Positions 1-64,000 of a stretch of 64,000 bases of DNA are shown here, piece after piece. The translations under genes were made by a program, and so were the position numbers. Numbering within the stretch: position 1 is the stretch's first letter; every line of letters begins with the position of its first letter. Source of the DNA: Woeseia oceani (lineage in GTDB: Bacteria; Pseudomonadota; Gammaproteobacteria; Steroidobacterales; Woeseiaceae); assembly GCF_001677435.1 (NCBI RefSeq), contig NZ_CP016268.1, positions 434,001 through 498,000 on the forward strand, written 5' to 3'. The notes beneath the pieces are model-generated. The model was given only the letters and a program-made list of their open reading frames with translations, was not told the DNA's origin and ran no database searches.

Positions 1-119
1 TTTTCGGCGCAGAAAAGCGGGACGTCTTGCGCGCGGCGAAGCAATCGGCGACTGCTCTGCCGGTCTCGCGCCTGCTGCTACAAAAACGCGCGCCGGTAAA
101 CATTTACTGGGCGCCCTAA
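1..119 (+). CDS. pgl: 6-phosphogluconolactonase, C-terminal fragment (5' end outside window)
   Basis: An open frame with codons starting at position 3 runs into the window and stops with TAA at 117-119. The 38 visible residues end in a basic stretch followed by APVNIYWAP. That ending resembles the C-termini of DevB/SOL-type 6-phosphogluconolactonases found next to edd in gammaproteobacteria. The enzyme hydrolyses 6-phosphogluconolactone to 6-phosphogluconate, the substrate of the dehydratase encoded 34 bases downstream, so the position supports the call. Too little sequence is present for catalytic residues to be checked, so the name rests mostly on context. Confidence 0.55.
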
Positions 120-153
120 CGACGACGAATGCACGGCGCATCGAGGTTCAGGC

Positions 154-1992
154 ATGCACAAGACTATTGAAGAAGTAACCCGGCGGGTCATCCGTCGTAG
201 CGCACAAGAGCGCGCCGCGTATCTGCTGCGGATTCGACAGGCTGCGGATCAGGGCCCGGCGCGCAACGCGCTGTCGTGCAGCAATCTCGCACACGGCATG
301 GCCGCTTGTGGCCAAAAAACCAAAGAGCAGTTGGCTGGCAATGTAACGCCGAATATCGGCATCGTTTCCGCCTACAACGACATGTTGAGCGCGCACCAGC
401 CGTTTGCGGACTACCCGGACAAAATTCGTGCAGCGGCCGCCGCTTGTGGCGCGACCGCACAGTTTGCCGGTGGTGTGCCGGCGATGTGCGATGGCGTTAC
501 CCAGGGTCAGGACGGCATGGACCTGTCGTTGTTCAGTCGTGACGTTATCGCGCTGTCGACGGCCGTCGCACTCTCGCACAACATGTTTGACGCGGCAGTC
601 TGTCTCGGTATTTGCGACAAAATCGTACCGGGCTTGTTGATCGGAGCATTGTCGTTCGGTCATCTGCCGGTGGTCTTCATACCGGCAGGTCCGATGACCA
701 CGGGCTCGTCGAACAAGGAAAAAGCGCAGGTTCGTGAGGACTACGCGGCCGGACGGGTTGGGCGTGACGAATTGCTGGCCGCGGAGTCGGCGGCTTACCA
801 CGGTCCCGGCACCTGCACGTTTTACGGCACCGCCAACAGCAATCAGATGCTGATGGAGTTCATGGGCCTGCAGTTGCCAGGCGGCTCATTTGTAAACCCG
901 GGCAGCGCAATGCGGGACCGGCTCACTGACGAAGCGGTGCGGGTAATTCTGGGACTCACGCACCTTGGCGATCAGTACACTCCTATCGGTGAGATTATTG
1001 ATGAGAAGGCGGTCATCAACGGCATCATCGGTTTGCTGGCGACAGGTGGCTCGACGAATCACACGATACACCTGGTCGCGATCGCTGCGGCCGCGGGCAT
1101 CAGGATTGACTGGGACGACATCGCGGAGCTGTCGTCGGTCGTACCGCTCCTGGCCCGTGTCTATCCCAATGGCATGGCAGACGTGAATCAATTTCATGCG
1201 GCGGGCGGTCTGGGTTTCGTTATTCGCGAACTGCTCGATGCCGGTTTGTTGCATGACGAGGTGCGGACGATACTTGGCACGGGTCTGCGACGCCTTTGTC
1301 AGGAGCCATGCACAGATAATGGCGAGCTTGCGTGGCGCGATGGCGAAACTGCGTCGCTTGATCCGGATATCTTGCGGTCGGTTGCCGAACCGTTTGACTC
1401 CGAGGGCGGTCTGCGGGTCGTGCAGGGTGATATCGGCCGTGCGATTGTCAAAGTATCTGCCGTTGATCCGGCCTACCAGAACATTCGTGCTCCCGCTCGG
1501 GTCTTCCCGAGTCAGGAGGCATTCACTGCGGCATTCAACGATGGCGAGCTCGAATGTGATTTCGTTGCGGTGCTGCCGGCGCAGGGTCCGCGTGCAACCG
1601 GCATGCCGGAACTGCACAAGCTGACACCGTACCTCGGGGTATTGCAAAGTCGTGGCTTCAAAGTGGCGTTGCTGACGGACGGCCGGATGTCCGGCGCTTC
1701 GGGAAAAGTACTGGCTGCGATCCAGGTAACTCCGGAGGCCGTTGCAGGTGGTTTGATTGGCAGGATTCAGGATGGCGACATGATCGAGATTGATTCTCAC
1801 AATGGCGCGCTGAAAGTGGCGAATGCCGAATCACTGGCTGCCAGGCAGCAACCACACTACGATCTGACCAGCAGTCACAATGGCATGGGGCGTGAACTGT
1901 TTGTGACTTTCCGCAACAATGTCTCGGGTGCGGAGGCGGGTGCCAGCATCTTTGCCGGCAGCGGTGCAGGCTCGCAGATGCTGCAACGTTAG
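154..1992 (+). CDS. edd: Phosphogluconate dehydratase (Entner-Doudoroff)
   Basis: Cytosolic enzyme that dehydrates 6-phosphogluconate to 2-keto-3-deoxy-6-phosphogluconate, the first committed step of the Entner-Doudoroff pathway. The 612-residue length matches the Edd family. It carries the IlvD/Edd signatures: [12 protein letters not shown], the cluster-binding GICDKIVPG and [13 protein letters not shown] segments, which supply the iron-sulfur cysteines, and the C-terminal MSGASGK motif. The ATG at 154 gives the expected N-terminus, [12 protein letters not shown]. It lies 34 bases after the lactonase stop and 84 bases before glk, so these genes probably form one glucose catabolic operon. The aldolase (eda) is not in the window. 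Confidence 0.96.
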
Positions 1993-2076
1993 ACAGAATC
2001 GTTGCGTTCGCGCCCGGTGTGCCGGATTACTGGCACGGAGAGCGGCCAGCTTGCCGCCAACTGATTGCGGAATGAG

Positions 2077-3051
2077 ATGACAGATAAGCGATTGCTGATT
2101 GGCGACATAGGCGGCACCAATGCCCGTTTCGCGCTTGCCAATCCTGCCGGCAATGCATACTCGTCGTTGCGCATCCTGCCGTGTGCAGAGTTCGCGACCG
2201 CAGCCGATGCCTTGACGCACTACCTGCAAGCGCTTGGTGTGGGCGCACCGGATGCGATTTGCCTGGCAGTTGCCGGACCCGTCATCGAACAACGCGTCAA
2301 GTTTACGAATAACCCGTGGCAACTGGATGCGGCAGACCTGCGTCAACGGTTCGGTGCCGGACACGTGCGACTGCTTAACGATTTCGAAGCAATCGCGTTC
2401 GGGGTACCTGCTTTGGGTTCTGCAGACAGCGTGCCGATTGGCGGGTCCGCGCCTGTTTCATTTGCGGGCCTACAGCGCATGTATGGTGTGCTTGGCCCCG
2501 GCACCGGCCTCGGAGCGGTTGGCCTGCGCAAGCAGGGCGTGCACTATTTGCCGATTGCAGGCGAAGCGTCGCACGCCGGTTTTGCGCCCGAATCGGCGCT
2601 GCAGATGCAGGTGCTTGAGACACTGCGTAAGCGCTACGACAGGGTTTCCACCGAGCATCTCGTGTCCGGTGCCGGTGTGGAAAACATCTATTGGGCGCTC
2701 ACTCTTCTGCGCGGTGAACAGGGCAGGTCATTGCCCGCGGAACGCCTGTTTGCGGCAGACCGTGACAAGTCAGACGATATCGCCATTGCCGCTGTCGAGT
2801 TGTTCTTTGAAATTCTCGGCCAGTTCGCCGGCGATTTCGCGCTGACCATGGGTGCGATGGACGGCATATTCATTGCTGGCGGCATTGCCCAGCGTCACCG
2901 CGATCGGCTGCTCAACAGCCGCTTTCGTGAGGGCTTTGAGCGCAAAGGGCGGTACAGCGAGTTAGTGGCCCGTATTCCGACACGCCTGATTGTTCACGAT
3001 CAGCCGGGTCTGTTGGGCGCCGCGCATTGCGTTTCCCAACTCCCCAATTAG
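2077..3051 (+). CDS. glk: Glucokinase
   Basis: Phosphorylates glucose to glucose-6-phosphate with ATP in the cytosol and so feeds the Entner-Doudoroff route encoded just upstream. The protein starts MTDKRLLIGDIGGTNARF, the phosphate-binding loop of the bacterial Glk (ROK-unrelated) family. It has the conserved GPGTGLG adenosine segment, GEASHAGFAPE and an FIAGGIA motif near the C-terminus. I chose the ATG at 2077 over an in-frame TTG at 2065 because it places the GDIGGTN loop at the usual distance from the N-terminus. The product is 324 residues, normal for the family. A 6-bp stem (3051-3056/3062-3067) follows but has no T-tract. Confidence 0.95.
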   Translation: MTDKRLLIGDIGGTNARFALANPAGNAYSSLRILPCAEFATAADALTHYLQALGVGAPDAICLAVAGPVIEQRVKFTNNPWQLDAADLRQRFGAGHVRLLNDFEAIAFGVPALGSADSVPIGGSAPVSFAGLQRMYGVLGPGTGLGAVGLRKQGVHYLPIAGEASHAGFAPESALQMQVLETLRKRYDRVSTEHLVSGAGVENIYWALTLLRGEQGRSLPAERLFAADRDKSDDIAIAAVELFFEILGQFAGDFALTMGAMDGIFIAGGIAQRHRDRLLNSRFREGFERKGRYSELVARIPTRLIVHDQPGLLGAAHCVSQLPN

Positions 3052-3192
3052 GCAGCCGGGCGCTGCCTGTTGGCGCCTCCTTGCATTGCGGTCGCCGCTT
3101 ACTAGCGTACGGCCAGTGACTCGCAGCGGCCGTTGACAGCTGCGATCAGCGCTCGCTGCTGTCAGCGCTGCGGAGTCAAAGTTCAGAATGCG

Positions 3193-3513
3193 CTACTCAC
3201 GACATTCATCGCAGATTCTTGCGCCCCGAGTCCGGTGACGTTGCTTCGGCTTTGCCTGTTGCTCTAATGGTAATGCTGCGTGCAGTGATCGATAGGCGGC
3301 GGCGACCAAGGCGAGATGGCACGCAAGGTATTTGTCACAGGGGTAGCAACCGCAGTGACGAATATTGCAACGCTCAAGCTCACCACAACGAAGCAAGTGC
3401 CGTGCGACGCAGCCGGACCAGTCGAACAACGGGTAGTCGCGCTCAATATCGACGACCTGCACCCGTGGCTCGCGATGCGGATCATTTACGACGATCAGTC
3501 GGTATCGAGTCAT
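3193..3513 (-). CDS. Small cysteine-rich hypothetical protein
   Basis: A 106-residue frame whose codons end mostly in G or C, like its neighbours. Its middle holds many cysteines, including CGCYPC and further Cys and His residues, which suggests metal or disulfide binding. There is no signal peptide and I recognise no family. It begins 37 bases after the stop of the DUF6607 gene on the same strand, so it could be the last gene of the hemP-receptor-DUF6607 operon. No clear Shine-Dalgarno sequence precedes the ATG. Overlapping plus-strand frames look less protein-like. Existence of the gene is likely but not certain. Confidence 0.5.
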   Translation of the reverse strand: MTRYRLIVVNDPHREPRVQVVDIERDYPLFDWSGCVARHLLRCGELERCNIRHCGCYPCDKYLACHLALVAAAYRSLHAALPLEQQAKPKQRHRTRGARICDECRE

Positions 3514-3550
3514 TGTCTGGGACTCTGCCGGCTGCGCGCCACAATGCTGG

Positions 3551-4573
3551 TTAGTTCGTTGAGCTGACCGGTGTCAATTGATCGACACGCGTCCAGCGAG
3601 CAAGTACAGCGTCGATCATTTCACGTTGTTGAGCGTCACTGCTGTTGCTGGCGGTTTCAGCTTGCTCGAAGGTGGCTTCGATGATCGGCATACCGTCAAC
3701 GTCTGTATCTATCAGCAGGCGACTGCCGCTGTGCAGGCGGTCACTCCAGGCCTCGCGAACCCGGGCCCAGTAAGCGGATGTTCGTTGCCAGTAGTCGGTG
3801 GCCGGTGTGAAATCGAAGCTCTCGATGCTCCTGTAGTTGTTGAAGCCGAACTCGCGTACCAGGGTTGCCGCAGTTTGCTGCCCATTGCGGACAGTCTTGG
3901 TGTTGTCCTGTTCGTGCGTCCAGCCGTTGGGAGTAACGGTGTGTCGATTCTCCGCATTGATTGCGTTGTAATCGCTGCGTTTCGTGTATTCACGACGCGG
4001 CAGGGGGCGCCAGCTACGGTCGCTGGTCCACGTCGATACGCCGTATTTGTGGTTCCAGCGACCAGTGCCGCAATAGCGTGGAGCATCCGATACTTCAAAG
4101 ACACACTGCGTCCAGCTTCCCGGGACTTTCTGCGGGTCGATCGGCCGTGTTTCCCAGGTCTGTTCGGCGACAAACTCGAATCGCTCGCTCGCCTCGAAAG
4201 TCCAGTCCTGTCGCCAATGCTTGACGACGTGGCCACCCGGGCTGACCAGTATGTGCTGCAGCACTATCTTGCCGGGGGAGTCTTCAACGACCAGCACGGT
4301 CTCAAACCCACCGCTGTTCTTGTCGTCATGTACTTCGTATCCCGCCTGTAATGGCACGGTTTCCTGGAAGTGGAAGTCCACGCGGTAGTCACCGCGCATG
4401 GCGAGTATGGCTGCCCGGTCCCGGTCCGCAGCGGTGGTTTCGGCAGCGATCTGCGCGAAGTGCGGGTTGCTTCCTGGGGTGTAGCCGGGATCGGGCGGGA
4501 CCGCCGTGCTGTTGCTTACACAAGCCGTTGAGAACGTAAAGCTGGCGAGCAAAATGAGAGTTCGGAGCGTCAT
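3551..4573 (-). CDS. DUF6607 family protein, putative exported lipoprotein
   Basis: A 340-residue protein with a hydrophobic leader (MTLRTLILLASFTFSTAC) ending in a possible lipidation Cys18. The body matches my recollection of the DUF6607 family: conserved blocks such as KIVLQHILV, VVKHWRQDW, PLPRREYTKRSDY and NGWTHEQDN. Members commonly sit beside TonB receptors for heme or iron, but their biochemical role is unknown. The frame is open upstream to 4789. I chose the ATG at 4573 because it begins the signal peptide, has an AGGA sequence about 6 bases upstream, and lies 22 bases after the receptor stop. Co-transcription with the receptor is probable. Confidence 0.85.
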   Translation of the reverse strand: MTLRTLILLASFTFSTACVSNSTAVPPDPGYTPGSNPHFAQIAAETTAADRDRAAILAMRGDYRVDFHFQETVPLQAGYEVHDDKNSGGFETVLVVEDSPGKIVLQHILVSPGGHVVKHWRQDWTFEASERFEFVAEQTWETRPIDPQKVPGSWTQCVFEVSDAPRYCGTGRWNHKYGVSTWTSDRSWRPLPRREYTKRSDYNAINAENRHTVTPNGWTHEQDNTKTVRNGQQTAATLVREFGFNNYRSIESFDFTPATDYWQRTSAYWARVREAWSDRLHSGSRLLIDTDVDGMPIIEATFEQAETASNSSDAQQREMIDAVLARWTRVDQLTPVSSTN

Positions 4574-4595
4574 AGTCAGTCCTGAAAGGTAAAGG

Positions 4596-6782
4596 TTACA
4601 AAGTCCAGTCGATGGCGATACTGAAGTGGCGGCCTGGACGCTGGTATTGCGCCGCATTCGTGACATCGGCAGGCACGCCCTGAACATCCAGATAGGCGGT
4701 GTAGTCGCGATCAGTGAGGTTGTATATCCCTGCGCGCAGTCTTGTGTTTTCGCTCGGCTGCCAATACCCGAATGAGTCAAAGACCGCATAGCCCGACGGG
4801 CTCAGCAGCGCGCCGGCACTCTCGTCCAGATTGTTCTGGCGTCGGGCGGCACGGGCAACGAGGCTGGTCCCCCAGCGACCCGAGTCGTGCTTGAAATCCA
4901 GACCTGCGATGCCGTTCAATGGTGCTACCGAATTCAGCGGAGTTCCCGTCGCCCGGTTTTTGCCTTTGGCGTAGGCCGCCGATACCCGCAGTGTCAGTTG
5001 TTCTGAAAAGAGCGGGAGCAGGAACTGCCCTTTGAATTCCGCGCCGGCGATGTCAACTTTGTCGACGTTGACGGACTGAAACTGGATCAGTTGATTAACC
5101 GGGTCAAAACCGACAACCTGAAACGACTCGATAAAGTCATCGTAACGGGTATCGAATACGGCCAGGTCCCACGATACGGCATCGCCGGAGTAGCGCAGGC
5201 CGGTTTCATAGCCCACACTTGTTTCCGATTTCAGGTCCGGGTTGGGTAGTGTCGTATAGCCAAACTGGAAGTTGGTAAAGCCCACATTGACATCATTGGC
5301 AGGAGGCGCGCGGAAGCCTTCGGCGTACTGTGCATAGGCGGACCACTGCTCGCTGATGCTCCACAGCACGCCAAGTTTTGGCGAGACTCTGTCTTCGTCG
5401 AGCGTCGCGGTAACGATACCCGGATTGTCTTCGGCGAATATGCTGTCGGAGACGGGCTCGAGTTCGTATCGATCCCAGCGAAGCCCGGGCGATATGGTCA
5501 CGGGGCCCAAAGCAATGCTGTCCTGCAGGTAAATGCCGCTACGGCGGGTCCGTGACTTCGGAAAATCGCGAACGGGGTACAGATCCGGTCCCACCTGCGC
5601 TGATATCTCGTCACTAATCAGGTCGGTCTCGCGACCGTCGCGGAGTTGTTCCGTATCCGTTCGTTCGTGTTCAATGCCGTAGGCAAAAAGATGCGAGGCA
5701 CGCGTGGTTGCAAACTCACTCGCCGCGTTGATTTCCAGACCGGTCAGTGACTGGTCGAAGGTGAAGCGGCGATCCCGGGTAACCGCGGAAGCTGTGCCGG
5801 CGATAAAGGATTCGCGAGTTTCGTAGGTGTCCTGGCGAGTTTGGCTGTCTTGCGAATAGGCGCGCCAGCGAAGGTAGTTGGTGCCGAAGCGTCCATCAAG
5901 CCAGTCCTGGCCCAGGCTGAGGCGAGTTCGGTTTTTGCGGTCGTCGGCCGCAATCGCCGTCGTATCGATAATGTAGGGAAACCCGAACTGCGCGGAAAAA
6001 TCCTGCCGGCCTTCCAGGGAATCGACTTCGGTGGCGCTGTCGACTTCGAAGTGCTCAATCGACAAACCTAGTGCACCGTTGCCGTACTCGCCCCATTCGA
6101 ATCGAGCGAGCAGGTTCAGGCTTTCGTCCGTAAACGGGTCAGCGTCAACGACATCCTGTTCTTGCCCATCGCGGGCATTAACGCGTAGTAAAGTGGACAG
6201 CTTGCCGGTGCGGGCGGCACCGGTGACGCGCAGGACGCGACTGGCATCGACACTGTTGAAACCGGCGCTCAAGTCGGCGTAGCGATCGGAATCGTGCAAC
6301 AGGTCGTACGGTCCTTTCGTGACGAAACTGACGACGCCTCCAAGAGCGTCCGAACCGAACACCGCGGACGCCGGACCCCGAATGACTTCGACCTGCTTCA
6401 GACTGTTCACATCCACGAAATCGCGACTTGCGTTCGAGTAGCTGCCGACCGAGAAAGCCTCTGATGTCGCGACGCCATCGACTTCGATTTTGACCCGGTT
6501 GCCACCGATGCCGCGGATGCTGATTCCAGACAACCCGAAGCGACTACCCTGGTCGACGACGTCAACGCCGGGCTCGTAGCGCACGAGATCGTCTATCGTC
6601 TGGGCAAGCTCTTGCGAAATTCGCGCATCGTCGATAAGCGTGATGCTGCTGGTAATATCGGAAGCTGACATCGGAATTTTGGCGGCTTCCACGGTGATCG
6701 TTTCGATCTCCGCTTCGTTAGTAGCAGGTACGGTAGCCAGCGCCGCAACGGGTGCGAACGCCAGGGCAATGGCAGACAACAT
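4596..6782 (-). CDS. TonB-dependent heme/hemoglobin-type outer membrane receptor
   Basis: Outer-membrane beta-barrel receptor of about 728 residues. It has a signal peptide (cleavage near ALAT), a TonB box-like ETITVEA, a plug domain with IRGIGGNRVKIEVDG and VIRGPASAVFGSDALGG, then a 22-strand-type barrel ending in a C-terminal aromatic region (HFSIAIDWTL). It belongs to the hemoglobin/transferrin/lactoferrin receptor group: the FRAP and NPDL motifs of heme receptors are present, but no histidine lies between them. An AGGAGA ribosome site favours the ATG at 6782 over the TTG at 6785. It follows hemP by 63 bases, which makes heme the likely ligand. Confidence 0.9.
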   Translation of the reverse strand: MLSAIALAFAPVAALATVPATNEAEIETITVEAAKIPMSASDITSSITLIDDARISQELAQTIDDLVRYEPGVDVVDQGSRFGLSGISIRGIGGNRVKIEVDGVATSEAFSVGSYSNASRDFVDVNSLKQVEVIRGPASAVFGSDALGGVVSFVTKGPYDLLHDSDRYADLSAGFNSVDASRVLRVTGAARTGKLSTLLRVNARDGQEQDVVDADPFTDESLNLLARFEWGEYGNGALGLSIEHFEVDSATEVDSLEGRQDFSAQFGFPYIIDTTAIAADDRKNRTRLSLGQDWLDGRFGTNYLRWRAYSQDSQTRQDTYETRESFIAGTASAVTRDRRFTFDQSLTGLEINAASEFATTRASHLFAYGIEHERTDTEQLRDGRETDLISDEISAQVGPDLYPVRDFPKSRTRRSGIYLQDSIALGPVTISPGLRWDRYELEPVSDSIFAEDNPGIVTATLDEDRVSPKLGVLWSISEQWSAYAQYAEGFRAPPANDVNVGFTNFQFGYTTLPNPDLKSETSVGYETGLRYSGDAVSWDLAVFDTRYDDFIESFQVVGFDPVNQLIQFQSVNVDKVDIAGAEFKGQFLLPLFSEQLTLRVSAAYAKGKNRATGTPLNSVAPLNGIAGLDFKHDSGRWGTSLVARAARRQNNLDESAGALLSPSGYAVFDSFGYWQPSENTRLRAGIYNLTDRDYTAYLDVQGVPADVTNAAQYQRPGRHFSIAIDWTL

Positions 6783-6845
6783 CAAATTTCTCCTGATGGT
6801 TGTCGCTGGCTGGCGGGCGCGTTGCTGGCTGGCGGGCGAGACGGG

Positions 6846-7007
6846 TTATTTGGTCAGAATCAGTTTCTGGTTGCGAGTGATCCGCAGTCGGTAGATTTCA
6901 CGGTTGAACGCTATGCGTATCTCTTGTCGGCCCTGAAACAGTTCGCTGGCCAAGAGTGTTTTGTCATGCGCGGTTCTCTTGGTCGGCTTTGGGGTTTCAG
7001 GTTTCAT
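6846..7007 (-). CDS. hemP: Hemin uptake protein HemP
   Basis: A 53-residue protein found by reading the gap upstream of the receptor. Its C-terminal half carries the HemP signature: LFQGRQEIRI, then YRLRITRN and the terminal QKLILTK. HemP proteins are small, basic and encoded directly upstream of heme receptors. In some bacteria (HmuP) they activate transcription of the heme uptake operon. Here the gene lies between a Fur box (7012-7030) and the receptor gene, the classical arrangement. The ATG at 7007 has only a weak GCGGA upstream. A predicted -10 element ends 8 bases from the ATG, so the transcript may have almost no leader. Confidence 0.9.
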   Translation of the reverse strand: MKPETPKPTKRTAHDKTLLASELFQGRQEIRIAFNREIYRLRITRNQKLILTK

Positions 7008-7011
7008 TTCC

Positions 7012-7030
7012 GCAAATGATAATCATTCGC
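7012..7030 (-). promoter_or_regulatory. Fur box upstream of hemP
   Basis: The 19-base palindrome GCAAATGATAATCATTCGC matches the Fur consensus GATAATGATAATCATTATC at 15 of 19 positions, with the whole central ATGATAATCATT core intact. It ends 5 bases before the hemP ATG and overlaps the predicted -10 hexamer. Iron-loaded Fur bound here would block transcription of hemP, the receptor and the DUF6607 gene. It lies 210 bases from the divergent PEP-CTERM gene, so control of that gene is less likely. Confidence 0.9.
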
Positions 7031-7044
7031 ATTTGTTGTTGCAA
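7016..7044 (-). promoter_or_regulatory. Predicted sigma-70 promoter of the heme operon
   Basis: Reading the minus strand, a TTGCAA (7044-7039) is followed after 17 bases by TATCAT (7021-7016), which matches five of six -10 positions. The -10 lies inside the Fur box, the usual geometry for iron repression. Transcription would start within a few bases of the hemP ATG. This is a prediction from spacing and sequence only. Confidence 0.5.
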
Positions 7045-7240
7045 GCTGCAATTTGCGCTCGCCGGTTGCGGCGGCCCGTCGCTATTGCTTACCCGTGTCA
7101 TGTCGGCATATTTTGCGCAATCGCTCTTGCGTGAAATCCGTCTCCTTGTAACTTATCGAATAAATAATATGTTTCAGATTGGCGCGGCTATTGCTTATTT
7201 ATATCAGTATCTGCAATTCAACCCTTTTGGGTACAGGCAC

Positions 7241-7741
7241 ATGACCAAGACAAAGAATGCTTTTCTGGCCGTAGTCGCCATCCTCTTCTCGCCACTGGCG
7301 GCCAACGCCGATCCTATCGTGCTGGCCAACGGCGATATCACCGGTCTTGAAGTCGGTGAAATGACCTTCGACGTTTCGTGGAACTTCGGCCGTTCGAACC
7401 CGCGTCCCGGAGACTTCGCCATTTTCAACGACGATCAGGAACTGGTTGATGATTTCATGGCGGCGGTACTCGACGCGTTCACGACATCCGGCTTCCGTGG
7501 AGTGCGCGGTCAGGTTTATTACGGCATCGATTCCGCCAGACTGTTCGGCAGCATTGTGCAAGACGTAAACCGTGGTGGCTTTTCACTGTTGTCGGAAACG
7601 GCACACGGACGTTGGGGCAGCTACCGTGATGCCGGTTGGGGATCTGTGACGATGAGCCAGATTCCGGAGCCCGGCACGCTGGCATTGTTCGGCCTGGCAC
7701 TTGCCGGACTCGGCCTGTCGCGGCGCCGTCGCCAAAGCTGA
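7241..7741 (+). CDS. PEP-CTERM sorting-domain protein
   Basis: An exported protein of 166 residues with a signal peptide (cleavage near ANA) and a C-terminal IPEPGTLALFGLALAGLGL segment followed by RRRR. That is the PEP-CTERM tripartite signal: motif, membrane helix and basic tail. Such proteins are processed by an exosortase (EpsH/XrtA) and usually linked to the cell envelope or to exopolysaccharide. The region between is unique, rich in Asp, Phe and Gly, with no recognised domain. The ATG at 7241 was chosen because it starts the signal peptide; the longer frame upstream has no sensible N-terminus. No exosortase is in the window. Confidence 0.88.
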   Translation: MTKTKNAFLAVVAILFSPLAANADPIVLANGDITGLEVGEMTFDVSWNFGRSNPRPGDFAIFNDDQELVDDFMAAVLDAFTTSGFRGVRGQVYYGIDSARLFGSIVQDVNRGGFSLLSETAHGRWGSYRDAGWGSVTMSQIPEPGTLALFGLALAGLGLSRRRRQS

Positions 7742-7763
7742 GACAGCGCAACGAAGTACGGAA

Positions 7764-7790
7764 AACCCGCCCACGTGGCGGGTTTTTTTT
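7764..7790 (+). terminator. Intrinsic terminator after the PEP-CTERM gene
   Basis: The 8-bp stem AACCCGCC/GGCGGGTT with a 5-base loop is followed by a run of T, 22 bases after the PEP-CTERM stop codon. This is a standard Rho-independent terminator for that gene. Confidence 0.93.
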
Positions 7791-7927
7791 CGCCTGCCAT
7801 ACGGTTGCTGCATTGGGCGCTCAGGAAACCGATTTCGCCAGAGCCTGCCCTCTGAGCACCCAGATGGACCCGGGTTGTAGATTTTGCTCGGCGCTCAGCC
7901 AGACCATCGACGAGCGCCGTGCGGAAT

Positions 7928-8845
7928 CTACCTGCCCGGCAACAAGCCGGCCGCTTCGATGGCGGCCGGTATGGCCGCCAGCTGCCGGGTTGCCACGATG
8001 TGTGCGCCGCTGATGCCGGGTATTTCGCGCAAAGCGGACAGTTGCTCGGCGCAAATACGCACGCTTTCCTGGTAAGGATCGGCTGCCTGTCGCAAACGGG
8101 CCAGCTGGCTTTCCGGAACGTTGACGTTTGGCCGATGCGCGCGCAGCCAGTCCGCATCGCTTGCCGATTCGATAATGGCAAGTGAGACACAGACCCGGAC
8201 CCGGTTCAGCAGGCCGATGGCAAGCAGGTGCTTCATGTAGATCTGCAACAGCGGTATATCCATGCAGACATGGGTTATGGCGAACTGCGCACCCGCCTCG
8301 ATCTTCTCGATCAGCTTTGCCGCTTTCCAGCCCGGTTTCGGCGCGTGTGGCGTGATCAGGCCGCCAATATAAAACTCCGGCAGTGCTGACATGCGTTCGT
8401 CCAGGGTCAGCTTGCTCGCTGTCGCTATGAGTTCCGCCGCATCAAGGTCGTGCACGGCTTTGGGTCGGGGCTTGAATCCGTCTGGCACCCGGTCGCCACG
8501 CACCAGTACCAGGCTGCTGACCCCCAGCGCTCCCGCGCCGAGCAATTCACTTAGCAACGCAATGCGATTCCGATTGCGAGTGGACAACTGCACGATCGGG
8601 TCGACCCCGTTTGCCAGCAGCAAACTTGCGGCGGCGAGTGTCGATAAATGCGGATGTCCGAACTGGTTATCCGTCAGCAATACGCCATTGACGGCCGGCT
8701 TGAGTAGTGACGCCTGTTCGCGAATGACCTCGGCGCCGGTATCGGGCTTAAGAAAAATCTCCGCAGATACGGCGAAATCCCTGTCTTCGGCAGCTGCTTT
8801 GAAAGTCTTCAAGTCGTCAGTTGAGCCTGGTTGGAATGCGTGCAT
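7928..8845 (-). CDS. Methylenetetrahydrofolate reductase-like protein (MetF family)
   Basis: A 305-residue TIM-barrel protein resembling MetF, which reduces 5,10-methylene-THF to 5-methyl-THF with FAD. It retains a Glu in SAEIF at the place of the catalytic Glu of FEFFPP, and a VRGD segment corresponding to LRGD with its flavin-contacting Asp. The usual VTYGAGG and AHLT motifs are replaced (LLTDNQFG, QLSTRNRNR). It is therefore a divergent paralogue whose substrate could be another C1-folate. No methionine synthesis genes are nearby. The gene stands alone, divergent from the TPR-sulfotransferase. Start taken as the ATG at 8845. Confidence 0.7.
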   Translation of the reverse strand: MHAFQPGSTDDLKTFKAAAEDRDFAVSAEIFLKPDTGAEVIREQASLLKPAVNGVLLTDNQFGHPHLSTLAAASLLLANGVDPIVQLSTRNRNRIALLSELLGAGALGVSSLVLVRGDRVPDGFKPRPKAVHDLDAAELIATASKLTLDERMSALPEFYIGGLITPHAPKPGWKAAKLIEKIEAGAQFAITHVCMDIPLLQIYMKHLLAIGLLNRVRVCVSLAIIESASDADWLRAHRPNVNVPESQLARLRQAADPYQESVRICAEQLSALREIPGISGAHIVATRQLAAIPAAIEAAGLLPGR

Positions 8846-8916
8846 CCGGCGCTAGCGGGAACGCGCAGGTTATTGCTTTCCAAATTGCTGCACAAGCGCG
8901 CGGCACGAATGGCATC

Positions 8917-11043
8917 ATGCGACAGCGCCTTGCTGAACTTCATCCGCAACGGCCGGGTCATTACTGCTGTTACAGGCAAGGGTCAGCAACTCCGGAGACG
9001 GCAATTTCTGATTTGACTCAACAACGTGAGCGTTTCGAAGCCGCATCGACGGCCTTGCGTAGCGGCGACCCTGCCCGGGCTGTTGAGCTATGCGCAACAG
9101 GCCTCGAAATGCAGCCGAATGATGCAAACCTGCTGTGCCTGGGTGCCCGGGCCAATCTCGCCTTACGGCAGTTTGCGCTTGCACAGCAATACATTGAGCG
9201 GGCCTTGCAGGTGCATCCCGGTTTCGCTGCTGCCCACGATGTTCACGGCGATTGGCTGCTGGCTGAAGGCCATGCGGATCGGGCGATACGCGCGTACGAA
9301 CAATCGCTGCGACTAGATCCCACGCGGCCAATGACCTCGTCGAAACTTGATCGTGCACGGACCCTGGTGGCGCACGGCGCCCAATCCGCACCGCGTGCAC
9401 GACGTGCACGGATGGCGTTCGAAGAGGAGATAAAGGAAGCACAGGCGCTGGCAGAAGCCGGCGACAAACAACGTGCTGAAGATGTGTATCGCGGCATTCT
9501 CCGCAAGGACCCGGATCACGTCGAGGCTGCCCGTTTGCTGGCAGGAATTGCTGTCGAACACGAGCGCTTGCAGGAGGCGGAAATTTTCCTGCAGCGCGCT
9601 GTCAGTCTGGCACCGGACTATCCGCGGGCGCTTGTCGATCTGGCGAACGTCCAGCGGGATCAGGAAAAATTTGACGAGGCGCTTGCCACGGCCGACAGGT
9701 TAATAGCACTCGCACCGGAGGCGGCCGAGTCGTACATGGTCCGGGCCAGCGTGCTCGGCATGGCGGGGCGGCATGAGGAGGCCATTGCAACTTATCGCCG
9801 GGTTCTCGAGCTTGCGCCGGGCAAAGCCGGTGCTCTGTGCAGCATGGCGCACCATCTGAAAACCGTCGGCCAGAGCGCCGAAGCCATCGTACAGTACCGT
9901 GCGGCCATCACGGCGCGGCCAGATCATGCCGAGGCGTACTGGAGTCTGGCCAATCTGAAGACATTCCGGTTTACGGATGAAGAAGTCAGCGCAATGCAGG
10001 CCCTTCTGGATGCCGAAGGTCTTACTGAAGTTGCACGTTCGCAAATACACAATGCGCTGGCATTCGCGTTTGAGGCGCGCGGCGACTACGACCGCGCGTT
10101 CGGGAATTTCGAACAATGCAACATTGTTCGTCGGCGGGTCGAGGTCTACGACCCTGTGGATACAGAGACCACCCACGACCGAATAATCTCGATGTTTGAC
10201 GAATCCTTTGTGTCCCAGACCGCCGCCGAAGCTGTTGATCCGGTGCCGATCTTCGTCGTCGGTCTGCCCCGGTCCGGCTCGACACTGATTGAGCAGATTC
10301 TGGCAAGCCACAGTCAGGTAGAAGGTACGCATGAACTTGGCGATTTGCCGAAAGCGGTGCTGAAGCTGCGTCGCCGTGCGCCGCGCCAGCAACGCTACCC
10401 GGAGTTTCTGGCCAGCCTGAATGCGGGCGGCTGGTCCAGCATAGGCAGGGAGTACATGCGGAGTACCGCCAAATACCGCCAGGGCAGTGGGTACTTCATC
10501 GATAAGAATCCGAATAATTTCGCGTACACAGGACTGATCCGGCTTGCCTTGCCCAACGCGAAAATAATCAATGCCAGGCGGCACCCGCTGGACAGTTGTC
10601 TTGGTTCATTCAAGCAGCTGTTCGCCAGCGGCCAAACCTTTAGCTACGACATGACGGAACTGGGCGAGTACTACCTCCAGTACCAGCGCCTCATGGACCA
10701 TTGGCACCGCGTATTGCCGGGCTTCGTGCACGACGTGCACTATGAACAGGTCGTTGCTGATCTCGATCAGCAGGTGCGTCAACTGCTTGATTTTTGCGGT
10801 TTACCGTTCGAGGAAGGTTGTCTGCGGTTCTTCGCAAACAAACGGGCGGTAAAGACGGCAAGTTCGGAGCAGGTACGCCAGCCCATTTACTCAAGTTCCG
10901 TGAATCTGTGGCGCAAGTACGAATCACACCTGCTGCCACTTGTTCATATACTGGAACCCTTGCTGACCGCGCTGCCGGCGGACGCCCGGCCCGCGATTTT
11001 GCAGAAAAATTTGCCCGGCCACGTTCAAGTTATTGATAAATAA
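8917..11043 (+). CDS. TPR-repeat sulfotransferase
   Basis: A protein of about 700 residues. Its N-terminal two thirds is a run of tetratricopeptide repeats (helical pairs with repeated A-x-LAPD/HPG-type turns). The C-terminal domain has GLPRSGSTLIEQIL, the 5'-phosphosulfate-binding loop of PAPS-dependent sulfotransferases, and a later RHPLDSCLGSF resembling the 3'-phosphate-binding motif. It probably transfers sulfate from PAPS to a carbohydrate or protein acceptor; the TPRs may bind that acceptor. No signal peptide is evident. The start is uncertain: ATGs at 8836 and 8917 and a TTG at 9013 are in frame and none has a good ribosome site. I used 8917, which does not overlap the divergent gene. 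Confidence 0.8.
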   Translation: MRQRLAELHPQRPGHYCCYRQGSATPETAISDLTQQRERFEAASTALRSGDPARAVELCATGLEMQPNDANLLCLGARANLALRQFALAQQYIERALQVHPGFAAAHDVHGDWLLAEGHADRAIRAYEQSLRLDPTRPMTSSKLDRARTLVAHGAQSAPRARRARMAFEEEIKEAQALAEAGDKQRAEDVYRGILRKDPDHVEAARLLAGIAVEHERLQEAEIFLQRAVSLAPDYPRALVDLANVQRDQEKFDEALATADRLIALAPEAAESYMVRASVLGMAGRHEEAIATYRRVLELAPGKAGALCSMAHHLKTVGQSAEAIVQYRAAITARPDHAEAYWSLANLKTFRFTDEEVSAMQALLDAEGLTEVARSQIHNALAFAFEARGDYDRAFGNFEQCNIVRRRVEVYDPVDTETTHDRIISMFDESFVSQTAAEAVDPVPIFVVGLPRSGSTLIEQILASHSQVEGTHELGDLPKAVLKLRRRAPRQQRYPEFLASLNAGGWSSIGREYMRSTAKYRQGSGYFIDKNPNNFAYTGLIRLALPNAKIINARRHPLDSCLGSFKQLFASGQTFSYDMTELGEYYLQYQRLMDHWHRVLPGFVHDVHYEQVVADLDQQVRQLLDFCGLPFEEGCLRFFANKRAVKTASSEQVRQPIYSSSVNLWRKYESHLLPLVHILEPLLTALPADARPAILQKNLPGHVQVIDK

Positions 11044-11261
11044 ATCCAACAGCCGGTGTTCGGACTGCAGTTCGCGGGTTTAGGGCTGACTCCGAAGTAT
11101 ATTTGCCGGTCTGACTGCGCCTTTATTCAGGCGACATATTGGTGCAAACGCTTTGCTGCCCATTGCGACGCTTGTAGTTAATCCGCGCCTGCCATAGATT
11201 CGGTAGCAGCACTGCAAGAAAAAGTGCCGAAGACACATCGTTAATGTCGGGGGACATAGCT

Positions 11262-13871
11262 ATGCAAGAGTCTTACGGTCTGGCCGTCACGCCGGTCGCC
11301 GCCGCGGTTGCTGCAGCGTTGTATCCGGGCCTCACCACGCAGGCGCAGGAAACCCAAACCGCGACCCGCGGTGTTCTTGAAGAAATCGTTGTTTCCGCGA
11401 GAAAGCGCACCGAGTCGGCGCAGGACATTCCAATCGCTATTCAGGCCTTGTCGCAGGATACGCTCGCGGCAATGGGCGCCAAAGCGATGGAGGACTACGC
11501 TCGCTTTATACCGTCGGTCAATGTCGTCACCTACAGCAACAGTTCCAGTGTGGTTGTTTTCCGTGGCGCCATCACAGGTGCTGGCTACATCGCACAATCG
11601 ACCTCGTCGGTCTATCTGGATGAAATATCGATCACGACGACCGGCGCACAACCGAGTGTGCGCATGGTTGATATCGAACGCGTGGAAGCACTGTCAGGGC
11701 CGCAAGGCACCCTCTACGGTTCCGATGCCCAGGCGGGCACCATGCGCGTTGTTACCAACAAGCCCAACCCCAGCATTTTCGAATCAGTGTTCGACGGCGA
11801 AGTGCGTGCCGGACCGGACAGCGACCTCAGTTACCGCGGTTCACTGGTGTTCAATATACCGTTGATCGAGGACAAGCTGGCACTGCGGGTCGTTGGCTAC
11901 AACGATAAGGACGGCGGCTTTATCGACAACGTGTTCGGACATACCCCTGATGAATCGGCCATCCAGGGCCCCGGGTTTTATCCGGCAGGTTTCGGCACGC
12001 TGGACAATTCGGCAGCCGTTGAGGATCGCTGGAACGATTCCGAAACGATAGGCGGTCGGGCGTCGCTACGCTGGGATATCAACGATGACTGGTCAACAAC
12101 GGTTTCGATCGCCGGGCAGGATTCAGACTCCGGTGCGGACAACCACTACGACCCTTACGTCGGTGATCTCAAGACCGTGCGGTTTCACGATGAATGGACC
12201 ACCGACAAGTTCAGTCTGTATTCGTTAACCATAGAGGGCGACCTTGGCTTTGCGCAATTGGTCTCCGCAACGTCGTACTACGAACGCAAGCACAACTACC
12301 AGGTGGACTCGACAACCTACGCGCACTACTGGGCCGCCAGTTATTGCCACGACTCGGCATACACCTCCGCCGAACTCCCTTACTACTGGACCAACCCGGA
12401 TACAGGTTACGTGGTCTTTTATCCGGTGTACTGCCATGGCACGTCGGTCGACAGTGATTTCTTCAACCTGTCCAAGCTCAACGCACAACAGGACAAGTTC
12501 ACCCAGGAAATAAGGCTTTCCCATCAGGGTGACACCCTGGACTGGATTGTGGGTCTTTATTACGAAGACAGTCTGGATGCCTGGCAATCGTCGTTTGCCG
12601 GCCCTACGACGGGCGGTGATGGCAGCGTCAACGTTTATCAGGATTCCGTTTCGCTGAATTACTGGGAGTGGTTCTTCTCTGACCTCTATGGCACGCCGGT
12701 TACCTATCCCGATGCGACCTCGCACTGGCACTCCGAGAGTCGTACTGACTGGGAGCAAAAAGCCGTGTTCGGCGAAGCCACCTGGCATATCAATGATCGG
12801 CTGGACCTGACCGTCGGCGGTCGCTATTTTGATCGCAGCAATACCAATCGCTACGTTGTCAGAAGTCCGGGTGGCTTTAACAATGTCGGCGAGCCTTCAA
12901 TCAATGACCCGGAATTGCGAGACGCCATACTCGCTACCGGCGAGGTTCCGGGGCGTACCGGTCGCGACAAGGAGTTCATTCCCAAGGTCAGCCTGAGCTA
13001 TGCCTTCGCGGACAACCGCCTGATGTACGGCTTGTACACCCGTGGCAAGCGACCGGGCGGTATCAACCGGACCCGTGGTGAGCCGTTCTTTCCGGCCAAC
13101 TACGAATCCGACCTGATGGATAACTACGAGGTCGGATACAAGTCACTGTTTGCTGAAGGTGCCGGGCGCTTCAATGCGACGGGCTATCACATGGTCTGGT
13201 CCGACTATCAACTGGAGTTGGTGGACCCGTCCAGTGCGGTGTGTGAAGACCCGCTGGTAGATGCCGTGCCAGGTGTCTGTGGCCAGCCATGGCAACGTGT
13301 CGTGGCTAATGCCGGTGAAGCGCATATCACCGGGCTCAGTGTTGAACTCGATTACGCGCCGAACGCCAACTGGACGTTGGGCATGAACGCCGAGTTCATG
13401 CAAGCGGAGACGGATACGGAACACGACCTGAACGGGGATGGCATTAACAACCTGGTTGCCGGCCTGCGTTTGCCGGTCGTGCCGAAATTCAAGGCCTCGG
13501 GCTGGGCCGAGTACCATTGGCCAGTGCAATGGAACGGTCAGAAGGATGCGTTTATCAGGACGCAGTGGTCCTACACCGGCGACACGTTGAACATTCTGGA
13601 GCCGTTGTCAGCGGTCGACAGCCCGAACCCGCAGTTCAAGAATGCGGCTTACACGATCGGTGATATTCGTGCCGGCCTGACAGGTGACGATTGGGAGGTC
13701 TCCGTCTTCGTCAACAATGTCACCGACGAGCGAGCGCAGTACACTCATGCTGATGGCTACTTCGACTGGGGTGCGTCGAGTGTCGCTGACGGCAGGGAAC
13801 GCATTCAGAATATCTACACTAACCGGCCGCGAGAGTTCGGGGTGCGCTATACAAAGAGGTGGGGGGATTAG
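11262..13871 (+). CDS. TonB-dependent receptor (OMR family)
   Basis: An outer-membrane receptor of 869 residues. It has a signal-like leader, a TonB box region (LEEIVVSARKR), a plug with VEALSGPQGTLYGSDAQAGT, a long barrel, and a C-terminal REFGVRYTKRW. The EEIVV-ARKR...Q-IPI opening is typical of the large receptor family of sphingomonads and Cellvibrionales-type bacteria, which import siderophores, plant compounds, steroids or glycans. The ligand cannot be told from the sequence. The ATG at 11262 has GGGGGA 7 bases upstream and is preferred over 11244. A terminator follows, so the amidohydrolase downstream is probably transcribed separately. Confidence 0.9.
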   Translation: MQESYGLAVTPVAAAVAAALYPGLTTQAQETQTATRGVLEEIVVSARKRTESAQDIPIAIQALSQDTLAAMGAKAMEDYARFIPSVNVVTYSNSSSVVVFRGAITGAGYIAQSTSSVYLDEISITTTGAQPSVRMVDIERVEALSGPQGTLYGSDAQAGTMRVVTNKPNPSIFESVFDGEVRAGPDSDLSYRGSLVFNIPLIEDKLALRVVGYNDKDGGFIDNVFGHTPDESAIQGPGFYPAGFGTLDNSAAVEDRWNDSETIGGRASLRWDINDDWSTTVSIAGQDSDSGADNHYDPYVGDLKTVRFHDEWTTDKFSLYSLTIEGDLGFAQLVSATSYYERKHNYQVDSTTYAHYWAASYCHDSAYTSAELPYYWTNPDTGYVVFYPVYCHGTSVDSDFFNLSKLNAQQDKFTQEIRLSHQGDTLDWIVGLYYEDSLDAWQSSFAGPTTGGDGSVNVYQDSVSLNYWEWFFSDLYGTPVTYPDATSHWHSESRTDWEQKAVFGEATWHINDRLDLTVGGRYFDRSNTNRYVVRSPGGFNNVGEPSINDPELRDAILATGEVPGRTGRDKEFIPKVSLSYAFADNRLMYGLYTRGKRPGGINRTRGEPFFPANYESDLMDNYEVGYKSLFAEGAGRFNATGYHMVWSDYQLELVDPSSAVCEDPLVDAVPGVCGQPWQRVVANAGEAHITGLSVELDYAPNANWTLGMNAEFMQAETDTEHDLNGDGINNLVAGLRLPVVPKFKASGWAEYHWPVQWNGQKDAFIRTQWSYTGDTLNILEPLSAVDSPNPQFKNAAYTIGDIRAGLTGDDWEVSVFVNNVTDERAQYTHADGYFDWGASSVADGRERIQNIYTNRPREFGVRYTKRWGD

Positions 13872-13896
13872 GCGCAGGCAGTGGCGCTTGGAAAAC

Positions 13897-13921
13897 GCCG
13901 GGGCTTGCCCCGGCTTTTTTT
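13897..13921 (+). terminator. Intrinsic terminator after the TonB receptor gene
   Basis: GCCGGGG and CCCCGGC pair around a CTTG loop and are followed by seven T, 26 bases beyond the receptor stop codon. A clear Rho-independent terminator. Confidence 0.92.
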
Positions 13922-14107
13922 ACGCTGACTTAACCAGGCCGGACGAGCCACCCCGGTGATACTTTGAAGCGATCCTCATTATCTGAAATTCATCTTGCTA
14001 CTGAGCCATCGTCTGGCATGCTTCTGACTCCGGGCGCGGCACTGCCGGAGCCAGTAAAAAATGCGGCGCGCTGCACCGGTAGACCTCTCGCAACCTTCAG
14101 GTGTGCC

Positions 14108-15832
14108 ATGACCCAATTCTTATCCGTCGCCCGTATTGCATCGTTCCTGTTTTTATCGAGTTGGCTGCTTGCCTGTGGCACAGACGAACCGGCGAGCACG
14201 ACACCGGGTGCCGATGCGGTCTACAAGAACGGTCGCATTTATACCGTCGATGGACAGCGCAGCTGGGCCGAGGCGCTAGCCATCAGTGACGGCAAAATTG
14301 TCTACGTAGGTTCCAACGATGGCGTGACTGCACACACGGGCAGCAATACCGTGGTGACGGACCTGCGCGGCCGCTTCGTATTGCCGGGACTGCAGGACAG
14401 CCATGTACACCCGATCGGCGGTGGTATCGAGGCATCAGCGTGCAACCTGAATGACCAACCTGGACTTGCCGAGTACCGGACGATCATTGGCGAATACGCT
14501 GCGGCCAACCCTGACGTGCCCTGGATACTGGGGGGCGGCTGGGCGATGTCGGTGTTCGGGCCAGGCGGTTCGCCGAACCGCGATATTCTGGACGAGCTCG
14601 TACCGGATCGCCCGGTATTTCTGAGTTCGCAAGACGGCCACACCGGTTGGGCCAACAGTGTCGCGCTGGAAATGGCCGGTATCGACAAGAACACACCGGA
14701 CCCGGTCGACGGGCGTATTGACCGCGACCCGCTGACCGGTGAAGCCAGTGGCGGACTGCAGGAGGGGGCGATGAAACTCGTGACCCGGCTCATTCCGGCC
14801 ACGACGGATGAAGACCGACTGGCCGGTTTGCGCTACGCGCTCGCCATGTTGAACGAGTACGGCATTACCGGTATTCAGGACGCCAACGTTGATGCGGATT
14901 CCCTGGATGCCTACAAAGAACTGGAGCGTCGCGGTGAACTCAGTCTGCACGTGGTTGGTTCGATCTGGTGGGACCGGGAGCGTGACATGGGCCAGATCGC
15001 AGACATCATTGCACTGCGCGACAAATACACCGGCGGCTTGATCGACGCCGGCACGGTCAAAATCATGCAAGACGGAGTGATGGAAAATTACACCGCCGCA
15101 ATGCTCGAGCCGTACCTTGTGCCGGATGGCACGCGCGGTATCCCGATGATCGAGCCAGAGCTCCTGAAGCGGGTGGTCAGTCGCCTGGATGCCGAGGGTT
15201 TTCAGGTGCATTTTCATGCAATCGGTGATGCCGCCGTTCGCCAGAGCCTGGACGCTGTAGAGGAGGGCTTGATCGACAACGGCCGCCTGGGTCACCGGCA
15301 TCATATTTCGCACTTGCAGATGATCGATCCGCAGGATATTCCGCGTTTCAAGGAGCTGGATGTTGTCGCCAATTTCCAGCCGTTGTGGGCCTACGCTGAT
15401 CTGTACGTTACGGAACTCACGATTCCGTTCATCGGCGAGGAGCGGGCCCGCTGGATGTACCCCATCAAGAGCGTGCAGGATGCCGGTGGCATGATTGCGT
15501 TTGGCAGCGACTGGTCGGTATCAACGGCCAATCCCTACCACCAGATGGAAACGGCCATCACGCGCAAGGGCGCGGTCGATGACGACATGGAAAGCATGAT
15601 TCCCGAGGAGCGTATCGATCTGGAAACCGCTATTGCGGCATTCACGATCAACGCGGCGTTCGTGAATCGCAATGAGACCAATACCGGCTCGCTCGAAGTG
15701 GGCAAATCGGCCGACCTGGTCGTGCTGGATCGCAATCTTTTTGAGATCGAGCCGCAGGCGATTTCTGAAACAAAAGCCTTGCTGACGCTGTTCCAGGGGC
15801 GGCCCGTGTTCGGCGATCCCGCCGCTTTGTAG
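14108..15832 (+). CDS. Amidohydrolase family lipoprotein (Amidohydro_3/YtcJ-like)
   Basis: A 574-residue metal-dependent hydrolase with a lipoprotein leader (MTQFLSVARIASFLFLSSWLLACG, shown in part; lipobox LLAC). Metal-binding features of the family are visible: DSHVHP after a PGLQ, HFHAIGDAAVR, HHISHLQ, and FGSDWSV with its Asp. The C-terminal SLEVGKSADLVVLDRN is the usual urease-like beta-sandwich return. YtcJ-like enzymes hydrolyse cyclic amides, formamides or related C-N bonds; the substrate here is unknown. The lipid anchor places it in the periplasm or outer membrane. The ATG at 14108 has AGGTG about 6 bases upstream and begins the signal peptide; the longer upstream frame does not. 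Confidence 0.9.
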   Translation: MTQFLSVARIASFLFLSSWLLACGTDEPASTTPGADAVYKNGRIYTVDGQRSWAEALAISDGKIVYVGSNDGVTAHTGSNTVVTDLRGRFVLPGLQDSHVHPIGGGIEASACNLNDQPGLAEYRTIIGEYAAANPDVPWILGGGWAMSVFGPGGSPNRDILDELVPDRPVFLSSQDGHTGWANSVALEMAGIDKNTPDPVDGRIDRDPLTGEASGGLQEGAMKLVTRLIPATTDEDRLAGLRYALAMLNEYGITGIQDANVDADSLDAYKELERRGELSLHVVGSIWWDRERDMGQIADIIALRDKYTGGLIDAGTVKIMQDGVMENYTAAMLEPYLVPDGTRGIPMIEPELLKRVVSRLDAEGFQVHFHAIGDAAVRQSLDAVEEGLIDNGRLGHRHHISHLQMIDPQDIPRFKELDVVANFQPLWAYADLYVTELTIPFIGEERARWMYPIKSVQDAGGMIAFGSDWSVSTANPYHQMETAITRKGAVDDDMESMIPEERIDLETAIAAFTINAAFVNRNETNTGSLEVGKSADLVVLDRNLFEIEPQAISETKALLTLFQGRPVFGDPAAL

Positions 15833-16238
15833 GCATTCGTCACCGCGACTTGCGCGGCGCCCCTGTTGTTCCGGCCTGCGGATTGGCCGCGGCACTGGCC
15901 ATGCGGCGGCGCTGCCGCCTGCGCGTGCCCCGGAAATGCCGACATCAGTTGCGGTGATTTGGTCAGCCATGCCGCCTTGCGTCTACGCTTCCTGTGCGCG
16001 TCGTTCTGCCCGCCGGTAGACCGTCGTTGAAATCGTAGCACTCGCTTGCCGCGCGGCGCCCGCTCGTGCTGAGCGGCAACGATTCCGGCGGGTCCGGCGC
16101 TGTCGGGCATCAAGAAATACCTTGCATTATATGTTCGGAATGTTCAGTATTCGCTAAACTTAATGAACGACGGTAGGTGGCGGGCAGTGCCCGGCGCTGA
16201 GAATGACCGTCCAACCGATCGCAGGAGGCTCAGGATTC
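15833..16238 (+). promoter_or_regulatory. Intergenic region with probable promoter/operator of the efflux operon
   Basis: A 406-base gap. Positions 15833-16110 are GC-rich; I see no supported gene there, and a minus-strand open frame is mostly an antisense shadow. From 16116 to 16170 composition turns AT-rich, with TTGCAT (16122-16127) and the imperfect palindrome GAATGTTCAGTATTC (16138-16152), followed by TAAACT. This looks like the promoter, and perhaps the autoregulatory operator, of the GbsR/MarR-type gene downstream. The exact -10 element is unclear. Confidence 0.45.
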
Positions 16239-16703
16239 ATGTCAGCGAAAGTCGAGAAACCCAGTGCTGAAGCGCTTTTTATCGAACGCATGGGCCAAAT
16301 CATGCAGGAAGCCGGACTGTCGCGAATTGCCGGTCAGATATGGGCGGCGCTGATTGTCGCCGAGGGCCCGGTCGCCGCGTCTGAACTTATTGCCAGACTG
16401 AAGATCAGTAAAGGCAGTCTCAGTACCAACATTCGACTGCTCGAACTGCTGTACGTCGTGGAGCGGCGCTCAAAGCCCGGCGAACGGCAGGATTACTTTT
16501 CTATTCGTGAAAATCCTTACGCAGCGTTGATCGAGTCGCAGATCCGGCGCAGCGAAAAATCGGTGGCGGTCGTTGCTGAGGCGCGGGCCGGCATTACGGG
16601 CGAGCGCGCACAGAAAAAACTCGCAGACCTCGAGCATTACTACACTCTTTACGGCAAGTCCTCGAAGGACTTGCTGCGTACCCTGGACGCTGACAAGAAA
16701 TGA
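16239..16703 (+). CDS. GbsR/MarR-type transcriptional regulator of the RND operon
   Basis: A 154-residue winged-helix protein. Residues about 25-85 form the DNA-binding region (AGQIWAALIVAEGPVAASELIARL, shown only in outline, then KISKGSLSTNIRLLE as the recognition helix). This pattern fits the GbsR/MarR-like subgroup often encoded in front of efflux pumps. The last codon overlaps the first of the membrane fusion protein gene as ATGA, so the regulator is co-transcribed with the pump and probably represses it. The ATG at 16239 is preceded by AGGAGG, slightly far (about 11 bases), and is preferred to 16203. The inducing ligand is unknown. Confidence 0.85.
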   Translation: MSAKVEKPSAEALFIERMGQIMQEAGLSRIAGQIWAALIVAEGPVAASELIARLKISKGSLSTNIRLLELLYVVERRSKPGERQDYFSIRENPYAALIESQIRRSEKSVAVVAEARAGITGERAQKKLADLEHYYTLYGKSSKDLLRTLDADKK

Positions 16704-17905
16704 AACTGACCGCGCAAGCAGAGCCTACTGAAATGATGCAAGCTCCCGAACTCCGGCAATACACCGGCAACAAATTAGCACTGGCATTCATGCTGGTGAC
16801 CACATTGACGGTCGCTGCTTGCAGCGACGAAGCGCCGACCCTGACGCGGCCTGCGCCAGAAGTTGGAATCGTCGTCGCCGAAAAGGCCCCTGCTGTGAAC
16901 GTGGTGGAATTTCCCGGGCGGGTACAAGCCGTGCGCACCGCGGAAGTTCGCGCGCGGGTTAACGGCATAGTCGAACGGCGTCTGTACGAAGAAGGTGTTG
17001 ACGTTGTCGAAGGGCAGAAGCTGTTTCAGATCGACCCGCGGGAATTGCGAGCGATCCTCAATGCGGTCAATGCAACGCTTGCGCGTGCCGAAGCGACGGT
17101 CGCCAATGCCGAACAGGATGTTGATCGTTTCAAAGGCCTCGTTGCCGATCGTGCCATCAGCGAACAGGAGTTCGACGCCGCGGTCGCGCGTCTGCGTACC
17201 GCGCAAGCTGACGTCGCGCAGGTCAAGGCACAGCGGGAAAGCGCGGAACTGAATCTTGGTTTCGCCACGGTAACCGCCCCCATCGCGGGCCGTGCAGGGC
17301 GCGCTCAGGTAACAGAAGGTGCGTTGGTCAGTGCGTCGGCAGCAACCCTGATGACCACGATCGAGCAGGTTGATCCCGTCTATGTGAATTTCTCGCGTTC
17401 CAGCGCGGACATGCTGAGGACCCGGCGGGAAATCACCCAGGGCACCCTCGAAGTGCCGGAACTGCAACGCATAAACGTCCGCCTGGTACTGGAAGACGGC
17501 AGCGAATACGAGCACACGGGCCATCTGAATTTTCTGAGTCTCTCCATTGATCAGGATACCGGGACGGCCGCCATCAGAGCGGAATTCCCCAACCCGGATC
17601 AATCGCTGGTGCCCGGTCAGTTCGTCCGCGCAAGAATCGGCGCGGGTGTGCGCCCGGATGCCATTCTCATTCCACAACGTGCCGTCCAGTTCGCGCCCCA
17701 GGGCGCGAGCGTCATGCTTGTGAACCCAGAAAACGTGGTTGAGGCGCGAAACGTTGTACTTGGCAATCTGACCGAAGGCGCGTGGCGGGTGACCGAAGGT
17801 CTCAGCGGCGGCGAGCGCGTTATTGTTACCGGGCTGCAAAAAATTGCTGTCGGTCAGACCGTTGTCCCGACTCCTGCCAACCTAACCGCTGACTCACCGC
17901 AATGA
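16700..17905 (+). CDS. RND efflux periplasmic adaptor (membrane fusion protein)
   Basis: A 401-residue MexA/AcrA-type adaptor. It has a lipoprotein leader (lipobox VAAC at about residue 41), a biotinyl-lipoyl-like domain (RARVNGIVERRLYEEG), a long alpha-hairpin (residues about 130-200, rich in Ala, Glu and Gln) and the beta-barrel with APIAGRAGR. It links the inner-membrane pump encoded next with an outer-membrane channel. The ATG overlaps the regulator stop codon (ATGA), and its own stop overlaps the pump start the same way. An internal ATG at 16733 would shorten the unusually long N-terminus before the lipobox, so the start is not certain. Confidence 0.94.
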   Translation: MKLTAQAEPTEMMQAPELRQYTGNKLALAFMLVTTLTVAACSDEAPTLTRPAPEVGIVVAEKAPAVNVVEFPGRVQAVRTAEVRARVNGIVERRLYEEGVDVVEGQKLFQIDPRELRAILNAVNATLARAEATVANAEQDVDRFKGLVADRAISEQEFDAAVARLRTAQADVAQVKAQRESAELNLGFATVTAPIAGRAGRAQVTEGALVSASAATLMTTIEQVDPVYVNFSRSSADMLRTRREITQGTLEVPELQRINVRLVLEDGSEYEHTGHLNFLSLSIDQDTGTAAIRAEFPNPDQSLVPGQFVRARIGAGVRPDAILIPQRAVQFAPQGASVMLVNPENVVEARNVVLGNLTEGAWRVTEGLSGGERVIVTGLQKIAVGQTVVPTPANLTADSPQ

Positions 17906-20900
17906 CGCCAAAATTCTTTATCGACCGGCCGATTTTCGCCTGGGTTGTAGCGCTCACCATCCTGCTGGCGGGTGCAAGTGCATTGCGTGTCTTGCCTGTC
18001 GAGCAATACCCGTCGATCGCGCCGCCGTCCTTGTCCGTTAGTGTCACCTATCCTGGCGCCGATGCGTCGGTTTTGGAAACCAACGTGACACAGGTCATCG
18101 AGCAGGCTCTGAACGGTGTTGAAGGCTATCTGTACATGTCGTCGACCAGCCAGTCGAACGGCACAGCGAATATCCGGGTAACGTTTGAGTCCGGTACGGA
18201 TATCGATCTGGCACAAGTCGAGGTCCAGAACCGCCTGCAGACCGTGGAGCAGCGCTTGCCCGAAGAAGTGCGCCGGCAGGGTATTCAGGTCAACAAAGCG
18301 TCATCCAGCTTCATGATGATCATTTCACTGACTTCAAAATCCGGTGCAATGAGCACGCTGGAGCTAGGCAACTTTGCAACGACCCGGGTGATTGATGAAT
18401 TGCGGCGCGTACCGGGTGTGGGTGACATACGGTCGTTCTCGTCCGAGTACGCCATGCGCATCTGGCTCGACCCTGACAAGCTCGCCAGCTACCGCCTCTC
18501 CGCCTCAGACGCGCTGGCCGCGGTTCGTGAACAAAACAGCCAGTCACCGGGTGGTTCGCTGGGCGACCGGCCCATTGCCAATGGCTACGAAATTGCCGCG
18601 CCCATTCTGACCCAGGGCCGCTTCACAACGCCGGAACAGTTCTCCTCGATCATCCTGCGCTCGAACCCTGACGGCTCGGCGGTAAGGCTGGGTGACGTTG
18701 CACGCGTTGAACTGGGTGCACAAAACTACCTTTTCAACATTGAGGTGAACGGCAAACCGGCCGCCGGTATGGCGGTGCAATTGAGCACCGGTGCCAACGC
18801 ACTGTCCGCGCGCGCCGGCGTGCAGCAGCGCATGACCGAACTCGAACGTTCATTTCCGGCTGACATCGGCTGGACCGTTCCCTACGACAGTACGCCCTTC
18901 ATCCAGATTTCCATCGAAGAGGTATTGAAGACCCTCGCCGAAGCCATGTTGCTGATCGTTCTCGTCATGTTGCTGTTCCTGCAGAACTGGCGTGCAACGT
19001 TGATTCCTACAATCGTGGTGCCGATTGCACTTGCCGGTGGTTGCATCGGCCTGTGGTTGTTCGGCTTTTCAATAAATGTGCTGACTTTGTTTGCGATGGT
19101 GCTGGCTATCGGCATTCTGGTCGACGACGCCATCGTCGTGGTCGAGAACGTCGAGCGGGTAATGGCAGACGAAGGCTTGTCCGCCTACGATGCAACGGTC
19201 AAAGCCATGGGCCAGATCACCTCTGCGATTGTCGGCATTACCCTGGTATTGATCTCGGTATTCGTACCGATGGCGTTCTTTCCCGGTTCGACCGGCGGAA
19301 TCTACCGGCAATTCTCGCTGACACTCGCGGTTTCAATCGGTTTCTCGGCGCTCCTGGCCTTTACGCTTACACCTGCCTTGTGCGCCACCTTGCTCAAAAC
19401 CCACAGCCCCGATATTGAGAAAAACCGCGGCCGTATTGGCTCGTTCTTCGCAGGTTTCAACCGGTGGTTCAGTCGCACGACCGATGGTTACCAGTCGTGG
19501 GTCGGCAAGATCCTGCACCGGCCATTGCGCTTCATGGTGCTGTTTTTCGCCCTATGCGGCGTGACCCTGCTGCTTTTCGGCCGGCTTCCCGGCAGCTTCT
19601 TGCCGACCGAAGATCAGGGCAGTGTGTTCACCGTGATCCAGGCACCGCCCGGGTCAACGACTGAGCGCACGAATGAAGCGATCGAGCAGGTAAAAGACTT
19701 CTATCGCGAACAGCCGCAAGTCAAAGCGTTCACCGTGGTACGTGGCTTCAGTTTCGGTGGCGTCGGTCAGGCGCATGCAATGACCTTCGTCGCCCTGCAC
19801 CCCTGGGAGGAGCGCGCCGGCCCGGAAAACAGCGCGTCAACACTGGCAAGCAAAGCTATGCGGGTGCTGTCCGGAGTCAAGGAAGCAACGATCTTCACGC
19901 TCAACCCGCCGCCGATCCGGGAGCTGGGCAATTCCAGCGGCTTCAGTTTTGTCCTGCAGGATCGCGCCGGCCACGGCAACGCCGCATTGCTTGACGCCCG
20001 TAACCAGATTCTGGGCGCTGCGAGCCAAAGCCCGTTACTTGCCCAGGTTCGCCCCGAAGGCCAGGCAGATATTCCGCAGTTGCAGGTCATGATCGACCGA
20101 ACCAAGGCCCGCGCGCTGGGGCTGGCGATCAGTGACGTGAACTCCACGTTGTCGATTTCGATGGGCGGCGCATACGCCAACGATTTCGCGCGCGATGGAC
20201 GCATCCTGCGGGTCCTCGTGCAGGCCGATACGGCGTTTCGCATGACACCGGATGATGTCCTCAACCTGAGAGTTCGCAGTGCGAACGGTGAGATGGTGCC
20301 GTTCGGTGCTTTCACGGCCGTCGAATGGACGGCCGGTGCACCGCAGATCGAACGGTTTAACGGTTACCCCGCAATGACGATCTCGGGTTTGCCTGCGGAA
20401 GGTCGCTCAACGGGCGAAGCGATGGATGAGATGGAGCGCTTGAGCCAGCAATTGCCGGACGGCTTCGGCTTCGAATGGACTGGCATGTCCTTTGAAGAAA
20501 AGCAGTCGGCTGGTCAGGTTGGTGCGTTGCTCGCCTTTTCGCTGCTCGTCGTGTTTCTGCTACTCGCCGCATTGTACGAGAGTTGGTCAATTCCGCTTGC
20601 CGTGTTGTTGATCGTGCCGCTGGGCGTGTTCGGCGCGGTCGTGTTTTCCTTGCTGCGTGGTTTGCCGGCCGATATTTATTTCAATGTCGGGCTGGTCACG
20701 ATCATCGGCCTGGCCGCGAAGAACGCAATCCTGATCGTGGAATTTGCCATTGAAGAAGAGGCCAGCGGCAAGAGTCTGTACCAGGCCACGATGAACGCGG
20801 TGAAACTGCGACTGCGGCCGATCATCATGACCTCTCTCGCATTCATTCTTGGCATGGTGCCGCTGGCGCTGTCCACGGGTGCCGGTGCGGCCAGCCGTAT

Positions 20901-21063
20901 CGCCGTGGGCACGGGCGTCATGGGCGGGGTCATCTCTGCAACGCTACTCGGTATTTTCTTCATTCCGCTCAGCTACCTTGCGGTGCGGCGCTGGATCGCA
21001 CGTGGCAATGTGCCGATCACAGACGATAAAGCGGTAACGACCAGGGAGCCAGGTCATGCGTAA
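17902..21063 (+). CDS. RND multidrug efflux permease (HAE1/MexB-AcrB type)
   Basis: An inner-membrane proton antiporter of 1053 residues, the family's usual length. The start MTPKFFIDRPIFAWV is characteristic. Twelve transmembrane segments and two large periplasmic loops are apparent. Proton-relay residues are present: the Asp pair in GILVDDAIVVVENV (TM4) and the Lys in AAKNAILIVEF (TM10). It exports hydrophobic or amphiphilic compounds through the adaptor and the outer-membrane factor encoded on either side. It overlaps both neighbours, so the three subunits are translationally coupled. Which drugs it exports cannot be inferred. Confidence 0.97.
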   Translation: MTPKFFIDRPIFAWVVALTILLAGASALRVLPVEQYPSIAPPSLSVSVTYPGADASVLETNVTQVIEQALNGVEGYLYMSSTSQSNGTANIRVTFESGTDIDLAQVEVQNRLQTVEQRLPEEVRRQGIQVNKASSSFMMIISLTSKSGAMSTLELGNFATTRVIDELRRVPGVGDIRSFSSEYAMRIWLDPDKLASYRLSASDALAAVREQNSQSPGGSLGDRPIANGYEIAAPILTQGRFTTPEQFSSIILRSNPDGSAVRLGDVARVELGAQNYLFNIEVNGKPAAGMAVQLSTGANALSARAGVQQRMTELERSFPADIGWTVPYDSTPFIQISIEEVLKTLAEAMLLIVLVMLLFLQNWRATLIPTIVVPIALAGGCIGLWLFGFSINVLTLFAMVLAIGILVDDAIVVVENVERVMADEGLSAYDATVKAMGQITSAIVGITLVLISVFVPMAFFPGSTGGIYRQFSLTLAVSIGFSALLAFTLTPALCATLLKTHSPDIEKNRGRIGSFFAGFNRWFSRTTDGYQSWVGKILHRPLRFMVLFFALCGVTLLLFGRLPGSFLPTEDQGSVFTVIQAPPGSTTERTNEAIEQVKDFYREQPQVKAFTVVRGFSFGGVGQAHAMTFVALHPWEERAGPENSASTLASKAMRVLSGVKEATIFTLNPPPIRELGNSSGFSFVLQDRAGHGNAALLDARNQILGAASQSPLLAQVRPEGQADIPQLQVMIDRTKARALGLAISDVNSTLSISMGGAYANDFARDGRILRVLVQADTAFRMTPDDVLNLRVRSANGEMVPFGAFTAVEWTAGAPQIERFNGYPAMTISGLPAEGRSTGEAMDEMERLSQQLPDGFGFEWTGMSFEEKQSAGQVGALLAFSLLVVFLLLAALYESWSIPLAVLLIVPLGVFGAVVFSLLRGLPADIYFNVGLVTIIGLAAKNAILIVEFAIEEEASGKSLYQATMNAVKLRLRPIIMTSLAFILGMVPLALSTGAGAASRIAVGTGVMGGVISATLLGIFFIPLSYLAVRRWIARGNVPITDDKAVTTREPGHA

Positions 21064-22453
21064 GCTCGTAATGTTGAGCGTACTCGGGTCCCTTAGTGCC
21101 TGTCAGCTGGCCCCGGAGCACGTGCGGCCGCCGATACCCGCGGACCCGGTTTACCCGGTCGAGTACGCAGAGGCTGGTGATGCTGTGCCTGATGCGCGAC
21201 CCGAATGGCAGGCCTTTTTCGCCGATCCGCAGCTTGCGGCGCTCATCGACATAGCGCTGACAAACAATCGCGATCTGGAAGTGGCTGCCTTGCGCATCGA
21301 AGAAGCGCGGGCGACCTACGGTATCCAGCGCGCTGATCGTTTGCCAACAATTACCGCGACCGCCGATGCAACGCGTTACCGCACGTCGCTTGCTGCGTCG
21401 GCCACGGCTGCCGGGGTTTACGACAGTTATTCTCTGGATCTTGGCGTCTCTTCGTTTGAGCTCGATTTTTGGGGGCGGGTACGCAACTTGTCGGCGGCCG
21501 CCCGCAGTAACTATCTGGCGACGGTAGAAGCGGCGCAGGCCTTCCAGCTTTCACTGACGCGCGAACTGGCGTTGGCTTACCTCAGTAAACAGGAAGCAGC
21601 GGAGCGTATTGATCTTGCTGTGCGCACGGTCAGTGCGCGCCGTGACCAGCTGCGCATTGCCGAGCGCCGGCTCGATGCCGGCGTAACCTCCGAACTGGAA
21701 TTTCGCCAGGCGGAAACCTTGCTGACCCAGGCAGAGGCCGAGTTGGCCGGTTTGCGACTGAATTTCGCGCAAAGCAATAACTTGCTTGCAGTGTTGCTCG
21801 GTGGTCCGCATGACAAGGAGTTGCCGGCATCGCTGCCGTTAGGGCAGCAGGTACTTGCGGCGCGATTCTCGCCCGGTCTGCCCTCGGATTTGCTGGAGTC
21901 GCGGCCGGATATTCGTGCGGCTGAGCAACAGCTGATCGCCGCGCGCGCCAATGTTGGTGCGGCCCGGGCGGCATTCTTCCCGGCCATAAAACTGACCGGC
22001 AGTTTCGGCTATTCCTCCACTGAGCTGGATACGCTGGTTGGCGAAGATGGTCGTGCCTGGAGTTTCATGCCGTCGATCAGTCTGCCGATTTTCGATACCG
22101 GACGCCGGCGCGCAGCCCTTGATGTGGCGCAAGCCCGCGAGAATATCGCGGTGGCCGGCTACGAACGTGTGATTCAAACAGCGTTCAGGGAGGTCGCCGA
22201 TGCACTCGCCGGACGCCGTTATCTGGCAGAGCAGATCGCCGCGCAAGAGCGAGGCATCGTTGCGCAGCGTCGCCTGGCAGAGCTTGCAAGACAGCGGTAC
22301 AACGAAGGCGTTGTGCGTTACCTCGAAGTGCTCGATGCAGAGCGCAATCTGTTCGCTGCTGAGCAGGCGTTGTTACAGGTCCGGCGTATCGACGTGGCGA
22401 ACAACATTGCATTGTTCATCGCACTGGGCGGAAACGTTCCCGACGCCAGCTAG
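21056..22453 (+). CDS. Outer-membrane efflux factor, NodT/OprM family
   Basis: A 465-residue outer-membrane channel lipoprotein (leader MRKLVMLSVLGSLSACQ, lipobox LSAC). It has the two repeated coiled-coil/beta units typical of TolC-like factors. Conserved NodT features include NRDLEVAALRIEEARA, SSFELDFWGRVRN and LLESRPDIRAAEQQL. It completes the tripartite pump. The start codon lies 8 bases inside the end of the permease gene. Confidence 0.95.
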   Translation: MRKLVMLSVLGSLSACQLAPEHVRPPIPADPVYPVEYAEAGDAVPDARPEWQAFFADPQLAALIDIALTNNRDLEVAALRIEEARATYGIQRADRLPTITATADATRYRTSLAASATAAGVYDSYSLDLGVSSFELDFWGRVRNLSAAARSNYLATVEAAQAFQLSLTRELALAYLSKQEAAERIDLAVRTVSARRDQLRIAERRLDAGVTSELEFRQAETLLTQAEAELAGLRLNFAQSNNLLAVLLGGPHDKELPASLPLGQQVLAARFSPGLPSDLLESRPDIRAAEQQLIAARANVGAARAAFFPAIKLTGSFGYSSTELDTLVGEDGRAWSFMPSISLPIFDTGRRRAALDVAQARENIAVAGYERVIQTAFREVADALAGRRYLAEQIAAQERGIVAQRRLAELARQRYNEGVVRYLEVLDAERNLFAAEQALLQVRRIDVANNIALFIALGGNVPDAS

Positions 22454-22524
22454 TCACGGCTTGCAGTGCGTTGACCTGCAACGGTAGGCTGCCGCAACGC
22501 AACTGCCTAAGAGGATTCATTGCC

Positions 22525-23280
22525 ATGGCCACACGAAGTCGAAAACTGCTGATGATCGTACTGGCCATACTGCTGGTGATTGGCGGCGGCCTCTTGTATT
22601 TGAGTACCCAGCTTAATTCGATCGTCGCAGGCTTGATTGAGTCGCAGGGTTCGGCGGTTGCCGGCAGCCCCGTTCGCGTGAGCGGGGTGGCGATCAACCT
22701 CGGGGAAGCGAACGCGTCGATCAGTGGACTTTCTGTTGCCAATCCCGATGGATTCGGCGGTGGCCATGCAATCGACCTCGGCAGTTTTTCAGTGCGTATC
22801 GATCCTGCCAGCGTGACCACCGATACCATTGTGCTGAAAGAAGTGACGGTCAGCGATGCGCAGATGACCCTATTGCAACGCGGTACTGGCAGCAACCTGC
22901 AGAGCTTGTTGAACCAACTTCAGAGCAGTTCGGACAGTGGCTCGGCGGCAGCCGATTCCGGGGCGGGTAAAAAGTTGATCATTGATCGCTTCACGCTCAA
23001 AGGGGCGCGAGCGACCGTGTCTGTTCCGGACTTGCAGGAAGAACGCGAAATCAGTCTGCCGGATATCGTTCTGACGGACATCGGCCGTGCCAGCAATGGA
23101 GCAACGGCCGGGGCGGTCGCTCGCCAGGTTCTCGAGCCCGTGTTGCAAAAGGCCTTGAGTACCGCAGCCGCTCAATCATTGAAAGAACGGGCCAGTGACG
23201 AGCTGAATGCAGCCAAAGACCAGCTGCTGAAGGGCGTAATGGACAAGCTCGGAAGCAACGACGAGGATGTCACGCCGTAG
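22525..23280 (+). CDS. AsmA-like membrane-anchored hypothetical protein
   Basis: A 251-residue protein with one N-terminal membrane helix (residues about 8-27) and a periplasmic body. Repeated phrases such as VRVSGVAINLGEANASISGLSV and SVRIDPASV resemble the beta-rich repeats of AsmA/DUF748 proteins, which are implicated in envelope lipid transport or assembly. The C-terminus is a charged helix. An AAGAGGA site precedes the ATG at 22525. It follows the efflux operon by 71 bases and may be transcribed with it, but no functional link is known. Confidence 0.7.
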   Translation: MATRSRKLLMIVLAILLVIGGGLLYLSTQLNSIVAGLIESQGSAVAGSPVRVSGVAINLGEANASISGLSVANPDGFGGGHAIDLGSFSVRIDPASVTTDTIVLKEVTVSDAQMTLLQRGTGSNLQSLLNQLQSSSDSGSAAADSGAGKKLIIDRFTLKGARATVSVPDLQEEREISLPDIVLTDIGRASNGATAGAVARQVLEPVLQKALSTAAAQSLKERASDELNAAKDQLLKGVMDKLGSNDEDVTP

Positions 23281-23305
23281 GCTTTCGCACTGTGCGCAGC
23301 GCTGG

Positions 23306-24526
23306 CTATTGCGGCATGAAAATCGTGGCCGGCTGCTCCAGCATACCGCGAATACTTTGAATCATTTGCGCGGCATCAAAGCCGTCGACAAAGCGGTGAT
23401 CAAAGGACGATGAGAGATTCATCGTCAGGCGCACTTCTATTCTGCCGTTGATGACGACCGGCTTTTCTATCGCCCGGTTTACGCCAATGATGGCCACTTC
23501 CGGCATGTTGATGACCGGCGTCGTTACGATGCCGCCCAATTTGCCCAGGCTGGTAATGGTGATCGTGGAGCCGGATAACTCATCACGACGAATGCTGTTG
23601 TCGCGCGCGGCTTCCGAGACCCGCCGAATCTCGCTCGATAACTGATCCACTGAAAGTTGATCAGCATTGTGAATTACCGGCACTTTGAGGCCGTCTGCGG
23701 TTTGTGTGGCAACGCCGAGGTTTACCGGGCCGTGCTGCACAATGACGTTGCGTTCCTTGTCGTGGGTTGCATTGCACTGCGGGAAGTCGTCGAGCGCGCG
23801 AATCAACGCCAGTGACAGGAACGGCAGCAAGGTCAGGCGCTCGTGCCGCTCACGATTCAGGTTCAGGTGCTTGCGCAGCGCTTCCAGTTCGGTGATGTCG
23901 ATTTCTTCAACGTAGGAGAAATGCGGGATCTCGCGCTTCGCCGCACTCATGCGCTCGGCAATGATACGGCGCAGGCCAATGATTTTGACCTCGCGGGTCG
24001 CCCGTTGCTTCACCGTTTGTGCGGGCCGGGCAAAGGCGCCGCTCTGGTCGCTGAGGTAGTTGTCGAAATCGTCCCGGGTTATACGACCGTTCGGGCCGCT
24101 GCCACTGATCTGCGTGAGATCAACCCCGGCTTCCTTGGCTTTTTGCCGTATGGCGGGCGAGGTCTTGACACGGGTGCCGCTTGCGCCTGATTTTGCCGCA
24201 GCCTTCCTGGGGGCACTGGCCGCAACGGCCTCGCTGGTTTTCGGCTCGGCAGCAGGCTCTGCTGCTTTGCGGCTGGACGTTTCGCTGCTGATTTCAAACA
24301 CGATGAGCGGAGCACCAACGGCAATCATGTCGCCGGGCTCGCCGGCGAGCTTCATTACTTTGCCGGAGACCGGCGAAGATATTTCTACGGCAGCTTTGTC
24401 GGTCATCATCGTGCCAACGATGTCTTCTTCGGCGACAACATCGCCCACTTTGACATGCCATTCGCCGATTTCGGACTCGACGGTACCTTCACCGAGGTCG
24501 GGTAGTTTGAATATGTGTTCGCTCAT
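23306..24526 (-). CDS. bkdB: Branched-chain 2-oxoacid dehydrogenase E2 (dihydrolipoamide acyltransferase)
   Basis: The 406-residue acyltransferase core of the branched-chain 2-oxoacid dehydrogenase. One lipoyl domain (residues 1-80; lipoylated Lys44 in MMTDKAAVE) is followed by an Ala/Pro-rich linker, a peripheral subunit-binding domain (ASGTRVKTSPAIRQKAKEAG, about 135-170) and the catalytic domain with FDHRFVDGFDAAQ. It moves branched acyl groups from E1 to CoA. The ATG at 24526 follows a GGAGG and overlaps the E1beta stop codon. No E3 gene is in the operon, so the shared lipoamide dehydrogenase is presumably encoded elsewhere. Confidence 0.93.
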   Translation of the reverse strand: MSEHIFKLPDLGEGTVESEIGEWHVKVGDVVAEEDIVGTMMTDKAAVEISSPVSGKVMKLAGEPGDMIAVGAPLIVFEISSETSSRKAAEPAAEPKTSEAVAASAPRKAAAKSGASGTRVKTSPAIRQKAKEAGVDLTQISGSGPNGRITRDDFDNYLSDQSGAFARPAQTVKQRATREVKIIGLRRIIAERMSAAKREIPHFSYVEEIDITELEALRKHLNLNRERHERLTLLPFLSLALIRALDDFPQCNATHDKERNVIVQHGPVNLGVATQTADGLKVPVIHNADQLSVDQLSSEIRRVSEAARDNSIRRDELSGSTITITSLGKLGGIVTTPVINMPEVAIIGVNRAIEKPVVINGRIEVRLTMNLSSSFDHRFVDGFDAAQMIQSIRGMLEQPATIFMPQ

Positions 24527-25539
24527 CCAGCCTCCATCACTTTCCTGATACCGGCAGCGATTCGCTTCTGACCGGGAAAGTATTGCCATTCGAATGCGTG
24601 AGGGTAGGGCGTATCCCAGCCAGCCACCCGTTCAATTGGTGCTTCAAGATTCCAGAAACAGTGCTCCTGAATGGTCGCCGCCAGTTCGGCGCCGTAGCCG
24701 CTGAAGCGTGTGGCCTCGTGGGCGATCAGGCAACGACCGGTCTTGTTCACGGAGTCAGTCAGTGTGCTGACATCCAGCGGTGCCAGCGTGCGCACGTCGA
24801 TGATCTCTGCATCGAAACCGGTGAGCTTTGCAGCCGCCTGCGCGACGTGCACCAGCGTGCCGTACGTAATGATGGTCAGGTCGTCGCCGGGTTCGACAAT
24901 ATCGGCTTTGCCGAGCGGCACCGTGTAGTAGCCACCGGGCACTTCGCCTTTCGGGTGCGAGGCCCAGGACACGGCTGCTTTGTCGGGATCGCCATCAAAC
25001 GGGCCGTTATAGATGCGCTTCGGTTCGAAAAAGATGATCGGGTCATCAGATTCAATCGAACTGATCAGCAGGCCTTTCGCATCGTACGGGTTCGACGGCA
25101 TGACCGTCTTGATACCGCTGATGTGAGTGAAGATTCCTTCCGGCGACTGCGAATGTGTTTGCCCGCCGCGGATGCCACCACCACAAGGCGTGCGTATGGT
25201 TACCGGGGAAGTAAGGTCGCCGGCCGTACGGTAACGCAGGCGTGCAAGCTCGCTCACAACCTGATCGAAACCGGGGTAGATGTAATCGGCAAACTGGATT
25301 TCGGCAACCGGGCGCAAGCCGTTCACGCCCATGCCGATTGCGGTACCAATGATGCCGCCTTCGGCGATAGGCGCATCGATAACCCGGTGTTCGCCGAACT
25401 TGCGTTGCAAACCGTCAGTGCAGCGGAATACGCCGCCGAAATAACCGACGTCCTCGCCGAGGATGACGATGTTGGGGTCTTTGTCCATGACCACGTCGAG
25501 CGCTGAACGTATGGCCTGAATCATGTTCATCTGTGCCAT
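24523..25539 (-). CDS. bkdA2: 2-oxoisovalerate dehydrogenase E1 beta subunit
   Basis: A 338-residue transketolase-like subunit. It has the E1beta start (MNMIQAIRSALD), GEDVGYFGGVFR, the cofactor-contacting AEGGIIGTAIGM and PCGGGIRGG. With E1alpha it forms the thiamine-diphosphate enzyme that decarboxylates the 2-oxoacids of valine, leucine and isoleucine. It lies 3 bases after the E1alpha gene and overlaps E2 by four, so the three are one operon. Confidence 0.95.
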   Translation of the reverse strand: MAQMNMIQAIRSALDVVMDKDPNIVILGEDVGYFGGVFRCTDGLQRKFGEHRVIDAPIAEGGIIGTAIGMGVNGLRPVAEIQFADYIYPGFDQVVSELARLRYRTAGDLTSPVTIRTPCGGGIRGGQTHSQSPEGIFTHISGIKTVMPSNPYDAKGLLISSIESDDPIIFFEPKRIYNGPFDGDPDKAAVSWASHPKGEVPGGYYTVPLGKADIVEPGDDLTIITYGTLVHVAQAAAKLTGFDAEIIDVRTLAPLDVSTLTDSVNKTGRCLIAHEATRFSGYGAELAATIQEHCFWNLEAPIERVAGWDTPYPHAFEWQYFPGQKRIAAGIRKVMEAG

Positions 25540-25542
25540 CGG

Positions 25543-26778
25543 TCAGTCCTCCAGTGCCAGCATTTGTTTGCGCTGAATCTCGAGGTGCTCTGGCGTTTCG
25601 GCATAGACGTCGTCGAACATTGTGGCCGGGTCGAGGTAGGGGCCTTCTGTCATCGTGCCGCTCTTCTGTGCCTCCTTCCAGGCATTGAGCACGTCCGCGC
25701 GCAGCTCTTTCTCAAGTGCGGCATGTTGTTTTTCGGACCAGTGACCTTCGCTGATCAGGTGATTCTTGAGCCGCAGCAGCGGGTCGCCCAACGGAAACGC
25801 ATCCCATTCGTCCTTGGGCCGGTACTTCGTCGGGTCATCACTCGTTGAATGCGCTGCGCCGCGGTAGGTGACGTGCTCAATTATCGTTGGACCGCCACCG
25901 CGCCGGGCACGATCGGCCGCCCATACGGTCACGGCGTACACCGCCAGCAAGTCGTTGCCGTCCACTCGTATGCCCGGAATGCCAAGGCCTAAACCGCGGG
26001 CCGCAAACGGTCGCCGTTCACCGCCGGCAAAACCCTGGAAAGTGGAGATTGCCCATTGATTGTTGATGATGTTGAGAATAACCGGTGCCTGGTAAACCGC
26101 CGCGAACGTAACGGCGTGGTGGAAATCGGCTTCTGCCGTGCTGCCATCACCGACCCAGGATGCGGCGATGTGATCTTCACCCTTGATTGCCGATGCCATG
26201 GCCCAGCCCACAGCGTGCGGGTACTGCGTGCCGAGGTTGCCCGAGATGGAAAACATGTTGGCATCTTTACTGTGGTACATGATCGGCATCTGCCGGCCCT
26301 TGCACATGTCCCGGGTGTTCGACAGACACTGGCACATCAGGTCAACGAGCTTGCAGCCACGGTACAAGTACAAACCCTGATTACGGTAGTGCGGAAAGCA
26401 CATGTCGCCAGGACGCAGTGCCATACCCTGGGCAATTGAAATGGCTTCCTCGCCGAGCGACTGAATATAAAAGGAAATGCGCCCCTGGCGCTGAATCTGT
26501 TGCATGCGTTCATCGAAAATCCGGGTCAACATGATCCAGCGCAATGCGACCTGCAGCTCGCGGGCCTCGAAATTGGGGTTCCACGGGCCTACAGCTTTGT
26601 GCTCATCGTCCAGTACGCGGACCAGGCCGTGGCTCAGATGATCAATGTCCCGCACCCGGACATCGATTGGCGGTTTGTCGACAGCACCGGCAGGCGACAA
26701 TTCCAGGTAACTGAAATCCGGCGTGTCCCCGGGTCGTGCCGACGGGTGCGGAATATGCAGTCTTGATCGGGTGCTCAT
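25543..26778 (-). CDS. bkdA1: 2-oxoisovalerate dehydrogenase E1 alpha subunit
   Basis: A 411-residue subunit carrying the thiamine-diphosphate motif (a GDGSTAE...NNQWAIS arrangement) and the YRG-AHSTSDDP phosphorylation-loop region typical of branched-chain E1alpha. A roughly 70-residue N-terminal extension before LQVALRWIMLTRIFDERM is normal for the Pseudomonas-like BkdA1 group. First gene of the minus-strand bkd operon. AAGGA lies about 11 bases before the ATG. No Lrp-type BkdR regulator is adjacent. Confidence 0.95.
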   Translation of the reverse strand: MSTRSRLHIPHPSARPGDTPDFSYLELSPAGAVDKPPIDVRVRDIDHLSHGLVRVLDDEHKAVGPWNPNFEARELQVALRWIMLTRIFDERMQQIQRQGRISFYIQSLGEEAISIAQGMALRPGDMCFPHYRNQGLYLYRGCKLVDLMCQCLSNTRDMCKGRQMPIMYHSKDANMFSISGNLGTQYPHAVGWAMASAIKGEDHIAASWVGDGSTAEADFHHAVTFAAVYQAPVILNIINNQWAISTFQGFAGGERRPFAARGLGLGIPGIRVDGNDLLAVYAVTVWAADRARRGGGPTIIEHVTYRGAAHSTSDDPTKYRPKDEWDAFPLGDPLLRLKNHLISEGHWSEKQHAALEKELRADVLNAWKEAQKSGTMTEGPYLDPATMFDDVYAETPEHLEIQRKQMLALED

Positions 26779-27002
26779 GCGTCGGAATCCTTATTTCGAA
26801 ATTCAGCGAAACAGCGCAGTCGGGCACGGAGTGTCCACTTTGCGGCGCCGCATCAAGCGGTACAGCGAACGCCCGATTCTACGCAAAAAGCGCCCGTGGT
26901 GCCGGGCCCGCGCCGCGTGTTGATAGCGGTGCTGAGTGTGGCGATCAGGGCGTCGCCACGCAATACCACAATTCGGTAGCCAAACAGCTGGATCCCGCCG
27001 GG

Positions 27003-27437
27003 TTACTGCTGATCCGGGTTCGGTGCGGTCTTGAAGTAGCTGACGTAGCGCAGAGTCAGGAAGCTGATGACGGCCATCAGCAAGGCAATCTCGTAGCGGT
27101 CGACCGCTACGGCCATGCCTATGAGGCCGGTGATCCAGATAGTCGCTGCCGTCGATGTGCCGGACACATTGCCGTTGCTCTTCAGGATGGCGCCACCACC
27201 GATGAAGCCGATACCGGTGATCAAGCCTTGCAGCACGCGGGCCTCGGCATCGCTCGAATCGAGTACCGACATGCCGACCAGCGTGTAGCCGCAGGCAGCA
27301 ACAGCAACCAGCGGGAACGTACGCAGGCCTATGCCGAGGTGGGAGTCTTCGCGATCAAACGCCACCGGCAGTGACAGAAAATAGGCGATGCCTAGGTGTC
27401 GGAGGTTAAACCAGATTTCGGTCCAGTCGATGGTCAT
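27003..27437 (-). CDS. MgtC/SapB family membrane protein
   Basis: A 144-residue protein with about four hydrophobic helices. It matches MgtC/SapB: an Arg/Glu-containing first-helix region, LQGLITGIGFIGGGAIL and TAATIWITGLIGMAVAV. In enteric bacteria MgtC is linked to low-magnesium survival and regulation of ATP synthase; chromosomal relatives in environmental bacteria are of unknown role. The Arg-rich C-terminal cytoplasmic domain of the longer MgtC proteins is absent. A GGAGC lies 8-9 bases before the ATG. It appears monocistronic. Confidence 0.88.
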   Translation of the reverse strand: MTIDWTEIWFNLRHLGIAYFLSLPVAFDREDSHLGIGLRTFPLVAVAACGYTLVGMSVLDSSDAEARVLQGLITGIGFIGGGAILKSNGNVSGTSTAATIWITGLIGMAVAVDRYEIALLMAVISFLTLRYVSYFKTAPNPDQQ

Positions 27438-27516
27438 TTCACGTTGCTCCAGCGTTGCAGTGGCGGCTCAACTCACAGTGGCGGGCCAGTGGCAGGTGTC
27501 ACCTCGCAGTTCGCGG

Positions 27517-28017
27517 TTATCCGGATTCAGCCAGTGCAGCGTAACGCCCGCCAAAAAACAGCAATGGCGCCTGGTCGTTTGTCCGGTACGCCTCTACTTT
27601 GCCAACAATAATGAAGTGATCGCCGCAATCGTGTATCTGCTGCGTACGGCAATCGAAACAGGCGATCGTTGCGGGCAGTACCGGGATGCCATGCCGGTTC
27701 TGATCGTATTCGATGCGTTCAAACAAGGTGTGGTCTGATTTTGCGAAATGCACGGCCAGATCGCGCTGATCCTCGGCCAACACATTGATGGCATAGCGAT
27801 CTGCATTCAGGTAAGCCTCCAGCGAATTGGAAACCTTGGCGATGTTCCACAGCACCAGGGGCGGGTCCAGGGACACGGAACTGAAGCTGTTGGCCGTGAT
27901 GCCGCAAGGCCGGCCCAAGGCATCGTTGCAGGTGATAACGGTCACGCCCGTGGCGAAACGGCCGAGCGAGCGGCGTAAATCGAATTCGTCAGTCATTGTT
28001 CGGGTGGCGGGTTCCAT
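27517..28017 (-). CDS. Flavin reductase family protein (HpaC-like)
   Basis: A 166-residue split-barrel flavoprotein. It has the N-terminal LGRFATGVTVIT, GITANSFSSVSLDPPLVLWNI and CGDHFIIVGKVEA blocks of the HpaC/RutF flavin reductase group. Such enzymes reduce FMN or FAD with NAD(P)H for a partner monooxygenase. No flavin-dependent monooxygenase lies next to it. The Rieske oxygenase 6 kb away would need a ferredoxin-type reductase instead, so no partnership is implied. An alternative ATG at 27996 gives a start at MTDEFDLRR. Confidence 0.88.
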   Translation of the reverse strand: MEPATRTMTDEFDLRRSLGRFATGVTVITCNDALGRPCGITANSFSSVSLDPPLVLWNIAKVSNSLEAYLNADRYAINVLAEDQRDLAVHFAKSDHTLFERIEYDQNRHGIPVLPATIACFDCRTQQIHDCGDHFIIVGKVEAYRTNDQAPLLFFGGRYAALAESG

Positions 28018-28607
28018 CGCGGAATGTCGCTGGCAGTTGCAGCGAATGATACCTGTATTGCTCCGGCTACTGGGGCTTTCGCGGTGCTTGTGCTGACGTC
28101 TGCGGGTAATTCATGCGTTGTCCGCGGTTGTGCACAGGCCCGGTGCTGCTGCCGGGTCGTCCGCCGCTGCACGCTGGGGTGTGCCGTGAACCAACGAACG
28201 TGACAATGTGTTCACCGGCCTGATGCGATCTGGCGTCCAGTCAGACCCGCGTGCCAGTTCAGGCTGTTTGGCCCGGAGCGCAAATTCGCAGGCCTGCTGT
28301 GCGCGGTCTGTTGCAAGGGTCTGGCTGCCTACCGCAGGCGTTGCCGGCGGTAGGCAGCGGCTGAACGATCGTGATCTCTTTCTCATTATGCAGAATCGAT
28401 ACGGCATACAATTACCGGGCATGGAAATGACGTGCGTCGAAATGCTGAATATGGGTAATTTTTCCTATAATCGCCGGCGCCTTCCATACGTATTGCTAAA
28501 GAATCCCTGTAATCGGCCGACAAGTCACTGGTGGGAATACGTTTTCCCGACAAGCCCCACTTATCAGCCGCTCACGGATCGAGCACCGGCTGGCCAATGG
28601 AATTGCA
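28018..28607. other. Large intergenic region before the hybrid kinase gene
   Basis: A 590-base gap between divergent genes. It holds a strong stem-loop (28324-28358) and a TATAAT (28466-28471) that could be the -10 of the kinase promoter, although the -35 (TGCTGA, 17 bases upstream) is poor. A plus-strand open frame starting at 28208 runs into the kinase gene but has no protein-like features. I recognise no riboswitch or tRNA. Confidence 0.6.
28324..28358. repeat. Strong inverted repeat (stem-loop) in the intergenic region
   Basis: GCTGCCTACCG (28324-28334) and its exact complement CGGTAGGCAGC (28348-28358) form an 11-bp perfect stem, extendable by one C-G pair, with an 11 to 13-base loop. 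No T-run follows on either strand, so it is not a typical terminator. It could be an RNA structure in a leader or a protein-binding site. Confidence 0.7.
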
Positions 28608-31600
28608 ATGACGTTAAGCCAAAAACTAGTGCTGTACCTCTTGCTGCTCGGCACGTGTATTGGCGTGGGCAGCTACCTGGCGATCAGCTATGCCATCCTC
28701 CCGGCCTTCCAGGAGTTCGAAGTCCATGAGTCGATCGAGGCGGTTGATCGGGTCGAGAGCGCTATCGAGGCCGAGGGCCGTACGCTGCAAACGCTGGTTT
28801 CCGAGTATGCGGAATGGGATGACACCCGCGATTTTGCGCTTGGGCGGCATGCCGAGTACGAAGAATACAATCTGATCCCCAACTACTGGCGCCGCAAAGG
28901 CGTCGATGTGCTCTACATCCTCGATGTTGAGGGCAAGGTGATTTCCGCTCTTGGTATGTCGGAAGGAACGGGCGTACCGGCCGATATTCACGAGCTTTTT
29001 CTCGGTCAGGTTACACCCACGCACCCGTTGCTTGATCATCCCGATGCCGATAGCTCGTTTACCGGTGCAATGAAAACAGCCGATGGCCCGGCGCTCGTGG
29101 CGGCGGCCCCGATCGTAAGCAGTTTGGCCAAGGGTTCACCGGTCGGGACTTTTATCGTGGTCCGACGATTGGGCCCTGAACTATTGGCTGATATTTCCAG
29201 GCGCACGTCAGCCAATGTGATTCTGCATGAGCTGACAGCCGCTGGCGCAGGTTCATACAGTCTTGATGAGCTCAAGCGACTCTCAAGCGATGGCACGTCC
29301 ACCCTGACCAGGAGCACTGATCAGGAGCTGATCGCGAACCGGCTGATATCAGGGATGGACGGGGACCCGGTCGCACTGCTGGAGATTCGCCACCCGCACA
29401 CGATCTCCAAGATCGGCACGGAGACCATCCGCGCTGCGATGATTCTGATTGGCCTGGTTACAGCCGTATTCATGGTCATAGGCGTGTTTATCATGCGCTA
29501 TGTCTTTGTTCGGCCGGTGAACGAAATTGCCGATAGCATGATCCGCATCCGCGAGACTGGCGATCTGAATATCAATATCAAGCAGGATCGTGCCGACGAG
29601 ATTGGCCAGCTCGCGCGTGAGTTCACGGAGATGACCGCGAATCTGGATCACACGCAGCGTGAACTTGAGAAGACCCGCGATCTGGCGTTGGGCGCGTCGC
29701 GGGCCAAGAGTGAGTTCCTGGCGCGAATGAGTCACGAAATCCGGACACCGATGAACGGTGTGCTGGGTATGACCGAGCTGCTGCGCAACACTGCTCTCGA
29801 CTTTGAACAGAGACGTTTCACTGAAACAATTTATTCGTCCGCGGAAAACCTGCTCGATATCATCAACGATATTCTGGACTTCTCAAAAATCGAAGCCGGC
29901 AAGATGGATCTGGAAGCGCGGGATATCGATCTTGGCGTGGTGATTGAAGAAACGGTCGATAGTCTTGCCTCGCAAGCGCACAAGAAAGGGCTGGAACTGA
30001 TCAACGACGTTTCACCCGATCTGCACACGTCTCTCATCGGCGATCCCGTTCGGATTCGTCAGGTTTTGACGAACCTGATATCGAATGCGATCAAGTTTAC
30101 GAATCGGGGCGAGGTCGTTGTTCGGGTTTCCGCAGAAGAAAGCGCGGCTAACACCGAAGCTGCCAGAGTCTTGATTGAAGTTGTTGATACCGGCGTCGGC
30201 GTCAAGCCGGAGAAACAACGCGATATTTTTGAATCGTTCGCCCAGGAAGACGGCTCGACGACACGACTGCACGGCGGCACCGGCCTCGGACTCGCCATTA
30301 GCCGGCAGTTAGTTGACCTGATGGGCGGTACGCTGCAACTCGAGAGTACCCCTGGATTGGGTTCTCGATTCTATTTCGCTATCGAAATGAAGCATGGGCG
30401 TGGTGAGGCCGTGCACGAACGAAAAGCAACCGCCTCGGTAGCCGGCAAACGCATCCTGGTGGTCGACGACAACGCGACCAATCGCGAGATACTTGAGCAA
30501 CACCTGAAGTGCTGGCGCGCCAGGCCGCACTGCGTCGAAAGTGCGCGCGAAGCCTTGCAGGCACTACAGCTGGCCGCCACAGAGCAAGAGCCGTTCGAGT
30601 TGGTCATTCTCGATATGCACATGCCGCGTACCGACGGCCTGCAACTGGCCAGAATGATCCGGGAATTTCCCGCGCTCGACGCCGTATCGCTCATGTTGCT
30701 CAGCTCTGTGGCCATGCCAGCCAGCGAAGACACTCTGGAAGAGCTGAAAATTTCCGGCCAGCTGACCAAGCCAATCCGCCAGGGCCATCTGTACGATGCG
30801 CTTTCTGTCGTTCTCAGCGGCGAGACAGTGACCGAGCGTTACTCGCGCAATCGCAGTTCCGCAATCCGCAAACTAAGCGGCAAAGTGCTGCTTGCCGAGG
30901 ACAACCCTGTCAATCAGGCCGTGGCTTTGGGTATGCTGGACTCGCTCGGCGTGGACGTAGCGGTGGTCACTGACGGCCAGGCGGCGATGGATGCGCTGAG
31001 TGGACAACGTTTTGATCTGGTATTGATGGACTGCCAGATGCCGGTTATGGATGGTCTGCAAGCGACCCGGGAGATTCGTGCTGCGGAACGCGACAACAAC
31101 GAATGTCATGTGCCTATTGTCGCACTTACTGCGAATGCACTGTCGGGTGACCGGGAGCAATGTCTTGAGGCGGGCATGAACGAGTACCTGAGCAAGCCTT
31201 TTACGATGGATCAGCTGCACGCTGTATTATCGATTTTCTTGCGTACCGAAGCCGAACTCGCCGACGAGACCCGGATCGAGGAGGTGTTATCGGCAGAGGC
31301 GGCAAGTCTTTTCGACACACAAAGTATCACCATACAACCATTGGACCTCACGGCGCTGGCAACGTTGAAAGAGCTACAACAACCCGGCTCACCGTCCTTG
31401 ATCAAACGAGTCATCCAGATCTATCTCGACAGTTCGGGTGAGATCAAAGAACGTCTGGCCAACGCGCTCAGCAACACCGACACCGATACAGCGAGAGAGT
31501 CCGCGCACGCCTTGAAATCCAGTAGTATCAATGTTGGCGCAACGCGACTCGCTGACCTTTGCAAAAACATTGAGACCATGGCGCGTGAACACTCGATAGA

Positions 31601-31688
31601 TGGAGTGCAGGAGCTGAGATCGAAACTGGAACAGGAATACGGCCGGGTCATTAAGGCTTTGCGTGTTGAACTTGAGCGAGCCGCTTGA
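28608..31688 (+). CDS. CHASE4 hybrid sensor histidine kinase with two receiver domains and HPt
   Basis: A 1026-residue inner-membrane sensor. Order: TM1 (about 8-30); periplasmic CHASE4-type sensor with SEYAEWDDTRDF; TM2 (about 275-298); HAMP; HisKA with the phosphorylated His376 in MSHEIRTPMNG; HATPase_c (GTGLGLAIS); receiver 1 (Asp669 in LDMHMP); receiver 2 (Asp808 in LMDCQMPVMDG); C-terminal HPt (His967 in HALKSSS). The His-Asp-His set is that of a BarA/ArcB-type phosphorelay. Its stop overlaps by one base the start of a REC-GGDEF-EAL gene, the obvious output partner. The signal sensed is unknown. Confidence 0.95.
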   Translation: MTLSQKLVLYLLLLGTCIGVGSYLAISYAILPAFQEFEVHESIEAVDRVESAIEAEGRTLQTLVSEYAEWDDTRDFALGRHAEYEEYNLIPNYWRRKGVDVLYILDVEGKVISALGMSEGTGVPADIHELFLGQVTPTHPLLDHPDADSSFTGAMKTADGPALVAAAPIVSSLAKGSPVGTFIVVRRLGPELLADISRRTSANVILHELTAAGAGSYSLDELKRLSSDGTSTLTRSTDQELIANRLISGMDGDPVALLEIRHPHTISKIGTETIRAAMILIGLVTAVFMVIGVFIMRYVFVRPVNEIADSMIRIRETGDLNINIKQDRADEIGQLAREFTEMTANLDHTQRELEKTRDLALGASRAKSEFLARMSHEIRTPMNGVLGMTELLRNTALDFEQRRFTETIYSSAENLLDIINDILDFSKIEAGKMDLEARDIDLGVVIEETVDSLASQAHKKGLELINDVSPDLHTSLIGDPVRIRQVLTNLISNAIKFTNRGEVVVRVSAEESAANTEAARVLIEVVDTGVGVKPEKQRDIFESFAQEDGSTTRLHGGTGLGLAISRQLVDLMGGTLQLESTPGLGSRFYFAIEMKHGRGEAVHERKATASVAGKRILVVDDNATNREILEQHLKCWRARPHCVESAREALQALQLAATEQEPFELVILDMHMPRTDGLQLARMIREFPALDAVSLMLLSSVAMPASEDTLEELKISGQLTKPIRQGHLYDALSVVLSGETVTERYSRNRSSAIRKLSGKVLLAEDNPVNQAVALGMLDSLGVDVAVVTDGQAAMDALSGQRFDLVLMDCQMPVMDGLQATREIRAAERDNNECHVPIVALTANALSGDREQCLEAGMNEYLSKPFTMDQLHAVLSIFLRTEAELADETRIEEVLSAEAASLFDTQSITIQPLDLTALATLKELQQPGSPSLIKRVIQIYLDSSGEIKERLANALSNTDTDTARESAHALKSSSINVGATRLADLCKNIETMAREHSIDGVQELRSKLEQEYGRVIKALRVELERAA

Positions 31689-33766
31689 TGAGTGTGCCGA
31701 CTACCACAGGTTCACTGCCGCTGGCGCCATTGGCATTGATCGCGGACGATGACGCAACGGTCCGAACCATTATGCGCGAAGTGCTGGAGCAGGCAGGTTT
31801 CCGCGTGGAAGAAGCCTCCAATGGACAAATGGCGCTAGATCAGTTCGAGCAGTATCGGCCCGATGTTGTATTGTTGGATGTCGATATGCCGCAAATGGAC
31901 GGTTACAACGTTTGCAAACAGATTCGCGCGCAGGAAACTTTGCGTGCAACCCCGGTTTTCATCATTACCGGCCGCGACGACCCGCAATCGATACAACATG
32001 CCTATGAAATTGGCGCTACCGACTTTCTGAGCAAACCCATCCCCTGGACAATTCTGGCGCATCGCGTTCGTTTCGTCCTGAGGGCGAGCGATGCCCTGAA
32101 CGAAATCCAGGGCCTGGTTCGGGCAATGCCGGATAAGATATTCGTCCTCAACGAAGACGGCGAGCCGCACGCAACAGCCGATGAATCACAAGCTGGCCAG
32201 CCTACGGTTGCCGAGTTGATATCGAGCGATGCTTACGCCGATACCTTTCCGCTGGAAAGCCGGCCGGACGTTAAGCACAAAGTCAACGTTGCCCTGACAA
32301 CCGGCAAGCCGCAGATCCATGAGCACGCCGTGGCCAACGGTTTCACGCATCTGGAAACTCGCATCGTCAGCCGCGACCGCAGCACCGCGCTCGCTATTGT
32401 GCGAAACGTGACAGCCCGAAAAGAGTACGAGGATAGAATCTACGATCTTGCGTACTACGATCAGTTGACCGGGCTGCCCAATCGTCAGTTGTTTCAGCAG
32501 ACACTCGATGATTCAATCAAACGAGCCAAGCGTAAGGACTGGCCGTTCGCAATTTTGTTTGTTGACCTTGATCGCTTCAAGCGCATCAATGACACCCTGG
32601 GCCATTCGATGGGCGATACCCTGCTGCGCGCCGTCGCGGACCGCCTAAGAAAATGCACCGGCGCCGACGATGAAGGCAGTAGCGTAAATATTGCCCGGCT
32701 GGGCGGTGATGAGTTCGTCGTTCTGCTGGGTGGTGTGGATAACACGGACGCGGCGTCCGCGATCGCGGACAAAGTGGTTACGGCACTAAGCAGGCCGATG
32801 GAGTGCGAAGGTCATCGATTGGTAGTAACGCCCAGCATCGGGATCACGATGTATCCGCAGGACGGCGACAGCAGCGAGAGTTTGCTGATGAACGCGGACT
32901 CCGCGATGTATCGTGCCAAGTCCGCGGGGCGAAATACTCACAAATTCTATTCCGATACGATGCGAATCCATTCGCTGCATCGCCTCGATATAGAGAACGA
33001 GCTGCGCGAAGCAATGAACACGAAGCAGTTCCAGCTGTACTACCAGCCGAAGGTGGACCTGAAGAGTTGGTCCGTGGTCGGCGTCGAAGCGCTGATACGC
33101 TGGAAACACCCGGAGCGAGGTTGGATCTCGCCAAGCGAGTTTATTCCGATTGCCGAAGAAAGTGGGCTGATCGTGCCGATTGGCACCTGGGTTCTGAAAG
33201 AAGCGTGCCGACAAATAAAAGCCTGGCGTAACACTGCGCTGCGTGATCTAAGGGTTTCCGTCAATATTTCCAGTGAACAAATTTACACGGACGACCTTTT
33301 GCTGACGGTCAAAGATGCCATGGCCAGCAACACCATAGGTGCAGAATCGCTGGAGCTGGAAATCACAGAAAGCCTGTTGATGCGCGATGTGGATTCAACG
33401 GTGCAGACATTGAACGAATTCAAGGAGCTTGGTCTGGCCATTTCGATCGACGACTTCGGTACCGGCTATTCATCGCTGAGTTACCTGACGCGCTTCCCGA
33501 TCGATACGCTGAAGATCGACCAGTCTTTCGTTCGTGACTTGCATATCGACAACGACGATGCCGCCATCTGTGCGGCGATTCTGGCCATGGCCCGCAAACT
33601 GAACCTGAATGTCGTGGCTGAAGGTGTTGAGATCGACGAGCAGTTGCAGTTCCTGCGCGGCCACGGCTGCAACCAGATCCAGGGCTACCTGTTCAGCAAG
33701 CCATTGCCGCCGGCCGAGTTACTGGCCCTTATCGGTGACAATGTTCGCAAGAGCGCCTACGCCTGA
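31688..33766 (+). CDS. Response regulator with GGDEF and EAL domains
   Basis: A 692-residue cytosolic protein. A receiver domain (residues about 13-130; Asp64 in LLDVDMPQMDG) is joined by a linker of about 120 residues, perhaps a degenerate PAS domain, to GGDEF (intact GGDEF) and EAL (GVEALIRW, IDDFGTGYSS, LKIDQSFVRD) domains. Both catalytic motifs look complete, so it could make and degrade c-di-GMP. No RxxD inhibitory site is seen just before GGDEF. I used the ATG at 31688, whose first base is the last of the kinase TGA, rather than a TTG at 31685. Phosphotransfer from the kinase HPt is inferred. Confidence 0.94.
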   Translation: MSVPTTTGSLPLAPLALIADDDATVRTIMREVLEQAGFRVEEASNGQMALDQFEQYRPDVVLLDVDMPQMDGYNVCKQIRAQETLRATPVFIITGRDDPQSIQHAYEIGATDFLSKPIPWTILAHRVRFVLRASDALNEIQGLVRAMPDKIFVLNEDGEPHATADESQAGQPTVAELISSDAYADTFPLESRPDVKHKVNVALTTGKPQIHEHAVANGFTHLETRIVSRDRSTALAIVRNVTARKEYEDRIYDLAYYDQLTGLPNRQLFQQTLDDSIKRAKRKDWPFAILFVDLDRFKRINDTLGHSMGDTLLRAVADRLRKCTGADDEGSSVNIARLGGDEFVVLLGGVDNTDAASAIADKVVTALSRPMECEGHRLVVTPSIGITMYPQDGDSSESLLMNADSAMYRAKSAGRNTHKFYSDTMRIHSLHRLDIENELREAMNTKQFQLYYQPKVDLKSWSVVGVEALIRWKHPERGWISPSEFIPIAEESGLIVPIGTWVLKEACRQIKAWRNTALRDLRVSVNISSEQIYTDDLLLTVKDAMASNTIGAESLELEITESLLMRDVDSTVQTLNEFKELGLAISIDDFGTGYSSLSYLTRFPIDTLKIDQSFVRDLHIDNDDAAICAAILAMARKLNLNVVAEGVEIDEQLQFLRGHGCNQIQGYLFSKPLPPAELLALIGDNVRKSAYA

Positions 33767-33952
33767 TTCAGCCGGATTCTGCGCGAAAAAGCGAGGATCG
33801 GCAGACAGACGATCAGGGTCCCGCCCTTGGCGATGTGCGCCCTGCATCGATCGAATCCTGCCAATTTCACAATCTGGTACTCAGCCCGGATTGGGCCTCC
33901 AGCCGGTGCATAATTTGCATTGGATAAACAGCCGTTGACGCAGTCACGAACT

Positions 33953-35161
33953 ATGGAAAACAACAACAGCATCGCCGAATTGCTGGACAGTCAGCAACAG
34001 GGCTGGTCACTGGACCAGCGTTTTTATACGGACCCTGACATCTACAGTCTTGAACTCGAGCGCATCATTACCCGTAACTGGATACTGGCAGGGCATCAGT
34101 CGGAGCTGCCGGATACGGGAGATTTCAAGGTTGTAAAAGTAGCCAGGGATTCGGCGATTATTGTCCGTACCGCGAACGGTGAGCTGCGTGCGTACGCGAA
34201 CGTCTGTCGGCACCGTGGCTCGCTGGTCTGTCTTGAGAACCGCGGCAACACGCGCAAGTTCGAATGCCCATACCACGGCTGGATGTACGATACCGACGGC
34301 AACCTGATCGCGGCACGCAACATGCCAGCCGATTTCGACAAGCGGAATTACGGCTTGCACCCTGTATCGTTGCAGGTGCTCGGCGGACTGATATTTGTGT
34401 GCTTTTCAGAGTCCCCGCCGTCGCTGGAAGGCGCGCGGCGTGATCTTGCAGAGCCGTTCGCCATGTTCGATTTCGAAAACCTCAAGGTGGCGGCCAGCAA
34501 GGTTTACCCGATCGCCGCAAACTGGAAGCTCGCCATCGAGAACTACCAGGAATGCTATCACTGCGCTACCGCGCACCCGGACTATGCGCGCATGCATACC
34601 CTGATGCTTGACGCCCAAAAACGCGAACGGGTGCAGCAGCACATGCGTGACCGTATGCAGGCCTGTGGGCTGAAGGAAATCGAATTCGATTACGTTGATA
34701 CGCTTGCGCGGCCGGGCGAGCAAGGCTACGGCTACAGTCGCACGGCGCTATTCGACGGTTACAAAACCGGTAGTCGTGACGGACAGCCGGTTGCGCCGTT
34801 GCTGGGCAATCTCAGTGACTATGACGGCGGCGCTTCCGACTTCACGTTCGGACCGTTTTCATTCTTGCTGGCGTACAGTGATCACGTTGTAGCGTATGTA
34901 TTTACACCGGTGGATCACGCTCATTGCGAATGCCGGATCTACTGGATGGTCCGCGGCGATGCAAAAGCCGGCGTCGACTACAACGTCGACGAGTTAACCT
35001 GGCTGTGGGACATCACCACTCAGGCTGACGAGCGCATCATCGTCAACAACTGGAAAGGTGTGAGTTCACGCTACTACCGGCCCGGTCCGTTCTCTGGTAT
35101 GGAGCGGATGGAAAGCCGCTACATCGACTGGATCCTCCAGCAACTGCGGGATCCCGAATAG
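33953..35161 (+). CDS. Rieske oxygenase alpha subunit, quaternary-amine type
   Basis: A 402-residue ring-hydroxylating-type oxygenase. The Rieske cluster ligands are Cys85/His87 (CRHRG) and Cys105/His108 (CPYHGW). The mononuclear iron site has ENYQECYHCATAH, giving His203 and His208. The residue before the CYH is Glu200, where most aromatic dioxygenases carry Asp; this Glu is shared with carnitine oxygenase CntA and betaine demethylase GbcA. That and overall similarity suggest hydroxylation or N-demethylation of a quaternary or methylated amine. It converges on a polyamine-type importer. No ferredoxin reductase partner is in the window. ATG at 33953. Confidence 0.88.
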   Translation: MENNNSIAELLDSQQQGWSLDQRFYTDPDIYSLELERIITRNWILAGHQSELPDTGDFKVVKVARDSAIIVRTANGELRAYANVCRHRGSLVCLENRGNTRKFECPYHGWMYDTDGNLIAARNMPADFDKRNYGLHPVSLQVLGGLIFVCFSESPPSLEGARRDLAEPFAMFDFENLKVAASKVYPIAANWKLAIENYQECYHCATAHPDYARMHTLMLDAQKRERVQQHMRDRMQACGLKEIEFDYVDTLARPGEQGYGYSRTALFDGYKTGSRDGQPVAPLLGNLSDYDGGASDFTFGPFSFLLAYSDHVVAYVFTPVDHAHCECRIYWMVRGDAKAGVDYNVDELTWLWDITTQADERIIVNNWKGVSSRYYRPGPFSGMERMESRYIDWILQQLRDPE

Positions 35162-35168
35162 CATCCAG

Positions 35169-35969
35169 TCAGGTACTGCGCTGGCGGCCGAACCACCAGG
35201 CGAGGCCAACGCCGGCGGATACGATCACGATGATCAGGGTCGCCAGCGCATTGATGTCAGGCGTGACACCCAGTTTCACTTTGGAAAAAATCAACATAGG
35301 CAATGTGCTGCCGCCAGGGCCGGAGACGAAGCTGGCGATGACCAGGTCGTCGAGTGACAGGGTGAAAGCCAGCAGCCAGCCGGCCACCATTGCGGGGGCG
35401 ATCAGTGGCAGGGTGATATCGAATACCACCCGCAACGGGCTGCCGCCCAGGTCCATCGCCGCTTCCTCCAGTGTTGTGTCCATGGCTCTGAGCCGCGACT
35501 GCACGATGACCGTCACGTAGGCAAGTGAAAACGTGGTGTGTGCAATTGTGATGGTAGAGAGGCCGCGCTGACCCGGCCAGCCGGTCAATTGCTGCAGGCT
35601 TACGAACAGCAATAACAGCGAGAGCCCGGTGATGACTTCCGGCATTACCAGCGGCGACGTCACCATGCCTGACAACACGGTCCTGCCGCGAAACCGACCG
35701 AAACGGGTCAGCGCCAATGCAACCATAGTCCCGAGTATGGTTGCCATGGTTGCTGACATGACCGCAATGCGCAGGCTTAACCACGCGGACTGCAAGACTT
35801 CTTCATTACTGAACAATTGTCCGTACCAGCGGGTGGAGAACCCGCCCCAGACCGTGGCAAGCCGGGAATCGTTGAAGGAGTAGAAGATCACGGAGAGCAG
35901 TGGTACGTACAGAAACGCGTAGCCGAACGCCAGTACGGACAGCAGGAATACGGGTCGCCGCCGGCTCAT
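35169..35969 (-). CDS. Polyamine-type ABC transporter permease (PotC/PotI-like)
   Basis: A 266-residue inner-membrane permease with six hydrophobic segments and the EAA-loop sequence LEEAAMDLGGSPLRVVFDITLPL that contacts the ATPase. It resembles PotC/PotI and pairs with the permease encoded upstream, whose stop its start codon overlaps by four bases. Last gene of the transporter operon; it ends 7 bases from the Rieske gene on the other strand. Confidence 0.92.
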   Translation of the reverse strand: MSRRRPVFLLSVLAFGYAFLYVPLLSVIFYSFNDSRLATVWGGFSTRWYGQLFSNEEVLQSAWLSLRIAVMSATMATILGTMVALALTRFGRFRGRTVLSGMVTSPLVMPEVITGLSLLLLFVSLQQLTGWPGQRGLSTITIAHTTFSLAYVTVIVQSRLRAMDTTLEEAAMDLGGSPLRVVFDITLPLIAPAMVAGWLLAFTLSLDDLVIASFVSGPGGSTLPMLIFSKVKLGVTPDINALATLIIVIVSAGVGLAWWFGRQRST

Positions 35970-36850
35970 GTGCGCGCCTCGTCGGCGCCGCGATTGCGCT
36001 GCAGAAACATGATCGGCACGACCAGCAACAACAGCAGCACAATGGCTACCGCTGAGGCGAGCGGCCAGTCGCGATTGACGAAAAACTCGTCAAACAGTAC
36101 CCGGCCAATCATCAGCGATTCGGGGCCACCGAGCAGGTAGGGAATCACGTACTCGCCTATCGCCGGAATAAAGACCAGCAAACAGCCGGCAATGACCCCG
36201 GGTCGCGCGAGTGGCCAGGTGATGTCGCGAAAGGCCAGCCATGAGTCAGCACCGAGGTCCATAGCGGCCTCGATAAGGTCTTCGTCCAGTCTTTCCAGCG
36301 TGGCGTAGACGGGCAAGATCATGAACGGCAGATAGGAATAGACGAGGCCCACGTAGACGGCAAAGTCCGTGTACATCATCTGCAGCGGCTGGTCGATCAC
36401 GCCAAGCCAGAGCAAGGCATTGTTGATAACGCCGTAGGTATTCATCAACCCCATCCAGGCGTAAACCCGCAGCAGAAACGATATCCAGAATGGAAGAATG
36501 ATTAGCAGTAACAACAGGTTGCGGTATTTTGGGCCGGACCGGGCGATAGCATAGGCCATCGGAAAACCAAGCAACAGGCAGAAGAAAGTCGCGATGGCGG
36601 CAGTGACCACAGATTTGAAATAGGAAAGACCGTACAGCTTGTCGGTCAGCAGAAACCGGTAGTTGTCGAGTGTTGCGAGCCAGGTGCCTTGCTCGTCGAT
36701 AGTGGGGGTGAATGGTGGCTGGCCTATCACGGGGTCCGAAAAACTGATCTGGAAAACGATCAGGAACGGCGCCAGGAAAAACAGCAACAGCCAGAGATAC
36801 GGTAGTACGACAGTGACTTTTTGCCAGCGGGTATCGGCTGTTGTTTGCAC
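35966..36850 (-). CDS. Polyamine-type ABC transporter permease (PotB/PotH-like)
   Basis: A 294-residue permease with six predicted membrane helices and the EAA motif LIEAAMDLGADSWLAFRDITWPLARPG. It forms the heterodimeric channel with the neighbouring permease. It lies 12 bases downstream of the ATPase gene and overlaps the next permease. The N-terminus before the first helix is short and cytoplasmic, as in PotH. Confidence 0.92.
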   Translation of the reverse strand: MQTTADTRWQKVTVVLPYLWLLLFFLAPFLIVFQISFSDPVIGQPPFTPTIDEQGTWLATLDNYRFLLTDKLYGLSYFKSVVTAAIATFFCLLLGFPMAYAIARSGPKYRNLLLLLIILPFWISFLLRVYAWMGLMNTYGVINNALLWLGVIDQPLQMMYTDFAVYVGLVYSYLPFMILPVYATLERLDEDLIEAAMDLGADSWLAFRDITWPLARPGVIAGCLLVFIPAIGEYVIPYLLGGPESLMIGRVLFDEFFVNRDWPLASAVAIVLLLLLVVPIMFLQRNRGADEART

Positions 36851-36862
36851 GGCCGGTCTCCG

Positions 36863-37969
36863 CTAATCCGTGAGGACAACGGCGCTGTGGGTGTCCCAGG
36901 TAATGAACACCTGATCATCCCACTCGACTTTGTGTTCGGCCGAGCGTTGCCGGTTCTGGGCACTGACCTGGACGATCTTGCCGCTGGCAAGGCGCACCCG
37001 GTACAGCGAAAGATTGCCGAAATAGCCCAGGTCCTCGACGATGCCCTCGAGACAACTGGCATCGCTGCCGTTCGGTCGTTGCTGGCTGATGAATATCTTT
37101 TCCGGGCGCACGGCAACCGTCAGACGCTCGCCAATCGTATGCGCGTTGTCAGTGTGTGCATTCAGCAACGGCGCGGTTTCCGCGCAACGCACGGCAATCT
37201 TGCCATTGGCGACGGTTTCCACGACGCCGTCAAACATGTTGATGGTACCGATAAAGTCGGCGACGAAGCGGTCACTCGGGTATTCGTAGACAGTGCCGGG
37301 CTTGTCGACCTGGCGAAAGCGGCCCTGGTCCATGACGGCAATTCGGCTCGACAGGATCATGGCTTCCTCCTGATCGTGGGTCACCACAACGAAGGTGATG
37401 CCCAGCCGATCCTGGATGCTCATCAGTTCGAACTGAGTGTACTCACGCAGTTTTTTATCGAGTGCGGCCAACGGTTCATCCAGCAGCAGTACGCGCGGTT
37501 GCTTGACCAGCGCACGCGCGAGTGCCACGCGTTGCCGTTGGCCGCCGGACAGTTGATCGGGTTTGCGATTGTCCAGATTTTCCAGCTTGACGAGTTTCAG
37601 CATGTCGTTGACGCGATCGCTGATTTCATCTTTCGCGACCCCGTCCTTCTTGAGGCCGTAGGCAATGTTCGCGGCGACAGTCATGTGCGGGAATAATGCA
37701 TAGGACTGGAACATCATATTGACGGGGCGCCGGTAGGACGGGTGGCCGGTGACATCTTCGCCATCAATCAGAATCTGTCCCGATGTTGGCGATTCGAATC
37801 CAGCCATCATGCGCAGCAACGTGGTCTTGCCGCAGCCTGAGCCGCCAAGAATCGAAAACAGTTCTCCCTGAGCGACCTGCAGGCTGACATTGTCAACCGC
37901 CAGAAAATCACCAAAGCGCTTGCTGACATTGCGGAGCTCGATGATCGGTGTGTTGCTGTCGGTTTGCAT
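36863..37969 (-). CDS. Polyamine-type ABC transporter ATPase (PotA/PotG-like)
   Basis: A 368-residue ATPase: Walker A GGSGCGKTT, signature LSGGQRQRVALARAL, Walker B RVLLLDEPLAALD, switch His in VVTHDQEEA, and a C-terminal TOBE-type domain (about residues 285-365). It powers the importer made with the two permeases and the binding protein encoded on either side. The specificity class (PotA/PotG, spermidine or putrescine) is assigned from similarity; related transporters carry other cationic amines. Confidence 0.94.
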   Translation of the reverse strand: MQTDSNTPIIELRNVSKRFGDFLAVDNVSLQVAQGELFSILGGSGCGKTTLLRMMAGFESPTSGQILIDGEDVTGHPSYRRPVNMMFQSYALFPHMTVAANIAYGLKKDGVAKDEISDRVNDMLKLVKLENLDNRKPDQLSGGQRQRVALARALVKQPRVLLLDEPLAALDKKLREYTQFELMSIQDRLGITFVVVTHDQEEAMILSSRIAVMDQGRFRQVDKPGTVYEYPSDRFVADFIGTINMFDGVVETVANGKIAVRCAETAPLLNAHTDNAHTIGERLTVAVRPEKIFISQQRPNGSDASCLEGIVEDLGYFGNLSLYRVRLASGKIVQVSAQNRQRSAEHKVEWDDQVFITWDTHSAVVLTD

Positions 37970-37989
37970 TCAGACCCTTTTGCTGGCGT

Positions 37990-39123
37990 TCAGATGCCGC
38001 TCTTGACCCGCGCCCAGGCGCGGGTGCGCAGGCGTTCCTGCTTCGGTTGTGCGCTGAGTACCGGGTACATGATTTCCCAGGTCTTCGCGTCCGGGTAGAT
38101 GCCGGGGTCGTTCAATACGCGCGGGCTCATGTATTCACGGGCCTTCTTGCTGGCGTTGGCGTAGTAGACATAGTCGGAAATACTGGCAAGCACCGTCGGT
38201 CGCAGTATGAAATTCATGAACAGGTAGGCGTTGTCCTTGTGCGGGGCATCGGCCGGCATGTACATGCTGTCCACCCAGAGCCCGGAGCCTTCTTTGGGCA
38301 CCGTGTAATTGAGTTTGATATCCAGGCCGGCTTCTTCCGCACGCGCGGAGGCCTGCGCGTAGTCACCCGACCAGCTCATCGCCACGCAGACTTCGCGGTT
38401 CGGCAGGTCGCTGATCATTTTCGAGTTGCTGAAGTAGCGTATGTAGGGCCGGATCAGTTTCAGCTGGGCTTCCGCCGCGGCAATACTTTCTTCGTCCACG
38501 GCATTCGGATCGCGACCGAGGTAGGCCAGCACCATCGGGAAAATATCGGTTGGCCCGTCCAGCAGGCTGACACCGCAATCGGCGAGCTTTGACACGACGG
38601 CGGGGTCGAACAGGACATCGCCGCTGTCCATGGGGTGATCCGGCAGTCGTGCCCGCACCATTTCTTCGTTCCAGGCATAGCCGGTCGTGCCCCACATGTA
38701 AGGCGCCGTGTAGCCGATGGTTTCCGTATACAGTTCCGTGCGCTGCAAAATCTCGGGGTCGAGATACTGCGCATTGTCCAGTCGTGCGGGGTCCAGTTTC
38801 TGGAAAACGCCTATCGGCGCAAGGCGCGACGAAAACTGGCTGCTGTGAACGACAATATCGTAGCCGCTGGAACCGGACAGCAGTTTGACGTCGACAACCT
38901 CCGACGAATCGTAAGTGTCGTAGTTGACCTTGACGCCGTATTCGGCCTCAAACTGCTTGATCGTATTCGGGCCGATATAGTCGGCCCAGTTGTAGACGTT
39001 GACGACGTTCTGGCCGTTCGTACTGGTATCGTTGCCGGAGTCGCAGGCAGCCAGCAAAGCCAACAGGCCGCCGGTCAGGTACAAGCTGACGATCAGGCGG
39101 GCATGCGAGGCTCGGTTTGTCAT
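37990..39123 (-). CDS. Polyamine-type periplasmic binding protein (PotD/PotF-like)
   Basis: A 377-residue binding lipoprotein (leader ends LLALLAAC). Residues that hold the amines in PotF have counterparts: NWADYI (Trp and Tyr of NWSDYI), YDIVVHSS, SWSGDYAQA (Trp and Asp) and LWVDSMYMPADA (Asp). The pocket should therefore accept a linear di- or polyamine or a close relative, possibly methylated. First gene of the transporter operon, 25 bases before the acyl-CoA dehydrogenase end. The ATG at 39123 is chosen over a TTG at 39162 because it begins the signal sequence. Confidence 0.93.
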   Translation of the reverse strand: MTNRASHARLIVSLYLTGGLLALLAACDSGNDTSTNGQNVVNVYNWADYIGPNTIKQFEAEYGVKVNYDTYDSSEVVDVKLLSGSSGYDIVVHSSQFSSRLAPIGVFQKLDPARLDNAQYLDPEILQRTELYTETIGYTAPYMWGTTGYAWNEEMVRARLPDHPMDSGDVLFDPAVVSKLADCGVSLLDGPTDIFPMVLAYLGRDPNAVDEESIAAAEAQLKLIRPYIRYFSNSKMISDLPNREVCVAMSWSGDYAQASARAEEAGLDIKLNYTVPKEGSGLWVDSMYMPADAPHKDNAYLFMNFILRPTVLASISDYVYYANASKKAREYMSPRVLNDPGIYPDAKTWEIMYPVLSAQPKQERLRTRAWARVKSGI

Positions 39124-39186
39124 CTGGCTGTCGATTTCACCATTAGACTGCTGGCATGACAATCAACACGATCAAAGAGCCTTGAA

Positions 39187-40347
39187 TCACATTCCTTCCA
39201 GGCCGCGCTTTTTGAGTCCACCGGCAATGATCAGACGCTGGATTTCGCTGGTCCCCTCCCAGATCCGGTCTACCCGCAGTTCGCGGAAGAAACGTTCGGC
39301 GACGTTCTCGCGCATGTAGCCGCGGCCGCCAAAAATTTGTACGGCACGGTCGGCTACCCGGTTGGCCATTTCCGAGGCGTAGAGCTTCACCATGGAGCAG
39401 CGCATGTGGAGTGACCGCAATGGTTCATCGCGATCGTGGGCATTGGCCGCTTCATAGGTCATCAATCTCGTTGCCCACAGTTCAGTGGCAGAATCCGCCA
39501 GCATCATCTGTATGGCCTGTTTATCAATCAGCGGCTCGCCGCCGACCATGCGATGTCGGGCAAACTCGCTGGCCTCTTCGATAAGGCGGGCAGCGGCACC
39601 ACAGGAGCGTGCCGCAATCATCAAGCGTTCGCGACGGAACCAGGCGCGCGTGTAGGCCATGTCGTCGCCAGCCTTGCCGACCCGGTTTGCGGCAGGGACC
39701 CAGACATCCTTGAAGCGGTAAGTGGGATGATGTGCCGCATAGGTATGGCTGAACGTGGGCGTGTCGATGATCTCGACACCTTCAGTCCCCTGATCAATAA
39801 AGAACAGGGCGTCGCTGTCGTCTTCCTCCACCCGCGCCTGAAACCAGAAATAGTTCGCAAGGTTGGCGCTGGTAACAAACCATTTCTCGCCGTTCAGACG
39901 GTAGCCATCGCCATCGCGCACGGCGGTTGCGCTCAGCGCGGCGACGTCTGAGCCGGGTCCTTCTTCGGTGATGGCATAGCAATCGTGTGCCTCGCCGCGC
40001 ATTAGCGGCAGCACGTAACGCTGCAATTGATCAGCGCTGCAGGCTTCCAGCATCCAGCTTTGCGGCTCGGCAAAACACCAGGCGAGGGCATTGGTAACCC
40101 GGCCAAGTTGTTCCCAGACAGCAACCTGCGATTCAATAGAAAGCTCGAGGCCGCCGAGGCTTTTCGGCATGTCCATACGACTGAAACCGATTTCTTTGGC
40201 GCGGGCTTTATTGCGGGCGGTCAGTTCCGGGGAGAGCACGCCGCCATTGTGCTCGGCTTCGACCTCGTGCGGTTGCAGGTATTCGTCGGCAAAGTCGCGG
40301 GCCATTGTCTGCCACTGGCGCGCCTCGCTGCTGAGTTCAATGTCCAC
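39187..40347 (-). CDS. Acyl-CoA dehydrogenase
   Basis: A 386-residue FAD enzyme with the full acyl-CoA dehydrogenase fold: the flavin motif AITEEGPGSDVAAL, a mid beta-domain (GEKWFVTSA) and the C-terminal catalytic WEGTSEIQR region. It oxidises an acyl-CoA to the 2,3-enoyl-CoA and passes electrons to ETF. In this cluster it would act after the NDP-forming CoA ligase encoded in the divergent arm. It sits between the BetI-like regulator (18 bases upstream) and the transporter genes, all on the minus strand, so the five may be one transcript. Confidence 0.92.
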   Translation of the reverse strand: MDIELSSEARQWQTMARDFADEYLQPHEVEAEHNGGVLSPELTARNKARAKEIGFSRMDMPKSLGGLELSIESQVAVWEQLGRVTNALAWCFAEPQSWMLEACSADQLQRYVLPLMRGEAHDCYAITEEGPGSDVAALSATAVRDGDGYRLNGEKWFVTSANLANYFWFQARVEEDDSDALFFIDQGTEGVEIIDTPTFSHTYAAHHPTYRFKDVWVPAANRVGKAGDDMAYTRAWFRRERLMIAARSCGAAARLIEEASEFARHRMVGGEPLIDKQAIQMMLADSATELWATRLMTYEAANAHDRDEPLRSLHMRCSMVKLYASEMANRVADRAVQIFGGRGYMRENVAERFFRELRVDRIWEGTSEIQRLIIAGGLKKRGLEGM

Positions 40348-40365
40348 GGTTGCCCCCCTTTGCTG

Positions 40366-40995
40366 TTATTCGTAATGGTCCGGAAAAATGGCGCGCAAAT
40401 AGCTGTACACCGCGTCCATCGCACCTTCGCGGCTGAAATTCTTTGGATTGATAAGGCGGGACAGCCACAGGCCCTCGGTCATGGCGGACAGGGCCGCGGC
40501 CACGGTCGTGGCCTGTATGCCCTTGTAGCCACCGTCCTTGATGATCTCATTGCAAAGGCCGCGAACCACCGTCGAATAGTGCCGGTCCCGTTCTTCGCAG
40601 ATCTTCTGGTAGGTCGGCATCGCCTGAACCTCGCCCCAGAACGCGAACCAGACCGCCAGTTTGCGCGGTTCACAAACCGTGGGCGCGAAATCCATTTCCA
40701 TCAATGCCAGCAGTTTGGCGGCCGGTTCGGCGGCAGATTGTGCCAGTACACGCTCGAACTGTTGTCGATAGTCGTCGGCCAGGTAGTTCAGGGTTTCGCG
40801 CAGCAGATTGTCTTTGCTCGCAAAATGCAGATTGACGATACCTTGCGACAGGCCGGCTACCTTGGCGACATCACTGAGCTTGGTGCCGCCAATGCCATTC
40901 TGTGAAATGCACTGCAACGTGGCGTCGATCAGTTGCTGGCGGCGGATTTCGCGTTTCTCGGTTCGACTGATTTTTTTCTCGGCTACGGCGCTCAA
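40366..40995 (-). CDS. TetR-family regulator, BetI-like
   Basis: A 209-residue repressor. The N-terminal helix-turn-helix is RRQQLIDATLQCI...KLSDVAKVAGLSQGIVNLHF. The C-terminal half (AVWFAFWGE, AALSAMTEGLWLSRLI) follows the ligand-binding domain of BetI, the choline-responsive repressor. Many BetI homologues respond to quaternary or cationic amines, which fits the neighbouring Rieske and transporter genes. The start appears to be TTG at 40995; no better ATG exists upstream of the helix-turn-helix. It is divergent from the aminotransferase operon and separated from it by 127 bases holding a palindrome that is probably its operator. Confidence 0.9.
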   Translation of the reverse strand: MSAVAEKKISRTEKREIRRQQLIDATLQCISQNGIGGTKLSDVAKVAGLSQGIVNLHFASKDNLLRETLNYLADDYRQQFERVLAQSAAEPAAKLLALMEMDFAPTVCEPRKLAVWFAFWGEVQAMPTYQKICEERDRHYSTVVRGLCNEIIKDGGYKGIQATTVAAALSAMTEGLWLSRLINPKNFSREGAMDAVYSYLRAIFPDHYE

Positions 40996-41037
40996 TTAGG
41001 GTCTCTCGGCATGGGTAATGCGGCCAGCTTGCCATAA

Positions 41038-41059
41038 AATGAATGGGCGTTCATTCATT
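41038..41059. promoter_or_regulatory. Palindromic operator for the BetI-like regulator
   Basis: AATGAATG (41038-41045) and CATTCATT (41052-41059) are exact inverted arms around GGCGTT. A 22-base palindrome centred between two divergent transcripts is the expected form of a TetR-family operator. From here one repressor could control both arms of the catabolic island. That the BetI-like protein binds it is inference. Confidence 0.75.
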
Positions 41060-41122
41060 TTTCTTGCCTTCAAAAGCGGCTTCGTGAGACGCTAGCCACA
41101 GTCACGGCCAAATGGAGGCTGT

Positions 41123-42457
41123 ATGCGGTGTCTCGAAAAATCCAATAATCATTTCAAGAAAGCCATCACCCGGATGCCACTGGGCGTTTCTTCCAACTTC
41201 CGCTACTGGGGCGATGACAAGACCATCTACATCAAGCGCGGCAAGGGTGCCCGCCTGTGGGATATCGATGGCAACGAATACATCGATTACCGACTGGCCT
41301 ACGGGCCGGCAATCCTCGGCTATGCCGATGAGCGGGTTGACGAAGCCGCCCGCAAAGGCATGGAGATCGGGGGGGTATTCGCCCTGTCCACCGAACTCGA
41401 ATACGAAGTGGCAACCCGCGTGCACCGAATGGTGCCGGCCGCGGAACTGGTGCGGTTCTCAAACTCCGGCACCGAAGCGGTCATGGCGGCGCTACGTATC
41501 GCTCGTGCCCATACCGGCAAGGACGGCCACATCTGCGTTGAAGGTGGTTACCACGGCGTGTTCACCGAGGTGCTTTGGTACAGCGATGTCGAAGACTGGA
41601 GTCCCAAAGACGGTGACCCGGAACTCCTGCCGTACGGCGACGGCGTACCGGCCATCGTAAAGCCGCTGTTCCACACCGTGCCGCTGAACGATATCGAGTC
41701 GCTGGAGCGCATGTTGCAGCGCTGGCACAAAGACGTTGGTGCGTTCCTGATTGAACCGATCATGGGCAATTGCTGCGGCCTCGCGGCAACCCGGGACTAC
41801 ATGCTGGCCGCCCGCGCGCTATGCGACAAATACGGCGTGCTGATGATTATCGATGAAGTAAAGACCGGTTTCCGGGTGGCCAAAGGCGGTGTGCAGTCCT
41901 TGCTCGACGTGCGGCCTGATCTCTGCACTTTTGCCAAAGCCATAGCAAACGGTTACCCGATCTCGGTTGTTGCCGGTCGCGAAGACATCATGCGCAACGT
42001 CGGTGACGGGGTTGTGCACGGCGGTACGTTTACCGGGCATAGCGTGTCATTGGCTGCGGCAAACCGAACATTGCAAATCCTTGAGGAAACCGATGCGCTG
42101 GCGACGATTGCCCGTTACGGCGCAGAAATGAAAAAGGGGCTCAGCCAAATTCTTGGCAAGCGTGGTATCGAACATTGTTTCACCGGGCACGAGTCGATGA
42201 TGGGCCTGTTTTTTTCGGAAGACGCGCCCGGCGACTATCGCGACTGGGTCAATACCGATTACGCATTCTACGATTCGCTGGCACAGGAATTACACGATCT
42301 CGGCATTCTGGTCGAACCTGATTCACGCGAACCGTGGTTTTTCTGCGAGGCTCACGATGTGAAATGTCTGGACGAAACGCTGGACAAGTTTGAGCGCGCA
42401 GTGGACATTACGCTCAACAAAATATCTGCGGCGGCCGCCAAGAAAGCGCGGGTCTGA
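41123..42457 (+). CDS. Class III aminotransferase (glutamate-1-semialdehyde-aminomutase-like)
   Basis: A 444-residue PLP enzyme. The cofactor Lys272 is in FAKAIANGYPIS, Asp244 in IIDEVKTGFR binds the pyridine nitrogen, and SNSGTEAVMAA forms the phosphate loop. Sequence style is that of the HemL-like branch, which includes many omega- and beta-amino acid transaminases. As first gene of the plus-strand arm next to a BetI-like regulator, it probably converts a primary amine to an aldehyde, or the reverse. GGAGG precedes the ATG. It is not a second hemL by context. Confidence 0.9.
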   Translation: MRCLEKSNNHFKKAITRMPLGVSSNFRYWGDDKTIYIKRGKGARLWDIDGNEYIDYRLAYGPAILGYADERVDEAARKGMEIGGVFALSTELEYEVATRVHRMVPAAELVRFSNSGTEAVMAALRIARAHTGKDGHICVEGGYHGVFTEVLWYSDVEDWSPKDGDPELLPYGDGVPAIVKPLFHTVPLNDIESLERMLQRWHKDVGAFLIEPIMGNCCGLAATRDYMLAARALCDKYGVLMIIDEVKTGFRVAKGGVQSLLDVRPDLCTFAKAIANGYPISVVAGREDIMRNVGDGVVHGGTFTGHSVSLAAANRTLQILEETDALATIARYGAEMKKGLSQILGKRGIEHCFTGHESMMGLFFSEDAPGDYRDWVNTDYAFYDSLAQELHDLGILVEPDSREPWFFCEAHDVKCLDETLDKFERAVDITLNKISAAAAKKARV

Positions 42458-42529
42458 CCGGCGAGCCGGGTCCGGCTGACACTCGATCGGCGCATCGGCC
42501 CGAAAGAAACAAGGGGACAATCCTGCACA

Positions 42530-44146
42530 ATGAAAACTTATGACGCGATTGTCGTCGGTGCTGGTCACAACGGCCTGACCAACGCCGCATTTCTGGCGAA
42601 ATCCGGCCTCAATGTTCTGTGCGTTGAGAAAAACGACTACATCGGCGGCGCCGCGGTCAGTCGCAATCTCTACAAGGACTGGATCTACTCCAACTGTTCT
42701 TACGTTTGTTCACTGCTGCGCCCGGAAATTTTTCGCGCGCTGGAGTTGCACCGCCACGGTTTGCAGGTAACGCCCTACGGTGGCGGCGTGACCTTCATGC
42801 AGAACGGCGACTATTTCGGCAATTACTGGGACCATGAGGTTCACCACCGGGAGTTCGCGCGCTTCTCAAAACACGACGCGGATGCCTATGACCGTTATTC
42901 GGCTGACGTGATGCGGCAATGCCGCTTCATACGCGATTTCCTCATGCGCACGCCCCCCGATCCCACCTCTTTCAAGCCACGGGACATCAGCGAGCTGATT
43001 CATCTCGGCGGCAAGTTGCTGGAGATGGGCGAGGATCGTATCTACGACACCATTCGTTTCTGGACCATGAGCGTCGCTGAATACCTTGACGAGTATTTCG
43101 AAACAGACGTGATCAAGACCGCGTTGTCCGGCAGCGGCATTATTGGCACCGCACTCGGCATACATTCACCGGGCACGGCGTACGTTCTGCTGCATCATTA
43201 CATGGGTGATGTGGACGGCAATGTCGGTTCCTGGGGCTACGCGCGCGGCGGTATGGGCTCGGTTTCCAAAGCCATTGCGGGTGCGTTTCAGGCCTATGGC
43301 GGCGAGCTGCGTACCGACGCCGGCGTAGAGCAGATCGTGGTCAAGGACGGCAAAGTCAAAGGTGTCGCACTGACGACGGGCGAAGAAATAGACGCGCGCA
43401 TTGTCGTTTCCGGAATGGATGTCAAACGCACATTCCTGAAGTGCATGGACAAGAACGACCTGCCCGATTCGTTTTACAACCGGGTCAAGAACTTCAAGAT
43501 TCGCGGCTCTTCGGGCAAGGTCAATATTGCACTCGATGGCATGCCATCGTTCCCCGCTTTGCCAAAAGGCAGTCCGTTGCTTGATGGCGACATGCATTTC
43601 ATTGATTCGATGGAACGAATGGAGCGCGCCTACGACGACTGGAAGGAAGGCACGTGGTCCAAGGATCCCTACATCGACATGGTTATTCCTACGGTCAATG
43701 ATCCGACCATGGCGCCACCGGGCAAGCATTTCATGAGCTGCTTCGTGCAGTACTGTCCACCGAAAGTTGAGGGCCGCGAGTGGACGGACGAAGAGCGTGA
43801 TCAGTTTGGCCAAACGGTTATCAACCAGATCGCCGAATACAGCCCGGATTTCAAAGACCTGATTCTGCACGCGGAAGTGCGTACTCCAAAAGAAATAGAA
43901 AACGAGGCCGGTTTGACCGAAGGCAATATATTCCACGGTGAGTTGACGATGGATCAGCTGCTGTTCAATCGTCCGGTACCGGGTTACGCGCAATACCGCG
44001 GGCCGGTCGCGGGTCTTTATATGTGCGGCTCGAGTACTCACCCAGGCGGAGGCGTCATGGCAGCGCCTGGTGCCAATGCGGCGCGCGAAATATTGCTGGA
44101 CCTGAAACGCCACAACACGGTACCGGAGAACTTTGGCGATGACTGA
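42530..44146 (+). CDS. NAD(P)/FAD-dependent oxidoreductase, PYROXD2/phytoene-desaturase-like (1)
   Basis: A 538-residue flavoprotein. The N-terminal dinucleotide-binding loop is VVGAGHNGLTNAAFLAKSG, then EKNDYIGGAA. The C-terminal FAD motif lies in AGLYMCGSSTHPGGGVMAAPG. This is the PYROXD2-like branch of the phytoene-desaturase/amine-oxidase superfamily; carotenoid genes are absent. In this cluster an amine dehydrogenase or desaturase role is plausible. It overlaps by 8 bases the start of a paralogue, and the two differ widely, so they may act as a heteromer or on successive steps. Confidence 0.85.
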   Translation: MKTYDAIVVGAGHNGLTNAAFLAKSGLNVLCVEKNDYIGGAAVSRNLYKDWIYSNCSYVCSLLRPEIFRALELHRHGLQVTPYGGGVTFMQNGDYFGNYWDHEVHHREFARFSKHDADAYDRYSADVMRQCRFIRDFLMRTPPDPTSFKPRDISELIHLGGKLLEMGEDRIYDTIRFWTMSVAEYLDEYFETDVIKTALSGSGIIGTALGIHSPGTAYVLLHHYMGDVDGNVGSWGYARGGMGSVSKAIAGAFQAYGGELRTDAGVEQIVVKDGKVKGVALTTGEEIDARIVVSGMDVKRTFLKCMDKNDLPDSFYNRVKNFKIRGSSGKVNIALDGMPSFPALPKGSPLLDGDMHFIDSMERMERAYDDWKEGTWSKDPYIDMVIPTVNDPTMAPPGKHFMSCFVQYCPPKVEGREWTDEERDQFGQTVINQIAEYSPDFKDLILHAEVRTPKEIENEAGLTEGNIFHGELTMDQLLFNRPVPGYAQYRGPVAGLYMCGSSTHPGGGVMAAPGANAAREILLDLKRHNTVPENFGDD

Positions 44147-45683
44147 GCGATTCGATGCAATTGTCGTCGGTGCCGGACACAACGGCCTGGTGTGTGCTGC
44201 GATGCTGGCGAAGGCCGGTCGCGAAGTGCTGGTTCTCGAGGCGCGCAACACCGTGGGCGGTGCGGCGGCCACTGAAGTGTTTGCGGAAGGTTACTCGGTA
44301 TCGAGCTGCGCGCACTTCCTGTACGGGCTGCAACCGGATGTGTTGAGTGCCCTCGGCATCAAGCCGGAACTGGCGAGCGACAATCTTCGCACCCTGGCTC
44401 TCGCTGAGGACGGCAAACACCTTCGGTTACGCGACGGCACCGTGGAGGGTGTCGATGCGGAAGATCAACAGCAGTACAGCGAGTTTCACCGCAATATGCG
44501 CCGGTTCGGGCGATTGCTGCGTACGCACCTGAACCGGACGCCGCCACGCATCGGTACCCGTAACCGCAGCGACCTGCTGTCGCTGGCCAAACTCGGCTTT
44601 GATGTTCGTCGGCTGGGCAAAAACGACATGCGCGAGTTTCTTCGGCTCATTGGCATGAACATATTCGACGAAGTGGAAGAACGGTTCAGCCATCCGCTGT
44701 TGAAAGGTGCCGTTAGTCTGGATGCCGTGCTCGGTACGCACCTCGGTCCGCGCTCGCCAAACACCATATTGACCTATCTGTACCGCATGGCTGCCAACGA
44801 TGGCCGCCTGGCCACGCCGGTCGGTGGCATGGGCAGCGTCAGCGAAATGCTGTCGAATTGCGCGCGCGACTACGGTGTTTCCATAAAAACCGGCCAGACC
44901 GTCAAACGAATTATCGTCGACAACGGCCGGGTGACGGGCGTGGAAACTGAAGGCGGCGATATTTATGAGAGCCGTCAGGTTATATCCAATGCTGACCCGA
45001 AACGCACGATCATGGATCTGACTGGCACCCGGCACGTGGAGACCGGTTTTACCCGCCGCGTGCACAACATACGCATGCGCGGCAATGCGGCGAAGTTGCA
45101 CCTCGCACTGGATCATTTGCCGACCATCAAGGGACTGGAGAAGAAGGACTTCGCCAACCGAATGGTCATAGCGCCGGATGCCAATTACGTCGAGCGTGCG
45201 TTCAACCCAGCCAAGTACGGTGAGGCATCGCCACGCCCGGTCATCGAAATCAGTTTCCCCAGCTTCCGTGACCCCGGCCTCGCACCGGCGGGCAAACACG
45301 TGCTGTCTGCTGTCGTCCAGTACGCGCCATACGAACTGAAAGCCGGTTGGGATGACACGGCGCGCAGTGCATTTCAAAGCAGCATCATGGAAACGCTGGC
45401 GACGTACATGCCGGACCTTGCAGGCCACGTCGTTGCTTCTGAATTGTTATTGCCGGCCGATTTCGAACAGCGCTTCGGCATGGGTGGTGGGCACTGGCAC
45501 CACGGTGAACTGACCCTGGATCAGTTCATGTTCGTACGTCCGGTAGGCGGTGCAGCACAGTACGCCATGCCACTGGAAGGCCTGTACCTTTGTGGCGCTG
45601 GCGCACACCCGGGCGGCAACGTGTCAGGAGCCGCAGGTCGCAATGCAGCGCTGGCGATACTCGCGGAGGAGAAACGAGGATGA
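44139..45683 (+). CDS. NAD(P)/FAD-dependent oxidoreductase, PYROXD2/phytoene-desaturase-like (2)
   Basis: A 514-residue paralogue of the preceding gene with the same plan: VVGAGHNGLVCAAMLAKAG, VGGAAATEVF, MGSVSEMLSN, and C-terminal LEGLYLCGAGAHPGGNVSGAAG. The ATG at 44139 lies 8 bases inside the upstream gene; a TTG at 44133 is less likely. Its stop overlaps the start of the GcvT-like gene (ATGA). The tandem placement and tight coupling with an aminomethyltransferase-like protein suggest oxidative removal of N-methyl groups, as in sarcosine or dimethylglycine dehydrogenases, but those belong to another FAD family. This is inference. Confidence 0.85.
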   Translation: MTERFDAIVVGAGHNGLVCAAMLAKAGREVLVLEARNTVGGAAATEVFAEGYSVSSCAHFLYGLQPDVLSALGIKPELASDNLRTLALAEDGKHLRLRDGTVEGVDAEDQQQYSEFHRNMRRFGRLLRTHLNRTPPRIGTRNRSDLLSLAKLGFDVRRLGKNDMREFLRLIGMNIFDEVEERFSHPLLKGAVSLDAVLGTHLGPRSPNTILTYLYRMAANDGRLATPVGGMGSVSEMLSNCARDYGVSIKTGQTVKRIIVDNGRVTGVETEGGDIYESRQVISNADPKRTIMDLTGTRHVETGFTRRVHNIRMRGNAAKLHLALDHLPTIKGLEKKDFANRMVIAPDANYVERAFNPAKYGEASPRPVIEISFPSFRDPGLAPAGKHVLSAVVQYAPYELKAGWDDTARSAFQSSIMETLATYMPDLAGHVVASELLLPADFEQRFGMGGGHWHHGELTLDQFMFVRPVGGAAQYAMPLEGLYLCGAGAHPGGNVSGAAGRNAALAILAEEKRG

Positions 45684-46885
45684 GCAATCGGCAGATAGCA
45701 GAGGTTGCACAGGCCCGGCTGCGCAGTCCGTTCTATTCGCGCATCAGCAAGCTGGACCGGCTGAATGAATGGCACGGCTGGAAAGGTTACGCTGCGACCG
45801 ATGCCCTGTACGACGCCGAGCTGGAGTATTTCGCTATTCGCAATAGCACGGCGGTGTTCGACCTGACACCGATGACCAAGTACCGCATTACCGGTCCTGA
45901 TGCATTGGTCTTCCTTGACCGCCTGGTTACCCGTGATATGCACAAGATCAAATCGGGCCGTGTCGCTTACGCGGCCTGGTGCGACGATCAGGGTCAGGTA
46001 ATTGATGACGGCACGATTTTTCATTTGCGCGAGGGTGAGTACCGCCTGTGTTCGCAGGAGCGACACCTTTCGTGGTTGAGATCTGCCTCGATCGGCATGG
46101 ACGTATCCATCGTGGAAGAAACGGCGGAGATCGCGGCATTAGCGGTGCAGGGGCCGACGTCGTTCAGCGTGCTGGAGAAAGTCGGCATCCCCGGCCTCGA
46201 AGAGCTGAAGCCTTTCGGTCTCATGCATGCCGATTTTCAGGGCGCCGAGTTGATGATATCGCGCACCGGTTTTACCGGTGATCTTGGCTACGAACTGTGG
46301 ATTGAAGCGGGCAAGGCCGAAGCCCTGTGGGATGCACTGTTCGAGGCTGGCAAGTTGCACGGCATCATGGCCATTGGTACCCACGCACTGGACATGGCAC
46401 GCATCGAGGCTGGCTTCCTGACGGCCGGCACCGACTTCGTACCCGCCATGGACACCGTGCGCAGCGGCCGTTCCCGTTCGCCGCTGGAACTGGGCCTGGA
46501 ATGGTTGGTTGATTTCAAGAAGCCCAACTTCAACGGGCGTCGTGCATTGGCCGAAGAGGCCCGGCGAGGTTCCACCTGGCGGTTGGTGAAACTCGATATC
46601 GAAGGCAACAAGCCGGCGCATCATTCCTACATATACGCCAAGGTACGCGGTCGCCGAAAGAACGTCGGTTTCGTTACCTCGGCGACCTGGTCGCCGGTGT
46701 GCAAGCAAAACATTGCCTTGGGCACGGTACACATGCCGCACGGCGAGCCCGGTTCCGACCTGTGGGTGGAAATCTACTACCAGCGCGAAATGCACTGGTC
46801 ACGGGTCATGGCGAAGGCTTTGGTGGTCGACAAGCCGTTCTGGGATCCGGCGCGGCGACGAGCGACTCCGCCTGGCCCGTACTGA
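45680..46885 (+). CDS. GcvT-like aminomethyltransferase / folate-dependent demethylase
   Basis: A 401-residue protein of the GcvT/DmdA/YgfZ superfamily. The folate-binding fold is marked by FDLTPMTKYRITGPDAL, DDGTIFHL, SRTGFTGDLGYELW and ALDMARIEAGF. Relatives move a methyl or methylene group from an amino or sulfonium compound to tetrahydrofolate (glycine cleavage T-protein, DMSP demethylase, C-terminal domains of sarcosine and dimethylglycine dehydrogenases). Here it is the likely acceptor of one-carbon units released by the oxygenase or flavoproteins of the cluster. Overlaps its upstream neighbour by four bases. Confidence 0.88.
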   Translation: MSNRQIAEVAQARLRSPFYSRISKLDRLNEWHGWKGYAATDALYDAELEYFAIRNSTAVFDLTPMTKYRITGPDALVFLDRLVTRDMHKIKSGRVAYAAWCDDQGQVIDDGTIFHLREGEYRLCSQERHLSWLRSASIGMDVSIVEETAEIAALAVQGPTSFSVLEKVGIPGLEELKPFGLMHADFQGAELMISRTGFTGDLGYELWIEAGKAEALWDALFEAGKLHGIMAIGTHALDMARIEAGFLTAGTDFVPAMDTVRSGRSRSPLELGLEWLVDFKKPNFNGRRALAEEARRGSTWRLVKLDIEGNKPAHHSYIYAKVRGRRKNVGFVTSATWSPVCKQNIALGTVHMPHGEPGSDLWVEIYYQREMHWSRVMAKALVVDKPFWDPARRRATPPGPY

Positions 46886-46943
46886 TGTCACGGCGTCGAT
46901 CTCCGCGCGACCCTGCGGGGCAGGACGTCCACCCTCCCGGCTA

Positions 46944-49046
46944 ATGTCGGAGCGGCTGCCTCACCCGCTCGACCCTCTGTTGCGGCCGCAATCTGTCGCC
47001 GTGGTTGGTGCGTCAGCGCGTGCGGACAGCCTGGGCGACTGGGCGCTTAGAAACCTTGTCCGCGGCGGCTATGCCGGCAGCATTTACCCGGTCAATCCGG
47101 CTTATCAGGAAATTGCGGGACTGCGTTGCCGGGCATCGCTGGCCGAATTAACGGCCGTACCCGACCTCGTCATATTTGCCGTCAATGACGAGCGCGTCGA
47201 AGCGGTGCTCGATGAGGCCATTGCAATCGGCGTGCCTGCTGCAGTCATCATGAGCACGATGGTTCTCGACAATGACGCCGAACCGCCATTGCGCGAGCGG
47301 GTGCGTCGCAAAGTTCGGGATGCCGGCATGCTGCTCTGCGGCGGCAACGGCATGGGTTTCTACAATATTCGCGACCAGGTCTGGGCTTGCGGCTTCGACA
47401 GTCGCGAACACGAGGGACCCGGCAAGATTACGCTGATCAGTCATTCGGGATCCGGCATGTCCGGATTGATCGACAGTGAAGCACGCCTGGCCATCAATCT
47501 TGCCGTTTCAACCGGTAACGAACTCGGCGTGACCATGGATCAGTACCTCGATTTCGCCTTGGACTTGCCGGAAACCCGTGCAGTCGGTCTGTTCGTCGAA
47601 ACGGCGCGAAATCCCGATGGTTTTCGCAGCGCTCTGGCGAAGGCGCAGGCTCGGAATATTCCAGTGGTCGCGCTCAAAGTCGGCCGAACCGAAAAAGCAG
47701 CGCAATTGACGGTGTCGCATTCCGGTGCCATGGCCGGCGACAGTGCGACTTACGACGCTTTATTCGACTGCTATGGCGTCCATCAGGTACGCGATATGGA
47801 CGAGCTCGCGACCTTGCTTATCCTGTTCGGTGAGCTGCACCCGGTTGGACCTGGCGGCCTCGTCTCCCTGCACGATTCCGGTGGTGAACGACAATTGATG
47901 GTGGACCTGGCTGATGCGGCAGGCGTTGAGCTGACCGCACTGCAGGATTACACCGTTACCGCCCTGGGCAAAGTCATCGATCCCGAATTGCCCGCCGTCA
48001 ACCCTCTGGATGCCTGGAGTCGCGGTGGCGCAAACGCCGCCCGACAGATGCAGGAAAGTTTCGGTTTGATGATGCAGGACTGTGGTGCGGCGATAGGCGT
48101 TGTGGCCCATGATCGTGCACCGGACGGCGGTATTTATCAAAGTTACCTCCGCTACCTGGAATACGCACATGCGGTCAGTGGCAAGCCCGTAGCGTTGGTC
48201 GCGGCACGCCAGGGCAGCGGTTGTGATCCGTCCGTCGTGGCAACTACCCGGCGCGGGTTTCCGGTGCTCGATGGTTTGCCAGCGTTTCTGCGTGGCGTGC
48301 GCGCACTTTTTGAGCAACGCGATTTCCAGTCCATGCCCGCGCCAGCGCCAACAGTCAGCCTGCCTGCCGGGCTGGTTGCGCGTTGTCGGGAAGAATTGCG
48401 GAACCGCGGAGCGCTCAGTGAATCACGTTCAATGGCATTGCTCGCCGAGTCTGGCATTGCGGTCAACAGCGGCAGGGTCGTTACCGAGCGGACGGAAGTA
48501 CTGGCTGCTGCCGCCCGTCTCGGTTATCCGCTGGTTGCGAAAACGGCCATGCCGGGAATAGCGCACAAGTCCGAACGTGGTGGCGTGCTGCTGAATTTGC
48601 AGACTGAAACCGCGTTGCTTGCGGCGTACGACCATCTTGCGGTCGCTTGCGGGCCCGCGGTTCTGATCGCACCAATGCTCGCCGCCGGTGTCGAAATGAT
48701 ACTTGGCACCCGTCGTGACCCGCAGTTCGGGCCGGTGGTTGTGCTGGGCTTTGGCGGCATTCATGCTGAGTTACTGGAGGACGTTGCGTTCGCGCTGCCG
48801 CCGTTCAGTCCGGAGTGGGCGGAACGTTGCCTCAGTCGGCTGAAGTTACGACCACTGCTGGACGGTGTGCGCGGTATGCCTGCTGCCAATGTCGCCAGTT
48901 TTTGTGATACCGCGTCGCGATTCTCGGTACTGGTACACGAGTTGCGCGATGTTTTGTTTGAAGCAGATATTAATCCTCTTATTGTCAACGCCGACGGATG
49001 CATTGCAGCGGACGCATTACTGGTTGGTGAGGGAGAGCAATCATGA
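46944..49046 (+). CDS. Acyl-CoA synthetase, NDP-forming (acetate-CoA ligase family)
   Basis: A 700-residue fused alpha-beta enzyme. A CoA-binding domain (SVAVVGASARADSLGDWA) and succinyl-CoA-ligase-like domains come first. His259 in VSHSGAMAG corresponds to the phosphorylated His of this family. The C-terminal ATP-grasp domain has YPLVAKTAMPGIAHKSERGGV and EADINPLIV. It activates a carboxylate to its CoA ester with ATP (or runs in reverse). It is placed after an aminotransferase and overlaps an aldehyde dehydrogenase gene, so the carboxylate probably comes from that dehydrogenase. ATG at 46944, 58 bases after the GcvT-like gene. Confidence 0.9.
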   Translation: MSERLPHPLDPLLRPQSVAVVGASARADSLGDWALRNLVRGGYAGSIYPVNPAYQEIAGLRCRASLAELTAVPDLVIFAVNDERVEAVLDEAIAIGVPAAVIMSTMVLDNDAEPPLRERVRRKVRDAGMLLCGGNGMGFYNIRDQVWACGFDSREHEGPGKITLISHSGSGMSGLIDSEARLAINLAVSTGNELGVTMDQYLDFALDLPETRAVGLFVETARNPDGFRSALAKAQARNIPVVALKVGRTEKAAQLTVSHSGAMAGDSATYDALFDCYGVHQVRDMDELATLLILFGELHPVGPGGLVSLHDSGGERQLMVDLADAAGVELTALQDYTVTALGKVIDPELPAVNPLDAWSRGGANAARQMQESFGLMMQDCGAAIGVVAHDRAPDGGIYQSYLRYLEYAHAVSGKPVALVAARQGSGCDPSVVATTRRGFPVLDGLPAFLRGVRALFEQRDFQSMPAPAPTVSLPAGLVARCREELRNRGALSESRSMALLAESGIAVNSGRVVTERTEVLAAAARLGYPLVAKTAMPGIAHKSERGGVLLNLQTETALLAAYDHLAVACGPAVLIAPMLAAGVEMILGTRRDPQFGPVVVLGFGGIHAELLEDVAFALPPFSPEWAERCLSRLKLRPLLDGVRGMPAANVASFCDTASRFSVLVHELRDVLFEADINPLIVNADGCIAADALLVGEGEQS

Positions 49047-50557
49047 GTATCGAAGCGCTCAAGCAGTACAGCTACACAGACTGGAAAAAGGCGGCACAGC
49101 GTGAGCTTGCTGCGCTGGAGACGCGGCATTTCATCGGCGGTGAGTTTGTCGACTCTCTCGGCGGTGGCCGCTTCGATACCGTCAACCCGGCTAACCAGAC
49201 AGTGCTTGCGAGCATGGCGGCAGCGGCTCCGAAAGATGTAGATCGCGCGGTTGCTGTAGCACGCAAGGCTTTCCGTTCCGGGAGTTGGTCGCGAATCGCG
49301 CCACGCGAACGGATGGCGGTTATGTACCGCTTTGCCCGCTTGATCGAAGAGCATGCCGAGCGCCTGGCGCTGCTGGATACGCTGGATATGGGCAAGCCCA
49401 TCGCCGACATGCTCGAAGTCGATATTCCCTCCGTGGTCGACACGGTCCAGTTCATGGCCGAGTACATCGACAAGATCGAAGGCAGTGTAACCAGTACCGA
49501 ACACGACGTAACGCATTTCGTCCTGCGCGAACCGCTCGGCGTCGTCGCTGCCATTTCGCCGTGGAATTATCCGTTATTGATGGCGGCCTGGAAAATCGCG
49601 CCGGCGCTGTCGGCAGGCAATACCGTTGTGCTGAAGCCTGCCGAACAGGCGCCGTTGTCCTGTCTGCGCCTTGCCGAGTTGTTCGTGGAGGCCGGAGGGC
49701 CGCCGGGAGTGTTCAACGTCATCAATGGTATCGGTGAGGTGACCGGCAAGGCATTGGCCCTGCACAACGATGTGGACAAGGTCACGTTCACCGGTTCGAC
49801 CGAGGTCGGCAAGTTGATGCTGCAATATGCCGGGCAGTCCAACATGAAGAAGGTTTCACTGGAGTGTGGCGGCAAGTCACCGCAGGTGTTCATGGCGGAT
49901 CTGCCCGATCTCGATGCGGCCGTTGCGGCTGCCTACAACGGTATTTTCGCCAACATGGGCGAAGTTTGTAACGCCGGTTCGCGTTTGCTTGTGGAGCAAA
50001 GCATCCACGAAGAGTTCGTCGAGCGTTTTGTCGCCGAAGGCAAATCCGCCTATATCGCCGGCGATCCACTTGATCCGGAGACCAGTCTTGGGCCGCTGGT
50101 TACTGCGGAAGCGCAGCAACGCGTGTTGGCCATGATCAGAGCCGGCAAGAAGGAGGGTGCGCAGCTGGTATTTGGCGGCGACGTGCCTGAGATGAATGGC
50201 AGTTACATTAATCCGACGTTGTTCACGGGGGTAAGCAACACGATGCGCATTGCCCGCGAGGAAATCTTCGGTCCGGTCGCTGCCATCATTCCGTTCACCG
50301 GCATTGACGAGGCTGTGCACATTGCCAACGATACGATGTACGGTCTTGCGGCAGGTATCTGGACTCGCGATATCAACCGGGCGCATCGCTTGATCCGCGA
50401 GCTTGAAGCCGGCGTTATCTGGGTGAACTGCTTCGACGAAGGAGACATGACGCAGCCATTCGGCGGTTACAATCAATCGGGTAACGCGCGTGACAAGTGT
50501 GTTGAGAGCCTGCTGTCGTATACGCAGACCAAATCAGCCTGGATACGCCACGGCTGA
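49043..50557 (+). CDS. Aldehyde dehydrogenase (PuuC/betaine-aldehyde-type)
   Basis: A 504-residue NAD(P)-dependent aldehyde dehydrogenase. Catalytic Cys309 (GEVCNAGSR) and general base Glu274 (LECGGKSP) are present, with PWNYPLLMAAWK and FTGSTEVGK in the cofactor site. It resembles the enzymes oxidising gamma-aminobutyraldehyde derivatives and betaine aldehyde. It overlaps the CoA-ligase stop (ATGA) and closes the operon. It should oxidise the aldehyde made by the transaminase or by amine oxidation. Confidence 0.92.
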   Translation: MSIEALKQYSYTDWKKAAQRELAALETRHFIGGEFVDSLGGGRFDTVNPANQTVLASMAAAAPKDVDRAVAVARKAFRSGSWSRIAPRERMAVMYRFARLIEEHAERLALLDTLDMGKPIADMLEVDIPSVVDTVQFMAEYIDKIEGSVTSTEHDVTHFVLREPLGVVAAISPWNYPLLMAAWKIAPALSAGNTVVLKPAEQAPLSCLRLAELFVEAGGPPGVFNVINGIGEVTGKALALHNDVDKVTFTGSTEVGKLMLQYAGQSNMKKVSLECGGKSPQVFMADLPDLDAAVAAAYNGIFANMGEVCNAGSRLLVEQSIHEEFVERFVAEGKSAYIAGDPLDPETSLGPLVTAEAQQRVLAMIRAGKKEGAQLVFGGDVPEMNGSYINPTLFTGVSNTMRIAREEIFGPVAAIIPFTGIDEAVHIANDTMYGLAAGIWTRDINRAHRLIRELEAGVIWVNCFDEGDMTQPFGGYNQSGNARDKCVESLLSYTQTKSAWIRHG

Positions 50558-50694
50558 GCGCCTCAATGCACGCAGGCGAGCAACGGCTATCCTGCCTGGC
50601 AGGCCATCCGCCGGTCGGGGTCAGACTGAATTCGTGGCCAGTCGGCCAGCAATGCTAGAATACTGCTCGTCCACTCCGTATCAAGGAATCGAAA

Positions 50695-51078
50695 ATGAGA
50701 AGTACGAAATTGCGTTTGTGTGTTTTTGAACTGGTCTCAGTGGCATTGCTTAGTCTCGGTTTCATGCAGGTCTCGCATGCCGGAATGATCAGTACGCAAT
50801 CGATGATCGAGCAGGAAGCGGGTATTGAACGGTTGCAGAAAGTGGAAACGCTCATTGCGCGCGCCGATGTATCGCAGCAACTGTTGGCACTGGGTGTCGA
50901 CCCGGCGGACGTGAAACAGCGCGTCAGTATGCTGAGTGATGCGGATCTTGCTGATTTCGAGCAGCGCCTCGAAGCCGGAATGGCGGGCGGTAGCGCGATC
51001 GGCGTAATCGGCACCGTGTTCCTGGTGCTGCTGATACTGGAGCTGGTCGGCGTTACCGATATTTTCAAGAAGATTTGA
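50695..51078 (+). CDS. PA2779-family small exported membrane protein
   Basis: A 127-residue protein with a signal peptide (cleavage near SHAG), a helical middle (QEAGIERLQKVETLIARADV, LGVDPADVKQRVSMLSD) and a C-terminal hydrophobic helix (GVIGTVFLVLLILELVGV) ending FKKI. This matches the PA2779 family, almost always encoded beside a PA2778-type cysteine peptidase, as here. Function is unknown; a substrate or partner of that peptidase is a reasonable guess. Seventeen bases separate the two genes. Confidence 0.85.
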   Translation: MRSTKLRLCVFELVSVALLSLGFMQVSHAGMISTQSMIEQEAGIERLQKVETLIARADVSQQLLALGVDPADVKQRVSMLSDADLADFEQRLEAGMAGGSAIGVIGTVFLVLLILELVGVTDIFKKI

Positions 51079-51094
51079 CGCCGAACAGCAGAAC

Positions 51095-52051
51095 ATGAAC
51101 CGTCATGCTAAGACCAGCCTCGTGCTGGTCTTTTTTTATTGCACGCTGTTGGCAGGTTGCGCATCGCTGCGCTTGCCTGCCGTCGATACTTCGGCGATAG
51201 GCTCGGTCCCAGAGTTGGCGGATACGCCGTTTCATCCGCAGGCGCTGTACCAGTGCGGGCCCGCGGCCCTGCTGACTGTGCTCGATTACAGCGGCGTGGC
51301 AACGGATATGGAGACGCTGGTTCGCCAGGTTTACCTGCCGGGCAAGGAGGGCAGTCTGCAGCCTGAGTTGCTCGCCGCAACCCGCGCCGCCGGGCGGGTG
51401 CCTTACCGCATCGATGGCACTGTCGAGGCGCTGGCTGCCGAGGTTCGCGCCGGACGACCAGTCCTCGTTCTACAGAACCTTGGCATCAGCTGGCTGCCGC
51501 GCTGGCATTACGCGGTGGTTATTGGCGTGGATGCAGTTAACGGCCAGGTCGTATTGCGATCGGGTGTCGATGAGCGGCGGGTGTCCAGGCTGCAAACCTT
51601 CTTGCGCACCTGGCGGCGCAGCGCCTACTGGGGATTGGTTGTCCTGCGGGCCGATGAGCTGCCGGTCAATGTTGACCGTAACCGCTGGTTCAGCGCTTTG
51701 TCGGCATTGGAGCAGACGGAGCAACGAGCAACTGCGCTGCGGGCATGGCAAAGCGCCGTTGAACACTGGCCAGACTCGTTGATTGCGAACTTCGGTTTGG
51801 GGAACAGTCACTATGCGCTGCAGGACTGGCCGTCCGCGGAACAAAGTTTCCGTCGCTTGCTGCACATGCAACCGACACTTGCCGTAGCTCGCAATAATCT
51901 TGCGCTTGCGTTGCTGCAGCAACGGCGTTTCCCGGAGGCCGAGCAGGAGGCGGCGCTGGCGTTGCGTGACTCCGGCAATGACCTGGAGTTGATTGCCGAG
52001 ATCGAGCGAACCCTGGCAGAAATTCGTCTGGCAAAAAGCGGCAGTGAGTAG
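51095..52051 (+). CDS. PA2778-family C39-like cysteine peptidase lipoprotein with TPRs
   Basis: A 318-residue lipoprotein (lipobox LAGC, Cys22). The N-terminal half is a C39-type papain-fold domain with Cys54 in YQCGPAALL, a WHYAVVIGV His segment and a later Asp/Arg-containing strand. The C-terminal half (about 200-310) is TPR-like (NFGLGNSHYALQDWPSAEQSF). C39 domains usually cut double-glycine leaders inside ABC exporters; this standalone periplasmic form has no known substrate. Codons 6-16 form an intrinsic-terminator structure with its T-tract, described separately. Confidence 0.87.
   Translation: MNRHAKTSLVLVFFYCTLLAGCASLRLPAVDTSAIGSVPELADTPFHPQALYQCGPAALLTVLDYSGVATDMETLVRQVYLPGKEGSLQPELLAATRAAGRVPYRIDGTVEALAAEVRAGRPVLVLQNLGISWLPRWHYAVVIGVDAVNGQVVLRSGVDERRVSRLQTFLRTWRRSAYWGLVVLRADELPVNVDRNRWFSALSALEQTEQRATALRAWQSAVEHWPDSLIANFGLGNSHYALQDWPSAEQSFRRLLHMQPTLAVARNNLALALLQQRRFPEAEQEAALALRDSGNDLELIAEIERTLAEIRLAKSGSE
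51110..51137 (+). terminator. Intrinsic terminator/attenuator inside the start of the PA2778-like gene
   Basis: AAGACCAGC (51110-51118) and GCTGGTCTT (51124-51132) form a 9-bp perfect stem with a CTCGT loop, followed by a T-run to 51137. It begins 15 bases after the peptidase ATG, within its signal-peptide codons. It has every feature of a Rho-independent terminator for the PA2779-like gene and would limit expression of the peptidase. Confidence 0.8.
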
Positions 52052-52204
52052 CCGTGCGGCTGCGTGTGCTGGAGTACTTTGCAGCGCGTTACTTGCTGCG
52101 GGCGAGGCGGTATCCTGATGGCAACTATCGGATAGTCGTATCAAGGTCTGCACCCGGCGATCTCGCATCCAGCTTGCCGGCGAAAACCAAACCCGGGTAA
52201 TTCC

Positions 52205-52756
52205 ATGGACTTAGTTAATTCTGTCTTGCTCGCTGTCGTCACCTCGGCGACCACCGTCGCGCTACTGTCTTTTGTTGTGCGTTACTACCTGAAGAGAGCG
52301 GTGGATCTCCGTTTCAAGCCACTGGAAGACAAGTTGCAACTCGAGTTTGAGGAACGTCGGCGTCTGAACGAGGCATTGCTCGAGCAACGGATTGGTATTT
52401 ATCCCGAAATTCTGGAGATCACCTACCGGCTGCGAAAAATGCTTGAGCAGGGGCTTGAGCAGCCGTCAGCGAGTTTGTGGCACGACGATATCGCCGCACT
52501 TTGTCACCACCTGACGGAGAATTTGTTCCGCTGGCGGGCGTTCGTACCTGACGATGTTTTCCGTGATCTGCACGAGTTCAAACGCCTGTGCCAGGATGTA
52601 ACGTTGCATCTCGATGTGCTGACCAGAAAGGAAAACAGCAGTGACAAGGCGGCGTATCAGGAGCGGTTGCCGGAGCTGCGGGCAAGGATTGAACGTGCCC
52701 AGCAGCTCTATCCTGCTATTCAGAATGCCTTGTCGTTCAATCCGGACCGCGGGTGA
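52205..52756 (+). CDS. Hypothetical membrane-anchored coiled protein
   Basis: A 183-residue protein with one N-terminal membrane helix (about 5-25) and a cytoplasmic, charged helical domain (KPLEDKLQLEFEERRRLNEALLEQRIGIYPEIL, shown only in outline). I recognise no named family. Its final codons overlap the GTG start of an HPr-like gene (GTGA), so the two are co-translated, the only hint about its role. Confidence 0.7.
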   Translation: MDLVNSVLLAVVTSATTVALLSFVVRYYLKRAVDLRFKPLEDKLQLEFEERRRLNEALLEQRIGIYPEILEITYRLRKMLEQGLEQPSASLWHDDIAALCHHLTENLFRWRAFVPDDVFRDLHEFKRLCQDVTLHLDVLTRKENSSDKAAYQERLPELRARIERAQQLYPAIQNALSFNPDRG

Positions 52757-53007
52757 TCAGGCAAACCGTTACCGTTTCGGACCGTTTGGGGATCCATGCC
52801 CGGCCGAGCGCGCGTATTGCGCGCATCGCCAGTCAGTTCCAGTCACGAATTGAAATCGCAAAGGGTGAGCAAAGTGCGGATGCGGCATCGGCGCTCGATA
52901 TCATGATGCTGGCGATGGAGTCGGGCTCGGTGGTTGAAATCAGCGCCGAGGGAACGGACGCTGAAGAGGCGCTGGCGGCCATCGTCGCCTTGTTCGGGCG
53001 CGAGTGA
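52753..53007 (+). CDS. HPr family phosphocarrier protein
   Basis: An 84-residue protein with the HPr active-site motif GIHARPSARI, putting the phosphorylated His at residue 15, and Ser46 at the regulatory site of Gram-positive HPr. HPr passes phosphate from enzyme I to sugar-specific or nitrogen-type EIIA proteins. No enzyme I, EIIA or HPr kinase is in the window. The GTG start overlaps the upstream stop; there is no separate promoter space. It may belong to a regulatory (PTS-Ntr-like) system rather than to sugar uptake. Confidence 0.9.
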   Translation: MIRQTVTVSDRLGIHARPSARIARIASQFQSRIEIAKGEQSADAASALDIMMLAMESGSVVEISAEGTDAEEALAAIVALFGRE

Positions 53008-53140
53008 TTCTACGTGTTTGTGTCCGGGGGAAACATCGGCTTGCAGGGCTGTGACTCCGGTCGATGCCGGGCAGGCGCACAGGTCCCGGGCATTCTTCCT
53101 ATGTTCCTGCCGGCGCGCAGCGCAGAGGACGCCGGGATAC

Positions 53141-54376
53141 TCAGAACAGCAGGGCCACGCGGAGATCCAGCGTATTGCCGCCAACTGTCAGGTCACGCGC
53201 GGTCCGGGTCTCAGACCATTTCCAGTTCATCGTGAGCTCAGGATGCGCGTAGGGCAGCTGCCGTGCGAGCAGGCCGGACAGGTTGAGGTTCAGCCCAAAG
53301 CTGTCCTGATGGCGGCCAAACTCCGGTGCGAACCAAAGCGGGTTCGCGCCCTGCAGCCAGCTGGCGGTGACGCTGGCATATTCCTGCTGCCATTTCAGTG
53401 ATGTCTTTGCGACCCATTGTGCATCCGTGAGCCCGTCATCCAGGGTCGCTAGTGGCGAGGCTATGTGCGCGAACTCGCGCCGTCGCATGGCAACGCGCGT
53501 CGAGGCGCTCAGCGGCCCGAAATCCAGTCGATGGCTGAGTCCCAGTTCATAACTCTTCATCAGGTCGACGCGTTCGATCGACGTACCGGGCTCAGGGCGA
53601 ATGACCGACAAGGTGGCACTGCTTTCCCTGCCCGGCGACCCCCAGGCATAACCGAAGCCCCAGGTCTGCGCCTGCAGCCCGGCGTAGGCCGTTTGTTGCT
53701 CGACGACGGTGCAGCGATTGCTGGCAAGGGTGATTTTCCGCGAGTGCCCGGCTTGCCCGGACAGCGGCAGTTGCAGCGTTCCCTGCAGATCACAAGTGAG
53801 GGCCGAGGTGCGCTCGTAGGCCGAGCCTTCACCTTTCCATTGCAGTGCTACTTCGGCGGCACCGGGCGCCCAGCGGAGATTCGCGCTGCGTTCGCGAGTA
53901 GCCTGTAACCCGTCGACGGCCCATTGGTTTTTTGTCTTGCTGGCAAAGCCCATTAGCAAGGGCGCGCCGGCGACTTCCGGTAACTTCAGTTTGACGTTCT
54001 GACCGGCGCGTTGCTTGCCAAAGCGTTTTGGCGTGTTTTTTGTCAGTCCGTTCTGGTCGTTGGAGCTGAGTATCGTCCCTGGCTCGAAGGCATATTCCGC
54101 ATCGTACTCCAGCCAGTCAGCGTCGATACTGACGTTGGCACGGCTGGTAAAAAATGCGGCGTCACCGGGGCCCTGCTGCCGGAATGGCAGCGCGCCGTCG
54201 ACTTGCAGTGCAACGCTCTCCCGGTTGGAGCTGCGCTCCGTGCTGCCAGTCAGGCGCTCAGTGCTAGTTTCGGGCATGGAGCTGCAACCAGCCGATAACG
54301 CCGTTAGCAGGAGGGGTAGTAACAGTCGGTGGGTGTAAAGCAAGCGTAGTCCCTTACGTCGAGCGGTGGTGATCAT
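53141..54376 (-). CDS. Putative outer-membrane beta-barrel lipoprotein
   Basis: A 411-residue protein with a lipoprotein leader (lipobox SAGC at about residue 31). It then has alternating hydrophobic/polar stretches typical of amphipathic beta-strands, ending with LDLRVALLF; a terminal Phe is the Bam-dependent barrel signature. Pieces such as SYELGLSHRLDFGPLSASTR and MNWKWSETRTARD support a barrel. No family recognised. A lipid-anchored protein with a barrel is uncommon, though lipobarrels exist. Divergent from the L,D-transpeptidase gene across an AT-rich stretch (54405-54460). Confidence 0.75.
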   Translation of the reverse strand: MITTARRKGLRLLYTHRLLLPLLLTALSAGCSSMPETSTERLTGSTERSSNRESVALQVDGALPFRQQGPGDAAFFTSRANVSIDADWLEYDAEYAFEPGTILSSNDQNGLTKNTPKRFGKQRAGQNVKLKLPEVAGAPLLMGFASKTKNQWAVDGLQATRERSANLRWAPGAAEVALQWKGEGSAYERTSALTCDLQGTLQLPLSGQAGHSRKITLASNRCTVVEQQTAYAGLQAQTWGFGYAWGSPGRESSATLSVIRPEPGTSIERVDLMKSYELGLSHRLDFGPLSASTRVAMRRREFAHIASPLATLDDGLTDAQWVAKTSLKWQQEYASVTASWLQGANPLWFAPEFGRHQDSFGLNLNLSGLLARQLPYAHPELTMNWKWSETRTARDLTVGGNTLDLRVALLF

Positions 54377-54664
54377 CCGGATCCGTGCCAGCCAATAACT
54401 CTAACAATTCGAGAATAGTTTTTAAACCCATTCAAATATATGAATATTAATGTGGAAGGCTCAAAATCGCCCCGGGGCAGGCACAAACTGACGCTGCCTG
54501 CCGCCATCCCGTCATGCGCGGTGTGTGGGGCGTCATTGCCAATGGTCTGCGGCATGACGAACACGGGCCTGGCAGCAATTGCCGGGGAATCGCGAATTGT
54601 GACGCGCAGCGCATGGAGCCGTCAGCGGGATGGCGTTAGTATTCGTGATCCTTCAAGGAGACCG

Positions 54665-55570
54665 ATGTCCATGCGAGTAATTCTGGCCACGGCCATACTG
54701 AGCCTGTTCGCTACCGCGCATGCCGTGGAGGCTGAGCGCCTGCCGGCCTGGCTGCTGGAGTTGCCCGCGAGTGTTGGCGAAATTCTGATTGCGGACGCGG
54801 AGGATGCGGCTCTATACCGTTTCGAGAATAACGGCCACGGCATCGTGCAGCTGGACGAACGGTACATGTCGATTGGCCGCAATGGCGTTGGCAAGCAACG
54901 TGCGTGGGACCGCAAAACGCCGCTGGGTATCTACTTCATTACCGAAGAGCTGGACACCAGTCGCTTGCATGATAAATACGGCGATGCAGCTTTCGTGCTC
55001 GACTACCCGAACGCCTGGGATCGCTACCAGAAGCGCACGGGCGATGGCATCTGGCTGCATGGCGTCGATCGCAACGATCCGCAGCGCCCGCCACTCGATA
55101 CGGACGGTTGCCTGGCCTTGCCCAATGAAGAGATCGTCCGCATTGCCGGGGATCTGCAGCCGTTGGTAACCCCGGTTATCGTCGCACGCGAGCTGCAATG
55201 GGCGCCTGCCAGCGATATCGCCGTGACCCGCGCGGAGTTTCGCCGTGCGCTGGCTCGCTGGCAAACGACTATCAACGAGGGGGATGTGGCGGGGTACCTG
55301 TCACTCTACGCAGCCGATTTTCGGCAGCAGGACATGGACAAGAATGCCTGGTCGACCTGGCGGGCCAACGTATTCGCGGCGCGCGGCGACTCCGGCATCG
55401 CGCTACGCGATGTGCTGTTGCTGGCGGATCCGGAAGAGGCGGGATTATTCCTGAGCCGCTTTACTCAGGTCATGGTGTACGACGGTCAGGAAGTGCAAAC
55501 GCAAAAGCGCTTGTACTGGCGTCGCAACGGTGCGCAGGACTGGCAGATCGTGACCGAAGATCACGGCTAG
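54665..55570 (+). CDS. L,D-transpeptidase (YkuD) with C-terminal NTF2/SnoaL-like domain
   Basis: A 301-residue exported enzyme with a signal peptide (MSMRVILATAILSLFATAHA). The YkuD catalytic core has LHGVDRND and TDGCLALPN, giving the His and the nucleophilic Cys that cross-link peptidoglycan or anchor proteins. Residues about 195-300 look like the Cds6/SnoaL-type domain fused to some L,D-transpeptidases (FRRALARWQTTINEGDVAGY). AAGGAGA sits just upstream of the ATG at 54665. The frame is open upstream to 54440 but that part lacks protein features. Confidence 0.9.
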   Translation: MSMRVILATAILSLFATAHAVEAERLPAWLLELPASVGEILIADAEDAALYRFENNGHGIVQLDERYMSIGRNGVGKQRAWDRKTPLGIYFITEELDTSRLHDKYGDAAFVLDYPNAWDRYQKRTGDGIWLHGVDRNDPQRPPLDTDGCLALPNEEIVRIAGDLQPLVTPVIVARELQWAPASDIAVTRAEFRRALARWQTTINEGDVAGYLSLYAADFRQQDMDKNAWSTWRANVFAARGDSGIALRDVLLLADPEEAGLFLSRFTQVMVYDGQEVQTQKRLYWRRNGAQDWQIVTEDHG

Positions 55571-55604
55571 TCATCTGCCGAACAGAGCCCTGTCCGGCAG
55601 ATGA
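55571..55604. terminator. Bidirectional hairpin between the transpeptidase and dsbA-like genes
   Basis: TCATCTGCCG (55571-55580) and CGGCAGATGA (55595-55604) are exact complements, with an inner ACAG/CTGT pairing. The hairpin sits immediately after one stop codon and 10 bases from the convergent one. Without a T-tract it would at best be a weak or Rho-assisted terminator, or an RNA 3'-end stabiliser for both genes. Confidence 0.55.
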
Positions 55605-55614
55605 CCGCGGTTGC

Positions 55615-56466
55615 TTAGCGTATGGATTCCCGCTCGACGAGTTCGTCGATGACTTTGATCAGGTTCGGGTAGCCACCGGCTTCCCCGGCACCCGTGCGGT
55701 ACTTGCCATTGACGACGACTGCCGGCACACCGGTGATGCCGTAACGTCGGCCGAGATCCTCGGCGACGCGCATTTTTTGCGCGACTTCAAATGACTTCCA
55801 TGTGTTGCTGAAGTCTTCCGCACTGACGCCGAAACGTTCAAACAAGGCCTGAATCGCGCCTTCGGAAGTCATGCGGTTGCCACGCTGGTGATACTCGCGA
55901 AAGACGGTGGCGCGGAATTCCTCGGGATCGGCGAGCTTGCCGTTCTTGGTCAGTACTTCTTCCGTGTAGTAGAGCTGCCCGTGCAGTTTGACCAGCGGGT
56001 TCCACATGGCGGGTATGCGTACAAAGCGGGCATTTGCCGGCTTGCTTTGTGCCCAGCGATTGATGATCGGTTCGAAGTCGTAGCAGTGATTGCAGCCGTA
56101 CCAAAAGATTTCGGCCACTTCGACCTTGTCAGCGCCGCCAACCGTCGGTTGCGTTGGCACCAGGCGGAAATACTGCTTGCCTTCCTCGAACTGCCAGTCA
56201 CGGGCGGCCGATGTATCGGCCTGGGCCAACAGCAGCGGCACGTCATCCGTATTCTGGTCCTCAACTTCTTCTGCTGAGGACTCCTCAACGAGGGTCGGGG
56301 TCTGCTTTTCGTCAGTCACAGGTGGCGTGACCGCGGCGGGTGCTTCCTGCGCAACTTCGTCCCGCGGCGTGTCTGCCGCCGTGTTACTGGCCGGGCCCGA
56401 TTGTTCGGAACTGCAACCACTCAGTATGAGGGCCAACAAAAACGCGTGGACATGCAAATACTTCAT
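55615..56466 (-). CDS. DsbA-family thiol:disulfide interchange lipoprotein
   Basis: A 283-residue periplasmic oxidase. The leader has a lipobox (LSGC) and is followed by an acidic, Ala/Pro/Thr-rich linker of about 70 residues. The thioredoxin fold has the active-site CNHC in FWYGCNHCYDFEP and the cis-Pro loop ITGVPAVVV. It forms disulfides in exported proteins. The usual DsbA CPHC has Asn in place of Pro, which would shift the redox potential. The long linker and lipid anchor are unlike E. coli DsbA. Position next to cytochrome c4 and engB agrees with the pseudomonad arrangement. Confidence 0.9.
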   Translation of the reverse strand: MKYLHVHAFLLALILSGCSSEQSGPASNTAADTPRDEVAQEAPAAVTPPVTDEKQTPTLVEESSAEEVEDQNTDDVPLLLAQADTSAARDWQFEEGKQYFRLVPTQPTVGGADKVEVAEIFWYGCNHCYDFEPIINRWAQSKPANARFVRIPAMWNPLVKLHGQLYYTEEVLTKNGKLADPEEFRATVFREYHQRGNRMTSEGAIQALFERFGVSAEDFSNTWKSFEVAQKMRVAEDLGRRYGITGVPAVVVNGKYRTGAGEAGGYPNLIKVIDELVERESIR

Positions 56467-56526
56467 TGGGTAACTCCGACGATAATGCTCGTTCTGACCG
56501 GGCAGAACGGTAAAAGGTTCACGGCC

Positions 56527-57171
56527 TTACTCGCCCGCTGTAACGCCACCACGCAAGCCTTGAACATAAGCAGAGACGGCCTTGATGTCGTCGTCGCTCA
56601 GTCGCGCAGCCACATCGCGCATAACACGGGTCACGCCGTCTGATTTTCGTGTACCACTGGCGTAGTCGTGGAGTTGTTTGGCGGTATACACCGCGTACTG
56701 CCCACGAATCGACGGGTACGCCGCGGCCGGATTGCCTTTGCCGGTCGGACCGTGACAGGCGATGCAGGCCGACGCTGAAGATTCCCGATCTCCGCCGCGG
56801 TACAGTGCTTCACCCTTGGCGACAAGGCTGGCATCCGCTACGGCGCGACTGGCCGGGCGTTGTTCAGAGTAATACACCGCGAGATTGTTCATGTCTTCGT
56901 CGGTCAGCATCATCGCCTGTCCGCTCATCAGCGTATCAACCCGATCGCCGCGCTTGAAAGCCTGCAACTGCTTGACGATGTAACTGGCATGTTGCCCGGC
57001 GATGCTGGGCCACGCCGGATTGACACTGTTGCCATCCGCACCGTGGCAGGCGGCGCAGGTTATTGACTTGGCCTTGCCGGCCTCAGCCGAGCCCTCAACG
57101 ATGCCGTCGGCGCTGGCCGTAGAGGACAGCAAGGTAGCGACGAGCGCAAAAGCAGCAAACTTCAGATTCAT
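56527..57171 (-). CDS. Diheme cytochrome c4
   Basis: A 214-residue periplasmic electron carrier. A signal peptide (cleavage near ASA) is followed by two homologous c-type domains, each with one heme motif: CAACH and CIACH. Met axial-ligand regions are seen in SGQAMMLTDEDM and TRVMRDVA. It delivers electrons to cytochrome cbb3 or similar oxidases. It lies 60 bases upstream of the dsbA-like gene on the same strand. Confidence 0.94.
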   Translation of the reverse strand: MNLKFAAFALVATLLSSTASADGIVEGSAEAGKAKSITCAACHGADGNSVNPAWPSIAGQHASYIVKQLQAFKRGDRVDTLMSGQAMMLTDEDMNNLAVYYSEQRPASRAVADASLVAKGEALYRGGDRESSASACIACHGPTGKGNPAAAYPSIRGQYAVYTAKQLHDYASGTRKSDGVTRVMRDVAARLSDDDIKAVSAYVQGLRGGVTAGE

Positions 57172-57364
57172 ATCGTGATCCGTACTCTGCGGCCGACAGT
57201 CATTATTTGCTGCCGAACGCGGTTTTTTGAAGAAAATCTTCCGATGGTGTCAGTGCCGGAGAGCCGTGGGTTGTTGCCGCCCCGCCTAATAGTCGTCAGA
57301 CTAGGCACGCCGAATCACTGATCTCAGAAGGCCCCAAATTATACACACATCGGGGCGGTATCCC

Positions 57365-57964
57365 ATGTCGCAATACCCCGATGCACATTTCCTGACGAGC
57401 GCAAATGCTCCCTCCCAGTTCGTGGCCGATACGGGCTCTGAAGTCGCGGTTGCGGGCCGCTCGAATGCCGGAAAATCCAGCGCGATCAATGTGATCGTCA
57501 ACCGCCGCCAGTTCGCCCGGACCAGCAAGACCCCCGGTCGCACCCAGCTGATCAACTTCTTTGCGCTGCGTGACGAGGCACGGCTGGTGGACCTGCCCGG
57601 CTACGGCTTTGCCAAGGTGACCGCGAGCACCCGGGCGCATTGGGGGCAATTGATCCAGCAATACTTCGAGCAGCGGCAAAGCCTGCAAGGGCTGCTGCTG
57701 GTCGTCGATATCCGCCGCGGCTTGACCGATTTCGACCAGCAGCTACTTGCCCTGTGTCATTCGGTCGACGTTCCGGTGCACGTCCTGCTGACCAAATGCG
57801 ACAAACTGAAGCGCGGCCAGGCCGCCAGTGCTCTGCTGGCGGTTCGTCGCGAGCTGGCCGACACGGCCACGGTGCAACTGTTCTCTGCCCTCAAACGGAC
57901 CGGGCTGGATGACGCTCGCGTGCAACTCGATGCCTTCCTGCAGCAACCGCTCGACCGCGACTGA
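57365..57964 (+). CDS. engB: Ribosome biogenesis GTP-binding protein EngB/YsxC
   Basis: A 199-residue essential GTPase for 50S ribosome assembly. All G motifs are visible: G1 GRSNAGKSS, G2 in KTPGRTQ, G3 DLPGYGFAKV, G4 TKCDK, G5 SALKRTG. Divergent from cytochrome c4 and convergent with polA; this polA-engB-cytochrome c4 order is common in gammaproteobacteria. Confidence 0.96.
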   Translation: MSQYPDAHFLTSANAPSQFVADTGSEVAVAGRSNAGKSSAINVIVNRRQFARTSKTPGRTQLINFFALRDEARLVDLPGYGFAKVTASTRAHWGQLIQQYFEQRQSLQGLLLVVDIRRGLTDFDQQLLALCHSVDVPVHVLLTKCDKLKRGQAASALLAVRRELADTATVQLFSALKRTGLDDARVQLDAFLQQPLDRD

Positions 57965-57981
57965 GCGCGGTCAACGCCAAT

Positions 57982-58019
57982 AAAAAAACCCCGGAATGTC
58001 GTTGCTACGCATCCGGGGT
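57982..58019 (-). terminator. Intrinsic terminator of the sRNA candidate / polA transcript
   Basis: ACCCCGGA (57988-57995) pairs with TCCGGGGT (58012-58019) and is followed on the minus strand by seven T (57988-57982). Orientation serves transcripts coming from polA or the sRNA; it lies just after the convergent engB stop. Confidence 0.88.
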
Positions 58020-58127
58020 CAAGTAGTGCAACTGGCTTGGGGCAGCCGAATTGCGTGCCTGAGTAGGGAGATAAACAGGCAAGTGAATCAACACTCAGGC
58101 ATTTTGAACAGCCCGCTGAAGGAGAGT
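57982..58127 (-). ncRNA. Candidate small regulatory RNA between polA and engB
   Basis: Reading the minus strand, a GATAAT -10-like hexamer (58136-58131) precedes an unoccupied stretch of about 146 bases. It starts with a pyrimidine-rich CTCTCCTT, contains a 9-bp stem (58093-58101 with 58056-58064), a weaker hairpin (about 58028-58054), and ends in the stem CCCCGGA/TCCGGGG plus seven T. A second CTCCC sits in the loop of the 9-bp stem. CTCTCCTT can pair with Shine-Dalgarno sequences. E. coli Spot 42 and Pseudomonas ErsA occupy this same neighbourhood, which supports an sRNA. The -35 is poor and the 5' end is a guess. It could instead be only the polA 3' region. Confidence 0.6.
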
Positions 58128-58167
58128 TCCATTATCTTGTAACAAATTGATATTTATAGATATCTTC

Positions 58168-60870
58168 TCAGTGAGCCTCGTCCCAGTTGAGTCCCTTGCC
58201 AACTTCGACCAGCAGCGGCACGGCCAGGCTTGCGGCGTTGCACATCAGGCGGGTGATAGTGTTGCTCAGCTCGTCCGCCGCGTCCGGATCGATCTCGAAC
58301 ACCAGTTCATCGTGAACCTGCATGATCAGGCGCGCGGGCGGCTTGTCGTTCTGCAGCCAGGCAAACATGTCAATCATGGCCTTTTTGATGATGTCGGCGG
58401 CCGTGCCCTGCATCGGCGCATTGATGGCGCTGCGCTCCGCGTACTGGCGACGTTGCGCATTGCGATCGTTGATCTGTGGCAGGTACAGCCGACGGCCAAA
58501 CAGCGTTTCGACGAAGCCGGCCTGGCGGGCCTGTTCACGGATATTGTCCATATAGGCTTTGACGCCGGGGTAGCGATCAAAATAGAGATCGACGTAATCC
58601 TGAGCCTCTCCGCGCGAGGTGCCCAGCTGCTTTGCAAGGCCAAAGGCGGACATGCCGTACATCAGGCCAAAATTAATGGCCTTCGCCGAGCGTCGTTGAT
58701 TGGCAGTGACCTCGCCAATTGGCACGCCGAAGACTTCCGCTGCTGTTGCCTGGTGCACGTCGCGCTCTTCATTAAAGGCTTCGAGCAGGCCAGCGTCGCC
58801 GGACAGGTGCGCCATGATCCGCAGTTCGATCTGGGAATAGTCGGCGGCCAGCAGGATCTTGCCCTCCGGTGCAACAAAGGCCTTGCGTATGCGGCGGCCT
58901 TCTTCGCTGCGAATCGGGATGTTCTGCAAATTCGGATCGGTCGATGACAGGCGGCCGGTTGCGGCGACCGCCTGGTGATAGGAGGTGTGTATCCGTCCCG
59001 AGGTTTCGTTGATTTGCAGCGGCAGCTTGTCGGTATACGTGCTCTTCAGTTTGCTGACACTGCGATACTCCAGAATGATCCGCGGCAAGTCATAGTCGTC
59101 GGCCAGTTCCGCGAGCACGTCCTCGGCGGTGGAGGGCTGTCCCTTCGGCGTTTTGCGTACCACCGGCAGCGCCAGTTTCTCGAACAGAATTTCCTGCAGT
59201 TGTTTCGGCGAACCCAGGTTGAACGGGCCGCCGGCCGCTTCGTGGGCTTCTTCTTCCAGCCTGGCCATCGTTTTGGCCAGCTCCCCGCTTTGCTTTTTGA
59301 GCATGCCGCGATCAACCAGGACGCCGGTTTCTTCCATCGCGATCAACACGGGCACGAGCGGTTGTTCAATGGTTTCGTAAAGTGTGGCCAACGACGGGAT
59401 CTTGTCGAGTTCACTCTTGAGCTTTTTGTGCAGTCGCAGGGTGATGTCGGCATCTTCGGCGGCATACGGTGCGGCTTGCGGAAGGGCAACCTGATTAAAA
59501 GTGATCTGTTTCGCGCCCTTGCCCGCGACATCTTCGTAATGAATGGTATCGATGCCGAGGTAGTGGCGGCAGGTTGAATCCATGTCGTGCCGGGTTGCGA
59601 CACTGTTCAGTACGTAGGACTCGAGCATGGAGTCGAACTGAATGCCGGCCAGTTGTATGCCGTAGCGGGCGAAAATGTGCGCGTCGTATTTCAGGTGATG
59701 ACCCACTTTATGTTGTGACGGGTCTTCCAGCCAGGGCTGCATGGCCTTCAGCACCGCATCGCGGGACAGCTGATCCGGTGCACCGGGGTAATCGTGGGCA
59801 ACCGGGATGTAGGCGGCTTCACCTTCCTTAACCGCCAGCGAAATGCCGACGAGTTCGGCATTCATGTAGTTGAGACTGTTGGTCTCGGTGTCGAGCGCGA
59901 CCAGCTCCGCCGAATTGATTTTTTTCAGCCACTGATCGAACGCCGCCTGGGTGAGCACGGTTTCGTACTGTCCTTTAACGGCAACCGGTTCGGCAGCCGG
60001 GCTTTCCTCAGCGTCACCGGCTTCGAGGAGTTGCCGCAACAAGGTACGCAATTCGTAGTGTTCGTAGAACGACCGTAGAAAATCATTGTCTGGCTCGGCA
60101 ACACGCAGCTGATCCGGCGCTTCAGCCAGTTCGACGGTTTGCCGGATTGTCGCGAGCTGGCGTGACAACTCCAGTTGGTCAAGGTTGTCGCGCAGGCTTT
60201 CGCCAACTTTGCCGCCGATCTCGTCGGCCCGGGCGATCAGCGTGTCGATATCGTTGTATTCGTTCAGCCACTTGGCGGCGGTTTTCGGGCCGACTTTCGG
60301 AACACCCGGAATATTGTCGGACTTGTCACCGACCAGTGCGAGGTAGTCAATAATCTGTTCCGGCCAGACGTCGAATTTCTTCTTTACGCCGTCGCGATCC
60401 AGGTGGGTGTCAGTCATGGTGTTGACCAGCGTCACCTGTTCATTGACGAGCTGCGCCATGTCCTTGTCGCCGGTCGATACCAGGACCTGCATGCCGGCTG
60501 CGCTGGCTGTGCGACACAAGGTACCAATCACGTCGTCCGCTTCCACGCCTTCGATGCGCAGCATCGGTAACCCAAGTGCTGGCACGACCTCCAGCAATGG
60601 CCCGATCTGCGCCCGCAGTTCATCCGGCATCGGTGGCCGGTTGGATTTGTACTCTTCGAATAACTCGTCGCGAAAGGTTTTGCCCGGCGCGTCAAACACG
60701 ACCGCGAAACAGTCGCTCTGGTGTTCGCGTAGCAGCTTGATCAGCATGTTCAGTACGCCGTGCAATGCGCCGGTCGGTTCGCCCTTCGCTGTTGATAACG
60801 GCGGCAAAGCATGAAAAGCGCGGTACAGGTACGAAGACCCGTCTACGAGTACGAGTTTTTTCTGGCTCAT
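58168..60870 (-). CDS. polA: DNA polymerase I
   Basis: A 900-residue repair and Okazaki-processing polymerase. The N-terminal 5'-3' exonuclease begins LVLVDGSSYLYRAFHALPPL. The 3'-5' proofreading domain keeps its acidic residues (ALDTETNSL, KYDAHIF, AAEDADITLR). Polymerase motif A is ADYSQIELRIMAHLSGD, motif B RRSAKAINFGLMYG and motif C MQVHDELVFE. All three activities look intact. It begins 13 bases after lptM. Confidence 0.98.
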   Translation of the reverse strand: MSQKKLVLVDGSSYLYRAFHALPPLSTAKGEPTGALHGVLNMLIKLLREHQSDCFAVVFDAPGKTFRDELFEEYKSNRPPMPDELRAQIGPLLEVVPALGLPMLRIEGVEADDVIGTLCRTASAAGMQVLVSTGDKDMAQLVNEQVTLVNTMTDTHLDRDGVKKKFDVWPEQIIDYLALVGDKSDNIPGVPKVGPKTAAKWLNEYNDIDTLIARADEIGGKVGESLRDNLDQLELSRQLATIRQTVELAEAPDQLRVAEPDNDFLRSFYEHYELRTLLRQLLEAGDAEESPAAEPVAVKGQYETVLTQAAFDQWLKKINSAELVALDTETNSLNYMNAELVGISLAVKEGEAAYIPVAHDYPGAPDQLSRDAVLKAMQPWLEDPSQHKVGHHLKYDAHIFARYGIQLAGIQFDSMLESYVLNSVATRHDMDSTCRHYLGIDTIHYEDVAGKGAKQITFNQVALPQAAPYAAEDADITLRLHKKLKSELDKIPSLATLYETIEQPLVPVLIAMEETGVLVDRGMLKKQSGELAKTMARLEEEAHEAAGGPFNLGSPKQLQEILFEKLALPVVRKTPKGQPSTAEDVLAELADDYDLPRIILEYRSVSKLKSTYTDKLPLQINETSGRIHTSYHQAVAATGRLSSTDPNLQNIPIRSEEGRRIRKAFVAPEGKILLAADYSQIELRIMAHLSGDAGLLEAFNEERDVHQATAAEVFGVPIGEVTANQRRSAKAINFGLMYGMSAFGLAKQLGTSRGEAQDYVDLYFDRYPGVKAYMDNIREQARQAGFVETLFGRRLYLPQINDRNAQRRQYAERSAINAPMQGTAADIIKKAMIDMFAWLQNDKPPARLIMQVHDELVFEIDPDAADELSNTITRLMCNAASLAVPLLVEVGKGLNWDEAH

Positions 60871-60883
60871 GGCTGGCCTGTGT

Positions 60884-61069
60884 TCAGGGTTGTTGTTCGT
60901 CTTGTTCTTCCTGATCGTCTTCGTCAGGAGCGGTGCTGCTGTTGGTCGTCGGCACTTCCGAGCGGACCTGGTTCGGGTCGCCGGGCAAGTACAGCGGCCC
61001 TTTCTGGCCGCAGGCCGACAGGGCGAGTGTGGCCAGCAGAATGCTGGCCAAAGTGCGAGTGAGTTTCAT
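60884..61069 (-). CDS. lptM: LPS-assembly lipoprotein LptM (YifL-like)
   Basis: A 61-residue lipoprotein: lipobox LSAC with Cys20, then the diagnostic GQKGPLYLP, then a short acidic tail. LptM binds the LptD/LptE translocon and helps LptD fold. In E. coli it lies beside dapF-lysA; here it lies between argH and polA, an arrangement I do not recognise as standard. Confidence 0.92.
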   Translation of the reverse strand: MKLTRTLASILLATLALSACGQKGPLYLPGDPNQVRSEVPTTNSSTAPDEDDQEEQDEQQP

Positions 61070-61142
61070 GCGCGTCTACCGGGTTTCGAGTAGTCGCATG
61101 GTATACCAGATCGAAATGCGGGTTGCCGCTTGTGGCGGGATT

Positions 61143-62342
61143 TCAGTCCGGCTGTTGTTTCCCGCCGTACTGTGCGGCCACGCGTCGGTAGGCGTCACGG
61201 AACGGTATGCCTTCGCTGGCGACCAGTGCGTAGGCGCGCTCGGCGGCGTAAAGCCCGTCGTCCAGGCGGATGTTCTCGGGCTGGAATTCCATGCGGGAAA
61301 TCAGATAAGCCATGATGTCGACACTTTCGATAGTGAGGTCAATGCCGCGGAACAGAGGCGCCTTGATGCGCTGCGCATCGCGCTGAAAACCAGACGGCAA
61401 TTTGGCCACAATCAAGAGGCATTCCTGCAGGCTGGCCTGCACGGTTGCCGTTGCGCCACGCACCAGTTCCAGTACGTCCGGGTTGCGCTTCTGCGGCATG
61501 ATCGACGAGCCGGTGGTAACGTCGTCGGCCAAAGCGATATAGCCGAATTCCTGGGTGTAGAACAGCAACAGATCGCTGGCGAGTCGTCCCAGGTCCTGCA
61601 TCAGCAGAGTCAGTTCGAACAACAGGCCGGCTTCCGCCTTTCCGCGCGATAGCTGCACCGCGGTTACGGGGGTTTGTGTGACCTCGAAACCCAGTTTTCG
61701 GGTGGTCGCGTCGCGATCGAGATTGAGACCGGGCGTGCCGTAACCGGCCGCACTGCCCAGCGGGTTCTTCGCCATCCGCCGGCAGCTGCTGTCGAGGCCG
61801 TCCAGCGCATCCGCGAAGCCTTCTGCAAACCCGCCTGCCCACCAGGCGACCGTGGAGGGCATGGCCTGTTGCATGTGCGTGTAGCCGGGCAAGGTGAGCT
61901 CACCCTGGCGCTGTTCAAGTTCCGCCAGTGATTCGTGCAGGCCGTGCACGCTGTTCTTCACGGCTTTGACTGCATCGAGCAAGTAGAGCCGCAATGCCGT
62001 CAACACCTGGTCGTTGCGTGAGCGACCGAGGTGCAGGCGGCCACCGGCATCACCTATGTTTTTAGTGAGGCGGGTTTCCAGTGCTGTGTGCACGTCCTCG
62101 TCGGCCAGCTCGATTTGCCAATCGCCGGCTGCATGTTGCTGGCCAAGTTCAACAAGGCCCGTACAGATCGCCTTGCAATCGTCATCGCTCAACAGGCCTT
62201 GCTGATTAAGCATCTCTGCATGCGCAATCGACCCTTGTACGTCGTAGTCGACCAGCCTGGCGTCGAGTACGTGATCCTCACCGGCCGTGTAGCGCAGCAC
62301 CCGCTCATCAAGCGGCAGGCCTTTTTCCCACAGCCGGCTCAT
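61143..62342 (-). CDS. argH: Argininosuccinate lyase (short form)
   Basis: Cleaves argininosuccinate to arginine and fumarate. The 399-residue protein has the superfamily signature GSSIMPQKRNPD, the HLGRSRNDQV and PGYTHMQQAMP motifs, and a DEDVHTALE region with the catalytic His set. It ends about 60 residues earlier than E. coli ArgH, just after GIPFRDAYR, so the small C-terminal helical domain is reduced. The ATG overlaps the argB stop by four bases. Third gene of the argF'-argB-argH operon. Confidence 0.94.
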   Translation of the reverse strand: MSRLWEKGLPLDERVLRYTAGEDHVLDARLVDYDVQGSIAHAEMLNQQGLLSDDDCKAICTGLVELGQQHAAGDWQIELADEDVHTALETRLTKNIGDAGGRLHLGRSRNDQVLTALRLYLLDAVKAVKNSVHGLHESLAELEQRQGELTLPGYTHMQQAMPSTVAWWAGGFAEGFADALDGLDSSCRRMAKNPLGSAAGYGTPGLNLDRDATTRKLGFEVTQTPVTAVQLSRGKAEAGLLFELTLLMQDLGRLASDLLLFYTQEFGYIALADDVTTGSSIMPQKRNPDVLELVRGATATVQASLQECLLIVAKLPSGFQRDAQRIKAPLFRGIDLTIESVDIMAYLISRMEFQPENIRLDDGLYAAERAYALVASEGIPFRDAYRRVAAQYGGKQQPD

Positions 62343-63277
62343 GACTGTTCCTCGGCCGCGCTTTGTTCTGCCGGCGTCAATGCACCTATGTCATCGACGA
62401 CCAGCGTGCCGGTGCCTTCGTTGGTGAACACTTCCAGCAACAAGCTGTCCGGCATCTTGTAGGAAATGATGTGCACGCGGCTGACGCCATTCGCTATCGC
62501 TGCATCGATGGCGGCCGCTTTCGGCAACATGCCGTCTGCAAGGTGGCCGTCATCGCCAAGCTTGCGCAAACCCGCGCGGTCTATATAAGAGATGAGGGAT
62601 TGCGGGTCGTTGCGGTCCTTGAGGATGCCTGGCGCGCCGGTGGCGAGTATCAGCTTCTCGGCTTTGAGCTCGGCTGCAATGGCGGCGGCGACCGTGTCCG
62701 CATTGATGTTCAGAACGGTGCCGGCGGAATCGCAGGACAGCGGGCTGACCACCGGCATCAGGCCGTTGTCCAGTTGCTTGCGCAACACGTCCGCATCGAC
62801 AGTGTCGATGTCACCGACGAATCCGTAATCAACGTCAGCCTGACCGGCTTTCTGCACGGGCGGCCTGCGATGAGCGCGGATCAGGCCGGCATCCACGCCG
62901 CTGATGCCGACGGCAGGAATTTCGAGATCGCGACACACAGCCAGTACGCGGGTGTTGATCTGGCCGTTCAAAACCATGGTGGCGACATCGAGTGACGGAC
63001 CGTCGGTTACCCGTCGCCCATCAATAAACTTGGTGTCCAGACCCAGCGCTTTCGCAAGCTCGGTGGATTGCGGGCCGCCACCGTGCACCAGGACGACCTT
63101 GATGCCTACCTGGTAGAGGATGCCGACCTGTTCCATGATCGTACGCGTCGTCGCCGCATCCGCGAAAATTTCCCCGCCGACTTTCAGGACAAACACCTTG
63201 CCCTTGAACAAACGGATATACGGTGCGGCGTGTTTCAGTGCCGAGACGACGACGGCGCGGTCGCGATTCAGGGTCAT
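62339..63277 (-). CDS. argB: Acetylglutamate kinase
   Basis: A 312-residue amino-acid kinase that phosphorylates N-acetylglutamate. It has FVLKVGGEIF, VLVHGGGPQ, ADTVAAAIA and the NADTVA/ATGAPGIL nucleotide site. The N-terminal extension AAPYIRLFKGKVF is like that of the Xanthomonas-type kinase. Unlike the Xanthomonas NAGS-kinase fusion, no acetyltransferase domain follows. Overlaps both neighbours by four bases, so all three genes are translationally coupled. Confidence 0.94.
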   Translation of the reverse strand: MTLNRDRAVVVSALKHAAPYIRLFKGKVFVLKVGGEIFADAATTRTIMEQVGILYQVGIKVVLVHGGGPQSTELAKALGLDTKFIDGRRVTDGPSLDVATMVLNGQINTRVLAVCRDLEIPAVGISGVDAGLIRAHRRPPVQKAGQADVDYGFVGDIDTVDADVLRKQLDNGLMPVVSPLSCDSAGTVLNINADTVAAAIAAELKAEKLILATGAPGILKDRNDPQSLISYIDRAGLRKLGDDGHLADGMLPKAAAIDAAIANGVSRVHIISYKMPDSLLLEVFTNEGTGTLVVDDIGALTPAEQSAAEEQS

Positions 63278-64000
63278 TTCGAGCCTCCGAGCATTTGGTG
63301 CAACACAGCCATCTGCGCCAGCATGCGGTTACGTGCTTCGTGTATGACAACGCTGCGCGGTCCATCGAGCACCGCCTCGCTGACCACGACGCCGCGACGC
63401 ACGGGCAGGCAATGCATGAAACGGCAGTCATCGCGCGCGGCTTCGAACCAGGGCTCGTCGACGCACCAGTTGTCGAGGCCACGGCGTAAAGCCTCGTCAC
63501 CGGCACGGTCGCCGTAGTGTTTCGTTGATGACCATGATTTTGCGTAGATGACGTGGGCGTCCTGCATAGCGGCTTGCCGGTCGTCGGTCTCGGTGACGGA
63601 GCCACCGGATGCCGCCGCCGCGGATCGCGCCTTGTCCATAATGCTGTCCGGCAGTTCGAAGCCCTCCGGGCGCAGGACAGTGACGTCCATGCCACGCATG
63701 GCAGCCATGTGCACGGTGGCCGATGGCACAGCGAGCGGCAGCGCCTTCGGGTGATAGGCCCAGCTCAGTACGAATTTTCCACCGCTCGCCGGAATGCCCA
63801 GATCGTCCATTGTTTTCCAGTCCGCGAGGCTCTGGCACGGGTGGTTCATGGCCGATTCCATATTGATGTAGGGCTTGTTGGCCAGCTTCGTCAGCGCCGA
63901 GAATTCTGTTTCGGCCAGGTCGGCCTCCAGGCTGCGGCGTTCGGCGAACGCGCGTATGCCGATGGCATCGCCGTAAGAGGCGATCACCGGTACAGCTTCA
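63274..64000 (-). CDS. argF': N-acetylornithine carbamoyltransferase, C-terminal part (5' end outside window)
   Basis: About 242 C-terminal residues are visible. Features of the acetyl/succinyl-ornithine carbamoyltransferase branch are present: ESAMNHPCQSLADW, VLSWAYHPKALPLAVPSA and HCLPVRRGVVVS. Ordinary ornithine carbamoyltransferases have different sequences at these places (for example SMGE in the binding loop). The enzyme carbamoylates N-acetylornithine to N-acetylcitrulline, as in Xanthomonas. Residues that separate acetyl from succinyl specificity lie in the missing N-terminal half. Neighbouring argB fits the acetylated route. Confidence 0.88.
   Translation of the reverse strand, partial: EAVPVIASYGDAIGIRAFAERRSLEADLAETEFSALTKLANKPYINMESAMNHPCQSLADWKTMDDLGIPASGGKFVLSWAYHPKALPLAVPSATVHMAAMRGMDVTVLRPEGFELPDSIMDKARSAAAASGGSVTETDDRQAAMQDAHVIYAKSWSSTKHYGDRAGDEALRRGLDNWCVDEPWFEAARDDCRFMHCLPVRRGVVVSEAVLDGPRSVVIHEARNRMLAQMAVLHQMLGGSK

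Follow-up and report, generated by a model that had tools for sequence, protein, structure and literature searches.

Locus and structured element

What occupies the short space between polA and engB in this genome, and is it kin to the small RNAs (sRNAs) that lie beside polA in other bacteria? The authors who described sX13 raised a similar question, asking whether other bacteria, too, have related sRNAs at their polA loci (PMC3771888). Within the window (the whole 64-kb stretch of DNA analysed here), polA (58168..60870, minus strand; open reading frame and homologue search) and engB (ysxC/yihA; 57365..57964, plus strand; TIGR03598 above cut-off) converge on a gap of 203 nt. A sequence-only reading of this DNA had proposed an sRNA gene on the minus strand of the gap, the position of Spot 42 and ErsA, and it is at that position and on that strand that we found a conserved structured element of ~115 nt (57982..58096, minus strand), with polA as its upstream neighbour on the same strand. 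Its predicted start (58096) and the end of its U tail (57982) are conserved in relatives, and its extent is also supported by the fold and by a covariance model from other families (R3, below). The genome carries one match to the sRNA. Rfam at curated cut-offs gave no match in the whole window, and a permissive Rfam search (E ≤ 10) restricted to the gap returned the two families anti-hemB and PsrR1, the former at 20.1 bits (E 0.017; its cut-off is 49.5 bits) and the latter at 15.8 bits (E 1.8). From these and the following comparisons we infer that the polA–engB gap encodes a conserved small regulatory RNA on the minus strand.

Between 58096 and 57982 the 115-nt sequence has a folding free energy of -44.9 kcal/mol (z -5.5), which 0/200 shuffles equalled, and the longer version proposed by the sequence-only reading also folds well (z -4.5). 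That reading had counted two internal hairpins and a strong terminator; the fold has three hairpins in addition to the terminator hairpin, and the terminator was borne out, with the structured element ending at 57982. All lie on the minus strand. SL1 (58081..58096) contains helix 1, in which 96.3% of alignment cells are paired, and is followed by SL2 (58057..58080; helix 2, 6/9 pairs changed on both sides), which presents a C-rich loop, CUCCC (58066..58070), that is invariant in 66/66 aligned copies, has an unpaired probability of 1.0 and is proposed as a seed of anti-Shine-Dalgarno type. SL3 (58028..58054; helix 3, 3/8 pairs changed on both sides) carries a second C-rich loop, CCCCAA (58037..58042), proposed as a second seed, of which CCCCA is likewise invariant (66/66) with its five bases unpaired at ≥ 0.99. 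The intrinsic terminator hairpin and U tail (57982..58020) were predicted in the fold and found in relatives. A first fold with a longer 5′ end, in which GCCUGAGUG paired with the 3′ arm of SL2, was superseded by the fold started at the conserved 58096, which agrees with the family consensus.

Conservation in the window's family and order

EngB-like matches, some of them to other GTPases, were found in 104/107 genomes of the window's family, and loci with adjacent polA and engB yielded 99 gaps, 81 of them distinct, from 80 genomes (G097 being counted twice, as L054 and L103). The RNA was present in 79/81 gap sequences, the exceptions being L076 and L095, with gaps of 86 and 93 nt. Segments from 72 of the 81 gaps were usable and 66 of these were aligned; across the 66 copies both loops, CUCCC and CCCCA, are constant, 97.1% of stem cells are paired and 10/22 pairs are changed on both sides. 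The covariation score (0.211) compares with a shuffled mean of 0.150, was equalled in 0/500 shuffles and exceeds all six slid controls. A covariance search across relatives that share the polA–engB order, one of the checks that the sequence-only reading had suggested, found conserved hairpins, covarying stems and invariant loops.

The family model, R2, matched 311/396 genomes of the order (E ≤ 0.05), and those listed as unmatched include 12 from the window's own family. Relatives in the small-genome genus g5 (1.1–2.0 Mb) mostly had no R2 match, with one marginal match (G025, E 0.039), and G103 and G030, with polA–engB gaps < 100 nt, had none; some of the genomes in this set are incomplete assemblies.

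A putative sigmaE-type promoter

Upstream of the element, on the minus strand, lie a -35-like box of sigmaE type, GAACTC (58124..58129), and a -10-like box, TCAAA (58103..58107), 16 nt past the first box and 6 nt ahead of the first hairpin. The same two-box layout (GAAC(T)-type and TCNAA-type) recurs in 77/78 family gap sequences, with 6.3 expected from shuffles; this count took 78 of the 81 gaps, since L076 and L095 do not carry the RNA and at L056 the loop pattern escaped the automated scoring. Spacing between the boxes is 16 nt in 74/77 gaps and 17 nt in 3/77, the distance from second box to first hairpin is 6 nt in 61/77, and a strict form (GAACT, TC[TC]AA) occurs in 53 gaps against 0.03 expected. 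We take the layout GAACT-16-TC(N)AA to be the sigmaE/AlgU promoter form. The same genome encodes rpoE (TIGR02939, 298.8 bits; cut-off 236.15), and a sigma-70 promoter scan of the region found none.

These boxes shift the predicted start away from that of the sequence-only reading, which lay ~30 nt too far upstream of the conserved start near 58096. Its minus-strand -10-like element, GATAAT (58131..58136), is present, but a promoter role for it is unsupported, the sigma-70 scan being empty and the conserved boxes being others. The anti-Shine-Dalgarno sequence that it noted near the 5′ end, CTCTCCTT (58119..58126, minus strand), is also present, but as it overlaps the -35-like GAACTC and the spacer, upstream of the conserved start, it is probably not transcribed; the conserved anti-Shine-Dalgarno-like sequence is instead the CUCCC loop (58070-58066). 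As start signals, GATAAT and the 5′ CTCTCCTT are superseded by the conserved two-box promoter.

Distribution across the class

Beyond the order, R2 matched 121/369 genomes in a sample of the class, and matches in other families of the class show the same hairpin order. A third C-rich loop, in the terminator, was scored in 33/45 copies of other families vs 10/64 in the window's family. Among 155 family representatives, 54 had an R2 match (E ≤ 0.05): 31 with a copy ≤ 1.5 kb downstream of polA on the same strand, 2 near polA on the opposite strand, and 21 in other places, on a different contig or in a genome with no polA match. An RNA private to the window's lineage, which the sequence-only reading had offered as one option (an independent sRNA of this lineage), is ruled out by the class-wide matches of R2 and R3.

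Because R2 scores were weak in Xanthomonadaceae, we turned to a second covariance model, R3, for an independent test. It was trained on 46 sequences from other families of the class, taken from 65 R2 matches once both family copies, the majority of duplicates and a number of weak matches had been removed, and by family labels it excludes f1 (the window's family), f28 and f195 (sX13) and f175 (ErsA). In its alignment 31/32 pairs are changed on both sides (0/500 shuffles). Although built without the window's family, R3 places the window RNA in the proposed wider family, matching 57982-58099 with 53.1 bits (E 7e-12) against 6.5 bits for the second-best match in the 64-kb window; E-values of these covariance models are rough. 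Of 29 loci from the window's family (L003 and L013 from one genome, L009 and L015 from another), R3 matched 27/27 that carry the RNA and 0/2 that lack it.

Across 60 polA loci of the class, R3 matched 30/32 with engB in the fetched flank and 5/28 without (Fisher p 1e-9), and for polA loci outside the training set the counts were 8/10 with engB vs 1/24 without. Of the two loci missed beside engB, L201 reaches 35.9 bits once the filters are turned off, and at L226 the gap is very short. In engB regions labelled Legionella, Acinetobacter and Neisseria there was one match only, just downstream of the Acinetobacter engB (13.4 bits, E 0.025), which we took as noise. Outside the class, R3 matched weakly in 21 genomes of the phylum.

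The putative promoter recurs as well. Of the 46 sequences on which R3 was trained, 37 have GAACT upstream (3.3 in shuffles), 35 have the loose two-box form (1.7) and only 6 a strict form (0.05), and a scan of the phylum added 10/17 further loci with GAACT (1.3 expected). Among seven sX13-type copies (f28 and f195), GAACT was found in 0/7 and a GAACC form in 5/7. Since a sigmaE-type promoter recurs across the class, we read the family as one of putative envelope-stress sRNAs, and the window RNA is probably switched on by cell-envelope stress.

The element might alternatively be part of the polA 3′ UTR, released by read-through or processing without a promoter of its own, in which case it could still act as an sRNA. 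It lies directly downstream of polA on the same strand, and its terminator could serve polA. Against this origin stand a two-box promoter at fixed distance in 77/78 gaps, the 23/54 R2 representatives that lack a copy just downstream of polA on its strand, and two loci (L318 and L329) that carry the RNA between engB and hemB, and we regard it as quite unlikely relative to an sRNA with its own sigmaE-type promoter.

Several copies depart from the usual arrangement. G564 (C33:13150-13903) and G671 (C8:6559-7493) hold four tandem matches each, and L166 and L169 two side-by-side copies of the RNA each. At L160 (G409) and L183 (G487) the RNA and polA lie on opposite strands, a sign that the sRNA gene may have been inverted locally. 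The best R3 match among other classes of the phylum, at L336 (G1004; 1501-1632, minus strand; 40.7 bits), has three C-rich loops and no polA nearby, and an ar35 RNA lies elsewhere on that locus.

Relationship to sX13

Ten named Xanthomonadaceae genomes were sampled via a gyrB pattern. R2 reached a best E per genome of 0.07 to 2.8 in 9/10 and found no match in one, with its best match beside polA in 8/10 (E 0.07 to 1.3). On those eight polA loci R3 scored 34-47 bits (E 5e-7 to 3.5e-10). Searched against whole genomes, R3 ranked the polA copy top in 5/6: X. euvesicatoria (E 2e-5), X. hortorum, a Stenotrophomonas, Luteimonas lumbrici and L. endophytica (E 1.1e-4), with genome-wide E of 2e-5 to 8e-7 in four of the five. 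In the sixth, a Pseudoxanthomonas whole genome, R3 gave weak matches only, away from polA. Rfam assigned sX13 (RF02232) at 5/5 such Xanthomonadaceae loci given to it. Second R3 matches off polA (23-27 bits) at L310, L311, L285, L293 and L298, all from Xanthomonadaceae, are possibly other C-rich sRNAs or noise.

In its published description, sX13 is an RNA of 115 nt located 175 bp downstream of polA, whose C-rich loops repress G-rich mRNAs and which acts without need of Hfq (PMC3771888). The window RNA resembles it in lying downstream of polA on the polA strand, in its length (~115 nt), in hairpin order and in apical loops of CUCCC/CCCCA type, and R3 finds both. The two differ in that sX13 has a third C-rich loop, in its terminator, whereas the window RNA has two loops only, and in that sX13 copies show no clear sigmaE promoter whereas the window RNA has sigmaE-type boxes. 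The window RNA lies below the Rfam cut-off for sX13, which was also missing from the gap at E ≤ 10, while another locus of the window's family, L044, scored 34 bits (E 0.008) against the sX13 model.

Relationship to anti-hemB

The Rfam anti-hemB model (RF02837) exceeded its cut-off at six loci of the R2/R3 class set (L161, L166, L170, L173, L198 and L205) and at seven loci of the phylum scan. As five of those first six, L198 and L205 among them, are in the R3 training set, R3 is no independent test for anti-hemB; R2 and the Rfam model applied to the window's family are. At E ≤ 0.05 the Rfam model matched 18/20 family loci (26.7-42.9 bits, E 8.6e-7 to 0.034), all but the window's own and L021. 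Its curated cut-off of 49.5 bits lies above the window (20.1 bits) and all 20 family loci (best 42.9).

Anti-hemB (Burkholderia RNA 7; ncS04) and the window RNA both lie beside engB, and they share SL2 with its CUCCC loop and a terminator. At L318 and L329 the RNA occupies the space between engB and hemB (identified by Pfam ALAD), whereas the window RNA is beside polA and, with polA and engB as its neighbours, not beside hemB; engB is common to both settings. In a study of Burkholderia cenocepacia, ncS04 is given as an expressed RNA of 105 nt, with Hfq binding cited there, and is unchanged in a qPCR table that covers conditions such as osmotic stress and low pH but no envelope-stress treatment (PMC5688073).

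Relationship to ErsA and Spot 42

One family of the class, f175, links the window RNA to ErsA. Its DsbA is closest to PDB 3h93/2mbt/4zl7 and its cytochrome c4 to 6q2u/1etp, which we take to be Pseudomonas proteins, and Rfam assigned Pseudomon-1/ErsA (RF01719) at 4/4 f175 loci given to it. R3 scored 31-36 bits in 8/8 fetched f175 loci (polA and engB both found in 7), with genome-wide E of 8.8e-6 to 2.8e-4, and the promoter there reads GAACT-17-TCAGA. R3 also has matches of up to 29 bits elsewhere in these genomes, only a few bits below ErsA, so it is the combination of position, promoter and score that carries the link.

Two papers describe ErsA as an RNA of 132 nt that is strictly sigma22-dependent (PMC7565897) and that sits in the polA–engB gap and acts on anr via a U-rich single-stranded part, with Hfq dependence and targets on record in P. 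aeruginosa (PMC8575079). The window RNA shares with ErsA the polA–engB gap, the strand and a putative promoter of sigmaE/sigma22 type. It differs in its length (~115 nt) and in its loops: in ErsA a C-rich loop lies in the terminator, SL2 does not retain the CUCCC loop and it is the U-rich unpaired part that is used on anr. The window RNA lies below the Rfam cut-off for ErsA, and the gap gave no ErsA match at E ≤ 10. By these comparisons the putative links to sX13 and anti-hemB are stronger than that to ErsA; a distant relationship to ErsA is supported, as the weakest of the three.

Spot 42 of E. coli occupies the same place between polA and engB/yihA, and the sequence-only reading had suggested a distant member of a Spot 42/ErsA group. 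The ErsA half of that suggestion stands, on place, strand, promoter and R3 score. The Spot 42 half does not: its sequence and structure match is not significant, the E. coli RNA scoring 13.3 bits (E 0.022) against R3 at full sensitivity, which is within the noise and below the best non-polA R3 matches in whole Xanthomonadaceae genomes (up to 27 bits). Nor did Rfam find Spot 42 (RF00021) in the window at cut-off or in the gap at E ≤ 10. We rejected membership of the Spot 42 family, which, shared position notwithstanding, seems very improbable.

The likeness to sX13, anti-hemB and ErsA could instead be analogy, C-rich-loop RNAs having arisen independently by convergence on anti-Shine-Dalgarno loops and terminators. 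The sX13 authors themselves point to C-rich loops in sRNAs that are not related (PMC3771888), the ErsA scores are modest, the E-values rough, and weak R3 matches extend to 21 genomes of other classes. Convergence would nonetheless have to account for a common neighbourhood, strand and four-hairpin order, and outside Xanthomonadaceae a common promoter, for R3 matches at polA loci that follow engB (30/32 vs 5/28; untrained loci, 8/10 vs 1/24), and for an sX13 locus that tops the R3 list in whole named genomes. We consider it unlikely, and favour homology.

Proposed function and wider meaning

The explanation that we hold to be probable is that the window encodes a trans-acting, sigmaE-controlled sRNA of ~115 nt, the C-rich loops of which would mask G-rich ribosome-binding sites, and that it is homologous to sX13, anti-hemB and, remotely, ErsA. 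RNA polymerase with a sigma factor of RpoE/AlgU type would transcribe the sRNA from the GAACT-16-TC(N)AA promoter and stop at the intrinsic terminator, and since the promoter is of sigmaE type, the level of the sRNA should rise on envelope stress. The exposed loops CUCCC and CCCCA would bind several mRNAs, the putative targets, by base-pairing with G-rich sequence around the Shine-Dalgarno element or the start codon, and by analogy with sX13, for which others have shown it, this pairing may mostly repress translation.

A broader reading, towards which we lean with somewhat less assurance, is that ErsA, sX13, anti-hemB and the window RNA form one family and go back to a single C-rich-loop sRNA under sigmaE control, which lay beside engB in an ancestor shared by much of the Gammaproteobacteria (with the betaproteobacteria counted among them). 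Rfam lists the three named families without a clan, and if the reading is true they would need joining, a bolder claim than that the window RNA is a further copy. Our search of the open-access literature found no paper that names both ErsA and sX13, or any two of the three families. MicA and RybB are sigmaE-dependent sRNAs of enteric bacteria, and the family would have a comparable role in non-enteric bacteria, as an sRNA long tied to envelope stress. Work on ErsA (sigma22, biofilm, porins), on sX13 (C-rich loops, G-rich ribosome-binding sites) and on the little-studied anti-hemB would then inform each other, and envelope-stress control would be predicted for many unstudied copies. The question of the sX13 authors on related sRNAs at other polA loci would receive a partial answer, and the window's lineage gains exact predicted ends, a putative promoter and two candidate seed loops for its sRNA. 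Elsewhere in the window, a DsbA-like open reading frame (55615-56466, minus strand) has a long acidic stretch between its signal-like start and its thioredoxin-like part.
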